64,000 nucleotides of DNA from Sanghuangporus weigelae (taxonomy: Eukaryota > Basidiomycota > Agaricomycetes > Hymenochaetales > Hymenochaetaceae), in assembly GCA_033182465.1 (NCBI GenBank), contig CP137321.1, positions 1,922,001 through 1,986,000 of the forward strand, written 5' to 3'. Shown piece after piece: positions 1 to 64,000 of the stretch. How positions within the stretch are numbered: the stretch's first letter is position 1; each line of letters begins with the position of its first letter. The translations under genes were made by a program, and so were the position numbers. The notes below the pieces were generated by a model, which made no database searches, was not told where the DNA came from, and was given only the letters and a program-made list of their open reading frames with translations.

Positions 1-22
1 GCTGCAGAGAAAGTTGGCCTGG

Positions 23-2745
23 ATGTCTGCTACTCCACGCGAAGTCGGGACGCTTGTCGTCGTCATTCTCAAAGCGGTATGTTCAAACGAGCACAGTTAT
101 CTAAACACCCATTAATGCTCCCTTTACCTCTGTTCTAATTGTAACATTGTCGATCTTAATACATGGGTGATTGTGGCTTGTTGACCTTTCATCCGAATGA
201 TGGGTACACAGCAACATCTACCCAATAAGCAACGCATTGGGAAGCAAGATCCGTACTGCTGCATCATACTCAATGGTGAAAAGCGACGTACGCGAGCCAT
301 CAAGCGTGGTGGCCAGCATCCGGAATGGGATGAGGAAGTCCGATTCACCCTCTTTGAAGACACCGAGGACATCCTAGCGCGGTCTGCCTCCGCCGGCGCG
401 TCAGAGTCATCGAGCAGTCTAGCCACTAGCAACAGTACAATTAGTGAAGGAGGAGTTGGGTCTATCACGCCCCCACTGCCACCCCCAAAAGAGAAGGAGG
501 GAGGTAGGAAAAGGAAAAAGGTGAAGGGTGGGAACGTGATGCATGTGGCATGTTTTGCGGACGACCCGAAGGAGCCTGAGCTCATTGGTGAGACCAAGGT
601 AGATCTTACGGAGGTACTTACGAAGGGTGAGACGGATGGTGAGCAGCATATTGGGCGTAAGTATGATGGAATGGGTTCTGACAACGCATCATAGAGTGGT
701 TTGTTTTATCGAACAAAGACAAGTTCAGCGGAGAGGTCTATCTAGAGCTGACATTTTGGTCGAACGTTCGTCATTAATTCTTTCGACCATCGTACTGAGT
801 CCTCACACTACATCTGACTACATAGGAGAAGCCTCCGGAGAAAAAGAATAAGTCGGCACTGATGAGACCTAACAAACAGTACGGCGGACCAGGATCTTTC
901 GTCCCTTCTGAAAGCGACAGCAGTTTCGGGAGCGTGGATAGCAGGAGCAGCATACCTTCTTCGCTACACACTGCCAGCTCACTCGCGCAGCTTGATCTTT
1001 ATCGCCCACCCTACGAGCAGACCATCCGCAGTCAGAGCACGGGAAGAACGCTCGATCAACTCGCCGACGAGTTCGGTGGTTTAAATGTCGGGCATGAGAG
1101 AAGGCGTGAGAGCTATCCTGTGAGATACCAAGTTTGTTTATTCCAGCTTGATGAATGCTAATATGTGTTCCTTCTACAGCCTCCACAGACTGGTTACACT
1201 CCTCGACCATCGAGCTCCACATATTCAAGTTTCAGCTCGTCCAACTCTTACCATTCGAATGGGTATGGATCAGAAGATTACGACTCTGGATATGACAATC
1301 CCACAACTCCTGTGCCTCGCGGCCAGCACCATCGAAGTTCATTTGGCGAGCCAGGTCAAACCATCCCGATATATCAGTCGCCGTACGAAACCAATACCGT
1401 ACACTCAACTGGATACCCGATACGTACGCGTTCTGCCTCGTCTATGTACAGCGTTCCATCTGCTTCATCCGGGTTCGCTTCCGTCACACCGCCTACACCA
1501 TCTGGATACGGTCCTAACACAACGCCTACTCCGTCTGGATTTGCGCCTGTGCAGACAGGCACGCCAGCGCCGTCCGGGTTCATGCCGCCTCTAGCGCAGA
1601 CACCTGTCCCGACCGGTTACCTACCACAGCCAACCCAGACTCCTGTTCAGTACGGCTACGGACCTCCGCAAGCGCATACGCCTGAGTCATCCGGATTTGC
1701 GCCTCCTACGTCCGCAATGGGTTACCATCAGCCTCCTTCTGCTCCCGTCCAGACATATTCGGGATATCAACAGTATCCTCCTGCTGGGCCAGCGTCGGCG
1801 CCGCCAATGTCGTACCCGTCGGGGCAGATGTCAGCCTTTCCAACGCCGCCGCATTCTGCACCTCCTCAACAGTATACAAGTGCACCTTCGCCGCCTCACC
1901 CAAGTGTCGTTCCGCAACAATATTCAAACACGTATCCTCCCAAAACGCCTTCGCCTCCTCAGCAGTATCAAGCTCCAACGCCTATGCAAACGACTCCAGG
2001 TTCACGCCCGTTGCCGATGCCTGGCCAGAAAAATGGGATGAATCCAGTAACTCCACCACATATTCCGATGCCTGCACCCCAGCACGGAGGGAGCCCCGCG
2101 CACTCCGGACAATCCATGTATGCAAATACGCCTCCACATGTACAGCAGATTCAGCCGTATCAACAGGCTCAGGGGCAGCCACCGCAGCAGTCTCATCCGT
2201 TACCTGCACCCCCAGGTCCTCCATCGCAGCTTCCTGCAAACGCTACAGGCCCACATTCTGTGACGCATCAACAAAATGGGTTTGTACCGCCTCCGCCTCC
2301 TCCCCCTTTGAGTAACACGTTACCTGGTCCGCCGCCTCTTCCGCCGGTACAAGTATACCATCAGCAAAATGCATCTGACCCCTCGAATGGACATGGGAAC
2401 TCTCCTATCCGTCCTCCACTTCCACAGCCACCGATGAGTGCGAATGGGAACATATATTCCAACGGGCCGAATCCTCAACACCAGCCTCCTCCTGGTCCGT
2501 CCACGCAAGGAAACTCGGTCTTTCATCCACCACCTCCCCCGCCACCTTTGCCAAATAGACGCGTCGTGTCGACGCCACACCATCCACTCCCCCAGCCTCC
2601 GGCTACAGCTCCTCCGATGCCTGCAATGCCCTCGATGATGCCGCAAAGGAGCGTACATCCTGGAGATATATTCAATCCTGGACCACCGCCTCGTCCTCCT
2701 GTACAGGTTGGTTATGAAATCTGGCATCCTTCTCAAACGCAGTAG
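23..2745 (+). CDS. INN1: Inn1/Fic1-like C2-domain, proline-rich cytokinesis protein
   Basis: Five exons: 23-76, 212-638, 695-765, 826-1119 and 1180-2745, giving 803 aa. The N-terminal ~180 residues form a C2 domain: a GTLVVVILKA strand, then LPNKQRIGKQDPYC, a WDEEVRF strand, and EVYLELTFW after the third junction. The rest is proline-rich and disordered, with PPPPPP runs (near nt 2290-2310 and 2530-2550) and a degenerate repeat around T-P-x-P-[ST]-G-[FY] (nt ~1486-1718). Yeast Inn1 and fission yeast Fic1 have this layout: a C2 domain acting at the plasma membrane and a PxxP tail that binds SH3 domains of F-BAR and contractile-ring proteins during septum ingression. That role is inferred by family. 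The start ATG at 23 opens directly into the C2 strand, so little can be missing upstream. It converges on the next gene. Confidence 0.85.
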
Positions 2746-3195
2746 ATACCACAACAAGGACTTGTGTCTCTCTTACTTGCACGACATACAATCTCGCTCT
2801 TCCTGCTCCAACACGACACAAATGCTGTGTTTATAATTATTCATCGCACGGACACCCTGCACAACGTTCTCCATCACCAATCATACAAGTCATTACTATC
2901 TGTGTTTCACTGTTTTTCCACGCTCCAATGTTCAATCACTTGCACTACACGATTTCCATGTCCTTAGCTATCCATCATTCCCATAGTCATGTCTCGCAAT
3001 TAAATTAATGTGGTCCTTGTCTGCGATTAAAGCATGAAGTCGTCCTCGATGACAATCGATACGGTTTTCGCTATGCAAATACCTATCTCTGTTCACCGAG
3101 GGATGAACTCGGCGAGTAGTCTACGTAACAAAGCGAGTCGACAAATTTACAGGAAGTAGTAAGCTGCAGTAAACAAGCAATCAAGTCAATGAAGT
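2746..3195. other. convergent 3' intergenic stretch
   Basis: Gap between the stops of the convergent C2 protein and Rcf2-like genes. I see only T-rich 3'-UTR-like sequence on the left half and no reading frame worth a gene. Confidence 0.5.
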
Positions 3196-3936
3196 TCAAC
3201 TCGAAGCCGCTGCATTCGGTCCAGCGGCATTCTGAGCTTGAGCCTGCGCCTGTTCCCCGCGCAACCGCGCCTCCCTCTCTTCCTTCCACTTCGCGATCTC
3301 CGTCTCCGTCCCGATCAAGCCCCGACGGGCGAGGTCGATCCGGGCTTCGCGCCGCAGTCTGCCTTCTTTGATTCGCATTTCGGCTTCGCGTGTTTGGAGC
3401 TTGTCTTCTGCGTAGAACACTAGGCCTGTACATACGACTGCCGGAGTTGGAGCGTGAGCTTCGTTACTTCACGTTATAGGGATGTATGTAAATGAGATTG
3501 TATACGTACAGCCCATGGTTAGGAAGCCTTTGAATGCCAGAGTTTGCCTCCTGCGACAGTCCAAGTCGAATAATAATAATGGTTTAAATCCTGCTTGCGC
3601 GAGACGGACGACGGTTTAACTATGTACGCACCGGAACGTCGGCCAAGTGAAGTGCGCCAAAGTCGCCAGCGACGCGCCGAATAGACCGTATTTCACAGCA
3701 CCCTATACATCCAAGTAACAACAAATGTCAGTCTCAGTCAGTAACTGCACGTCATGCGCGTTGGTAGTAAATGGCATAGTGATATTGACACAACAGGTCG
3801 GGAGTGTTGAGAGTGAAAAGGAAAGGAAGGGAGCTTTGGACTGAATCGGACTGACCCACGTAGCAGCTCTCGCAACTTCTCCATAAGCATGGTCTATCTC
3901 CTCTCGACGCTTGGCTCGTTGCGCTGCTGAAGACAT
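3196..3936 (-). CDS. small mitochondrial membrane protein, Rcf2 (HIG1-type) N-terminal-like
   Basis: Four exons on the minus strand: 3936-3856, 3702-3632, 3550-3510 and 3425-3196 (140 aa). The spliced protein starts MSSAAQRAKRREEIDHAYGE, has two short hydrophobic stretches (WGAVKYGLFGASLATLAHF and FKGFLTMGCLVFYA), and ends in a long charged, alanine/glutamine-rich helix rich in R and E. This resembles the N-terminal half of the respiratory supercomplex factor Rcf2/Aim38, which sits in the inner mitochondrial membrane. The resemblance is by eye and moderate. The gene structure is firm because every junction keeps phase and the protein reads continuously. It lies tail-to-head downstream of ARG8 on the same strand. 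Confidence 0.6.
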
Positions 3937-4295
3937 GGCCAGTCAAGTAGACAGAAATGAAATAGATTGAGTAGAGAATTATTGTCTAGTGCCAGTGGAC
4001 GGCGGGTGATGACGGAGTATGTGTTCTGCACGTGAGGAAACTTTGAACAAGATAGGTCCTTGATCGAATGTCGATCACTGGATTAATTTTCGAATTTGAA
4101 AAAAAGAAAGATGATGAGAAGTATTTATCTTATCTCAAAACAGAAGGCTGGATCTCTGTGAACCAATGATACGTGCAAACTTAATCCACGAGACAACCCA
4201 TAAATTTGCTACGACAGAGCATCGCATCTAGTAACATTTTGTTCTCTTCTCGAAAACAATTATATCCAAGAAAGTACAAGGAGGAAGACAAATGA
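3937..4295. other. intergenic: 3' side of ARG8, 5' side of the Rcf2-like gene
   Basis: About 360 bp without a coding exon. It holds an A-rich stretch around 4088-4105. It must contain the Rcf2-like promoter and the ARG8 terminator, but no element stands out. Confidence 0.4.
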
Positions 4296-5956
4296 TTACC
4301 GAGTCTGAGTCTGCATCTTCCCGAGCACACTCTCGATAACATCAACAGCGAAATCCACTTCCTTCTTCTGCACAGTCAGACTCGGTACGAGCCTCACGGC
4401 GTCTGATCCGGCCGTCAAAAGCAGCACTCCGCGCTCTCGACTCATCGTCACCAGCTCACTTGGTCCTATCTTGTTCTCGATGGCAGTTGGAGTGAAGGGT
4501 AAGCCGAGCATGAGGCCGCGTCCGCGTAGACCTTCGGAGCTGATGAACTCGGGGAACCAGCGTGAGAGAGGCGAGAGGCGGTTGACGAGGTAGGAGGAGA
4601 CGGTGGAGATGTGCTCGGAGAAGGAAGGTCGGGAGAGACGGGCGAGGACGTGCTGGCCTAGTGAACATGCGAGTGGAGAGCCGCCGAAGGTCGTGCCGTG
4701 GGACCCTATATTTTTGAGGGAAGATGTAAGCTTCGCGTATAGTGATAGGAAAGTTTGGTTTGAACTTGCCTGGAGTCATGCTCTCTGCAAGCTCGTCCCG
4801 GACCATCACAGCGCCTATAGGGAATCCGTTTGCTAGCGGTTTCGCCATCGTTATGATATCGGGATGGCAGTCTATTGGGAAAGACGAATGCGCCCATAGT
4901 TTCCCTGTTCTGTACAGTCCACACTACGATCAAAGTTAGGATAAAAGCAGTCTTTGATATATCAAATCGCACACACCTGAATCTCATCATAAATGAGCAC
5001 TGCACCAACTTCATTACACCTCTTCCTCAATGCCCGGAGCCATTCCTGATCGACCACGAAAATGCCTCCTTCGCCTTGTATAGGCTCTACGATCACCGCA
5101 CACGTTTCCTCCGTCACCAGATCCTTCAATCCCTCGACGTCATTGACCTTTCCTACATCGAAACCGGGTATCAAAGGCGCGAATGGTGCTTGGTATTTCT
5201 CGTTATTCGTAGCGCTCAGGCTCCCTAGACTGCGTCCGTGGAAGCTATGCTCGAAACACGCCACGCGGAATTTATTGCATTCGGAGCCAGACCATGGTCG
5301 CGAATGTTTAGCAGCCCAGCGCTCCTTTCCGACTTTACGAGCGATCTTGAATGCACCCTCGTTCGCTTCCGTACCAGAGTTGGCAAAGAAGACCTTTACG
5401 CCGTTAGGCGATCCGTCTGCAGAAGCAGAACCAGGAGCGAATCCCAACCCTCCTTCACGCTGCGTTACTCTAATAAGCAACTCGGCGAGCTCGGTCGCCC
5501 AGGGGTTATAAAACACGTTCGACGAATGTGAGAGTTTACCGGCCTGATCTGCCATGCATTGTACGAACTTGGGGTCGGCATGGCCCAGAGCGTTGACAGC
5601 TACACCGGCGGTGAAGTCGAGGTATTTGCGGCCTTGGGTGTCCCAGACGTAGCAGCCCTCACCTCGGCAGAGGACGAGAGGCGGGCGGGCGTAAACGCCT
5701 AGGAGGACATGCTGGGCGCGGGATACTTCTTTCAAGACGTGCTCCGGGAGAGAATCGGGCGATTCTGGGTGGGTGATTACGGTGTATGCCTTTGAAGGGC
5801 CGTGCTGGAGGGAGGTGAGTGCGGAGGTGGGATGGATAGGAAAGGGTAGCGCACCGAGGATGCATAATAACGGATGGAAGAGAGCTGTAATCGCGACGCC
5901 TTTGGCCTAGCGTTGGCCAGTGTCCTGCCAGCTGAACGGGAAACAGCGAGAGTCAT
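4296..5956 (-). CDS. ARG8: acetylornithine aminotransferase, mitochondrial
   Basis: Four exons: 5956-5855, 5804-4977, 4923-4770 and 4705-4296 (497 aa). It is a class III PLP-dependent aminotransferase that converts N-acetylglutamate semialdehyde to N2-acetylornithine in arginine synthesis. Visible signatures are FANSGTEANE (phosphate-binding loop), FEHSFHGRSLG, IVEPIQGEGG, the aspartate of LIYDEIQ, and the Schiff-base lysine in TMAKPLANGFPIGA. The first exon encodes an arginine- and serine-rich, acid-poor leader ending near RYYASS, as expected for import into mitochondria. Intron 3 (4769-4706) starts with GC (CAG|GCAAGT) instead of GT; only this splice rejoins TPG to SHGTTFGG. The neighbouring genes are not arginine genes. 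Confidence 0.95.
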
Positions 5957-6430
5957 GGTAGTCTGGATGGCCTTGTTAGGACTACTGAGCTTTTAAAGGC
6001 GCTCTGGTTGTCCGAGAAGTACGCTGTATGAAGGTTAGACGCCTGAGCAGTGTCTGTGAAATCACGGTAATATTTGATTGATGCACTGTATTACTGTGCT
6101 ATGTGATTGTGAGGAGGCGCTGGCATGGATGAATGAGAGCAAGAGGACATTCCGCCTGGATGCTTTAAGCAAAAATTAAGAGAGAAGGGAAGGATAAATC
6201 CGAACCAGCCGATCACAAACAAAGACAACAATAATTATATAATATAATTATTTGTTATTTATTATTGATTCTCCACTCTGATTGCATCCATCTAGTTCAC
6301 TTCAATACAATACAAGCAAGCTGTAATAGTAAGCGCCAGTTATGGTCACGTTCGTTCAACAAGTCAGTCATTCAACTTCAAAGTGTAGCCACGCTTCCTC
6401 CTTCCTGCCACCATCCTCGAGGTCCCATCA
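5957..6430. promoter_or_regulatory. shared 5' region between divergent genes, AT-rich
   Basis: 474 bp between the start codons of ARG8 (-) and the disordered protein (+). Positions ~6230-6268 are almost pure A/T (ataattatataatataatta). This could be a nucleosome-free promoter core for either gene. No specific operator is recognised. Confidence 0.4.
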
Positions 6431-8122
6431 ATGCCAGTCCCACTCACCGCGACTGCTCAGCACAACCAGCACCAGCCTTTCTCTCGCCCTTTGCCTGCAA
6501 AGAATGTAAAACGGAAGTCAAGCAAGCCCATCATAAACTGGCTACAGCGTAAACTCGGCGGCACTGTTCGTGCTCGTCGTCCCTCAGAGACCCGTGACGC
6601 CAATGGCTCAGCGGACAATACACTCTCTGCCCGCGCAACGAGCTTGAAAGAACTGCAATATGCACCTGTACGCAATCGTGCCCCTGCTCCGCATGATGTT
6701 GATGAGAATGGTCATCTCGTCCGTGGTCGTCCGACATCGAACCAGATTTCGTTGAATAGTACCACAGAGATGTCTGATATGGACGATGAAGAGGATGATA
6801 TGAGCAATCGTCGTTCAAGCGGAGCGGCAATGTCGATGTGGGGTTCGCGTTCAAATCCAGTCGAGGCGGATGAAGATGCCTCTATTCGCCCTCTCCCGCC
6901 TACCTCGCCTCCATCTCCAAGTCCTTCTCGCTCTTCGTCATCGTACATCTCATCATCTCTTTTGAGCGATCCACGGACGTTCAAGAGCATGTCTGCAAGT
7001 ACGAAACCGACGACATTGCTGTCAATTGACCTTACGCCAGGTGTCGCACACATCGCCCAAGCGCCACCAACGCCCACGTCTGTTTCTGCGTACCCTTCCG
7101 GAACGTCACCTATCACGCGTCGCTCGCCGCACGTGCGGACTCAAAGTTCTGGATACAACAGTACTCCAGGTCTCATCACGTTTTCCGCTCTACCGCCTTC
7201 GTCTCCTCCATCTTCGCGACCGTCTTCGGTTGACCCCGCTGTGCATGCGTCACACGGTGCTTTACAGGCACCGGCACATACCCATCACCACCCTCGCAAT
7301 AACCCACGCCCGTCTTCGCCTCCGCTTGACAACGCTTCTGTACTCACGCTCGCGTCTTCTGCCTTTGCGACTCCCCTAGTGGAGAGAGATTATCGAGCAC
7401 GCACGGCCAGTACAGGAACGCCATATACTTACACATGGGCTGCTGGGGCCGACACGGCAAGCCATCTGAGTCATTTGGACGGCACGGGCGACTCCATCTC
7501 GCAGGTTGCCCTTGATGGAGACGAGCCGAATGCGAGTATGCGCGCTTTGAGGCCGCGTAGTACGAGGCGAGATAGCTGGGAGAGTGAAATGAGCCGCTGG
7601 AGTGCGGGTGTGAGCGTGTTGGGTGCTTTCGGTCCTGGTGGCCGTGATCGCAGTGTACGTACCGCGCCGAGCTTCAGGACAGGTGGTCAGACATTCGATA
7701 TTGACGAGTGCGGGAGCTCATGTCTCATTGACGAGGACGTCAGCTCGACGAAGGAGGACGAGATGGATGAAGGCGACGAGCTTCGACTCGAGATGAAAGA
7801 GGATCTGGAGAGGATGTTCTCGCCTTCGTCTCTTTTATCTGTCGAAGGAGGTGCTTCGACGTCAGAGGAGCAAGACACTCGCGCATCCGAGTCGACCGAG
7901 GTGGATGGGACGAACGTAGGCGAGTCGCGCGAGACGCTTGATACGCACGAGACAGACGATGCTCTTACTCCTGGCCCGGCCGCACGCACACTTGTGCTGG
8001 TGCCATCGAAAGAGTCGATACCCCTACCCGAGCGTACTTCGACACCGCCTCCTTCTGTCCCTTCTAAGGACATTGAGACGACACCGAAGAAGGAGAAGGA
8101 AGTGAATGATGCTACCTCCTAA
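6431..8122 (+). CDS. intrinsically disordered Ser/Pro-rich protein, function unknown
   Basis: Single exon, 563 aa, unusual in a window where most genes have several introns. Composition is Ser, Pro, Thr and Ala-rich with low-complexity segments (PPTSPPSPSPSRSSSSYISSS, HTHHHPRNNPRPSSPP) and an acidic region after residue ~430 (DEDVSSTKEDEMDEGDE). Conserved-looking islands are KPIINWLQRKLGG near residue 36, NASVLTLASSAFATP near 300 and RRDSWESEMSRWSAGVSVLG near 380. The last two recall segments seen repeatedly in basidiomycete proteins of unknown function. There is no catalytic domain, signal peptide or membrane segment. Many SP/TP and RRxS sites suggest a phosphorylated regulatory or scaffold protein, which is inference only. 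Confidence 0.8.
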   Translation: MPVPLTATAQHNQHQPFSRPLPAKNVKRKSSKPIINWLQRKLGGTVRARRPSETRDANGSADNTLSARATSLKELQYAPVRNRAPAPHDVDENGHLVRGRPTSNQISLNSTTEMSDMDDEEDDMSNRRSSGAAMSMWGSRSNPVEADEDASIRPLPPTSPPSPSPSRSSSSYISSSLLSDPRTFKSMSASTKPTTLLSIDLTPGVAHIAQAPPTPTSVSAYPSGTSPITRRSPHVRTQSSGYNSTPGLITFSALPPSSPPSSRPSSVDPAVHASHGALQAPAHTHHHPRNNPRPSSPPLDNASVLTLASSAFATPLVERDYRARTASTGTPYTYTWAAGADTASHLSHLDGTGDSISQVALDGDEPNASMRALRPRSTRRDSWESEMSRWSAGVSVLGAFGPGGRDRSVRTAPSFRTGGQTFDIDECGSSCLIDEDVSSTKEDEMDEGDELRLEMKEDLERMFSPSSLLSVEGGASTSEEQDTRASESTEVDGTNVGESRETLDTHETDDALTPGPAARTLVLVPSKESIPLPERTSTPPPSVPSKDIETTPKKEKEVNDATS

Positions 8123-8587
8123 TCTACTTTACTGGCTCTTCGTATTTCGATGTTCTACGTATATGATATGGTCTTGATATGCAAACCCCTTCGTTCCTTT
8201 CATCGTTTCTTTATTTTTACATTTTCTCCAGCACGGTTCGGTTTGGATGTGTATTACATAGCCCTAGAGCTGAGATTCAGCTCTTTAATTATCATTTGAT
8301 ATTTTATGTGCTTGTCACGACCGAGTCGCGGTCAGGTGATGCTCATTTGACGGACTTGTCGGTCTCGGCCAGAACAGTCTAAGTCTTCATGAGACAGAAG
8401 CAGAAAGTAGAACAAGTGTGCGGCCCGCGACTCGGAGAAGGCGGGTCACAAGGCCTCGTCAACATTCCAGCGCCATATGCCTCATTATGTCTTACATCTG
8501 TTCAACGATACAGATATAAATGACTGGGCATCGTGGTGCGATATTAGTAGTACTCTTGTCGGAGAGTCTCTGTCTTTTGCCGTCGAG
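8123..8587. other. intergenic stretch with an imperfect palindrome
   Basis: Gap between the disordered protein and the GH125 gene. Positions 8316-8340 form an imperfect inverted repeat (tcacgaccg ... cggtcaggtga) that could be a regulatory site. Nothing else is recognised. An in-frame ATG at 8477 could extend the GH125 leader upstream, but the Met cluster at 8588-8596 fits better. Confidence 0.35.
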
Positions 8588-11308
8588 ATGATGATGCGCA
8601 AACTTCGAAAGGGATTGCTGGGAGTCGTGCTTGCTGTGATCCCTTGGTTTGATATTTCGAACTTGGGTGTTGGAGCTGGCGTCGGTCCGCTCCTCGTTAG
8701 AGCGCAATGTCCTGATTACACAGAATTCGCTCAGGTACGTTTCTTCATTAGTGTGACGTTCTCCTCCCGACTGACGGACCATGCATGTAGACACCCCAAG
8801 GCAACGCCTCCACAGGCCCGCTCACCCTCCCTTTTATGCGGCCCGCGCCCCAATGCCGGACGTTCAACAGTACGTCCGTCGAGCGCGTCATTGAGGATAT
8901 GAAAGCGCGCCTCCGGGACCCGGACATCGCGAGATTGTTTGAGAATACATTTCCGAATACTTTGGGTGCGTTTTCAGGAATACATTCTTTTCCTTACATC
9001 TGTTTTGCTTGGTGCTGAGAGGGTATTTTTGCGAATGGATGTAGATACGACGGTTAGGTATTTCAATGCGGTGAGTTCCCACTTCGTTCTATGTGTATTT
9101 CCAATAGTACTGATTGAAGATGTTCTGACTAGACTGAGAATATCGCATTCATAATCACTGGTGTGAGCTTATTTGGACGTAATCCCTCCGAAGTGTCAAA
9201 TTGACGTGCAATTTTTTTGTCGTAGGACATCACGTATGTTCAAGGACCCTTCGTGCTGTTTATCATGCACAACTAAATGGATCTGTGTTAAAGCGCACAA
9301 TGGCTGCGAGATACCGCGAACCAGGTTCACTTACTACACGTTTATTTTCGGATTGATCTTTCTGACAGAAAACCCCATCTGATTCCAGTTTGCACATTAT
9401 CACACCTTACTGGGCGAGGATCAGGAACTCGCTACGCTGGTGAAGGCGGTCATACACAATGAGGTACGAGGAGTATTCCATTTTTCACTAGAACTTTGGA
9501 ATTCATTGCATTTTATCTCGTTTGATGAATAGGCGAGGTATATCTCTGAATATCCCTATTGTGGAGCCTTCCAGCCACCGCCTGAAAGTGGGCTCGCGCC
9601 AACTGTGAATGACTGGGCGCTGGGAGTGACTGTTAACCCGTAAGCTACTGAGACTTTTGTTATGATGGTCTTCCGGGGCTTACCGAGTCAATAGGCCAGT
9701 GGATAACAATACGGTATTCGAGTGCAAGGTAGGAGTGTATTCTGAGGAATAGAAGATAACAAGTAATATTTCTTTTAGTATGAGATCGACTCATTGTGCG
9801 GTTTCATAAAGCTCTCGCGGTCATATTTCTCAGCGACGAACGATTCCTCCATCATCGATCCAGATTGTAAGTGTCTTCATTCTCCTTCCATCTCATTTTC
9901 TATCATTCTTACGAACATACTTCGTAACAGGGCTAACGGCGATTTCGCAAATCTTCCGCGTCATTGACGAGCAGTCGCAGGCATCATGGGACGAGGACTT
10001 CAATTTCATCTCGTACTATAACTGGACGGGCGGGAATGGCGCATTGAGTCCTGCGGTCAATAATGGCGGTAACGGGGAGCCGAAGGGCTATACGGGCCTT
10101 GTGGGGACGCATCATAGGCCGAGTGACGATTTGAGCACTTTTGGTATAATTTCTCCTTGCTATACGGTATTGGTTCGTTCTGACCGCTGACCGCTGTCGT
10201 TGATGGAATATAGCGTTCTTGACACCGGCGAATGCGATGTTGTCTGTCGAGCTCACGCATCTTGCGGATATACTCGAGTCGATCGATCAGTTCTCGAATA
10301 TCTCAACTCTTGCGCGGAACGTCAGCACGAGGATTACTGCTGCGATTTGGAATACGACTGTCTGTGACCGACTCTCTCTTTTCCTATGAAAAGTTACTAA
10401 CATGGAGTGACTTTCCTCTCCTCTCGTCAGGTTGAGAATAACATCTTCGCATATGAGACAAATGGTTAGCGGAACTACCAGATTATTAATCGAAATGGAC
10501 ATGTTGACCTAAATATTGTGCAGGTTTGGGCTCGAGATATATTATGGATGATGCGAACGTTCCTGTAGGTGCCGATCCTTCATAGCAGCGTGTTAAAACT
10601 AACGAATATCAATCTTCATTCATGATAGTCTCTACTCTCCTTGCCATACCTCGGATTCTTAGGTGAGCCAACTTGAATGTCTCGATATAAACTCTTGCGT
10701 GACTCGGCCACATGTAGACAAGACTGATCCAACTTACATCGCTACACGGAACGTTCTCTTATCGCGTAGGAATCCGTACTTTGCAAGGGGCGCAAATTTC
10801 TCTGGCATTGGGTACGTTGTATTTTTCCTCTGGTTGGCAAGACGCACAGTATTGATACGAAGATCGGAATAGGGGACCTCACGCTGATGCATGGAATCCT
10901 TGGTGCGTTTTGAAACAACATGAAAACCTATGTGGAAATATCATGCTAATAGAGTTGCAGGCCAATGTCCCTTATCTCTTCGATATACGGAACAGACAAC
11001 GACGACGAAGTTACGAATGCTCTGTACATGATTGCAAACGTGCGTATGGCATCTTCATTCTTCGTTTTTCATCTCCTTTACTCCACCCTGTATCAATGTC
11101 AATATTAACGTTGAATTTGTACCGTCAGAATACATTCGGCCTTGGCCTGATTCACGAGTCCGTCAACATATACAACGCAAGCGCGTACACGCGTCCGTGG
11201 TTCGCGTGGGCGAACAGCTATTTCGCGGAGATGGTGCTTGACTTGGCACAGCGCAAGCCATGGCTCATCTTCAGTTCGAATGAAAGTTATGTCCCTGGCA
11301 GATCGTGA
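8588..11308 (+). CDS. mug157: GH125 exo-alpha-1,6-mannosidase family (Mug157-like)
   Basis: Nineteen exons, 523 aa: 8588-8734, 8791-8965, 9045-9070, 9133-9162, 9226-9233, 9294-9324, 9389-9463, 9533-9639, 9695-9728, 9779-9866, 9931-10143, 10214-10359, 10431-10464, 10524-10564, 10629-10662, 10718-10811, 10873-10902, 10961-11039, 11129-11308. All phases agree. Family signatures are FMRPAPQCRTFNSTS, FENTFPNTLDTTV, ITGDITAQWLRDTANQ, EPKGYTGLVGTHHRPSDD, YIMDDANVPSLLSLPYLG and GLIHESVN. RPSDD and HES hold the likely catalytic acid and base of the family. The N-terminal hydrophobic segment after MMMRKLRKG looks like a signal anchor or signal peptide, so the enzyme probably acts on mannosides in the secretory pathway or wall. 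Exon 5 is only 8 nt. Confidence 0.93.
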
Positions 11309-11517
11309 GCGGCGCAGGCGGACGACTTCGTTGACTTTCTTTCGGTTGGTCGGCGCGAGGATGATGCCTTTCCGAGTCCATGTCGGGTTATAGTTGAAAA
11401 TTGTACATTGTTTGAATGTAATTACAGGCTACATGCAAAATCCCAGATCTATTAATGCTCGTGCTACGTTGTCGGGATGCTGTATAAATGCGGGTAGAAG
11501 TGATGGTGAATTAAATC

Positions 11518-13749
11518 TTAATCTTTGCTCGTTAAGAGCCTGGAACTCCTCCGCAACTGCTCATTGCCTGTATGTTCGGGTGCAGCAACTTCTGTAGCGC
11601 TGGCAATGACTCCAGAGTTGTCAGAGGTCCGATTTCGAGCGTCTCCAGCGCGGGGTTCTGCAGTTCCACGATTTCTTGTCGCTGTCTTTCTCCGCTTATT
11701 AACAGGCTCTGGAGAAGAAGACGCCTTCTCTTGGTCCTCGTCAATCCTCTGCGTATGATTGTCGAACCCGGTACCCGGCCCGTCGTCCCTTGCATCTCCA
11801 GTATGTTCGTTTGTTGCACGCTTGTTTGTCGTACCTTGTCTAGAACTTTGACGACGACTTTGATTCCTCGGACTGACCTTCGGCGTCGATTGTGCATCGC
11901 CGCTGACCATGTTATCGGGACCATGTGTTGGTATGCTTGAAGGCGTTCCGTCTCGTCCTGGTTCTGGTCGTAACTTCGATTCCGTTCGATGGCTCGGTTC
12001 GAGACTGGACTCTTTAGTGACCGTAGAAGAGCCCGCTCTAGGTGTTTGAATGCGTGGACGCGGACGCGCGCGAGGTTTGGGCTTTGGTCTTTCATTATTC
12101 CTGTTGGGTGTCTCTATCCGATCTTTGCCTTTGTGTTCGCCTTTCTTCCCTGCACGGGCTTTGGTTTTCGCTTTCGATTCGCCTTTATCTTCCTGGGCCC
12201 TTTGGTCTTCTTCAGTAAGATCAGATAGGCCGGAATAATCGTCAATTTTCCCCTCGTCATCCGACATTATGGTGTCTACCGCCTTTCCTTTTCCCTTTGC
12301 AGAACGACTAGTCCGATTTTTCGTTATTTTGGTCTTCTTGGACTTTGCCATGCTGAGGTAATGTTCGCGACATTGGTTGTTAGTTCGGCCTGGGACGAAT
12401 AGCGCGACGTCCTGCCATGGGATGGACTGTTTCTTCGATGTACCGACCGCTTCAGCGAATGTAGCGTCTCCAGCAAATGCAGCTATAGCGCGTCGAAGTT
12501 GTTCATCTTCCTCAGCGGTCCACGGTCCGCTTTTGATTGATGGGTCCAAGGAATCTAGGAATCGCTTTTGGCATTGGTGGGCAGTTGCGTCTTCGGATAC
12601 GCTCATTGCAACTAAGTATCATAAATAAACCCAGGAGTCGTTAGGTAGATGAAAGGCGTGAAGACATCTGCACGTACCCAATTGCCAGTTGTTCTGTCCG
12701 TATAGCTCGACAGCTTCAAGCAGCTTCTTATCTGTCTGTGGAGACCATACGTGTATTCGTCGTGTCATGCCGTGCCGCATGCAGTCAATAGGAGTGCGAT
12801 TTGTCTGCGAATGGTCAGTTTTTAGTGAGAAGTTTCCGCAGATGAAGGATGACCTTACTCCGAGTCTTTGCACTATGCCCACCCAATCCCTCGGACATTT
12901 ACCAGGTCCGTCCTCAGCAAGGATATCTTTTAGGCGTGCTGTCTCTTCTGGAGTCCAAGATCCGTTGTTTATTGACGGATGGAGGTGCCCAAGCCAGCGA
13001 ATTTCGCATTCTCTCGGTGTTCGAGGGTGATTGCTCGGCAGCAGCGAGTTCACCTAGTGATAATGGGTGTCAACGTTCAGACCGAATTGTGCGAACTAAT
13101 TTACCTTGACTGCTATACGGCGCCAGTCGATTCCTTCAGTATTTTGTTCAAAATGTTCAGGAGGGAATGCTTTAAGGTCGATTGGCTGATTACTACACAA
13201 CGACAGAAAGTCAGCATAGAAAGAGTAATAAACGGATACACTCAGCTAGCTCACCGCTTCTGTGCCTCCAGGGTCTGCATTCTCATGTTCTCGCTACGGA
13301 CCGCCTCCCTCAATGCGTCATGCTCCTTCGCCTTCACTAGAACGAGAAAAAAATTCAGTAAGAAAAGAGGCCGTAGACATGAAAGAGAGCCGGCACACGT
13401 TGATTAACTGTAGTGAACTCGTCGTATCGTTTCTTCCATTGGGCATCTTCAAAGAATGGCGAATCCTCCGAAAGTAGCGTTCTTGGCAACACTATTGACA
13501 CGGGCTTCTTCGCTCCTTCCACGTAAACAAGACTATCATCTTGGTTAACTTCTGCGTCGTCTTCGGTGTCTACGTCTTCCTTAGTTCAGAATCATCAGAG
13601 AAACGAGTATACCTGGTGAAAGTTGGACTGACGATCATTTTGTCAACGGTCTGAAGCTCCTTTTCTAGACGTTCAATGTAATCCTTGAGAGCATGCTGAT
13701 GCTCCTTGTTTGCTTTCAGGGCCACGTCGATTGCAGCCTTTTCGGCCAT
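11518..13749 (-). CDS. SNAPC4-like multi-Myb-repeat DNA-binding protein
   Basis: Seven exons: 13749-13633, 13579-13399, 13336-13255, 13192-13105, 13053-12859, 12804-12678 and 12611-11518 (627 aa). Residues 1-130 are helical and charged. From ~140 come tandem Myb/SANT repeats: IDWRRIAVKV...TPRECEIRWLGHLHPSIN, then GSWTPEETARLKDIL...DWVGIVQRLG, VWSPQTDKKLLEAVELYGQNNWQLVA, and GPWTAEEDEQLRRAI...WQDVALFVPGRTNNQCREHYL. The order, and the link RW-x(4)-HPSIN before the second repeat, match SNAPC4/SNAP190, the large subunit of the snRNA-activating complex. The C-terminal ~260 residues are disordered, with basic Arg/Pro stretches (KPKPRARPRPRIQTP). The nearest non-coding genes are the two U2 genes ~2 kb away. 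SNAPC4 identity is inferred; a generic Myb factor remains possible. Confidence 0.8.
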
Positions 13750-13944
13750 TGTCTCGTATGTGAAAAGGTCGGATTGTTACTGCAGTCGATTCGCCAAGTT
13801 GTGATCACGTGTAAGGCAGATCATCTGATCAAGACTGTCGGCGTCGTGCATCTCATCTCTTCTCAACCACCATTGTCGAACAACACTCGTCTGTAGTCCT
13901 CACAAAAAGACTCGGTTCGATCGAACGAAAACGCAAGTTGGACC
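13750..13944. promoter_or_regulatory. 195-bp bidirectional promoter, SNAPC4-like / CWC21
   Basis: Head-to-head start codons 195 bp apart. It contains a CACGTG hexamer (gatcacgtgtaa, near 13803) and a short repeated GATCA pattern. Both genes must initiate here unless their leaders overlap. Confidence 0.5.
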
Positions 13945-15306
13945 ATGTATAACGGGATTGGACTTACGACTCCGCGTGGAAGGTATGTTTTACTCGTTTA
14001 TTGAAAAGTGCTTGTTCTGACTGTATATCCCTAACAGTGGAACCAATGGGTATGTTATGCGGAACCTCTCCACCTTGAGGCGGCATGAGACTGCGGAGGA
14101 AAGGGCAGCGGCGTGGGATATGGCTCCACCGAGGCATCGGGAACCGGATGCGGGTATCCTTGAACACGAAAGAAAACGCCAGGTTGAAGTCAAATGCTTA
14201 GAGTTGAGGCTTAAGTTGGAGGATGAAGAGTGTGTTTTATTCCTAATATTAGTGTCTTTTCTGAGAAATACTAACAGACATACAGAGTTGATGAAGACGA
14301 AATTGAGAAGCAGGTCGATGCATTACGCCAGAAACTGCTTACTTCGCTTGCCGGACCTGCTGCAAATGCGAAGTCTTTGAAGGCATCCGACACTCATGCA
14401 CTCGCAGCAGCGAAGAAAACTGAACTCGACAAAATGGCGCGTGCTCTTGGCACGAGACAAGATTATTCGGAAGGTGAAGCCTTCGATCGCGAAAAGCAAG
14501 AAGAGAACCGTATCAAACGCATGCAAGAACGCGAGGAGCGAGAACGACGCCGTGAAGAGGAACGTGCGCGTTATGAAGTACAAAAGGCCAAGTGGGAGGC
14601 AGAGCGCAAGGAACGCGAGAGGATCCGGCGCCGCGAAGAAGATAAAATGCGTCAAATGCGAGAACAGCGAGAACGGGAGTTCCGCGACCGTGAGCGCAAT
14701 CGGGATGTCCGTGATAGAGATCGGGACCGTATGCCGCCGCCTCCTGGTCCTCCTCGCAGGGGAGGAGGCTATAATCGACGCTCGAGCAGAAGCCGAAGTC
14801 CTCCGCGCCGTGGCCCTCCACCACGAGATGTGGTTCGCGCTCGTCGGCGCTCTTCGTCACCTGTCCGTCGACGATCTTACTCTCGTTCTCCACCTGCCCC
14901 GGCTCGTCGCGGACGCCCTATCTCGCGTTCACCTTCGCCAGTAGGCCGTGAAGACCGTTCCGTCTCACGTTCTCCGTCTCCGGATCGCTCAGCTTCGCCA
15001 CCGCCTCGTCGCGCAGCACTACGAGGCCGTTCTGATGGTCCTCCGCGCGGCAGCGAAAGCCGTAGTCCAAGCCCCAGGCGCTCTCCTCGTGCAAGTCGCT
15101 TCCAAGGGCGTTTATCACGCTCGCGAACCAGATCTGAATCATCTTTGTCGAGATCAAGGTCCCGTTCTTCTGATCAGTCAGGCCCTCGTGGTCGCAAGCG
15201 ACCGTCTAGTGTAAGCCCGTCACGCTCGCCTCCGCCACAACGGCGTCAGAGAAGCCGAAGTGCGTCTTCGGAATCATCGATGTCTGTTAGCTCAGACGAC
15301 AGATAA
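13945..15306 (+). CDS. CWC21: Cwc21/SRRM2-type spliceosome protein with RS-rich tail
   Basis: Three exons: 13945-13982, 14038-14229 and 14286-15306 (416 aa). The N-terminus MYNGIGLTTPRGSGTNGY is the hallmark of Cwc21/Cwf21 and of metazoan SRRM2, which sit near the exon channel of the catalytic spliceosome and contact Prp8 and Snu114. A cwf21 helical segment with EVDEDEIEKQVDALRQKLL follows, then a long charged ERRREEER coiled region (residues ~170-240), then an arginine-serine domain (RSRSPPRRGPP, SRSPSP, RSRTRSESSLSRSRSRS). The RS tail makes it more like SRRM2 than the short yeast protein. The role is known for the family; the tail function in fungi is inference. Confidence 0.93.
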
Positions 15307-15687
15307 ACGAATGCTTCGTGTTTTGTCCTTTATTCATGTGGAACGTTGTATGAAAAAAAAAAATGTACGGCTCCTTGACTCTATCAAAGTCATACCAATG
15401 TGGTCCATCAATTGTATATACTTCTGCATATGCATTCACAAAAATATGTGTTCAGAACTGGTGTTCCTGAGCTTCTTCAAGTCAAGTTCTTGTATTCTAT
15501 TCGCGAGGAAGCAATTATTTGAGAATAGGAGTGATATGATGAAGGTCTACAGAAGGCAACTGATAAGAGTAGGTCGAATCAAACACATCACAAAGTTCGT
15601 TTTCCAAACTCTCTTTTCAAATTTTGCAATCAAAGCAGTTTACAAGAATCTACTTTCTATCCTAAATCACAAAATCCTCAAATTCCG
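15307..15687. other. 3' region of CWC21, no gene seen
   Basis: About 380 bp of AT-rich sequence between the CWC21 stop and the downstream hairpin of the proximal U2 gene. An A9 run lies at ~15354-15363. No conserved frame or RNA signature was found. Confidence 0.4.
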
Positions 15688-15743
15688 TTCGCTGAAGACC
15701 ATCTTCCACTGAATCAAGTGGATAAAGTAGGAGCCTCAGCGAA
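15688..15743 (-). terminator. conserved hairpin 3' of U2 copy 1 (candidate RNase III or 3'-end processing site)
   Basis: Inverted repeat about 17 nt downstream of the U2 3' end. On the minus strand, TTCGCTGAG at the left pairs with CTTCAGCGAA at the right, and an inner arm pairs CCACT with AGTGG. The same structure with different bases follows U2 copy 2. In budding and fission yeast, U2 3' ends are made by RNase III (Rnt1, Pac1) cutting such a hairpin. Assigning that role here is inference. Confidence 0.6.
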
Positions 15744-15759
15744 GGGGAATTAAGGAGGG

Positions 15760-15954
15760 ATCCCCCGACAACACAAGCCATTAGTGCAGTAGCAAGGTCA
15801 TCGCGCCCGCCGAGTTGCAAGCAGAGCTCAGCGGGACAGGGGCGGCAAAAATTAGATAACCAAAGAATGAGGGCGGTGCCCTCATAATAGTGGTTAAACT
15901 ATTAAGAACAGATACTACACTTGATCTAAGCCAAAAGGCCAGAGTGGTAAAGAT
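15760..15954 (-). ncRNA. U2: U2 spliceosomal snRNA, copy 1 (consensus-like)
   Basis: Minus strand, 5' end near 15954 and ~195 nt long. Reading 5'->3': stem-loop I GGCCTTTTGGCTTAGATC; then AAGTGTAGTATCTGTTCTTA, which holds GTAGTA (15918-15913), the branch-point-pairing hexamer; stem-loop II with ATGAGGGC-ACC-GCCCTCAT inside TAACCA/TGGTTA; the Sm site AATTTTTG (~15855-15848); stem-loop III CCCGCTGAG/CTCGGCGGG; and a 3' stem-loop IV around CGATGACCTTGCTACTGCAC. Everything expected of U2 is present and paired. Exact ends are set by analogy to other U2 RNAs and by a TATA box ~25 bp upstream. Confidence 0.93.
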
Positions 15955-15976
15955 TCACGAATGTGCGCTCGCGGGC

Positions 15977-16011
15977 TTATATAGGATCGGAGGTTGGGGT
16001 GCGCACGGACC
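15977..16011 (-). promoter_or_regulatory. U2 copy 1 promoter: TATA box plus PSE-like blocks
   Basis: Minus strand: TATATAA at 15983-15977 (about -23 to -29), directly preceded by CCTCCGATCC (15993-15984), and GGTCCGTGC at 16011-16003. The same three blocks at the same spacing precede U2 copy 2, while the bases between them differ. This marks them as functional pol II snRNA promoter elements. Confidence 0.7.
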
Positions 16012-16382
16012 ACCTTTGATCGGCCGAATGAGGAAAGTGGAGGTGATCGACGCGATGGTGGAAACTTTGTTCTCGCGAACCAAATAGGAAATAGCTCCTC
16101 TGCAGATCTGGCCACTGGCCAGTCCTCGCACCGTTGAGCGCGAATCAAAAGGAAATCGCTTCTTCAGCCACAAGGCCACGATTTCCTTCGATTTCTTCGA
16201 GCCACGGTAAGCGACAGTTTATTTCGTACCATCAATATCAATAGACACGGGGTCATCAACTGTTCCCAATGACTTGTAACGTTGCAACTCTTCACAATCG
16301 GACTTTCAGGTGCTGTGAAAGCCAATCTTCATTCGTATCGCAGTGTTTTTGAAGTATATTCTGAACTAAGGTCTCAGATCCA
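16012..16382. other. spacer between the U2 genes
   Basis: No reading frame is conserved. The half next to copy 1 (to ~16215) keeps patchy similarity to the region upstream of copy 2 (aaataggaaat, ggccact...cagtcctcg, GCCAC motifs), so the duplication unit included ~250 bp of upstream DNA. Confidence 0.5.
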
Positions 16383-16437
16383 TTCGCTGAAGACCACCTT
16401 CCACTAAATAAGTGGACGAAGAAGGGACTTCAGCGAA
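16383..16437 (-). terminator. conserved hairpin 3' of U2 copy 2
   Basis: Minus strand: a perfect 10-bp outer stem, TTCGCTGAAG with CTTCAGCGAA, encloses an inner CCACT/AGTGG hairpin. It sits 14 nt beyond the predicted U2 end, the same distance and architecture as after copy 1. It is a candidate RNase III cleavage or termination signal. Confidence 0.6.
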
Positions 16438-16450
16438 GAGAATTTCAGAT

Positions 16451-16645
16451 GATCCCCCGACGACGCAAGCCGTTCGTGCAATGGCAAGGTCATCGCGCCC
16501 ACCGAATTGCGAACAGGGCTCAGCGGGACAAGGGCGACAAAAATTAAATAACCGAGTAACGAGGGCGCTCCCTCATAATAGTGGTTGAACTAATAAGAAC
16601 AGATACTACACTTGATCTAAGCCCGGGCGCTAAAGTGGTAAGGAT
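16451..16645 (-). ncRNA. U2: U2 spliceosomal snRNA, copy 2 (variant 5' stem-loop)
   Basis: Second U2 gene in tandem, its 5' end 691 bp upstream of the copy 1 5' end. The core GCTTAGATCAAGTGTAGTAT is identical to copy 1, including GTAGTA and the flanking helix II region. The Sm site AATTTTTG is kept. Stem-loop II (ATGAGGG-AGCG-CCCTCGT) and stem-loop III (CCCGCTGAG with TTCGGTGGG) stay paired through G-U or compensating changes. Stem-loop I differs most: AGCGCCCGGGCT replaces GGCCTTTTGGCT, changing the loop and one closing pair. Maintained pairing and a full promoter argue for a functional variant, not a dead copy. Expression is unknown. Confidence 0.85.
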
Positions 16646-16667
16646 TCGCAATCGTGCGTGTGTAGGT

Positions 16668-16702
16668 TTATATAGGATCGGAGGTGGTGATATGCACGGA
16701 CC
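16668..16702 (-). promoter_or_regulatory. U2 copy 2 promoter: TATA box plus PSE-like blocks
   Basis: TATATAA at 16674-16668, CCTCCGATCC at 16684-16675 and GGTCCGTGC at 16702-16694 on the minus strand. Same order and near-identical spacing as at copy 1. Confidence 0.7.
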
Positions 16703-16916
16703 AGTCTGGGGATGACGAAAGAGGAAGGAGGCGCAGGTTTGATGCTTGCCAGCTTAAATAGGAAATCATTCCTTTGGCCACTACTGCGCCAGTCCTTCGA
16801 GTCACAGACGAGCACACGAGCACGCATCCTTGAAAGAAGAAGAAAATGGTCCCGATCGACGTGATGAACCACTTGTCTTGATAAGGAAGTCGTTCCTTTA
16901 GTCGCAAAGCCACAGT

Positions 16917-16994
16917 TCCTTTCGAGCCACAACAGCCACTGTGCGAGCCACATCAGGCCACATTAAACCACAACAAGCCACAGTAAGCCACAGC
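16917..16994 (-). repeat. array of ~8 TGTGGCT-type motifs upstream of U2 copy 2
   Basis: On the plus strand the motif reads [AG]GCCACA or close variants, every 9-12 bp: agccacaac, agccactgt, agccacatc, ggccacatt, aaccacaac, agccacagt, agccacagc. Copy 1 keeps only two or three versions (cagccacaaggccac near 16168; gagccacgg near 16200). The array may be a distal activator site cluster for U2, or a simple tandem repeat. Confidence 0.5.
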
Positions 16995-17276
16995 GTAGCG
17001 GACAAGTCTCACGCGTCGAATACCAGTCAATTAATACTAATGAAATCGTAGCTGAGTATTTCCCGCAGCAAGCAGTCTCAAACGCAGTCAATCGTGTTGT
17101 ATCTCATTGCCTGTAAGGGTATTCGGTATTCGCTGAAATTTCACTACAGTACCAACAGATACCAAGGGAATACTCAAGTTGTGCGGTGAAAATGCGCTCT
17201 GCTCGATATATCATCGTCGAGGGATGAACGACGGAGGTGCCATACCGCTTAATCTCTCGGGATACCTGCGAACTCG
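16995..17276. other. 3' region of IME4, no further feature
   Basis: Sequence between the U2-upstream repeat array and the IME4 stop codon. No conserved frame is seen. Confidence 0.35.
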
Positions 17277-19094
17277 TCAGTCTACTTGTAGATGAAACGC
17301 ACGACACTCTTGCAACCTTGCCTGTATCCTCTCTCTCAATTCATCCTCGTAAATCTGGTCAGAACCAAGCTGGTTCCCGAGTGTTAACCAGCCAGGACGT
17401 GCATTATGCTTCCTCCCAAATATCTCGATTTTGCGTCCTCCAGGGCATATGCGTTCAATAAGACCGTAGACTTCATCCGGTTTGCGAGACGTTTCGCGGA
17501 CTTCGGAAACGATGACGTCGGTGTCGAGTCCGCGATTACACCACTTCGGAAATTTGAGGTTGCCATGCTCGTCCCAGTTGTTCTTCACTCCGACCAGCAT
17601 ATGTTCTTTTGTGTGATTTAGCCAGTGGCCTGTTCGACCTGTTCGAATAACGCGTTGAAGCTAAAGCCACGACATGTAAGATGCGCCTTCAAGGATAGAA
17701 AGAAATGCAAGCCTGATTAGTTTTAACCCAGACGACTTCATCCACACGTGAGTAGCCCCATACTCGCAAACACTCTCGTCCTATTTCCATCGCTCGACCT
17801 GTGACCCAGAGAAAGAGGAACCCTTCATCTTGGAGCATTGGTATAGGCATATGCTTCATTTCGTCGTCTGTCATCGTCCCGTATGGTAACTTCAGTAGGA
17901 ATAAGAAGTAATTTAGTCGGAGCAAAGCTAAACAAATCAGCTCGGCTTACACTCATATGGATATCCCAGGGAGGATCCGCCATGATGACATGGAACTTGC
18001 CCAGTATCGAATAATCGAATCGGCGAAGGTCGCAGTTTATCCACTGCGGCGGGAGCTAAGAGAGTATAAATAAAGAACCCTCATACAAATGACCGAGTCC
18101 TTTACCAAGTCTACTTCTTTTCCACTCGGGCCCAATCCGATCCCTAGTTTGTGTGCTCTCCTTCTCGATTTGGTGTTTCTCGGAGGCGCCTCACCATCAC
18201 CCTCATCCCAATCAACCTCAAAATGCAAATATCGACAAGGAGCCTTCTCTTTTCCTCGGCCTCCAGCTCCTAGTCCACTGGGCAGCGTAACATTTCCTTG
18301 TTGACGCGAAGCATTCCCAGACGGAAAGGGCGGAATAGACGGAGACTGAGCGTAAGTTGGTTCAGAATAGCAGGTGTTTAGATATGAGCAATGCCCGAGA
18401 GTAACATCGGTGTGTGCACGTATAAGTGGACGGAAATGAACGCGGGAGCATATTGAGGCAGCCGTTGTCGAGCTCCGGTCTCTTGAGCGAGCCTCCATGC
18501 ACTCGTCTTTTGTTATGTGAGGGCAAATCGGTTCAAAAGGGTCGTCAGATTGATGCTGAATTTTAACGTCAGTATCATAAATGACAAGAAGCAACGGGCG
18601 AATGAACACACCTGTTCGCACAACAACCTCTGACGAGCTGTGCCCCGTTGAAGGAGCGCGTAAATCTCCTGCAAGTCCTTACTCAGACTGTTGAGCGACG
18701 TTGAGGCGGACTTCGATTTCAGGGAAACGGCACTCTTCAACGCCTCTTCTTCCTCTGCAGAGTCTGCATCCTCATCGATGAGCCTCTTGCGCTTCTTGTT
18801 GTTCAATGAAGTCGATTGGTTCCCGTTTAGACTAACCTGGACGATGGTCAAGTTGCTGTCGTCTCGAACCACCGAAATTGAGCCGGCGTCCCAGCAGACC
18901 GAAAAATCATCGAGGATGGTCTCGAGCTTTCGAATATCTGTAAGACGGAAGATCGTGCTTGAGTCAGAGACTGGTGGTAAGGAAATGAACTTGGCGAGCA
19001 GTTCGAAAGCTGTGATTGGCGTCTGGACAGCGCCAGAGGAGACAAGCTGGAGTAAGTTTTGAGATACGGTACGTTTGAGATCATCTGCAGACAT
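17277..19094 (-). CDS. IME4: Ime4/METTL3-type mRNA N6-adenosine methyltransferase
   Basis: Five exons: 19094-18612, 18555-18106, 18055-17951, 17889-17713 and 17660-17277 (532 aa). MT-A70 family: it transfers methyl from SAM to adenosine N6 in mRNA. Visible are the catalytic DPPW (residues ~338-341, [12 protein letters not shown]), [49 protein letters not shown] and HMLVGVKNN. The N-terminus has a helical leader and a Lys/Arg nuclear-type signal ([20 protein letters not shown]). A Cys/His cluster (residues ~170-225: CPHITKDEC...[23 protein letters not shown]) corresponds to the region before the catalytic domain in METTL3. Intron 4 (17712-17661) begins GC (CAG|GCTTGC) but is required to rejoin NQ to LQRVIRTG. 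It shares a 214-bp promoter with FHL1. Confidence 0.95.
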
Positions 19095-19308
19095 CTAGCA
19101 AGTTCTTGTTGTATGACAACCTGTTGAGGAAAGAGGTAAAGATAACAGTATTGTATACGTCGGATCCCGGCACGGGACGGAGTGGTTGGGTTGGCTCAAT
19201 GACACGTGCGCTGGCTTACCGCAAGGGTGCCGTGACTTCTCCAACTCACTTGTCTCCGTCTATCATCTCCCGTCTTCGCTCTCACAACTCATCCTACAAC
19301 ACAACACA
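19095..19308. promoter_or_regulatory. 214-bp bidirectional promoter, IME4 / FHL1
   Basis: Head-to-head start codons. It contains a CACGTG hexamer (gacacgtgcg, near 19203) and a pyrimidine-rich tract just upstream of the FHL1 start. Confidence 0.45.
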
Positions 19309-21595
19309 ATGCAGGCTGTCTGCGCGTCTCCTGCTGTTGATCTCATGGATCATGCCACAGCAATTACGCCACTACCGGACGCAAATGCTGTCTCAGAGGA
19401 TCTCCCAGACAAGATTAGCGCGTACTATAGCCTCGTCTTTCCAAACTTCACCTACTACGTACAAACCATATCCGTGTCTATTGGGAGGAGATCAGTTCGT
19501 CCAGGTATACCCTCCTCATCGGAGCAGGCTCAGGTTGACGTCGACTTGGGGCCTCTCAAGAGTGTATCTCGCTTACACGCAAGAATCGAATACGAAGAGG
19601 ACCAGGAACGATTCGTCCTTGTCGTCATAGGAAGAAATGGTGCTTATGTGGATAAGATATGGTCCGGGAGCGGAAGTAGGGTACCGTTAGGTGTAAGGTG
19701 AGTACCAACTCGTTTCTTTTCATTTTTTTCGTGCTTTTGCGAGTTTTGCTGGCGTGGCATCTGTCTCCTGATGGTTGGGGTTATCTATGGGCGATAAACA
19801 AATCAATCCGGGTTGGAGGAGATTGGTGTCAATTTGGATCGTCTATTCTATATTTCGTTTGGTGTCTGTCATGTTTCCGACTTCTGCGTTCCTTGAGCTA
19901 CAACTATATCTTTTGATCTGATTGAGATTCTAACGCTTAACTTATTTTAAGATCACAAATCCAGATAGCTACTCGAGTCTTCGACTTCGTCCTCCCTCCG
20001 CCGCCAGCACCTGAAGATTCCCCGTCTCCAAGCTCTCCGTCTTCGACAACACGTCACCTTTCGCCTTCTATCGATGTTACTTCTCTTTCACCCGACTCCT
20101 CAGTTCACTCCCCTTTATCGAAACCTGTCGACTTGCCTTCGAATGAAGAGGGTGAAGGTCAACCTCTGGAAACGGGGAAGGACAAACCTTCGGCACTTTC
20201 AAAACCAAGCAACAAGAAGCGAAAGAAACCTGGAGACAACCGACCTCCGCCTCCCACTGTCATGCCACCGCGGCCGCAATTCACCTACGCACAACTTTGT
20301 TACCGTGCTATTACCGCGCTCGATGGCAAAGCTACTTTGCAGGAGATTTGTAATTGGATAAGTGAAAATTACGAATGGTATTGCTTTAACGAGGGTTCTG
20401 GCTGGGAGGTGAGACTTTAATTTCTTTGCATAATTAGTGATCTGATTACGGTTTCCGTTAGAGTTCCATCCGACATAACCTATCTTCGAATCGGGCGTTC
20501 AAGAAGATGGAGCGTTGTGCAGGCGAGAGAGGGAAGGGGTTCTTCTGGAGCGTTGATTCACGTTTTGAGCACACGGTGAAAGACCAAGAAGGGAAGACGC
20601 ATGCTAGTAGCGAAAAGCAAAGGGTGAAGAATCTGAAGCTTCTTGAGCCTCCGCTCAAGCGCAGTGTCAAAGGAGATTTCATGTCACCTCTTCCTCCGCC
20701 GCTACTGCCAACCAACCAGAACATTTCTTCTCAGTCTTCTTCCGACATTATTCCCATCCCAACTACCTCGTCGACCTCGGCCGTTCAGCAGACGAAGTTC
20801 ATCTTCGAGTCTCCACATATCAAGATAGAACAGGAAACAGGAAATCGAATGTCCGATCGGGCATCGCTATCTCATCCGACGACAGCAGATTCATTACGAC
20901 AGGAATCGCAGTCCACTGCCGCTGTGGTACCTATCTCGTCCTCGACTCCAGGCTCGAGCCTATCCTCCTTACCTTCGGACGTTATACCTATCATGATCGG
21001 TCCCATTTCGTCCAATGAGCCAGCAGATGCCCAACAATCCAAAGCAGCATCCATTCTGGGTTTGTCTTCTCCTCCGATTGCCTTCCAGAACAGTACTATC
21101 GTCCTTAATCCGACTATTTTCTCGTCATTAACGCCGGTGCACCTCAAGGAGTTGGAGAGCCTCGGCGCAAAGAAGGCAATCGAGATTTTACAGACCTATA
21201 TCGTACGTTTTCTCAAAGAGAAGCGCAAGGCAGAGGCAGCTAAGGCAAAAGGGAAGAAGAAAAAGGACAAATCAAAGAAGAAGGATGGAGTTGCGAAGGA
21301 ATCATCTGTCGCGACCGCGAATGGTACCTCCAACGCAACCGACCAAGCAAACGCAGCGTCCAAGACGCCGGAAGCGGATCCTACTAATGTCTCATCATCG
21401 ACTGCATTGCTATCGCCAACTTCAAGCATGATTCAAGCTGTAGAACCTCTTCGCATTTCTTCACCTCCTGTGGCATCCCTGCTCTCTGCCTCGATCAATG
21501 ACGAAGGAGATTCGAACGAGGAGATTGATATTATGGGTGATTCTGACGAACCGGCACCGAAGAAGCGCAAGGTCGAGGACGAACTTCAAATTTAA
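19309..21595 (+). CDS. FHL1: Fhl1-type FHA plus forkhead transcription factor
   Basis: Three exons: 19309-19697, 19952-20408 and 20462-21595 (659 aa). An FHA domain spans residues ~38-150 (AYYSLVFPNFTYYVQTISVSIGRRS...SRLHARI...VIGRNGAYVD). A forkhead domain spans ~238-315 (QFTYAQLCYRAITALDGKATLQEICNWI, then FNEGSGWE|SSIRHNLSSNRAFKKMER...GKGFFW). FHA followed by forkhead with this FHA sequence matches budding yeast Fhl1, which controls ribosomal-protein genes, more than the cell-cycle Fkh1/2. The C-terminal third has a lysine-rich helix (KRKAEAAKAKGKKKKDKSKKK) and an acidic tail before a PKKRKVED nuclear localisation signal. The start at 19309 was preferred over an upstream in-frame Met at 19186. 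Confidence 0.88.
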
Positions 21596-21952
21596 CGAGA
21601 GTTCAGCCATCGATTGTTGGTCGCATCCGATATTCATTTTTCTTATTTCTGATGTCGCTTTTTATTATCTTGCATCATTAATATTGCAGGACTATCGTTG
21701 CCCTACATATACCTCAATTTAGACGTTACGTAGAGCTTGTACATTTAGTTCTTGTATACTAGTCGTTGTAGTACGTTACGAATGCCGCATGCATGAGCAC
21801 TCTCTTTCAATTATTAGCATTCTCACATAATTGCATTTTTCTTCGTCTTTCGATCAGTTGTCACATTTGTTTCGTTTCGTTTCGTTCATTACTCTAGGGA
21901 TTTGTATATTGATGCATTATTACTGTGCCAATGGTTAAACCAGTATTTCTGG
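21596..21952. other. convergent 3' intergenic stretch
   Basis: T-rich 3'-UTR-like sequence between FHL1 and the kinase stop, with a short TTTCGTTTCG microrepeat near 21870. No gene is seen. Confidence 0.4.
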
Positions 21953-24078
21953 TCATGCTTTTACTTCAAACTTGTGTGTCAACGTCTTGCTTGAAGGACG
22001 GGTTTGGGGTTCTTTTGCCCAACATCTGCTTATTGCATCCCAGTGTTCGTCTTCCACCATGCTCCCTCCTGTAGGTCGCTCTGGAGGTATACCTGTGACT
22101 ACATATTTGAGCAGAACCTCCATCTCATTCTGTATGCCTGAATACGGCATCTCGCCAGTAATGATCTATCATGTATGTATAATTTTACGAATGTGAATCC
22201 CATTTGAAGAGTATAAAAGAGTTTGCACTGACCTCGTATGCAACGGACCCAAATGAATAAACATCGCTGTGCAACGTTAACCGGGGAGGAGTTGCGCCTT
22301 CAAAGGTGTATAATTCAGGCGCTGTCCATCGAACCGAGCCTCCAACGCCAGATGTGAATCTGGACATGGACGGCAAGTCAAAGTCCCTCGCGAGAATTGA
22401 AAGCCCGAAGTCTGAAAGGCACGCTCGGTGGTCGTCGTCGACGAGTACGTTTCCCTGCGGGGCCGGGCTTTAGTACAGTATTCAAACAAAAGGAACAAGA
22501 AAGTGTTTGCACCCCTGTTAGATCTCCGTGGATGATCGCGTGTGAATGCACTACCAGAAGAATCAGCTACGGACGAGGACAGTCGGGGGAAAAGAAAAGA
22601 TTATACAGTATGCGAGACCAGAAGCAACTTCTCGAATCTAACAGACCGGAGTGTGTCAGGTGTCTGGATACACAGCTACCAGGGACACAAGCAATGCTCA
22701 CAAGGCGTAATCGTTCTCCATAAATGAGAGACTTATGCTTATGAAGGAAGAACGATAACGACCCGTTTGCAAACCACGGAAGGATCATAGATGAATAAGG
22801 ACTGAATCCTTTGCATGTTCCTAGCAGTTTGACAATATTTGGATGATCTAGTCCATGCCAAACCCGAATCTCTGCTCTGAGCATCTATATTACAAAGTGA
22901 GAATACTGTCCACGTAGCCATAAGTGACAATTATACCTTGTTGATACGGTCACTGATTGTCTTCTCTTTCGGGTTCAATGCATGTGGGCGAAGAACCTTG
23001 ATTGCTATCTTTTGTTTGAGCCTCCGGGTCTTGTTCCATTCGCCCATGAAGATATCGGCAAAACCACCACAGCCGCTCGGAAAGTCTGTAAGTCTCCTAA
23101 TTAGATTGCTAAGGTCGGGAACTGAAAGTAATTCTGGTCAGGGTTGGTTCCAAGGAAAACTGCGATCTGGACGAATATACCTGGTAGGCCTATATCAATA
23201 TCGAACCCGTATAAACGAGAATTCCTAAGAGGCGAGGCTGTTGCGTCGGGGCTTTCCGCGAGTACATGCCGACGTGCAGACATCAAATCCATAGCTCGCT
23301 CGACGTCCTTGGGTGTACCTCGTGCCATGAGACTTCGGGCAAGACAATTCTGTCGAATCTCGGTATCCCATTCGGGATGATCACCCGGCGTAAGCATCAG
23401 CGCATCTTCATGCATGGTGATCGCACGATTAAGGTCATCTTCGTTGCCAGAGAGTTCCGCTCTCATGCGATATGCATTGCCTAGATTGACTATTGCACGA
23501 GGGAGCGCGATGTTGGGCTCGTCATCAGCCGAATCGGATGTACGTGCTGATAATTTTGTGATAGCAGTCTCCAATAGTTCGATGGCCTCTGTAAGTGTTT
23601 CTTCGCGACGCGTCTTTGCAAACAGGTCGAGCAAGGATACGCCGAGGTTCGCTTGCGTTTCGCAATAATTGATGTCGCTCGCGTCAGCACTTTTTAGCTT
23701 CAAGCTTTCGCGGTCAATTTTGATAGCTTCCTCCAGATCCTCCTGTAGCCCATACTGATAATACCTTGACCAGTAAGCGGCAGCAGTGACCTCCCGAGAC
23801 ACGAGATTGGAGACAATATCAGACGTCTTTTTGTCTCGTTTGGAGCGTGCTGAACTTTTACTTTTGCGTATAATTCGCTTTTCTCCGCCAGATGCCTCTC
23901 CTTCAGAGCCACTGGAAACAAGGGTGCTCGAGGAGTTTTTACGTCCCGATGCTTTTTTGCGCGCAAGACGTTTGGGCTTCGGCTTGTCGGACAGCGCTGT
24001 GTCGAGAGCAGTTTTGAGATGGCTGACAGCTGCAGTGCTCAAGCTAGACCGACGAGACGTGAACTTCGTTCGAGCCAT
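21953..24078 (-). CDS. TPR-repeat / TKL-like protein kinase fusion
   Basis: Seven exons: 24078-23181, 23121-22937, 22884-22702, 22637-22607, 22550-22513, 22454-22233 and 22165-21953 (589 aa). Residues 1-105 are basic and Ser-rich. Residues ~105-290 are helical TPR-like repeats (AAYWSRYYQYGLQEDLEEAIKI, TQANLGVSLLDLFAKT, VNLGNAYRMRAELSGNEDDL). Residues ~305-585 form a complete kinase: glycine loop GCGGFADIFMGEW, IAIKVLRP lysine, RAEIRVW helix-C glutamate, HGDLTGGN catalytic loop (HGD in place of HRD), SDFGLS and TAPELY. All catalytic residues are present, so it should be active. The kinase half resembles the large TKL-like expansion in Agaricomycetes. Substrates are unknown. The in-frame, phase-correct junction at 23181/23121 supports one fused gene. 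Confidence 0.85.
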
Positions 24079-27000
24079 TCCGTGAGTCCCGTACCCTGAA
24101 AGTATTGAAGGTGTTTGCTTGAACCTCAGTAAATATCATCATGGCAGATATAGCCAGAGTAATAGAAGGCGGGCAAAACACGGAGATTAGATTGCTATAT
24201 CAGGTTCAACACTTGCACATAATTGAGTTGGATAGATTTAATGCACCATCAACAAGAGAAGTTGGCAGCATCGAGAAAAATAATAAGCATGCACATGTCG
24301 ACTCCACGAGGGCCGAAAGAGACGCGCATTGACAAAGAGTACTGAATGAGCTTGGGCGCGAAATATATGATGGATAAGAATATGCAATTGACGACAGAAG
24401 GGAATTTGGTATGCCAAGGCGATTCTTTTTACAAATTTCTAGCAACGCCGGTCAAGATAGTTGTTAGTGCCGTAAGAGAGTACTAGTGTCCATGAAGGCT
24501 TGAAATTTGAAAAAGCGAGAGAGCAACTTAGTCTCAAGTTTGGCGGCTCTCAACTATTCTCAAAAACGTGATGCTGAGAAAGTATCTGTCGCCTCCACAA
24601 GTATTCACTAATATTATAATTTACGAGCGTCAGAGGCAAGCGCTTACTGACGACTGTAAAACCACGAGGTCTGATACGGTGTGAAAGAAGCAATCCGTCC
24701 GGCGCCAAACATTTACGGATTTCAGAAGAGCAATACAAATACTCGGAGTTAAATCGAATATCGAATTGGTTCACACCAGCGCTCCACGTCTGAGAAACCA
24801 CCTGAAACCACCGAGACCGAGGAAATGAAATATAATACGGCGGGAAATGTAATCCGCACAAAGAGCGCGTGGGTCGGTCCGGACGCTCTAGAACAAAAAA
24901 ATTCGGTGCTATCGGCGCTCGTGAATGCGCGGGGTTCATACAATGACGAAATCCGGGGAACGAGAATTGAAGACAGGGGGTCACGAGGACGTGTTGCTTG
25001 GGTTCTTCAAAATTGTGAAAATGTCACAGTGTCTCCTGGCCTGGTGACTGACGGACGCTACTTGAATGGCTTGAGCTTGATAGAATTTGAGCGAGTCTGA
25101 ACCTGTTTGAACGTATGGTCACGAGCAGCCTCCGGAGCATGAGCAAGCTGCGGATCTAAGAGCAGCAGAGAGAATCCTCGTCCTCATGAATGAGGCAAGC
25201 GACGTAATGCAGGAGCTGGACGATCATCGCCTGACTCCCTAGCAGATCCTCGGTTGTCTAGCCGTTCATTTTGTCCTGTCGCGGATTCGACAAAGGTGAG
25301 GGATCGATGGTCGTGTCGACCGAGGCAGGCGAAGAGAAAGAAGGTCCCAAACAGAGACGCTCTGCTCTACTAGAATATCTTAAGTATCTCGGCTTATGAA
25401 CGACGAGATATATAGAAGTAGTATGACGCAAGAAGAAGGAACGAGGGTCCAATATGTCATAGGAAGGACTGAATTAATTTCGGCTTCGGTAGTCTTGGTT
25501 TGAGAATGTGCACCATTATGACTGGGTGAGATCATGGGTATCACACGGAGCAAAGTCGTACCGTAATAGTGCGTCTCGAGGAATGGTCAGGTGTGGTCTC
25601 TGTAATAAAGAAGCAGAGATGGCTTGGAAGTGTCTGTCGCGTAACTAAAGCCAGAGAGCAACGCAGATTGCATGGTCTAGTTAAAATATCAAATCGTGCA
25701 GCTCGATAGAATCCGCATGCTTCGGACATGAAGTTCTTGACTCTCGGTAGGATAAGCTTGGAGTCATCCGAGACGAGATATTTCAAGCAAGTTTCTGATC
25801 ATAGGGGCCAAGTTTTGCCATAACTAGATATCTCTGACAGGAGGATAACACCCTGAAAAGCAAAATTCAAGGATCAATGAGTGGTTGTTTGTCGGTGGAA
25901 ATTCGCTCGCAGAAGGCAATACCGTTTGTTATGACTTCATGAAAGCATGTTCCCCCAAAAGTTGTCGGGAAGAAATCACTAAGAAAGCGTGGGAGGCTAC
26001 TAGATAGGAAACTGATGGATGACAGACCCAGACATCCGTGGACGATCCAATAGAATCGGAGATTACTTGCACACACACATAGGGAACGTGCAAGCTTTAC
26101 GGTAACCTCCGCACCAAATTTTGGAGTCGAGCTGCGGCGTCAATCGAGATGCGATCCGGAAGATATATATACGATGGAGCAGGGACACGCAAGCATTACT
26201 CACGGACCCATAGAATGCGGGTGTATGCTATACGATGAAGGAGGAACATGGCATACGGAATGTTGAGCGCTCTTTCTCGAATTTCTCGAAGGCAGGCACG
26301 ACCAGTCTGAAATAAGTTCTTGAGATGCGCGCGGAATCGGACTAGACTCGGGACGAAGGAACCGCGAGTGGGTGTGGAAGCAGTTTGGGGGATACAACGT
26401 GTAAAGGGAAAGTTTGATAAAGATCAGTCTGGGAACGGCGAAGGGAAGCAGGTTGGGGACCGGCGAAGAGTAAGATTCATTCAAGAGAGAGTTCCGTATG
26501 ATGTAGGCGGATGCAATGAGCTGAGGTTCACGCACGTTCGAGAAGAAGAGATGGTGACAGGACTGGAAACAGAGCGAGCGTAGATCTTAGAGTTTGGCCG
26601 GGCCACTTCTCAACCGGGTACGCAAATTAGGACACGATCCAGTTGTTTATACGAATATGAATACTATTTTGCCGCAGTAAGGCCAGTAGCTTGGTATGAG
26701 AGTGAAACGTGCGTCTTCTGGTGGTATAAGTTATAGACTGTGTCAGTGGGGAAGCGTCGTCAAGCAATGGCCATGCCGCGTACGCGAGTAAATTACAAAA
26801 TAAACATACCTTATAGTGGAACGTTGTTGTGTTCTGAAGGATGAACTGTCGGGGGTCACAAAAGCAGTCGTGTGGCACGTGCGTATCGAGATGGCCAAAG
26901 TGACGTCCGAGTCCCGACCTTCTCTCGTCTCTCGTCTCTCGTCTTCTCCCCATCCCGCAACTTCATCCGTTCTCTTATATATCAATCCAATCTACCGCCC

Positions 27001-27155
27001 GTTTTCACCTCATGTGAGTCTATAGCATGCTGTGTTGCCCCGCATCCTTTTCTGAGACATTATGTCCCTCGACAAGTCCACAACTCGCAGATTTTTTAGT
27101 GGCATCCACAAGCCTCCGATTGGCTGAAAACCTTGACCATCTTCCACTGTCGTCG
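24079..27155. other. 3.1-kb gene-poor region
   Basis: No convincing gene. Reading frames here are short, overlap on both strands and show no family match. Weakly protein-like scraps are + 25131-25241 (PPEHEQAADLRAAERILVLM), - 26350-26210 (HLKNLFQTGRACLREIRERA) and - 26076-25867 (TFGGTCFHEVITNGIAFCE). They could be remnants of decayed genes. The right end (26816-27155) is likely KCS1 promoter and leader, with a CACGTG box at 26876-26881 and a CTCGTCT-repeat pyrimidine tract at ~26920-26945. Confidence 0.45.
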
Positions 27156-30100
27156 ATGACGACGAGCCCGAACGCTACTCCATCCCAGCGTTCGCCATCG
27201 CCAAGCCAGTTTTCATCATGCTGTCCTGCCTCTCCAGAACCACTTACCCCGGGAGATGATGATTATGGGGGTTCCGACTACTTCGCTTTACACAGTTCAG
27301 ACGAAACACCCACCCACCCACCACCCACACTTGCTTTTCAAAATGGCACCCAAAAGCGGCCATCCATAAGCGATAGTGATGAGATGGGAGCGAGGAAACG
27401 TCAACAGGTGCTTCTGCATCCAGAACCGGAATCGCAATATCCGGCTCACAACGTGGAAGACCTTGCGCTAAGTGACTATCTACCTCACATCCCTCTCCGC
27501 CCCTTTCGCAATCAGGTTGGTGGACATACTGCGATATACAAGTTCACCAAGCGTGCTGTATGTAAAGTGAGTGACTTTTCTCGTTTCCTTACCAATGCGA
27601 TTTTGCCGAGATGCATATATGGACGTTGCGTGGTCTATCCATTTCCTTTTCGATAGTATCTTGGATGTAAAGTTATTGATTGACGTTGACATGTCTTCCT
27701 CAGCCTCTCGTGTCGCGGGAGAATCTGTTTTACGAAGCAGTCGAGCGTGATTTCCCGGAGCTTTTGGAGTTTATTCCGAGATATTTGGGTGTCATGCTTG
27801 TTAACTACCGACGTGTCCGCAAATCGTCAAAAGGTTATCGCAAGGCCTTACCTCGTAGCACCGAACAGTTTGATGGCTTTACAAAGAGCAAAAGCACACC
27901 TAACATCTGCTCGGAAAGGAGCGACATCCGGGTCTCGCTTGAACCTCGTGCACATCGCTCCGCAACTTCCCAATCCCTTCAGAATACATTACCACACACG
28001 CCTTCTCACAGAAATTCCGCCTATTATAGTGCCCTAGAGGATGAAGAGACAGATGCAGAGTTTCCAGAAGTCGTATTGGATGAGAACAGACACATCGTTC
28101 CCGAGTGGCTTTTGGAGGGCAGAGGATGGCGCGATGAACTTCGGCAGTCGATCTCCAGTGACGGTACTCACGAGTACGCACGTCGCCGATTATTACACGG
28201 GCAGCATGATAGCGGGACAGCATCAACCCCAGACCTAACATACGCTCCCGGCTTCTCAGGAGATGATAAGGCATCTTTAGGAGGAACGAAAATCTGTGCT
28301 GGCCGAAGCTCTTTATCCCCTGTCACAAATGGCGACGAATATTTGTATGAGCAGTCTTTTGGTGCACCGACTCCTGTCAATTCGCCGGATGATTCTCGGG
28401 GAGCTAGCCCTCTCATGCGAGCGGCTGCAACTGAAGGAGACGCAGCAGGATTTTCACCGCCTCGCCCACATATACGAGTTTCTGCCACGAGCCCGTGTTT
28501 ATTTGGTGCGGGAGGTGGTGTAACAGGCTTGTTCGGCGGGACAGGTTCTACAGTCGTTAATACGGAGCTCAGAGACCATGTATTTGGCGCAATTTTGCGA
28601 AGTTTCTATCGTCGAACTCGCAGTCAACACGGTCAGCGCGCCGCGTGGTCAGAAGACGAAGGTGACATCGCAGACGGCGAGTACGAGGGAAAGTCCATGT
28701 TCAGGCGCCCAAGGTCGAGCCGCCGAAGACGACCCACTCATCGCTATCGTCCTTCTGTCGTCGATCGTATCAAGGACGAGGATGTACGTGCGATGCGCCA
28801 CGCGCAGAGTGACGACGAGTGCACAAGTCAAACGCGTCGATCCCGAATGACGAATGGAATACTCAGTGAACCCGCATCAAACATCTCATTCCCACATACC
28901 GTCTCCGCGGAACCTGATAATCAAAGGTTAGCGCGCATGAGCAAGCCTTCATTAAGTACTTTGAAGGTCAGCTCACTTTCATATCCCAGATCGTCCTATG
29001 ACGACGATCAAAGTGCCCTGTATCCTCGTTCTCCCAAGCGTGCGTCGGAAACTTCGCCTGAAGAATGCTTTTCGCGGCAAGAACACTTCATCCTGATGGA
29101 AGATCTGACTGGCCGGCTGAAGAAGCCGTGCGTGCTCGACCTCAAGATGGGTACTAGGCAGTACGGAGTAGATGCCACTCCGGCTAAGAAGAAAAGTCAG
29201 CGCAAGAAATGTGACCGTACGACAAGCAGGACACTCGGAGCGCGAATGTGTGGCATGCAGGTCAGGCTTTACCTATCACTGCTTCGATTCTTTTTTTTGC
29301 CGGCTGATCGTCTATTTACTTCCTAGGTGTGGGACCGTGCCTCTGGGACATATCGTACTCAGGACAAGTACAGGGGTCGCGAGATAAAGTCTGAAGAATT
29401 TCGCTCTGTCCTATCATCTTTCTTGAATGACGGAGAAAAATTCATGGCGTATCATATCCCTGGAATTCTGCAAAAGCTATATGCACTTGCGGAGATCGTG
29501 AATCGTCTTGTTGGCTATCGCTTCTATGGTTGCAGCTTGCTTTTCATTTACGACGGGGACTCTGAGGCTCAGGATGCAGCTCGAGCATATTTTTGTGAAC
29601 GTCCGTCGTCTCGCAAGAAACGCGGCGAGTCGATGACTCGACGGGGAACCGATTCCCGTAAGGCCGCCCAGACATTGCGTCGGTCGCACAGTGCGGACCT
29701 TATCCTCAGTCCGTCTGATAAGCCCGAATCTGACTCAAACGGATCAAGCAGCCCCACGCGTAGAAGACGTAGTGGTGAAGTCAACGTGCGCATCGTAGAT
29801 TTCGCTCATACAACTACTGGAAACGACTATGTTACTCTGCCTTCAGATGGACAGATGCAGAAGGCGGGAGAGGTGTCTAGTGGAAAGGGCTATCAAGCGG
29901 ATATCGATGCTGAGACAGGCTTGATATACGCGCGTTACCCGCCTCACTATCCTGAAAGGCCAGACCGTGGGTTCCTCTTCGGACTGAAGAATCTCACAGA
30001 GACGCTAGAACGGCTCTGGGACGAGGAGCGTATCCGTCGAATGAAAGCATCACGCGACGACCCGTCGGCCATTGCCTTACAGCTCCCGCCTGTCAATACG

Positions 30101-30172
30101 GAAGGGAAGGCGATCTTTGACAGGGTATTCGGACCACCTGGCGAGGAGGACCTAGGAGAGATATCAACATGA
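27156..30172 (+). CDS. KCS1: inositol hexakisphosphate kinase (Kcs1/IP6K)
   Basis: Three exons: 27156-27566, 27704-29260 and 29327-30172 (937 aa). It makes the pyrophosphate 5-IP7 from IP6. Family signatures: [25 protein letters not shown] at residues ~110-137 (N-lobe strands), [24 protein letters not shown] just after the first junction, [22 protein letters not shown] carrying the PxxxDxKxG inositol-kinase motif, [19 protein letters not shown], and RIVDFAHTT (the metal-binding aspartate). A long disordered insert rich in Ser and Arg separates the N-lobe strands from the catalytic core, as in fungal Kcs1. An in-frame Met at 27027 could extend the protein by 43 residues; 27156 ([13 protein letters not shown]) is preferred. 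Confidence 0.95.
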
Positions 30173-30608
30173 ACTTAATTCTAATTCTGGTATCTCGTCT
30201 CATTCAATTTTTCATGCTGTTGTGGATTTCATCATGTCATCACATTTCCTTTCTTTTTCTCTTTCTGTGTCTTCAACTTGTTGTGCATTTTTCATTGACT
30301 GTCTTCAAGTTTTCTACATCTCACCATAACCCCTTTGCCCGTCAATGTCGATTTTCTCTTTATTGTGCTCATACCATATGCTCGCAAACATTTTAGACTG
30401 CATTTTTATCCCGATAGACTTGATTCCTGTCATATGCCATATTTCCTGTGCATGTAGCAATAAAACCTTGCAAAATACTCCCGAAACGGTTATGAGGGAC
30501 GCGGTCAGAACATTATGGCACGAATAAGGTCTATGATTTGAGAAGTAAGGCATGCCTGAGGGATATTGTACGGCGCTGAAGCTATTTGGGACTTTTACAC
30601 AAAGGCAT
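30173..30608. other. convergent 3' stretch between KCS1 and QCR9
   Basis: T/C-rich 3'-UTR-type sequence with no recognised element. Confidence 0.4.
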
Positions 30609-30960
30609 CTACTCTTCCTCGTTCTTCACATAAATGTGTTTTACGTCCTTCCATTGTTTCTGAAAAGCCCAGTCAGAAATCATCGTGTCAGTAATAAAAC
30701 CAAGGGTTACTCACACCCTGATTCCAGCGGTCCCAAAAGGCATTGATGCCAAGGTCAAAGCCGATGCTGAAGGCGAAGGCGCCCACGAAAACACTCGACA
30801 CAAAGACACCTGAAGCCAGAATAAATATTAGGCACATTCGTGCGGCATTGGAAGTAAACTGACTGTTGCGCTTGAAGAGTGTGTTGTACAACGTTGTCGA
30901 GATCTGGCGACGGGAGTCAGTACAACGTTAACGATGCTGTTGGAAATCGCTCACCGCCAT
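30609..30960 (-). CDS. QCR9: cytochrome bc1 complex subunit 9
   Basis: Four exons: 30960-30955, 30903-30864, 30809-30715 and 30659-30609 (63 aa). The protein begins MAISTTLYNTLFKRNSVF, has one membrane helix (VFVGAFAFSIGFDLGINAFW) and ends WDRWNQGKQWKDVKHIY. Every part matches Qcr9/UQCR10, the small single-span subunit that stabilises the Rieske protein in complex III. The length is normal for the family. The first coding exon is only 6 nt (ATGGCG). The start is fixed by that exon because no other in-phase ATG precedes LYNTLFKRN. Divergent, 145 bp from the uS11m start. Confidence 0.93.
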
Positions 30961-31105
30961 GGCGAAGAGGTGCAAGGACTGGAAAGAGAGATGATGGAAA
31001 GGGACAACTTGAACAACGAAACGACCGAGGACTAACGTACTCCGGGTTTTGCCGGCACGCTATTGGATAATATTTTGTAACTTGAATTTCTTCCAACTTC
31101 ACGTC
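30961..31105. promoter_or_regulatory. 145-bp bidirectional promoter of two mitochondrial-protein genes
   Basis: Separates the start codons of QCR9 (-) and uS11m (+). Co-expression of a respiratory subunit and a mitoribosomal protein from one promoter would be logical, but no binding site is identified. Confidence 0.5.
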
Positions 31106-32040
31106 ATGTTGGCCGCAAAACGCGGTCTATCCACTATTTCGCGGGCATCGTCAAGTCGGACTGTGCTTCGTGTCCGGGAGACACTTAGTCGTCGGTTTTA
31201 CGCCGACGACAGCAATGGCAAGGACGCAAACAGGAACGCTGCATATTCGAAGATACTCAGCGCAGAAGGTAAGTGGTGGCCTGTACGGTAGAAATCACCG
31301 AACGTGTTTTATTCAAAGATTTCGGTTTTCTTCTAGACAATGCGGACAAGGGTGCAAGGGAGGATGTCCCGAGCCCGGAGCAAGGGAAGGCCCCGGATTT
31401 ACCGCCTCGCTATAGTGGTGTGAAGTTACCACCATCAAATCGCGTCAGAGCATCACCGCTCGCTACGAGGCCCGTGGAGCTTCCCTGGCGCCCCAAACGA
31501 ATAGAGTCCAGCCAAAGCCAGACAGACAACTTCAGTTCTTCTCTCGATTTGGACTCCAAAGACCCCGAGCTCGACGAAGCTGCACGAAAAGCCCAGGAAG
31601 CTGTCGGAGGGTCAGTCCCAGACAGTCTCGGAGGACGCAGAGGGAAGGAAAGTGCTGTACCTACCTCGATTCACTATCGCTTGCACGTCCTGGCGCGGTC
31701 AAAGAACTGCATCATGACGTTGGCCGATGAGAATTACAGACGCGTGCTCGTCGTCAGTTCAGGTCGGTGCAAGTTCAAGAACGTCGCGGAGGGCACGTAC
31801 GAAGCCGGCTACCAATGCGCTCTTCGTGTATTTGAGTTCATTCGAAATGAAAAGAAAAGACGTAAGGAGGGGATCAAACTTCATGTTTTCGTCAACGGAT
31901 TTGGACAAGGACGAGGTGCGCTGCTGAAGGCGCTGACGATGTCCGAGGGCAATGGGGTCAGGCAATTAGTTGAAAAGTTGACGGATACGACGCCAATAAA
32001 AGTCGGTGGTGTTCGATTGCAGAAAGCGAGGCGATTATAG
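31106..32040 (+). CDS. MRPS18: mitochondrial small-subunit ribosomal protein uS11m
   Basis: Two exons: 31106-31268 and 31337-32040 (288 aa). The last ~130 residues are a uS11 domain: YRLHVLARSKNCIMTLADEN, VVSSGRCKFKNVAEGTYEAGYQ, KLHVFVNGFGQGRGALLKAL and the basic end VGGVRLQKARRL. The first ~45 residues are Arg/Ser-rich without acidic residues (MLAAKRGLSTISRASSSRT...RRFYADD), a mitochondrial presequence with a likely cleavage site near RRFYA. The middle is a low-complexity linker. uS11m binds the 3' domain of the small rRNA at the platform. Confidence 0.93.
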
Positions 32041-32445
32041 TGTGAGTTGCTTTGTTCCTATGGAAGGTAATATAACCACTAACATTCGCCCTGCTAGAGG
32101 ACGCGGATACTTTTTTCAACAATGGATGTATAGATGTCATCTGCTCAGCGTTGGCTAATACTTCCGCCTCTGATACACATTGAGGTAGACCACTTAATCA
32201 ACTTCAATGCGATATAACGCCCTTCCTTCGTGCAAAATTGTTCAGGCTATGTGATTCCCTCGTATGAGGATTTCTCCACAGGCATATTTATTATGCAAGC
32301 AAAGCGACTGTCATAAGACAAAATTGACGGTCAGAATATGCGCGAAAGGACCAGGCACGGGTACAAAGTGAAAACAAAGAAATGTTCGAACTCGAACAGA
32401 CAACATAATCCGGATGAGAAAGTCAATACGCTATAGCTCCTCTTC
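32041..32445. other. intergenic, no gene seen
   Basis: 405 bp between the uS11m stop and a duplicated 3' gene fragment. No feature is recognised. Confidence 0.4.
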
Positions 32446-32815
32446 AAACTTCTGACTGGTGGGATTATACAGCCTCTGTCCCCCCTTGCAAACTTTCAAG
32501 GCGAACGGCACGTTTTCCTCGTCCCTAGCGAAGTGTCGCACAGTCAACCAGAGGGCCGGGATAAATATCAGAATAGCAAACAACATGCGCGCAATCCACT
32601 GCCGCCAACGGATCGAGAGAACCTCGATGGCATTTTACAAGGTTGCGCTGACTTCCGTGGTCTCTCATCGGTTCCATCCAAATATGCATTCATGCCTACT
32701 ATTTGTGTATATCGATTGAGGCTCTGGCTGACATTCTGGTGGTCTTGCGGCGTCCATGTGGAGAAGGTGTAGCTTTCAAAGTCTTCACTTGCTGGTTGTG
32801 ACGTGAAAGGAAAAT
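32446..32815 (-). pseudogene. duplicated 3' fragment of the neighbouring membrane-protein gene
   Basis: The minus-strand translation aligns with the C-terminal ~115 residues of the gene at 33049-35097. Fragment: SLNRYTQIVGMNAYLDG, then SIRWRQWIARMLFAILIF (membrane helix), LTVRHFARDEENVPFAL and NPTSQKFEEEL-stop. Neighbour: SLNRYTQIAGMSAYLDG and NQKLDEEA-stop. Between the two halves the reading frame shifts once and one TAA interrupts it. Nothing upstream of the fragment continues the gene. It therefore looks like a tandem partial duplication that has decayed. Confidence 0.7.
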
Positions 32816-33048
32816 CTGGTGCCAGTCGGCACGGCTGCGATGATCTCTAAGTATGCTGACGTATATGTTGCTAGTAGTAGATGATAGGACATTAATGGTG
32901 CACACAAACAAAAACGGAGATAACGGGGAAGGGAGGCGTCTCTAGCAATGTCCGCACAAAGTTTTGAAACCTGAAATGACATGAACAAAGTGAAAATAAT
33001 CAAAACAAACGACAACAAGAGAGGAAACGAAATAAAAGGAAGGTTATC

Positions 33049-35097
33049 CTACGCCTCCTCGTCAAGCTTCTGATTGATAGGCGCGTAGTGCTTCTGAATC
33101 CCATCTAGGGTGAACGGCACGAGCTCCTTCTTTTTTCTGAAGTCATGAACCGTCAACACAAGTACCAAAACAGTTATGAGGCCAACAAGCGACGCGCTGA
33201 TAGTCCACTCTAGCCAATGGATCTCCAGGATGTCTACCGAAGACGCGAATATCGCACTAACGTTCGTCGATCCTTCATTCCCGTCCAAATATGCACTCAT
33301 GCCTGCGATTTGTGTATACCGGTTAAGGCTGTCACTGATATTCTGGAGGTCCTGTGGCACCCATATCGAGGAGGGGCTACTTTCAACATCCTCCATCGGA
33401 GGATCGAAGAGAAATTCTGCGGCCAGCCGGCTGAGTTTTGACGATGTTTCCTGGGCTGTTATGACCGCCGAATCCCATGGAATGCCGTTGAGACTCTGGC
33501 CGAGCATACGTGACGTTTCATTCCTGTCTAGGTTGCCTGTAGAACCCTCGCCTTCATTGAATTCAAGGGCCCAGAGCGTAACACCGGAATCCGCTACCGC
33601 GATTGTCGCATCACCAAACTTCATCTGAGGGTCGCAAAACAGGACTGATGCCATGGTGGATATTTCAGAAGTTATTTCGGGAGGCTCGAATCCTGGGTTG
33701 GACGCGATGCTAGTCCAATCATACAAGCCGACAGTTTTCTCGTTGCTTGGAATCCTGGAGAGGTCAATGATGATGCCTGTGGCTCCCGAATCGGAACTCT
33801 TGGCAAAGTTGACAGCCGACTGGTCCGACTGGTCGGCAAGTCCATAGATAAACCAAGCGAAGGAACCATTGCTGGAACCTTTACCAGCAGTAATCTGCAG
33901 AGGGTAGATTCCTAACCGGAAGGAGCTGATAAGTTCGCATGCTTTGAAAGTGGTGAATCACTGTTACCGAAAGTGTATGGAATCACGACAGTATTCACGA
34001 CGGCCTGATAGTCGACTTGCCCCATCATATCGCCGAAGGACCAAGTCGTATTCACACCTATTCCTCCTTGTAGCTCGGGAGCGAGCCATTGACACTTGAA
34101 GTCAAACATAACTGCGTCACTATGATACGTTATCGCATAGAGAGATACGTCGTCATAGAAGTCCATGTAGGTCTGCCTATTTGGCATTCCGAACAGGATA
34201 TGTCCTCCTCTTGCACAAGGGTAACCGGAGGGATCACATATTGCCTGCATACATACGCATTCTTTAGAGATTGGTTGAAGTAGAAGAATAGTATGCTCAC
34301 AAAGTCTGGAGCCGATTGTTCAACCATTGTGACATACTCGAATCGTACGACCTTCTGTGCTAATTCGTTTGCCTTCGATTGGGCTATCTGCGCCTGTCCC
34401 TGGTTCCCGAAAGGGTTTGCTCGGGTGTCTGACACCTGTGTCAAATCAGGTCTAAGGAGGCCGATTGGGATGTCTGCTGGACTGGAAGGGTAGTAGGGTC
34501 CGTGAGATATTGCTGAAGGGGCGACAGAACGAAGAGGCAACAGGAGTAAAGCTATGACAAAACCGATCCTGAAATTAAGAGTCGCACCGCCCGCCAAGGT
34601 GTGTTTCAATTGGTCCCAAAAACCGGACGTTAATGTCGACACACGATCGATATTTCTATCCATCTTGTCTCTAATGAACCACCACTCTCCGGAATAGACC
34701 TCTCAGATCACGTCGACTATCGGCAAAACCGAGATAATCTGCCACAATACGCCGATGATAGAAGACAGTCTATATGTGTTCCATACGAATACAGCCATAC
34801 TCTCGGCATAGTAAGGATTAAAGCCCGTGACATCAGGTCGTATCTTGAATCGCAGCAGTAGCCCGAACCCAAGCCAGAGCCATTCAAGCAACAGGAAAAT
34901 AGCCAGTCGCTTTATACGAGAATTACGTAGGGCCCGTGGTGATCTCGTCTGGGATGGGATGGGTTTAATGGGTATGTCTTCTATACCAAATGAGTCTTCC
35001 TGAAGTAGTTATTATTGGCGCGCGAGTATTTTGGAAAGATAGAAGAATCGACTTACACATCGAAATCTGTCGTAAAGTCATCCGAGCCGCGAGCCAT
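33049..35097 (-). CDS. multi-pass membrane protein of an expanded basidiomycete family; in-frame TGA
   Basis: Four exons: 35097-35059, 34999-34301, 34244-33968 and 33911-33049 (626 codons). Topology: cytosolic MARGSDDFTTDFDED leader; two hydrophobic segments (residues ~45-65 and ~80-108); a third after RVSTLTSGFWDQLKHTL (NFRIGFVIALLLLPLRSVAP); a large probably extracellular domain with several N-glycosylation sites and paired cysteines; a final helix (TISASLVGLITVLVLVLTV); and a basic tail. A TGA at 34705-34703 lies in frame between the second segment and EVYSGEWWFIRDK. Either the gene is a young pseudogene or a 51-nt intron (34750-34700) removes the stop. I recognise the layout as common in Agaricomycetes, but no function is known. 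Confidence 0.65.
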
Positions 35098-36077
35098 GGT
35101 AATTGAGAAGGAAGAAGTAGGATATGTAACGAGATAACTTAAAGACGAAGAGTGGGGTATTTTGTTGCGACTATCTTTCCGTGGAAGTGCGTGCGATTTT
35201 TATGCATGCTGAAAGCGATCCTATTTCGACCGCGCACTATCCGACCGCGTCGCTATCCTACCAACATCCCGAGAAGAATGATCATCAGAATACTCCATGA
35301 GCGTCTAATATCAGTGCTGTACAACCTATTGATGAATTATCTTTCCCATATGACCAGCCAGACGAACTTACTTATTAGACTGACATTCAGCAATGCGCAA
35401 AACGCAGTGCTATAGGTTTGTACTGGCCATTGCCACACCAAATATCCGAGAATGATAAGAATGCTACAGAACAGGGATAGAACCATAGTGAATGTGACCA
35501 TTGTAAAGCCAGAACAACAGGTACATGTTCCATGGCCCATAGACGCCAAGGCAGTCTAATCACTAACGGGGTTGTTTCAGCTAGGACCACAATCAAATCG
35601 GCCTCTTATTTACCAGAACCTTGCTTCGAAAAAACTGCATAACATAGCCTAAGGCTCTTCTTAGCTTGGCGATAGAAGAAATTAAATAAAACTGCCTGCC
35701 AGTAGTGAGTAGGTTCGTATCGAGAACATGTGTTCTGAATCAGCGAGCTTTGATAGGTGCTATGAGTGCGAGACCCCCATGATGGTAGTAGACGTGGACA
35801 TTTGAAATTGTCATAGGCTATGTGCGCGCGCGCGCGAGACTAACGAGATGTCCGTCTCGGAGGCCAACGACTGCCGCGTGATATGTTGCACTGATGTTGT
35901 GTCTTTCCCGCCTCGTTGATCAGATTAGCGCCATGTTCTGTATCTTAAGAAATCTGATCTCACAGATAGTGTCTATTATAAAGTTGCTGGATGTGAGTAT
36001 CAACAGAAAAGAAGCTGTTCCAGGCTACATAAAAATGCCCGAATCAGCGCCTCGGCTAAAGGCGAACCCCTTCATAC
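35098..36077. other. intergenic with a hydrophobic ORF remnant and a GC dinucleotide run
   Basis: On the minus strand 35549-35337 reads a membrane-like sequence (MVTFTMVLSLFCSILIILGYLV) that ends at a stop with no clear continuation. It may be a leftover of another membrane gene. A (GC)n microsatellite lies at ~35823-35837. Nothing else is seen. Confidence 0.35.
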
Positions 36078-37303
36078 CTATAAGCCAAAAAGTCTGACAG
36101 CGTTTCCTCCTCTAACCCCATCCTTATCCGTTTCATCCCAACCTTGCACTCCGTCGATAGCCTCCAAATTTTCCACCACGCTCTTCCATTTTTCTGTTGA
36201 GCTGAGTGGAGGAAAGAAAGGATGGTCTGTGCCAAATAGTATCCTCTGACTTCCCTCACTTCGATCAACTCTACTCGCGGAGTTGCGCGCGGATGAGTTT
36301 ATATCACTATAAGCTTCTGCTCGTGATACGGAGTCTGACACGAAACCAAGCTCCTCTGCACCATAAGCCACTGCGTCGTAGTACAATTTCCCGAGATAAT
36401 AACGGGCATCATGTGCAAGTCGAGTAGATACGATAGGATCGTGTGAAATGCAGGATGCAAGACGTGAAGACAGTGCAGGTAGCGCACCGCCAGAATGTGC
36501 AAGAAGGATTCGCAAATTTGGATGTCTATCGAGGACGCCCGCAAGTATGAGTCGCGTTATAGCAGCTGTCGTCTCCATAGGAAATCCGAGAGCAAGAGGA
36601 AGGACGTGCCCATTTTCGCGTTCTCCAAATGCTCCTGAGGCACCTGCGCCTAGTCCGTAATGTGGATGGAGGAAGACAACAAGCCCCGTAGATGCGAGTG
36701 CCTCCCAAACTGGCTCTAAAGCTTCATCATCCAGTCCATGCCCGATACCACGTGTACCCAGGATAACGCCGCGCAGATGCGGAAGGGATGCTACCTGGGA
36801 GACCGTCTTGAGAATAGACGATGGTGCAATGTCCGGTACGAGCGGTAGGAGGCCAAAGCCGTACAGTCGCCGGAGAGAATTGCCGGTCAAAGTGGGAGAT
36901 GATGCGCAGTAAGCCTCCAAGTCATCGTTCAGATCATGGGCAAGAGGTTCCGCTTCTGCAGGCGAGAGGAAATCCAGCCATGGATTGGCAGAGCTATATG
37001 AACACAACTGGTTACCTTCTTCAATTTCTTCCAACTTCGAACGCGGACAAAAGAAGACCATTTGTACCTTACTACGGACAAATCGATACCGTGCTTGTCC
37101 ATGAATGCAAGCTTTTCCTTCCTGTCCCAATACTGCGGTCCTACCGGCCTTCCTTCACTCGGCTCGTTCTCAAGAATGACCAACCGCTCTTCAGCATTAC
37201 GCTGGACTATACGAGGGACGTTTGAACGCGAACGAAGGACATTTGCATAGCGTGGAAGATAGACATGCGTATGCACGTCGACGAGGAGCCGTCTTGCCGC
37301 CAT
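36078..37303 (-). CDS. ACMSD-like metal-dependent amidohydrolase/decarboxylase
   Basis: Two exons: 37303-37068 and 36993-36078 (383 aa). Amidohydrolase-2 (TIM barrel) family that includes aminocarboxymuconate-semialdehyde decarboxylase and resorcylate decarboxylases. Metal and catalytic residues are in place: HxH in VDVHTHVYLP at the N-terminus, the histidine in LVVFLHPHYGLG, LLAHSGGALP and the aspartate of FGTDHPFFPP. SSANPWLDFLSP just after the junction is typical of ACMSD relatives. The start at 37303 (MAARRLLVDVHTH) places the HxH motif at the usual position. The substrate cannot be told from sequence; a kynurenine-branch or aromatic-acid decarboxylase is likely. The BNA6 gene at 47.9 kb is in the competing quinolinate branch but is not adjacent. 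Confidence 0.88.
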
Positions 37304-37701
37304 GACAAGAGGCAACACCGCGACGTTACTGAAAGCGTATATCGCAAGTTGCTGATAGGCACCGAGGCATCAAAACAGACGACAAGACAGCAAAATAACT
37401 ACAAACATATCGTCAACTTAGGCGTGACTTTAATTTTCGCAAAATGATTGACCAATGACGGGACATTACGAACATTTATCGGGATGATGATCTAGTCGGT
37501 GACATGTAACATTCTATTCTTATGAATAATGATGGGATATAGCATGTCCTACAACTGAAAATATGTCCATTGTTCAAACACGAGATAGAACAAGACTAGT
37601 CCAATAACATTAGGAGAATTTGTATACCGCGACAGAGAGGGGAAGAGCCCAATAAGACGTAGACAAACTATTCGTCTATGTCGGATAGATGAGATGGGAG
37701 A
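37304..37701. other. intergenic, no gene seen
   Basis: About 400 bp of AT-rich sequence, the 5' side of the amidohydrolase gene and the 3' side of the GPI-protein gene. No element is recognised. Confidence 0.4.
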
Positions 37702-38432
37702 TTATGCAAGGAAACCACCAAGCAAGAGAAGACCACCCAAAAGACTGAATTGAGCCTTGTGAGATTGAGCAGCATTGGCAGTCGAGGTCGGGTTTGAATC
37801 GGAAGAGCTCGCTGCAGCATCTGTGGCCCTAATAAGATAACGCATTCTGTCAATCTCGGTCACGCCCTGAACAAATAAGATTTTACTAACGTGGCAGACG
37901 AGGAGACAGTCAGGGAAGTACGCGTGGCGGAACCTGTAGTGCCGGCTGAACCAGAACTGGTCGCGGAACCGGAGGTCACCGTCGAATCGGTTGCAGAGCT
38001 GGTTCCAGCAGTGATATCGAATTCGTCCGATTGAGCGTAAATAGTATCAAGATCATCCTGGCTCCTGACGAGGTTGACACGATAGCTGCCACCGACATTG
38101 AATCCGCCCGATGGAGCGTCGATTGAGACTGAAGTCGCGGACGTTGCGTCTACAAAAGCCGCGAGCAGCTGGTTGTTCTCCGGAAGAACCGAGCGGTCCT
38201 AAGGCGAATTGTAAGTTAGAAGTGCGCTGGCAAATGAAACGGAGAGACGTACGGTATTAGTGAGGACAACTGTGAAGTTGGTGGGATCCGTCGAGACGCG
38301 TTCCCAGGAGAGGGTATTTGAGCCAGTGGAAGCCCAACCTTCGTTTTCATTGGGTGCCAGAATGCGGAGGGCAGATGCACCAAGAGCGACGGCGAGGATG
38401 GAAAGAAAAGCAGCTGCGTGCATTTGTAGCAT
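37702..38432 (-). CDS. secreted Ser/Thr-rich GPI-anchored protein (Kre9/Knh1-type N-domain)
   Basis: Three exons: 38432-38253, 38198-37891 and 37828-37702 (204 aa). It has a signal peptide (MLQMHAAAFLSILAVALGASA) and a small beta-domain (LRILAPNENEGWASTGSNTL...NFTVVLTN...GGSYRVNLVRSQDDLDTIYAQSDEFDI), the fold seen at the start of many fungal Ser-Thr-rich GPI proteins. A short Ser/Thr/Ala linker follows, then a C-terminal hydrophobic tail (FSLLGGLLLLGGFLA) preceded by small residues, which is a GPI-attachment signal. It probably sits in the wall or outer membrane leaflet. The length is normal for this group. The GPI-remodelling enzyme BST1 is the next gene upstream on the same strand, probably by chance. 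Confidence 0.85.
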
Positions 38433-38972
38433 GTTTGTAAATATTAGTTTCTGTGTCAAGTGAAGGAGTGTAGGCCCTTAAAAATGAGGAAAATTGACAG
38501 TGATTATGTGAATTCAAAGAAGAGGAGAGGAAGAGAGAATGGTGGCATATACTTATATATGGCCAGGAACACCTGTCTGCGGCTGTGTCCGGTTGCAGCA
38601 CTTTTCGGGCGGGCGCGACTCACCGGCGTGGACGGTTGGTTGATGCAGATCATTTCCATTCAGCCTCCTCTTCCGTATAAGTCGGTATTGTTGTGAAAAG
38701 AAAGGCTATACGACGTTCAGGGAGATTTGCACGCCTTACGCTCAGAGGCAGTATGACAGAAGACTTGGGCTGCCAGTACATGCGTATGAGATCATCTGCT
38801 TCCCATAAGGATGCACTGAAACTCGAAGAGAACTTAGAACTGCGACCGCTTCTCTATTCTATATTACATTACTTAGTAGTCCCATCTACCAAAAGGCGAG
38901 GTGGCGATATACAAGAACGTGGCGGTAGCACAGCACGGCAAGCCGCACCCCGCCCGGACACCATGCGAAAAA
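38433..38972. other. intergenic: 5' side of the GPI protein, 3' side of BST1
   Basis: 540 bp with no supported gene. An open frame on the plus strand from 38693 runs into the antisense of the last BST1 exon and is not supported. Confidence 0.4.
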
Positions 38973-41900
38973 TTAAATCTCCCGAACATCGGCGACACTC
39001 GCCGTATTCGTGGTCTTCGTGCCGTGAAAGTATCGCGGAGCAACTCGAAAGCACAGGAGTGCTAAAGTTGGCCAGTTCAGTGCTTCGTACATGCGGTACG
39101 TCGAGCGTGGGCCAACTAAAAATGCGACGAATGCGCCAAGAGCATACAGATAAGGGATTGGAATCGCTTCCCACCTATTTACAAAAATAATCGATTAACA
39201 CTTATTTATCTCGATGAAATTCGAGCGACAAGCCTGTGCCTTCGCTGGAAGAGCGGGTCTCGACTGGTCGCCATGGCATAGGTAAGAGCTACAAATGACA
39301 GTGAATTGAACACGAAATGATCGCCATCAAATGGCGTAGATAGACCGGCGGTGGCAAGCGTCCTTACCCACACGGCAAGCACGGGCGCGACAACAGGTAG
39401 GCACCATGTCATCGCGAGCAGGACAAGCAACTTCTGGTTACGCACGTTCGAAACAGCTTGATCACCAGGAGATGATTGTAGGAGAATGGCGGAATGATGT
39501 AAGTGGATCAGATAGCAAGCCAGAAAGGCAACCTGCCAGGGTATAAATAGGAAGACGAGTAAACTCATAATCGATACGGTGGCCAATCCCGTGCGGAGCG
39601 AAGATGCCTGTTCTCGGGAGTCTTCATCGGTCGTTCTATGAACGCGAATTAATTTCACTTGCCCTCGCCAGGGAAAGAAAGGAGCACACCTTGAAAATCG
39701 TGAGATCAACTTTCCGTACGGCAGCAAAAATATCAACAGAACGATCCAGGACAGAATGACCAGACCACATGATATGAGCAAAAGCAAGGAAGCCAAAAGG
39801 ACAAACATCGGTTCGCCGACGTTTCCAAGCCAAAAGGCACTTGGTAAGGGAATAATTGAAACCACTGTGAAAAGCACCATAGCGCGAGGCAACAGTCGAA
39901 CAAGGGAACCGAAGGACTGAAAAGGAGAGGGCATTGGGGCTGAAATATTATCAGGAACTGCTCTTCGTGCTTTCAGTACAGCTTGGTGTACTCACCGCCT
40001 GCATCCCACACAGACCAACTCGCATAAGACAGGTAACAAACCACTCCTGCGCTCCACGTTAATATTGCATTCCAATACCTACCTCCCCATCGTCCAAAGC
40101 TATTCCACCAGTCAATAGTGATAGTAAGTGTTTCTACCCCGCATTCGCCGGAAGAATAAACGGTCAGGTTTAATCCCCTTGAGTAAAGTTTACGAAGTTC
40201 ATTTGACAGGGGAAGGAAGGGTGCGGAAGAATGATCGTGCAGAAGGAATGGTTGACCCTCCAGGAGGCGATGGAAATGGGCTTCATGCGGACCAGATGTA
40301 TGCAGCAAAAGCGGGGGTAGCAGTGAATCTAACCGAAAGAATCCTTTCAATCAGAAAAAGCGAAAAGGAATCCGCATTGTACGAACCTTTACACGATCCC
40401 GACAGCTTTGCACGCGCACGATAGACAATCAATACATCGGACAAAAGGCTTGGAAATGAAATTTCAGTCCTTAAGGAGATCGGATCGAGATGAACGTCAA
40501 TAACGCGGAAAAGCGGAGCTATAGAAAGTATGAGCTCGGATAGGAAATCAAATGGCAAAATACTGACCGAATGAGTTGGCATAGTTCGCGAGAGAATGCT
40601 CATTCTCAATCGTCACCACGGCCCAGCCTTTGTTGGTATCGCTCTGGACTTCAATTTGAATCCACTCCCCCGGAAATTCGTTATGACGGGGTGGTAATTG
40701 AGCCATAAAGACTACTACGCCGTCTGACTCGTCGACTCCTTCACGAGGTACCGGGAACGGTTTTTCAGAATCGGGATTAGGTATAAGTCTGAGTGAACTC
40801 GGTTCGATAAGTTCGCAGATCGGAATAGGATCGTCAACAGTATCTTGAACAACCTCATTCCTACATGAGTGTACAGACATCTTCAAAGGTAATGGATCAG
40901 CTGGGGATACAGAAAGAATAGTCCCTTGAGAGAGATAGACCACGAGATTGCGGATACGATCGTTATGATCGTCATAAGGGATCTTCAGCCTGAACGAGTT
41001 GAATCCACGAGGATTCTTGATAATGAGCGGGAAGGCCTCTTCAGACACTGAAATAGGATCCTTGATCGTTAATGCAGTGGTATCTGCATCTCCTAACTCA
41101 GGCTTTGACGGGCCGATCCCGTCTCTGAACCAATAATCCAGAATCTGACCGATATCATGACTTGTTCTTGAACCTCCAAGCTCTAACACAGCTCGCGCAA
41201 CGCGCCAACGGACCTGATGACACCAGACCATCTCTCGGTGTCCCACTCCCGACCAGCAGCCGTCAAGAGAACTCGTGAATACCGTCTCTCGATAGCCCGT
41301 GGTGTCTCCTGCATCAGAAAGTAATGTGCAGAACTCCGAAGGAATCATGGTATCAGTTATCCCACCACACACGCTCAGAATTGGTGTTGGATCATAAGCG
41401 AGTCGCATCTGGACATCTGCATAGATTGCATCCATGCGTGAGTCAAAGCGGGCGGGCGGAACGCCATGAGGTGTGGACATTGTTATAATCGTAGCGATTT
41501 GGGATGCCGGCAAGAGAGCTGTCGCGACGATGCCGCCCATGGAGTGGCCCAAGATTATTATTTTCGTATCGGGAGGATAAAGTGAAAGTATGTATGAGAT
41601 GGCATCCGCACTGTACTGACGCTGAGAGGCCAGAGTAGGGCCGTGGAAAGCAGATAGGTCCTCATTGAAATCGACTGTGTAGGAAAGCTCACTTTCAGAC
41701 TCTAGCACTTTATCGATGCAGTGCAACCTTACCTGCAAAAACGTCTAGGGATTTCAGATTGCGGGAAGAAAATTCCCGATTTATGTGCGACGGCGACGAG
41801 TAGTATTGTCGCGAAGCGGAGGAAGCTATTGAACGGACTTGATGCGCTGACCCGGCGTTGCCAGGTATAAACAATACAGGCATTCCTCGTAGCTTTGATG

Positions 41901-42174
41901 TTTATCCATTACTTGCTTTACTCCGTATGGGAACTGTACACACCTCATTCTGCGGGTCCCAGCCGACCTCACGATATAACATGAGTCGGTAGCGGGACGC
42001 AAGGCTTGGTGAAGTCCACGACGCGTTGAAGCCTGTAAGGAGGACGTAAGACGGAGACATGTAGGACATCCGACATCCTTGCGGCGATATTTTGGCCGGT
42101 GTATCGAATGCTGAATACGCGAGAAGCAAGATCAAGACGAAAGCCGCGCCTGCAAGGAACACGACTCTCAGCAT
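38973..42174 (-). CDS. BST1: GPI inositol-deacylase
   Basis: Eight exons: 42174-41944, 41892-41733, 41674-40568, 40518-40387, 40328-39996, 39939-39690, 39635-39234 and 39174-38973 (938 aa). It removes the inositol acyl chain from GPI anchors in the ER (PGAP1/Bst1). Signatures: an N-terminal membrane anchor ([18 protein letters not shown]), [22 protein letters not shown], the serine nucleophile in [38 protein letters not shown], and at least six C-terminal membrane spans. Intron 7 (39233-39175) starts CAG|GCTTGT (GC-AG); using it adds the conserved end [19 protein letters not shown]. Without it translation stops at 39206. Intron 6 (39689-39636, 54 nt) is in phase and has no stop, so it could be retained. 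Divergent from VPS60 by 197 bp. Confidence 0.92.
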
Positions 42175-42371
42175 CTCAATCGGTGCATAATAATACGGTT
42201 TGAAAACAAGATGTGATTGTCGCGTCGATCATGCGGAACCAGCCTCAACTTGATTCTGTACCGCGATCATCCCGTCTGCCAGTATACATACAACGCGTCG
42301 CTTGAGCTCGCATCGTCTCCCACATTACCGTCGTTATTTCTCTTTAATCCATCCGTCTATACCAACTAAGA
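42175..42371. promoter_or_regulatory. 197-bp bidirectional promoter, BST1 / VPS60
   Basis: Head-to-head start codons of two endomembrane-pathway genes. No defined element is recognised. Confidence 0.45.
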
Positions 42372-43273
42372 ATGAATCGCATATTCGGAACATCTGGGAG
42401 CAAGAAGCCCAAACCGACTTTACAAGATGCCATTACATCAGTGAGTCTTCCGTCTAGTAAACTGCCCTAAGCTAATGGCCAGACAGACAGACTCTCGAGT
42501 TCAATCAATTGAAGTGAAAATAAAGAAATTGGATACAGAACTCGGACGATACAAGGACCAGATGAGCAAGCTGCGGAATGGTCCTGGCAAGGTGCGACGC
42601 GCTAGAATACATAGCGTCTCAACTTGTGCTGACTACATATTCTCTTCAGAGTGCGATCGAGCAGAGAGCACTACGAACATTAAAACAGAAGAAGATGTAC
42701 GAAGCTCAGCTTGCGCAATTGCAACAGCAGACATTCAACATGGAATCTGCTGCGCTTGCCACAGAGAACTTACGAAACACGATGGCAACAGTGGATGCAA
42801 TGAAGGTGGCAAACAAGGAAATGAAGAAGCAATACGGGAAGATCGATATTGACAAGATTGAGGTTCGCCATTAAAATTATAGTTTCGTATTGATGCCTGA
42901 ACCTTCGACTCAGAATATGCATTACGACATGGAGGACCTTTTAGAACAAGCTAACGAGATTCAGGAGTCACTGGGGAGATCATATGCGGTACCAGACGAA
43001 ATCGATGAAGCCGACCTTCAAGCAGGTATATTCACGTTATCATCGATATCAGAATTTATGCTTACTGTCATCAGAATTGGATGCTTTGGAGTTAGAGGAA
43101 GAAGATGAAGGAGCGTCTTATCTTGCGGACTTGAACAAAGTCCCTGACTACGTTGACGAAGAACCTGTTGAGGCTGAAGTGAGTTTTTTTACTGTCCAGA
43201 GTATAATACAGGTCTAACATATGCATAGAACAAGGGCCATGCCCAACCGGAAGCTGTGAAAAACACCGCATGA
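42372..43273 (+). CDS. VPS60: ESCRT-III-associated Snf7-family protein Vps60/CHMP5
   Basis: Six exons: 42372-42440, 42487-42591, 42650-42862, 42914-43025, 43075-43178 and 43229-43273 (215 aa). The N-terminus MNRIFGTSGSKKPKPTLQDA and the helices SIEVKIKKLDTELGRYKDQM and QRALRTLKQKKMYEAQLAQL are diagnostic of Vps60/CHMP5 rather than Snf7 or Vps32. The charge pattern is as expected: basic first half and acidic second half (EIDEADLQAELDALELEEED). It acts late in multivesicular-body sorting, recruiting Vta1-Vps4. Length is normal (yeast 229 aa). Short 44-59-nt introns interrupt it throughout. Confidence 0.95.
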
Positions 43274-44099
43274 AGGATTATCACTTGATCTGCGCATCTC
43301 TGTAACATTATCTCACTGAGCAAGTAAATATGCATATACAAGTCTTGTGTTGCCGTCCTGTAAAGCTCGATTCATACAAGTATTCTATTCTATGGTAAAT
43401 ACATTGGACTACAAATCGGGGCTGGATATGTCGATCAGCGCCGATCTGAAGCGCGTCAATATCACGTGCGTGTAAGTCTAAGGCCCTGATCGGTAAAAAA
43501 AATAACGGGTGGATAAGGGCGGATAACTGGATAACGAGTTAACGACGTGGGATCCGGCATTTTCCCTCTTTATTTGTTCCTATTTGTTCAGATAGTGTAA
43601 TCATCACTTCCGTAATGTTCCGGTACCAAAATGGCAGGGATCTGCCTCAATCATACATTTGCAATAAATCATCCAGTTGGGATATGTAGACTTTGACTTG
43701 CATGCTGACAGAGTAAAGCTACTTTTATTATTACCAAGTAATTCTAAGTCACCATCAGCTGTTGGGACATGTAACTTCTAAATGTGGCAAGTGTGTCGAT
43801 CGCGTTTGTAATCCAGTGATCAGCAGATGCCGAGTGCTGCCGACTAAATTACCTCACAACAGGTAGCCTCCGAGTCGCACGATCTTAATCTTTGGATAAG
43901 CTATCCGCCGTTATTTTTTTTACCGATCAGGCCCTAAAAGTTGTTGTGGCTTAGAAAGTCTTACTCAACGGGACGAAAGAACAAGAGCTCGTCCTTCAGT
44001 ACAAGAGCCTCAACCTCTTAGTCTTAAACCATCACCAGCGCATATACAAGGACACGTAGTCTACTCCTGCCTCCCCTACAGTAATTCTCGTTGTTCGTC
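43274..44099. other. intergenic region hosting the MITE
   Basis: Between VPS60 and RCC1 (both +). Apart from the MITE at 43482-43934, the left part is the VPS60 3' region and the last ~160 bp is the RCC1 5' region. No other element is recognised. Confidence 0.5.
43482..43934. mobile_element. Tourist-like (PIF/Harbinger) MITE, 453 bp
   Basis: Near-perfect terminal inverted repeats of ~28 bp: the left end starts GGCCCTGATCGGTAAAAAAA, the right end reads GGGCCTGATCGGTAAAAAAA on the minus strand, and both continue into AATAACGG and GGATA. The element is flanked by a direct TAA on both sides (43479-43481 and 43935-43937). A 3-bp TAA target duplication and GG(G/C)CCTG-type ends are the signature of PIF/Harbinger MITEs. 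There is no coding capacity inside. A sub-terminal GGATAA motif recurs several times at the left (43510-43545). The intact target duplication and well-matched ends suggest a recent insertion. Confidence 0.85.
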
Positions 44100-45947
44100 A
44101 TGGCTGCCACGACTACCCTCACTAGAAAATCTTCCCGCACCAAGGTGGAACCGACAGCTAACGGCAAGCCACCTAAGACCAACAGAGCGGCGTCTGCAAA
44201 GAGCAAGGCTAACGGTGCTCAGAAGAAGCGCCCGGCCACACCTGAACCCGAGGATACCGAAGAAGAGCAGAGTCAACAACCTACCAAGCGGGCTCGAAGC
44301 GCGAAATTAGATCGTGAAGGTTCCTCGGGATCAACCGATGAAGAAGTGCGGGAGATCAATAAAGGTTTGAAGAATGCGGCTCTCGAGACAGGCAAGGATG
44401 GTGTGGAGGAAAAGAAGAAATCGCTGAGAAGGCCGAAGAAAGATACGGAGGCTACAGATGCGAAGAGTACGGCAGTGAAGAAAACTGCCCGCACCATCAC
44501 CAATCCTCTTCGCGCTCCTCCCGAACATTCTCGTCCTGCTAACCAGCTCTTCGTCTGGGGCGCGGGCAATTTCGGTCAATTTGGTATGGGACCAGCGCAT
44601 TTGGATGAATTTGATAAGCCGAAGAAAAACACTTGGATAGAGAAGAAAATAGAAGAAGGGGCATTCGGCGGTGAGGAAGCTGGAATAGAGTCCATCGCTG
44701 CTGGCGGGCTGCATACGATGTTCATTGATGAGAAAGGATCTGTCAGTAACTTCGTCGTTCTTTTTTTCGCATTTCTGTATTGATCTTTCTCCAGATATGG
44801 TCCTGTGGCGTCAATGATGACGCTGCACTGGGGCGAATAACGAAGGATGTACCGAATCCTGAGAAGGAGGGTGAAACGATTGATATTGACACTCTCACAT
44901 CCTTCCCGTACCCTCTACAAACTCTTGTCAATGAAGGCTTCCGTGCTGTTTCGATCGCTGCAGGTGATAGCATCTGCGCGGCTATCAGCGATCAGGGAGA
45001 ACTACGTGTTTGGGGCTCTTTTCGGGTATGTGTGTCTCCAGATTGTCCGTCATTACTACTTAAAGCATCATTTCTAGGCGAACGAGGGCTCCCTTGGGTT
45101 CTCTAACGGCTCAAAGTTTCAGTTCCTTCCAGCCCCTATACTCAACCTACCGAAGGACGAAAAAGTTGCCTCGGTCGCTGCAGGGAACAATCACCTTGTC
45201 GTATTAACTACGTTTGGGAACATCTACACTTGGGGTGCTGGCGAACAAGGCCAACTCGGTCGTAAAATCATCGAGCGACGTAAAATTCATGGCACGACGC
45301 CAGAGAAAGTGACGTTGAGATCGCGTTCTCTCAAAGCTGTTGCAGTTGGAGCAGGAAATTATGCATCTTTCGCAGTAGACGAGAAGGGCGGCGTTTGGGG
45401 ATGGGGTTTAAACAACATGGGTCAGATCGGCACCGGTCACGAAGATGAAGACGACAATACGGTCCCGCAACCACAGCGAATTGATGTGCTAAGCCCCGAG
45501 GCACTTGGTAATGGTGCCCGTATCACTCAGATAGTGGGCGGTGAACACCACACGTTGTTCCTGTCATCGGACGGACGAGTTTTTGCTTGTGGTCGTGCCA
45601 ATGGCGGCCAGCTTGGACTACCGACTGATCACACGGCATTTAAAGCAGAAGGCTACAAAGGATTTGTCGCTACACCAATGTACATCCCGTTCCCTGATTC
45701 CGAATCGGAAGATCCTGTAGTCCACATCTCTGCTGGAACTCATACCAACTTCGCCGTGACCTCAGCAGGTGCATTATATGCATGGGGTGAAGGAAATCAA
45801 GGCGAGCTGGGAATTGGTGATGACATGGATGCGAAGATCCCGACTGTTGTCGTTCGCAAGGAGGGTGGATCGTGGAAAGCTATCGCTGCCGAGTGTGGTG
45901 GTCAGCACAGTCTGGGCCTCTTCAGAAAGAAAGTGGCTCTAACCTAG
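44100..45947 (+). CDS. SRM1: RCC1, guanine nucleotide exchange factor for Ran
   Basis: Three exons: 44100-44741, 44795-45025 and 45078-45947 (580 aa). Residues 1-150 are a basic, disordered nuclear and chromatin-binding tail (KKRPATPEPEDTEEEQSQQPTKRARS). Seven RCC1 blades follow: LFVWGAGNFGQFGMG, IWSCGVNDDAALGR, LRVWGSFRANEGSLGF, IYTWGAGEQGQLGR, VWGWGLNNMGQIGTG, VFACGRANGGQLGLP and LYAWGEGNQGELGIGDD, ending GGQHSLGLF. It catalyses Ran-GDP to Ran-GTP exchange on chromatin (yeast Prp20/Srm1, fission yeast Pim1). The tail is longer than in yeast, which is normal for basidiomycetes. The start at 44100 follows a cytosine-rich leader. Confidence 0.95.
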
Positions 45948-46248
45948 TAAGGTATTTTAGACCGAAGATAATTTTTTTTTAACCTTAGCTTGTCGCTTAT
46001 ATTAAAAGCCGCGACTACGGCAGATTTTTCCACTCTGCTTTCTTTCTTGCGCTATCTTGCTCATTCTTCTTTCACACCTCTCAACCTAAACTTTTCCACT
46101 CTGCTTTCTTGCATTTGTTTTCCCATAGCATTTTGGACAAGCATCGATAGTTCGAGATCATACTCAATACATATTTTCGGACGGATATCAACAAAGAGCT
46201 TGAGGATCGAACGAAAACATCTATAACCCGATCATACATATGTCTCAC
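45948..46248. other. convergent 3' stretch between RCC1 and the oxygenase
   Basis: Contains a direct repeat of about 21 nt (ttttccactctgctttctt at ~46024 and again at ~46090) within pyrimidine-rich sequence. No gene is seen. Confidence 0.4.
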
Positions 46249-47685
46249 TCAATCTAAGAGAATGGGTCTGTAAGCAAAGCGATAGTTGCAGTTGTATATG
46301 GAACTTACCGTTGCACAATGTACTGCTCTGTCGTCACTGGTTCATACTTCTTCGCTTTGTCCGGACCGTAACAATTCGGCAAACAGTCAATGAGTGCACC
46401 AAAGTTAGGATTGCAAAAAAATGCGATTGACTGGCGAGCGGGGGTGACCTGCTCGGTCTCACTGATCTGTTTCGCAGGTGGTGCAACGACGCGATGGAGC
46501 GTCGAGCGTAAAATGTCGTTTGACCAACGGCTCAGAAGATCACCGACGTTAATGACGATTGTACCGGGCTGTCCGGAAAGAGAATATGTATAAACAAGAA
46601 ATCATGCGGCTTGTTCAGAAGAAGAACTCACGATTGGCACTGCTGGGTGAAACTCTCCAGTATGTGGATTCTGAACTTCCAATCCTCCGACCTAAGACGT
46701 GACTTTGATTAGCATGGGCCAATGAGTAAGCTCGTTCAGCAACTCACTGAATCCTGAAATAGAAGAGTCAAGGTGCCATAGTCTACAAGTCATGAGTATA
46801 TCCCCTAAACTTTTAGATACAGATATAGTCGCGGACCTGAGTGAGCTCCAGCTCTCGCCTGCCCCTCTTGACGAAGAATCTCGGTTTTGATTGGAGGATA
46901 AGACAGGAGTCGAAGGTTATGGTACTGCTCGTTGATTTTATCGTCGAAGAATCTTTCGTTCAAACCAAATCCAAGAGCTATCGAGCTCATAACCGAGACA
47001 TGAAGCTCGTGACATGTCTGCAATGCAACATAATTCAAAAGCAGAAATTCGGTAATATCAGTTGTGCTGTTCGCAAAATTCGCATGGACTTTTACCTGGA
47101 AAAAGTGGAGCATTGTATCCTTAAAGCCAGGGCAATCTGCTTCTTGAGGCCAACGATTTTTCCAAACAGGATCCCAGTCGCGACCAATTTCCATAGTCTC
47201 CTTGTAGTCCGGAGACTTGGAACGCATGGCTGCAATTTCATCGGGATCGCTCGATTGAGTTACACGTTCTCTGCCTATCTGAACGTAACCACGATTCGCA
47301 CGTGGGTCCTCCCATTCAAGCTTTGACTTGACATCTTCCGGTAGCTTGAAGAAAGATGCGCTCTGTTACTACAGTTAGACTTCTGCATTAAGATACCGTG
47401 GATTCACAGAGAATGAACCTTCTGAAAGACGCTGGTGATCACTGAGTCAGGGATTCCATGGTTCTTGATGTAGATGAAGCCAGCCTCTTTGAAGCCATCT
47501 ACTACTTCATTAGCAGTTTCTTGCTTCTGGTCCGTCGACGCTGCGCTCTGATAACGACTGAAGTCTATAACCGGGATGCGAAATCCAGACGCGTGTGTTG
47601 CAAGCCCACGGAACGCAGAACAGTGTGCTTTACCCAGTGAAAAACGAGCTAGGATATGTGAGCGAAAGAAGGGCGATGCAAGCAT
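46249..47685 (-). CDS. 2-oxoglutarate/Fe(II)-dependent dioxygenase (isopenicillin-N-synthase-like)
   Basis: Seven exons: 47685-47419, 47362-47096, 47017-46837, 46782-46748, 46691-46632, 46568-46309 and 46267-46249 (362 aa). DIOX_N region: FRIPVIDFSRYQS, GFIYIKNHGIPDSV and SFFKLPEDVKSKL. Iron ligands are the HxD of GAHSDYGTLTLLFQD and the second histidine in STLHRVVAP. The 2-oxoglutarate-binding R-x-S is in TPARQSIAFFCNPNF. The first ~35 residues are Arg/Ser-rich (MLASPFFRSHILARFSLGK), possibly a mitochondrial leader; an in-frame Met at 47805 would add 40 residues. Substrate unknown; related fungal enzymes act on flavonoid-like, thymine or secondary-metabolite substrates. The last exon is 19 nt. 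Confidence 0.9.
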
Positions 47686-47919
47686 AGGTAACGATGGAGG
47701 ACAGAGATGAGGACCGAATGAAACCGGACATGATTGTGATAAGTAGTCTATTTTATATACCCGCCCAGAACAGGTTGTTATCGTTATCAAAAGCAACGTG
47801 GCCACGTGTGGGACTTGAAGTGACTCTCAATTTTGAGACTCTGTCGTATTGGTCTGAATAATATATGTATACATAATTTCCGATCGTTTGTGGGCCCATT
47901 TAAATTCAATGCCAGAAAG

Positions 47920-48976
47920 TTACTGTGTGTCCCTGGGTTGTTGAATTTTCAAGCTAAAGTCTATGTGCTGCACCGACTGATGGACTGCGCTTGTGCTCAG
48001 AATGTCAATTTCTAGGAGTCAAAGGATGAATATCCAGCACATAGTTTCCAATCAAGCCCAGTGCTCACCATTGATTGCACGTTCTCGCAGATTCGACTCG
48101 GTAATGTTGCCGCTCGATTCGAATAGAAACTTTCGCTTGCCGGCCCACTTTTCCTTCAGCCTTCTTGCCACGCTTACTAGCTCATCGCCTTCCATGTTGT
48201 CCAACATGATGACGTCGGCCCCTGCCTCAATAGCCTCTTCGGCCTCCTTCTCATTTCTCACCTCTACATCGAGCAGTAGGCTGAAACCGCCTACCGAACG
48301 AGCCTGGGCGATGGCTGCAGTTATTGAACCGCAGCTCCATATGTGATTGTCTTTCAGCATAATCATACTCGAGAGATCGTGTCTGTGTGGATCGACGCCC
48401 CCGACTCGCATTCCGTATTTCTCGACTAATCTGAAACCCGGCGTCGTCTTTCGCGTGCCCGCGATGACACCCGTATATCCGTAACTTCGTGCGTTATCCA
48501 GTATACGTTTTGATCTGCCAGAAGGCTTAGTCAAACACGTTCTCGGAAATGAAAAACCGACGAACTTCGTTGCAATTCCACTGCATCGCGCGAGAAGATT
48601 GAGTGCGACACGCTCACCTAGGAGGAGAAGCCGTGCCTTTCCGCGAACGGTCGCTACGTGCTTTATGGGATCGAACTCTTCCCCTTCCTGCACATGCCAT
48701 TCCACTCTAGTCACATTTCGTTTTAGGCCTACGTGTACGTGTTTCTGTCTGAAATGCTCACTTGCAACCGAGCTGTTCAAACACTTCAGTAAAGAAGGGC
48801 ACACCGGCTAGAACAGCACGTTGGGAGCCCTTTCCAAACAGAAACGCCTCTCGTTCCGCATCGCCAACAACGAAGCCGCCGTAGTCGAAAGACGGCGCAT
48901 CTTCCTCAAGCCATGCGACCACCTGTGTCTTCCAGCTTGGTGGTAGTAGATGAGCATAAATTGGCTTGTTTGACAT
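47920..48976 (-). CDS. BNA6: quinolinate phosphoribosyltransferase
   Basis: Four exons: 48976-48762, 48706-48566, 48514-48069 and 48011-47920 (297 aa). It joins quinolinate and PRPP to give nicotinate mononucleotide and CO2 in de novo NAD synthesis. Signatures: [67 protein letters not shown] (PRPP site), [40 protein letters not shown] and the end [21 protein letters not shown]. The small last exon is needed for that C-terminal strand. The length matches yeast Bna6 (295 aa). It shares a 189-bp divergent promoter with the IQGAP gene. Confidence 0.95.
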
Positions 48977-49165
48977 GGTGAGCTGGCAAGTGTCATTCAG
49001 AATTTTGGGCCGCGTTTCAGTGTATGCGCTTATGTAAGATCATATACCTTTCTAGTTCCCCCCTATTAGTACATCGGCTCGCGTTCATTGACACTAACAT
49101 CGTTGTCGACGACGTCGCCAAACGGTGCAGACTATTAGAGGTCATCGGCGTCCGACCCGTGCACA
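48977..49165. promoter_or_regulatory. 189-bp bidirectional promoter, BNA6 / IQGAP
   Basis: Start codons of BNA6 (-) and the IQGAP gene (+) are 189 bp apart. No specific site is recognised. Confidence 0.45.
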
Positions 49166-52100
49166 ATGGACTCGACACCGCGAATCAATCGCGCGGACTC
49201 GGTCTCATCCACAACGTCTTCGACTTCGCGTCATGGCTCCGAACCCTTTGCATACCAAACTCGGATCCTGGAGCGCACCTCGTCGGGGTCGCGTTCGAAC
49301 TTTGGTCTTCCAAAGGATGGTGTTCTTTCATCGAGCAACTCCGGTAGTAGACGATGGAAGCCTTCCCATCGCGTTGGCTCGAGCGTTGAATCCGTGCGCG
49401 GGAAATGGGAGGAACGCGCACGCGCCGAGGCAGCGCTTAGCAGCCCAAGTCCGTCGCGTAGCAGCTTCAGCACGGACGATTTGCAGTCAACTGCTCCATA
49501 TTCGCCTCTTGGAGATGAAAAGACCGCCGGCACTCGTCCGTCACCATCTCAAGCGTCATCTAGAACTGCGTTCAACATGACCAGGACAGAATCTCCGACA
49601 CCTCCCTCGCTCGTCAAGCGTCATACTATGCCAGAACCAATAGTTGCATCACCTTTATCTCCGAATTCAACAGGAATTAGTGTCGTCTCGCCTGAACCCC
49701 TGTCTTTCTCCTCTGCATCCGGTACGCCTACGAATCGCATACGCTTTCCTGTTTCTGGACCTTCCGTCGCGTCGGTCCGCCAGAAATTCAGCACCGGCAC
49801 GGGAGCGGGAGAGAGCTCCGATGTGTTTAGTGAACTTGATGGCTCAAGTTCGCGATTGAGACGGTCTGTTGATTTTGATTCAATCATGAAGGAGTCAAGG
49901 ACTATCACAATCCCCGAACGTTCAGAAGCAATTCTTCCTTCTACCGAAAATAACTCCAAGCGAGTGCGTGCGACGTCTTTGTATGGCACTTCTCGCATTT
50001 TGGAACTGCCAAAGCAGGACTTTGCAGCTTCGCCCTCTTCGGACAGACATTCTCGTTCTTCTACTCCCGACAGTTTACGTGGAACGCCTACCGACAAATT
50101 TGCTAGAACTTCATCCGCGATTCCGAGTTCATCGGATAAAGCCTTTAGGCAAGATGCCTTTGACATCAGAAGAAAGGCATCCTTCCTCTCATCTAAGCAA
50201 GAAATCTCCCGTTCTCCATCATCCCCAGGCAGGTCTAATGCTCCAGAGCCTATGGTTCTCCCTAGAAGGAATTCTGTTAAGGACTCGCCTTTTCTTCACC
50301 CTTCATCTCCTGCCTCGAATGATGTTTCTCCTTACACAAAGACACCAGAACGTGTATATCGCCCTCCACCCCCTGCTCCCTCGGCATTCGCAAATTCACC
50401 TTCGGTAATGTCTCCGACACCCTATCGAAGCTCTTATATGGCAAATAAGAAAGCGGGCTTGTACGGTGATGGTCTAACGGTTGGACGTAAACTAGGCCGT
50501 CATTTGCCACGCATTGCAAGTGGCGATGCGTACGATGAACCAGAACCAGAACCAGAACGTCAGCTTCCACCGGAGCCAATATTACAATCAGAACCTCCGC
50601 GGACTCCCGACAAGCCTTCCCCTGAATCTCGGTCTGAGAAATCACCCGGGATGAGTTCCCAGTTGAGCAGGCTTGAACGACGCGAGAAGCGTTTGCGAGA
50701 ATGGAGGCTTGAGATGGAAGGCAGATCTCCGACGCCGAAGAAAGGAGATGCCTATAGTCCGGAGCACGAATCGTATGCAGTACCCCACACTGCTGATGCT
50801 GTTCCTCAATCTGCCGACGATGTTGCAGGAGTACCTGGACGCAAGCGTCTCTCTCGTGATGTGCTTGCACCCGCAGAAACGCCATTCGGCTCTCCGATGC
50901 CTCTTCCTTCATCTCGACTTGGCATACGTGGCGGCCTTTGGGCAGACCAACAGCGACATCTTCTACGTGCATATGAATATCTTTGTCACGTTGGAGAGGC
51001 ACAGCAGTGGATTGAGGGTTGTCTCGGTGAAGAGCTCGGGTTTGGTATCGTAGAGATGGAGGAAAGCTTACGGAACGGAGTCGTCCTTGCGAAACTCTCT
51101 CGGGCCTTCTTAGGCGGAGCAATTGTTAAGAGAATCTTTGAGGTAGGCCAAAGTAGAGTTTGACACTGTTGAGGTTTAACTGACAGTCTTTCAGTCACCA
51201 AAATTGGATTATCGGCAGACCGATAATATCAACCATTTCTTCTATTTTGTTCGTTCCATTGGCCTACCAGAGGTATGTTCTCAAAAACCTTGGTTGCCAT
51301 ATTATTCAATCGATTCTCCCAGTGCTTTATTTTTGAGACCACTGATCTTTATAATAAACGGAACATTCCAAAGGTGATTTACTGCATACACGCTCTGAGG
51401 AAAGTTACTTCCTTGTCGCTTTCATAATCTTCCATATTGACATTATACGATAGTCATCTCCTTGCTCGCCAAGGTCTGGCGGAGCGCATAGGAAACCTTG
51501 TTGGACAGCTCAAATTCTCCGACGATCAACTGCAGCGTACAGAAAAAGGTCTGAAGGATGCCGGTGTTCCAATGCCGAATTTCAGTAACGTCGGGCGTGA
51601 GCTTGCTAAAGAGATCGATGAAGAACCCGAGCCAGAGATAGAGACAGAAGAAGAACGTAAGTAATCTGATAATGTTCGACCAACCTACATGATTGATACG
51701 AACGGCCCTAGGTCGCGACCGAGAACTTCTTGAATGTGAAGATTCCATCGTTAGTCTGCAATCGGCTTTACGTGGATTCTTGATACGTAAAGAACAAGCA
51801 ACGCATCGTACCCGAATCCAGCTTGCAGAACGATACATTGTCAAAGTCCAGGCTCGATGTCGCGGCGTCGCCACTCGCAAACTTGTCTCCGAGATACGAA
51901 AACGGCAAGCGAATCTTGTGCCCTGGGTCTTGACTCTTCAGGCAGTTGCGCGTGGCGTTCTTGCTCGTCGTGCCTGGCATCAACGATGCATACATCTTCA
52001 GGCTTTGAGGAGTTACATTGTCAAAGTGCAAGCTCAATCACGTGGGGTATTGCAGCGTCGTCGATTTGCTCGCTTGAAGGGCGCACTAGCGAAGAGCAAG

Positions 52101-55100
52101 GTTTCTGTCCTCAAGCTCCAAGCTGTTGCTCGTGCCAGGCTTGTCAAGAAGAGCCATCAGCAGATGCAAAAGACTCTTGGGAAGACGGCGACTATGCAGG
52201 GTGTCGTTGGGCTTCAGACAGCTGCTCGAACCGTGCTTGTACGACGCAAAGTAGCGGAACGTCTACGGGCACTAAAGGGCGTGGAAAAAGAAGTTGTCCA
52301 ACTTCAGTCTCATGTCCGCGGTATGCTTGTGCGTTGGAGAGTCGGTGCACAGTTGGCAAAATTGGACGACGCCACAGATGTAGTCGTCCGCATCCAGTCT
52401 GCTGCTCGGAGTTTCCTTGCTCGAAGACGACTTCTTAATCTCATCCGTAACCTAAGGCATGCAACTTCGTCTATCGTTTCCATCCAAGCTATCGCTAGGG
52501 CTGGAATAGCGCGTCAACAACACAAAGCGTTGAGTAAAGCTCTCGGGGAAGCTAAGGTCATTATTGCCGTTGGTTCTCTTCAATCATTGGCACGGGCTGC
52601 CCTTGTCAGAAAGAAGCACCAAGAGCAGAGCAAGAAACTCGAGATATGTATGCCGGATGTCGTTGGATTGCAGGCTACCGCCCGAGGCGCTCTTTTGCGC
52701 CGAGACTTCATTGTGTGGAGAGATTATCTGCGTAATAACCAGACAGAGGCGACTCGTTTGCAAGCCCTTCTGAGAGGCGCACTCGTGCGCCGAAGGTTTG
52801 CGGAGAAGATGAAGTACTACCGCGAGAATTTGGAAAAAGTCATCAAAATTCAGTCTTTGTATCGTGCAAAGGAGACTCGCGATCAATATCGTCAGCTAAC
52901 GCTCGGTCGTAATGTGAATGTTGGCACAATCAAGAATTTTGTTCACCTGCTCGATGATTCCGAAGCAGACTTCGAAGACGAGATTGAAGTGGAGCGTTTG
53001 CGAAAACGCTTCGTAGAGAGCATCCGGGCGAACCAGGCGCTCGAAACAGAAGTGTCAGAGCTGGACGTCAAAATCGCCCTTGTCGTACAGAATGTGAAGA
53101 GCTTTGAAGAGCTCGTCAAGGCTCGCCGCCGACACGACAGTTTTGGTGCACACACAACTCGCGCAAGTGTGCTTGCCGCCCATGGAGACCCGTTTGCCGG
53201 AGCCAGCTCGCTTGACCATGAATCGAAGCGCAAGTTGGAGTTGTACCAGCAACTTTTCTATTTACTTCAGACTCGAGGGGACTATCTCGGCAAACTCTTC
53301 CATCAACTAGCCAAAGTTGATATTTCCGACAAGAATAAAAAGTTGGTGGAACGGGTAGTTTTAACACTCTTTGGTTATGGTCAAGATAAGCGGGAAGAGT
53401 ACCTGCTGCTCAAGCTCTTTCAGGCGAGTCGCAACGCTTGCTTCCCCCTAGACATTTTCTTGACTGTCGTATTACGTGTAGCATTGCGTGAAGAACGAGG
53501 TCGCAATCGCCCCCTCTGTCGAATCTGCCATGAAGGAGATCCCAATGTACCTCTCCATTGCGCTGCAATACGGCCGGCCAAAACAGGTTACGTATGTTAG
53601 AGACGTCTTACAGCCTCTTATCTGGACAGTCATCGATGGCGTTGTGAACGACGAAAAGCTTGACCTGGAGACTGATCCTTGCATAGTGGGTGGAATTGTG
53701 GCGTTGCTACTTGCTGACTGCTAAATTTTTCTGTAGATATATCGAACTAGAATAAACATCGAGGAGATGCGGACGGGAATGAAGAGCAGCAAACCGAAGG
53801 ATGTCAATTATCGTGATGCTGTAATGGACCCTGAAACTCGCAAAGTGTTCATTCACAGTAAGTCCCTGACTTCATTCACGGGTACTTTGGACGTCTGATC
53901 GAAGACCGTCTAGATTTACAGAAGCTACACGCTATATCAAAAGATTTCGTTAACGTGATTGTCGGATCAGCTAAGAAGGTGCCATACTGCATGCGGTATC
54001 TGGCACGGGAAGCACTTGCGAATCTCAAAGCAAGTAGTTCGCTTTCAATAGATCTCGTTTTACTCATATTCCTTTATAGTCCAAGTTCCCTGATGAAGGA
54101 GATGAGGCGTACGTTGCGCCGCTCGCAAGGCTTTTGTTTTACCGGTACATCAATCCTGCGATAGTGTAAGTAGTTGTCGATCAAACGTGGTATTTTCTAG
54201 TCTGACGGGCTCCAAAAAAAATTAGGGCTCCTGAGACATTTGACATCGTGCCAAATACAATCGACATTGCCTCCCGGAAGAACTTGGCACAAATATCGAA
54301 AATGCTTACTCAGATAGCTTCTGGTAAAGAGTTCGGTGAAGAAGACCCTTGCCTTCATCCACTGGATAAATATGTCGCAGAGGCCATCAAACAGCTCAGA
54401 ACATGGGTGTTTGAAGGTTGGTTTTTAAGGAATATGAGAGATTTAGTGTTTCTTACGTTCATCCAGTTGCTGATGTTCAGGATGCCGAAGCTCAGTTCCA
54501 TGCCAATGAATTTCTGGATGTCGCGACACAGCCGAAGCCCATTTATATATCTCCGAATGAAGTATATTCGATGCACTCGTTATTATCTCAGCACCTTGAT
54601 CGCCTAGCTCCGACGAGAGAAGATATCCTCAGGACTATTCTCACGGAATTAGGTGGTGTTCCGAACTTGGGTACAGAAGAATTAATTGCCGCACGCGATC
54701 ATGCAATCACATTGGAATTGACCAATCGATTTGCCAACGTCAAAGGTGAGCCTCAGGACAGTCGTGTCGACATTGAATTGATCGTTATGTTATAGATCCG
54801 CATGCTGAGGAAAAGGCCCTTTGGGTGCAGGCTAAGCGTGCGGTGCTAGCCATTCTTCGAGTACAGCCTGCAAGGGATCTTGTCGAGTGCCTGATGCAGC
54901 CTGTTTCCGAAGAACATGAGATGTTCTGGGAAGATATCGTTGATCGAGAACTGATGAACGATCATATGCGACAACGACGGCGCCGAATGCCATCAACGAC
55001 CGGAGCGGAATCTGCTTACAGGCTGGATGATGTTCGATCGTACGCTCCTTTATTATCTCGCATTATTATCTCGCACTATGGCGTCATCTAATGCACTTGT

Positions 55101-55890
55101 CAGACTGACATTTAAAGAAGTAAAGGCACACGCTATTTACTTCTTATTGGAATTGGAGAAACGCGGGAAGGTAACTCGAGAGGATGGCTATCAGGGAATC
55201 CTGAATGCTATCGCCGGAGACGTTCGTAGCAAACATCGAAAGAGATTACAAAGGCAACAGGAGCTCGAAAGCATGAATGAAGCATTGCGGCAGCTGTCTG
55301 AACGCAAGAAATACTACGAAGAACAAATCAAGAGTTACAATGACTACGTTGAAGCAGCAATGAACACAATGCAGAAAGGGAAAAGGTGCAGTTGAAAGCC
55401 TTGTATTGTTGGATCGGAACACTAATATGCGTATCTGAATAGCAAAAAGCGATTTGTCATGCCTTTCACAAAGCAGTTTTTCCATTTGCGCGAAATGCAA
55501 AGATCTGGCAAGTCGGCGCAATTCGGGTCATTCAAATACAGTGCCCATTACTTGTACGAGAAAGGTATTCTTCTGTCGATCGATCAGTATTCGCCTCGAC
55601 AGTTTGATCGCATCGATGTCGTCATGTCGTCCAACAAAGCGGGTACCTTCGACATAGAATTGTATAACATTCAAGCTGGACCGTCTGCACTAATAGCATC
55701 GACGGAGGTGCGCATGGAGGAACTCCTACAAGCTCAGTTTGAGAACCGTGTTTCTCTTCCTTTGTTCGACGGCATGGCAAGGTTCAATCTCAACCTCCTG
55801 TTGTATCAAATCAATAAGAAGTGAGCAATCATCTGTCCTACCGCTAATTCATGACATAGATTAACGGACATTCAAAGGTTTTACGTGTAA
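49166..55890 (+). CDS. IQG1: IQGAP (Iqg1/Rng2-type) cytokinetic scaffold
   Basis: Fifteen exons: 49166-51142, 51195-51272, 51323-51399, 51454-51656, 51712-53423, 53482-53685, 53737-53857, 53914-54029, 54080-54165, 54226-54416, 54467-54745, 54796-55039, 55104-55385, 55443-55820, 55878-55890 (1986 aa). Layout: disordered Ser/Pro-rich extension (1-585), calponin-homology domain (~590-715, WADQQRHLLRAYEYL...VLAKLSRAFL), more than ten IQ motifs (~790-1170, e.g. IVKVQARCRGVATRKLV), a GAP-related domain with FYRYINPAIV, and the RasGAP C-terminal domain ending YQINKKFYV. It organises actin, myosin light chain and calmodulin at the division site. Introns 5 (53424) and 8 (54030) start GC. Intron 3 (51400) starts GA if the conserved IHALSHLLARQG is to be made; a GT at 51415 would instead insert RKVTSF. 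Confidence 0.93.
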
Positions 55891-56119
55891 CACATTGTAA
55901 TTCTATTTCTCGATGCATCTCATTCGCACCCTTTTGATTCAGTTATTATGCTCATTAGACTTTATTGTTCGCTCATTTGTTCACGCTGATATTCGCACTG
56001 TATGGATAAGCACAAAGCTCTTGTATCTGTACTTGATGATTCTTACGAGGAGACATGTTTATGAGCAATTCGTTTCGAGGTATCCTGGATAGTTAAAAGA
56101 GGCGATGCAGCGTCTTGAA
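55891..56119. other. convergent 3' stretch between IQGAP and the MFS gene
   Basis: T-rich 3' sequence of ~230 bp. No feature is recognised. Confidence 0.35.
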
Positions 56120-58721
56120 TTACAGGGTAAAGCGGAAATCTGGGCTGCGGTCACCAATTGGAGCACGAGTCTTCCCTGAATCCCATAGATCCTGATATTT
56201 CTCAATGTTTCCTTGACGCCTGCCTTCTCCACGAGCCTTGTTCTCCCAAAGGCAATATAATCTAAGAAGGATCAATCAGCATCACGATATACTCAGAAAG
56301 ATGTTCAGGAACATACACGTTGGCCGCAACGGCGATCCAAGTTAGGCAAACAAACGCGAGCGAAATAGTATGACCACGGATGTACCGTGGAGCTTGATCT
56401 GAGGAAGAATAGAACTTAGATTATGCAAAGATACGAAGTTCCTCATTTCCACTTACCAGAAGTATACGCGAATGTCGCAATAAAACCACTAAATGATATT
56501 TCGGGTCAAATGATTGCCATTCACTGACGTCGCGTTGACATTACCCTGTATTCGCAATCATTAACTGCAGCGCACTGCAGAATTTCTTAGAAATCAGATA
56601 GTAACTAGATGCTCTTCAGCTTTAATACACACGTAGTTGTCGCCTTTTTGTAATGACCACTCGAATTGTTGGGAAGAATAGATAGGATGCAAGGTGCTGA
56701 AGGGTAACTGGAGATAGGCAAATCAGATACACCTTGCATCCGAGGAAGTGCACTCACACTCCAGCTGCCATGAGGAAAACGGCCGCGTAACGGGCATCGT
56801 TTGTCTCCGCCTTGATAGCCAAGATGTAACCTATAGTCCGGAAATTTTGAATACTCATTTACATTGCTGGATGAAGAACACTGGTTATTACCAGCTATAG
56901 TCAAAGGCATCATTATGAGGATAAATGAACCCCTCCATTTCAATCGATCCGCGAGAAAAGCGATGACAACTTAATAAATGTCAGCACCTTGGCTTCTAAA
57001 GGACTCAAGAAATTACCTGTTAAGACAATTGCGGGGACGTACGGTGGAACTGTATGTAGCTGTGCGGCACCGCCAGAGTATCCGAGTCCAGTAATAATAG
57101 TCGGTCTATTATTGGCGTACCAAGTTAGCATCCCGAGCACTTGAACAGGTGAGAAAACTCTTACAAGAAAAGCGAGTAAGAATATAAGCTGACGATAAGC
57201 CCCAAATAGCCAATGCCTGTCAGCCAAGTCTGGATATCCTTACAGCCTGGAGAATATATATTAGTAATGCAACAACGAATAGTGGTATATGCCACCTCGA
57301 ATGACTTCTCCCCATTCAAATTGTTCGTCTTCCTGAAAGATTTCTTCTTGACTTGCGCCACCGGCCTTCTGTCTTCCAACACCCTGCGTCTCTGCCTTTT
57401 CTTCCCGAATCTTCCGCGACGCCTCGGACAAGGGAACATGAGAAGCCGCTACGTTGTCTTTTCGGAAACGCCGTACTAACAGAAGCCGTTAAATTAAGCC
57501 ACCGAGGGAAAATAATGACATACAAGCGAAGGTCCTTTCTTCCACCGTCAGTAACCTGCTGGATTGAATGTCTGCCGGAAGCAGTACGGCTGCGAAGATT
57601 CCGAAAAGGATCGTCACTAATCCTTCAAGTATAAATATCCATTGCCAGCCAGCCATGCCACCCACGCCCTCCATTTTAATGATTGCGGTGGCGAGCAAAC
57701 CTATATATATATAGATAGATCGTAAGCTACCCGATCTATCATTACAAATCACGCACATTACCTCCGAAAGCTCCGGACAAAGATGCTGAATGATATTGAG
57801 ATCAAATCATTCGCTCACACGCGAAGCTTTATGAGCCTACCGGATGCATAGAAGACACCAACTCTGCTATGATTGAGTTGATAGGATTATCATCAATAAA
57901 TAATCACAAACCTCAGTTGAAGCTCGTGCTTGTTGTAGATAGTGCTGAGATACAGAATCTAAAGCAACGTTATGGCAATCGGAAGAGAGAAAACGAAATG
58001 TCCTTACGATCCCCGGTAGCAAGCCACCCTCACACAGCCCTAACATAATCCTGATAGCGACGAGCCCACCAAAATTCTGAACGAGCCCGCTCAATGTGGT
58101 CACAATACCCCAAGCAGTGACAATGAAGGGGAGCCAGCGATTCGGTTTCATGTGCTTCAAAATCCAGTTCGATGCTGTGGCAGGACATTTAGTTCATAGA
58201 TACAAGTCAACATGATAATTACTCACGTAACTCTGATGCGATGTATCTTAAGAGACTATGAGTCACGGAATAACAAGAACGCTTAAAGCACATACGAAAC
58301 GTAGAAGACTATCAGACCGTCATTAGAGAGGTTCACAAGTAGATCGCAAATAATCACGAACGTGCAAGGGCGGTGTTGAACTGATTTCCATGAAGATGGG
58401 TGTCCTTCTCTAGTCCTGCAATCCTGCACAAAGTCAGGCTAAAGTGATTGTAGCACCAGAGATTTTGTACCTTGCATTGCCTATGTTCGTCCTATCAATG
58501 AAGTTTGCAAGCCATAGCTTCAACAATATAAATAAATGGACTCCGTCGTTGAGTTTGGTAATTCAACTCACTAGTGCCAAGGGAGGAAGAATCTGCAGGT
58601 CAAGTTTCATTAGGATCTTGCGCGACATCATGCGGTAGTCCTCTGAGCGATCGTCATCCACGAGTTCTACGTTCTCCGTTATTGAAACTTCGCGATCATG
58701 TTTCTCTGACGGAGGGACCAT
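56120..58721 (-). CDS. MFS anion:cation symporter (Dal5/Tna1-type permease)
   Basis: Twenty exons: 58721-58572, 58517-58471, 58423-58362, 58308-58296, 58246-58227, 58174-58008, 57958-57912, 57863-57841, 57785-57762, 57700-57524, 57475-57296, 57246-57165, 57105-57017, 56969-56892, 56830-56758, 56707-56633, 56574-56545, 56488-56457, 56398-56317, 56261-56120 (530 aa). All phases agree. Twelve-span MFS with ACS-family signatures: LWLANFIDRTNIGNARIAGL, ALFYVSYIASELPSNWILK, RIMLGLCEGGLLPGI, GMAGWQWIFILEGLVTILFG, the central cytosolic loop, and IANTGGFIATFAYTSDQAPRYIRGH. Relatives import allantoate, nicotinate, pantothenate or other organic anions; the substrate cannot be named. Several exons are under 25 nt. 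Confidence 0.9.
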
Positions 58722-60607
58722 TGTTAGACTACCGAAGACACAGGAGAGGACTTCCACCGAGAGGGGCTGCTGGAAAGCAGCGATGTGTCGAAATTATACT
58801 TCCGTAACCCGCACCTTTAAATGTAAGCTCTGGTGTGCTCGTGATCATCCCGCATCATTTTACGGTAACTTTCTGTAAGCGGTGCGTATGATGGCTCACG
58901 GCCCACCTAACGGCGCGACCATTTACCATCAGACCAGGGACCCAATTGCAACCTTGACTTTGAGATCTCCGTCCCATGCCACCTTGCTCATGTACCGAAT
59001 GCCGTTACCTTGGGCGGACTCCATCGGAACGAACTCTGTCGGATAAGTATGTCTGGGAGACGTACGTAATTTGAGCAAACAGCAGAAAGTGGACAATGCA
59101 CTTCCTGAAGAAAACGGAAACGACTGCATAATTTACACCGTCTTGTTATTGTTCGTCTGACCGGTCTAAGGCATCATAAAACTGTGCATGCAATTTATAA
59201 TTATTCATTCATACGCGACCCTGCAAAAGCATCAAAATGTGACCTGTACGGACCCAAAATAATCAGGGAAGGGCGGTAGTTACCCAGACAGAAATAGAAC
59301 AAAGGAAAGAAGTAACCCTCGGAATTTTTCACATACATGTGGGTTATCCAGAATTAAATCCTTTGAGCCTCCACTGGGGTTGCGTTGCTCGCTTCTACCG
59401 ATAAGGGACCAGTGTGTCTTCCGAGCTGGGAAGACTTGTGTATTATTACATGAGAAATTCAGTATGTAGTCGTACAACGGGGACTACTTACCAGTCGATG
59501 ATTACAGGCTTCCGATCCTAAGGTTCGTACACTGAATTCTCTTTCGTGTTATCAGAATGTCCGGAAAAGTAAGGAACCCACCTTCTTAGAATAACCTGCG
59601 AAAAGCATCTGACTCGGAGCTCATTCACGAGGTTATTTCAGTTGTGACCCAACGGACGGCTTACGCTTTAAATTCTCGACAGAATACGTTACTAATTCTC
59701 GGTAGAACAGAAGTGAACGCGGAGGACTTCGCAGCCATCACTCAATTCGCCAAGGATTGTGTGTAGAATTAGATGGCTAAGTTCCAGAGCATGTGGTACG
59801 GAATAACCATTCCAGTCATCCGAAAAACAAGGGCGGCAGTGAGATAGAAGCCAGAAACGAGCACCGAGCGAGAAGTAGCATCCGGGAGGCACAGCGTGAC
59901 CCAGACCTCAATGGAACGTTCGCAAATTCATGTATCAAATCAAGTAAATGGCTTCAGGAACCCTGCGAGAGCCAGGGCGAGGTGCACTGGCAAGCTATGA
60001 TGCAAGCTGCGTTCTGTAAAAAAAGTAAGCCCAACACGCCAATGTTTTTAGCGGCCCTCGAGACAAACAAGTACCTGGTCGTCACGAACGACACCTCAAC
60101 TGACAAGCATCGGTTGGTATGACTTTCTCCATACGTCTTCAATGCGTAGCTCCGTCGGATGGTAGCGAGGACGTGTAACAAAGCGAGTTGATATGCCCGG
60201 AATGAGGCGAGAAAGGAGATAAATGATGATAGAGAACAACCAACATGAACCGTAGAAGACGAATATTAGATTAGAACGAACGAACAAAACAACATGAATT
60301 GCACAGGCAAGATGAAGCCATTGGTATCCAGAAATTATGGGAGCCCGATAGCGAAGCCGGTCATCTGAGCAATAGCAAGGCATTGTACAGACATTCGCTG
60401 TTGCCGCAGAGGGGCAATGTTTTTTTTTTCAATACTGAGCTCAGCGCCAAGGCCGGGACGCGCCGGTCGAGGAAAATTTCTCACGCACATGAGGGGAAGC
60501 GCTTAGCGACCATCAAATGGGACTCGACATCGACAACCCTCTTCGCTTGATAACTCTTCGACGACGAGCTCAACTGCTCAGCCATTCCTTTGTCTCTTTT
60601 TCCGACG
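58722..60607. other. 1.9-kb intergenic region
   Basis: Divergent spacer between the MFS transporter and the surface-protein gene. No conserved frame, tRNA or repeat was identified. A T11 run lies at 60420-60430. A plus-strand 109-codon frame (59793-60122) has no family resemblance. The right ~150 bp is likely the promoter and leader of the next gene. Confidence 0.45.
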
Positions 60608-61891
60608 ATGCTTAACCCGATGGGTCGCATCCTTACAGTCTTTCCACTTTTCGTCTTAATATCACTTTCGTTTCTCGTCTTCATCGTCGAAGGCTCTGCT
60701 CTCGCTTCACCTGATCTCGCTGTGCGTCATGCTCGACAATTTGCGGTCAAGCGTGCCATTGTGGCTCGACAAAATGGAAATAGACCGGGACAAGATGGTG
60801 GTGGGGATGATGAAGGGGAAGGAAATGACCCCGACGGTTCATCTCAGAGTGTGATCCCGACCTCGACTACGGAGGGAACATCTACCACCACTGCTACTTC
60901 GTCAACGGAGACCACCTCTTCATCTACATCTTTTGGCCCTCGAACGACAACGTCCTCGCCCTCGTCTTCGAGCATCTCGACAAGTTCCTCATCATCTTCG
61001 ACGATTACGTCAAGTTCTTCCGAATTCATACCATCTAGCACATCTTCCTCGAGCACGTTTTCATCCACACCAACGAGCACCACAAGCTCGTCCGGCTCTC
61101 AGACATCGTATGTGCAATAGCTAACTTTGCAATAACATAGCCCTAGCAACTTAGAACTGCCATTTAGATCAAGTACCACCTCATCAAGCTCTAGAACGAC
61201 ATTACAGGTCACGACAGTTCCTGCTTCCACCGCTACCGCAGTTGTCGCCGCTAGCAATACCCGCAGAGTCTCGAGCAGCTCATCGGCAACGTCCTCTGTA
61301 CCGACAAGCGCCGAAGCTTCGAGCACCGAATCGGCAGGCACCAATGGTTTCCTCTCGAACAAGGGTGCCATGGCAGGAACGTTCACTGCTGTCGGCATTA
61401 TCGCTGTCGGCCTTATCTGTGCGGTTGTCGTTATTATCCGCAAGAGAAAGCGTAGTGAGGACCTCGACATCTTTGATACGGAATATAAGGAGTATTCGTC
61501 GGGTAATGATCTTGGCGGTACCTCCAGTGGCAATGGCGATTATTTCTCCTCAGATATGAGCAGTTTGTCTGCTAATGCTGTATCCCATGCCGGTTCCCAT
61601 GCGGAGAATATGGATTACAACCACGTCGACTATGGCTACGGCTTGCCACCAACTGCGGCAGACCGAACTTCGGTAGCCAGTAATCACGCCGGTTATGGCG
61701 CCTTCCGATCGGCAGCTGAGCAGCGCAAGCCCCCGATGCAGAGCTCTGGTTTACGCAACGAGATGAGTTGGAACAACGACGTTGCTTACGCTGAACCTGC
61801 CGTTGATGAGAATCAGTCTATGCATATCGTTCCGCATGATAATAGTCACTACTACGCTTCTGCGACCCGTGTACCAGGCACGGCTTATTAA
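60608..61891 (+). CDS. Ser/Thr-rich single-pass plasma-membrane protein (possible wall sensor)
   Basis: Two exons: 60608-61107 and 61168-61891 (407 aa). It has a signal peptide (MLNPMGRILTVFPLFVLISLSFLVFIVEG) and an Arg/Asp/Gly-rich short stretch. A ~150-residue tract almost entirely Ser and Thr (likely O-mannosylated) spans the intron. One membrane helix follows (GTFTAVGIIAVGLICAVVVII) with the stop-transfer RKRKRSEDLDIFDTEY, then a cytosolic tail rich in Tyr, Asn and Ser. This topology is shared with Mid2/Wsc-type wall-stress sensors and Axl2-like proteins, but no WSC cysteine domain or other ectodomain is present, so the sensor role is only a suggestion. Confidence 0.82.
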
Positions 61892-62822
61892 CTGGGATAT
61901 TCTTATTTATAAGTAAACGGTAGGCGAAACTTCTGACTATTCGAAATATCGATATATTTATTTACCTAGAACTTTTGAACTTTCTAGGTCAGTAAAGTAC
62001 CGTCAGCCTCTTGTTGTTCGCAAGCTCTTTCCTTGTATTCCTGACATATCCAGATCCCTGGTGGAGCGTGGTGGTCTGTTCTCATGTGGGATACATGTTT
62101 TCAATTCTCCGCCATGCTTCATGTGGCGCTGCTATATCTCACATCTGTTGGTCCAGCGTTCTTGGACCATTTTATGGCTGTCTAGCCCTTTGGTCAGTTT
62201 TCTCTTTTGGTATTGTTACAATTGTATACCCTTGTTATTTTTCGTCGCCTTGTTTCGTGCCGGACTGCTTGGAATACCCAATTTCTGAATTTGCTGCGTT
62301 CGTTCTACAATGACGTGAGCTGCATGCCGCAGATTTTCTAACCGTCTTGTAATGGTTTGACATCAACGTAGCGAATGTAAATTGTGTGTTCTCACTTTTG
62401 TAGAAAAAAATGCCTCATCACGTTTTTGTTCAAACGTTGTCACTGTTGCTTGTTGTCACAATTATTCAGACGTTATCTCGAGTTTCTCGAGTTGTTCGCT
62501 ACTTCCATGAGAACAAGTAGGGCTCTTGCATTCAACGCTGTCAGTCTCATTCCGATGCAAATTGAGATAGTATCTTATCGTGTATACGCAGAGAAACTTC
62601 TATGGAGCATATCTTGGAAGTAAGTCGAGACATCAAAAGATTTACGAAGGCACTACAGGCGAAAGGTTCGAAAGGTTTGCATGAATGACCAGATGTGCTA
62701 ACATACATGCCATATTCGATCAAGAATAAGAATAAAAAATCCGGGAAACGGAGATGAAATCTGCACGTATGACTTTCACCATTATATTACGCTCTGAAAT
62801 TGACATTTGGCAATCTCTGCAG
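61892..62822. other. intergenic / unresolved 5' part of the aldehyde dehydrogenase gene
   Basis: The left half is T-rich 3' sequence of the surface-protein gene. A possible upstream exon of the dehydrogenase ends at ~62674 before gtttgcat and would read IYEGTTGERFER into IVSSSKEVV, which looks right for the family. I could not find its start codon. Confidence 0.4.
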
Positions 62823-63991
62823 AATTGTCTCGAGCTCAAAGGAAGTCGTTGATTATGCAGTCCAAAACGCCCATGAAACCTTCGCATCTGGCGTCTGGTC
62901 TCGCAAGTCTGCGCATGACCGCTCAATAGTTCTTTCGCGTCTCGCGCGCTCGCTTGAGACTCATATGTCCGATTTCGTTTACCTTGAATCCCTCCAGACG
63001 GGACGCGCTATCCGAGAAATGACGGCACAAGTTGGTCGACTTCCCGAATGGCTGTTCGTTCCTTTTCTTGACTCATCAACGATAATCATTTGGATTGGCT
63101 GATTCAAAGGTCTTTCTAGTGACTATTATGCCGCATTGCTAAGAACGCGACAAGACTTTCTAGCGCCGACACAAGGGAAACTGTTGAACTACGTTACTCG
63201 CATACCTTTGGGAGTCGTTGCACAAATCACTGTACATCACTTTGAATGGCAGTGTAGACGCACTTACTGAATACTGCTGCAGCCATTCAACCACCCTCTC
63301 TTGATTGCAGTCAAGAAGATTGCGCCCGCGCTTGCTGCGGGCAACAGTGTGGTCGTAAAACCGTCGGAGGTAGCGCTCACTTTTATCACTTTATGAATAG
63401 CGCCGAATTGCACTTTTTCATAGCTGGCTCCTATCTCTGTCCTGGAGTTCGCTCAGTTGGCGAGTGATGCTGGGTGTATGTACTGCTACTTCGTTGCCGT
63501 ACCTGTTCTCATGAAATGTGTCACAGTACCTGATGGCGTTCTCAGTGTTCTACCCGGATACGGGCACACTACTGGGACGGCTTTATGCTCGAACCCCGTG
63601 ATATCTAAAGTTGACATAACAGTAAGTAGTGAATATTTTCGTTTTACTCTTACTGAATAGTATTGATCAGGCCGGCACTAAAACGGGACGCGAGCTCGGG
63701 AGTGTAGTCTCTTCGAATCTCGCCTACTATACCGCAGAACTCGGCGGAAAAGTATGTTCTGCCCCAGACAATTATCTTCGTGTTCCTAACGGCATCTTCA
63801 GGCTCCGATTATCGTCTTCGATGATGCGGACCTAGGGATCGCCGTTAACGGGACAGCGTTCGCTGCCTTCGTAGCTTCCGGTCAGACATGTGTCACGGGT
63901 GCTCGAATAATTATCCATGACAAAATATATGACAAATTCTTGTCGGCTCTTTTGGAGAAGATGAAGTCCATAACCCGAAGGATAGGCAACC
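62823..63991 (+). CDS. NAD(P)-dependent aldehyde dehydrogenase, partial (runs off the right edge)
   Basis: Visible exons: 62823-63053, 63120-63231, 63283-63369, 63424-63475, 63527-63621, 63671-63751 and 63802-63991. Together they cover roughly the first two thirds of an [82 protein letters not shown], the glutamate of YTAELGGK, and the catalytic cysteine in [16 protein letters not shown]. Frames join cleanly, so the gene looks intact. It continues past a splice donor at 63992. The N-terminus is unresolved. Aldehyde specificity cannot be inferred; the [11 protein letters not shown] motif is seen in fungal medium-chain and salicylaldehyde-like ALDHs. Confidence 0.88.
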
Positions 63992-64000
63992 GTAAGTAAT

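Follow-up and report, generated by a model that had tools for sequence, protein, structure and literature searches.

Two canonical and one variant U2 snRNA genes with a common promoter and 3' hairpin anatomy in a probable fungus

Saccharomyces cerevisiae has a single U2 gene, LSR1. The 3' signal of metazoan snRNA genes is the 3' box, in place of which the genes described here have a hairpin, and in human snRNA genes the presence of a TATA box is associated with transcription by RNA polymerase III. U2 isoforms are recorded in fly, silk moth, sea urchin, mouse and Dictyostelium in the available part of PMC4291461. In Schizosaccharomyces pombe, hairpins are predicted after U1, U2, U4 and U5 (all Pol II snRNA genes) and Pac1 promotes termination (PMC8421224, accessible text), and in budding yeast Rnt1 cleaves at the U2 3' end (PMC1868780, accessible text). 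For the human snRNA promoters of the SNAPc type, the portion available of PMC6004067 gives the presence or absence of a TATA box as decisive. Among the literature matches listed (titles and the beginnings of abstracts, a coverage outside which most subscription papers fall), no fungal U2 variant was found.

The window, that is, the whole stretch of 64,000 nucleotides analysed here, gave two matches in an Rfam scan, both to U2 (RF00004), both on the minus strand and both covering the entire model (Table 1). This agrees with an earlier note, made from the letters of the window, that had described two complete U2 genes on the minus strand 691 bp apart: the start-to-start offset from copy A to copy B is 691 bp (15950 to 16641) and the intergenic gap is 500 bp. 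The 5' end of B was set at 16641 by alignment to A, the Rfam match itself stopping at 16639. The covariance search that the note had proposed for window and genome placed both copies above the gathering score of 46 bits and, in the whole genome (33.9 Mb, 13 contigs), added a third gene, copy C, which scores the same as A and lies on the same contig about 83 kb away and inverted. The gene set is two canonical U2 genes (A and C) and one variant (B), with no isoform pair; the "two U2 genes" and "diverged pair" of the note describe the window correctly but not the genome, where the RNA of C is identical to that of A. Copy B still passes the family cut-off and is therefore classed with U2, though as a variant and not among the canonical genes. 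Its score is far below that of A (69.8 versus 119.5 bits), which is the score half of the combined outcome that the note had named as speaking against its reading. Elsewhere in the genome, Rfam matches to spliceosomal snRNAs comprise two U6, one U4 and one U5; the Rfam-matched RNA of the two U6 genes is identical, and over 189 bp they are 97.9% identical, with all four differences outside the matched stretch. An assignment of A or B to U12 or another minor-spliceosome RNA was rejected: both score as U2, and the U12 model (RF00007) found no match in the genome, although it was equally silent in all control genomes.

Table 1. Location of the U2 genes, their control elements and related snRNA features (numbers without a prefix are positions in the window; those marked C4 or C5 are genome positions).
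Feature	Position	Strand	Remarks
U2 copy A (canonical)	15759-15950	minus	RF00004, 119.5 bits, E 1.3e-23, model 1-192/192; RNA identical to that of copy C
U2 copy B (diverged)	16451-16641	minus	RF00004, 69.8 bits, E 1.1e-11, model 1-192/192; 28 substitutions and 1 deletion relative to A
U2 copy C	C4:2021317-2021508	plus	119.5 bits, as A; outside the window
Copy A promoter, PSE-like GTCCGTGC and TATATAA block	15977-16010	minus	Pattern matches in genome and window
Copy B promoter, same PSE-like and TATA blocks	16668-16701	minus	9/9 and 18/18 identical to A; 5/9 differ between the blocks
Possible U2-specific distal element of A, AGTGGCCAGA	16107-16116	minus	AGTGGCCARA and TGGCCA matches
Possible distal element of B, AGTGGCCAAA	16773-16782	minus	AGTGGCCARA and TGGCCA matches
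Copy A 3' flanking hairpin (putative RNase III processing/termination site)	15688-15743	minus	Fold z -3.5
Copy B 3' flanking hairpin	16383-16437	minus	Fold z -5.2
Unit common to A and C	15677-16053	minus	377 bp, 3 mismatches; ends soon after the 3' hairpin
U1 candidate, PSE-TATA	C5:329844-329882	minus	Found only through the shared promoter
U5 gene	C5:2348628-2348745		Single Rfam U5 match in the genome

Two of the three mismatches between A and C lie at the upstream edge of their common unit and one in the 3' hairpin, with none in the RNA. Beyond this unit, a 1541-bp query searched in the genome and a comparison of the 3.2 kb surrounding C with the 6 kb surrounding A and B showed no DNA similarity other than that to B and matches of 13-36 bases, and no protein match between the flank of C and the window was found at E 1e-3 (open stretches of at least 80 aa, from 19.5 kb of the contig starting 6.8 kb before C). 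An origin of C by segmental duplication was discarded on these two grounds. The near-identity of A and C is confined to a compact unit and does not extend outside it, it is seen despite the distance and the inversion, and the neighbouring copy B has not been homogenised; either gene conversion or a recent, very small duplication could account for the likeness of A and C.

Upstream of all three U2 genes lie GTCCGTGC, about 60-70 bp from the RNA, and then TATATAA, 26 bases from it. A gapped pattern built from the U2 and U4 genes, GTCCGTGCN{12,28}TANATAA, was searched in the 33.9-Mb genome and found eight sites, namely the three U2 genes, U4, a candidate U1 gene and three sites with no Rfam match, against four sites for the reversed-pattern control. 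Within the window it matches at A and B only, with no match in 100 shuffles, in line with the statement of the note that each copy has its own promoter. The snRNA-type promoter is intact in B: its PSE and TATA blocks are those of A and C, and the pattern extends to U4 and the U1 candidate. The U1 candidate was left out of the design of the pattern and therefore provides an independent check of the element as a marker of snRNA genes. Further upstream, a possible distal element was identified at the U2 genes, where TGGCCA (inside AGTGGCCA) starts 164, 139 and 132 bases upstream of the RNA in A, B and C, respectively; within 400 bp upstream it occurs at each of the three U2 genes but at none of the U1 candidate, U4, U5, U6a and U6b. 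The longer form AGTGGCCARA occurs twice in the window against 0.21 expected, a count also reached by 2 of 100 shuffles, and, when a gap of 90-120 to the PSE is imposed, once in the genome, at A, the gaps in B and C being shorter.

The candidate U1 gene has no match to the Rfam U1 model, even at E values up to 1. It starts with ATACTTACCTTGAGGG, 31 bases past its TATA box, and has a predicted 3' stem-loop; from this 5' end, whose motif ATACTTACCTT we take to be that of U1, and from the stem-loop, the gene is considered a U1 candidate. A run of eight T follows its last predicted stem-loop, and CTAACCCTAACCC, which resembles a telomere repeat, lies just beyond.

The U5 and U6 genes have another upstream element. 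This 26-nt element, CGACTGACNNAAACTCAAAAACGACG, has three sites in the genome (up to 3 mismatches were allowed and all three are exact; the control gave 0), and it lies upstream of both U6 genes (C3) and of the U5 gene, each time exactly 57 bases before the Rfam start. U5 has no run of more than four T, its Sm site being AATCTTTGG, and U2 and U4 carry T5 runs; a T5 occurs 15 bases past the Rfam end of U5, with no strong 3' hairpin. The element at the U6 distance, the lack of T5 inside U5, the T5 after its end and the lack of a hairpin would together fit transcription of U5 by RNA polymerase III, which may take place here. The T runs lose some weight as an argument with the U1 candidate, whose presumed body is also free of T5 and is followed by T8, yet which has a promoter of the U2 type. 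To our knowledge, transcription of all snRNAs by RNA polymerase III is unusual outside trypanosomatids. In trypanosomatids, as far as the accessible text of PMC4950102 goes, this polymerase transcribes all of them. The promoter shared by U5 and U6 may prove more interesting than the U2 pair itself.

A gene for a spliceosome protein with a cwf21 domain (CWC21/SRRM2-like) lies on the plus strand of the window at 13945-15306 and converges on the U2 pair; it is split by short introns, and the protein, joined by eye, matches Pfam PF08312 with an E value of 2.1e-17. Forkhead, Myb and PGAP1-like domains were found in open stretches (10 of 26 examined). These domains, the short introns of the cwf21 gene and the size and contig number of the genome point to a filamentous fungus, probably an agaricomycete. 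In the stretch around U4, a tRNA match with an intron-like insertion was found at 1157-1261 on the minus strand, some 240 bp downstream of U4.

At the other end of the U2 genes, all three copies have CTTCGCTGA 12-14 bases 3' of the gene and then a long hairpin with a lower stem of 10 pairs. The 3' hairpins attributed to each copy in the note are borne out by the folding of the flanks (Table 1): a stability equal to that of the hairpin was reached by 1 of 200 shuffles for A and by none of 200 for B. When the best of several 70-nt stretches 3' of each gene is taken, z is -4.6 for A, -6.5 for B and -3.3 for C, and the predicted energies of the hairpins are -27.1, -30.0 and -24.2 kcal/mol, respectively, the one of B being the most stable of the three. 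The same scan gave -1.1 for the U1 candidate (its end being assumed), -0.8 for U4, +0.3 for U5 and -2.2 and -1.6 for the U6 pair; these weak values make the strong hairpin a U2 feature among the eight snRNA genes scanned. We infer that RNase III cleaves at the U2 hairpins in this organism.

Alignment of the RNAs of A and B shows substitutions at 28 of 191 positions (22 of the 28 being transitions) and one deletion. The spacer between TATA block and RNA start differs at 11 of 26 positions (42%), a yardstick of only 26 bases, and by this measure the RNA body has changed more slowly than the spacer (28/191 versus 11/26, P 0.0017), also when the identical 30-nt core is removed (28/161, P 0.0076). 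The PSE core (0/9), the TATA block (0/18) and U2 19-48 (0/30) are without any difference. Set against the spacer, these blocks (0/57 versus 11/26) give a Fisher P of 5e-7, which is too favourable since they were delimited after the alignment had been seen; the longest identical run (30 nt) alone has a P of 0.14. This run is the branch-point core with the GUAGUA region, and both copies have the Sm site AAUUUUUG, as the note had reported for the branch-point-pairing region and the Sm site.

Over the 38 model positions at which the two copies differ, A matches the Rfam consensus at 20 and B at 7, so B is further from it; the first 18 model positions, where the Rfam alignment of B is out of register, hold 9 of the 20 matches of A and 2 of the 7 of B. 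Beyond these 18, the consensus base is carried by A and not by B at 11 positions, and by B and not by A at five (49, 97, 160, 162 and 171), which argues that B is not simply a decayed A. The loop AUUGCAC of B, presumably a motif of the U2B'' type, is among its consensus-matching positions. The promoter, core and 3' hairpin of B look maintained.

In a search for U2-like outgroups, viral contigs gave none and neither did genome contigs with the longer pattern; the shorter pattern found four stretches on three GTDB MAG contigs. These contigs, filed as bacterial, carry U1 and/or U2 genes, and one of them also 5S rRNA and histone 3' hairpins; they are taken as eukaryotic contamination, probably not fungal, and their U1 and U2 sequences were not used to polarise the A/B changes.

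According to the note, the positions that differ between the copies keep their pairing. Most stems bear this out: of the 10 pairs touched by differences, 7 can still form, and 14-19, 49-64 and 73-77 are lost, the last one through the deletion. No pair is changed on both sides between A and B. When the same substitutions were dealt out at random in 20,000 draws, over all positions or with paired and unpaired positions kept apart, the retention of 39 of 42 pairs was not significant (P 0.16 and 0.27, respectively); this first comparison is unfair to B, as the deletion is counted against it and is absent from the draws. Without the deletion pair, retention is 39 of 41 and becomes borderline (P 0.055 and 0.037). 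Compensatory pairing was thus dropped as a proof of function, and the kept pairing is weak evidence for function at best.

At the 5' end, 7 of the 28 substitutions fall inside U2 9-18. Five consecutive bases of stem I (14-18) are altered from CUUUU, found in A and in the Rfam consensus, to GCCCG in B, whose 5' end is predicted to be less stable (-2.7 kcal/mol) than that of A (-7.3). A stem I with the conserved UUUU loop is not found in B; pair 14-19 is lost and 6 of 7 pairs are possible. Pairing with the U6 of the same genome (helix II) is predicted to be kept in B but weaker than in A: with short segments, A forms 8 pairs at -14.8 kcal/mol and B 7 contiguous pairs at -8.9, and with longer segments the energies are -15.0 and -12.4, B gaining a bulged extension. 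These predictions of a weaker stem I and helix II are compatible both with a minor isoform whose 5'-end dynamics are altered and with incipient decay. Stem III has the tip CUUG in A and UUCG in B, two transitions apart; both are stable tetraloops, and this change fits constraint.

From its sequence, B is probably a retained and transcribed minor U2 gene or isoform. Alternatively, B could be a young or slowly decaying U2 pseudogene that lost its function at the 5' end, in stem I, before the rest had time to drift. The block change in stem I with the weaker helix II, the drop of 50 bits in covariance score and a pair retention that lies between chance level and borderline agree with this explanation, and B could be dispensable next to two intact canonical genes. 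However, the divergence of the spacer indicates that there was time for decay, yet the PSE and TATA blocks, the 30-nt core, the Sm site and the hairpin were kept, and the body changed more slowly than the spacer, and we regard a pseudogene as unlikely.

We give still less credit to the explanation that B is a functionally distinct isoform, stage-specific or with altered 5'-end rearrangements, in which the change of stem I is adaptive; such an RNA would pair with the same branch sites and alter the equilibrium of U2 stem I with the U2/U6 helices. The seven substitutions in U2 9-18, next to intact branch-point pairing and promoter blocks, speak for this explanation, and developmental regulation of U2 isoforms is described for fly, silk moth, sea urchin and Dictyostelium in the available part of PMC4291461. 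The promoter blocks of B, on the other hand, are those of A and give no sign of a different regulation, and adaptive and relaxed change are inseparable from a single genome. Most doubtful of all is its fullest form, in which the fungus would keep a stable second U2 with a rewritten stem I, regulated apart from the canonical one, and two spliceosome populations, in one cell or life stage, would differ in their U2/U6 rearrangement.

If B is a retained minor U2 gene, A and B would go back to the duplication, long ago, of a compact unit made up of PSE, TATA, U2 RNA and 3' hairpin, and A and its distant twin C, the source of the bulk of canonical U2, would have been recently duplicated or homogenised, the duplications having presumably occurred in this order. 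B would have escaped homogenisation and still be under selection. It would be transcribed, most likely by RNA polymerase II, from the PSE/TATA promoter common to U2, U4 and the U1 candidate, its RNA would be released through cleavage of the downstream hairpin, presumably by RNase III, and bound by Sm proteins at AAUUUUUG in a putative working snRNP, and it would be used as a minor U2, probably of low abundance, with the same branch-point pairing as that of A. The suggestion of the note that a diverged pair could supply two U2 isoforms can be kept in part: at the level of the gene sequences, two isoforms are encoded and the signals of B look maintained, but the canonical isoform is encoded twice, by the identical genes A and C, which leaves B as a lone variant. 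An expressed B would offer a natural and genetically simple test of whether U2 isoforms matter, with one variant beside two identical normal genes. In addition, a compact map of snRNA control elements was gained, sufficient to reveal a U1 candidate missed by the Rfam model.

Compared with known systems, the 3' ends resemble those of U2 in budding and fission yeast (Rnt1 and Pac1; PMC1868780 and PMC8421224, both in their accessible parts), where a stable stem-loop likewise lies just 3' of the mature RNA; unlike S. pombe, for which hairpins after U1, U2, U4 and U5 are given in the available text of PMC8421224, only the U2 genes are followed by a strong hairpin here. The promoters recall the human PSE promoters of the SNAPc type (PMC6004067, available portion) in having a short upstream element common to snRNA genes, located here 60-70 bp before the RNA. 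They differ from the human ones in that the U1 candidate, U2 and U4 have a TATA box, whereas U5 and U6 share another element with no clear TATA box. Finally, several U2 genes and isoforms that differ in their bases are also found in the U2 families of animals and Dictyostelium, whose members can differ in expression according to the accessible part of PMC4291461; here, a lone variant stands beside two identical genes in a probable fungus. Copy B is a minor variation on a kind of gene well known in other organisms, namely animals and Dictyostelium.
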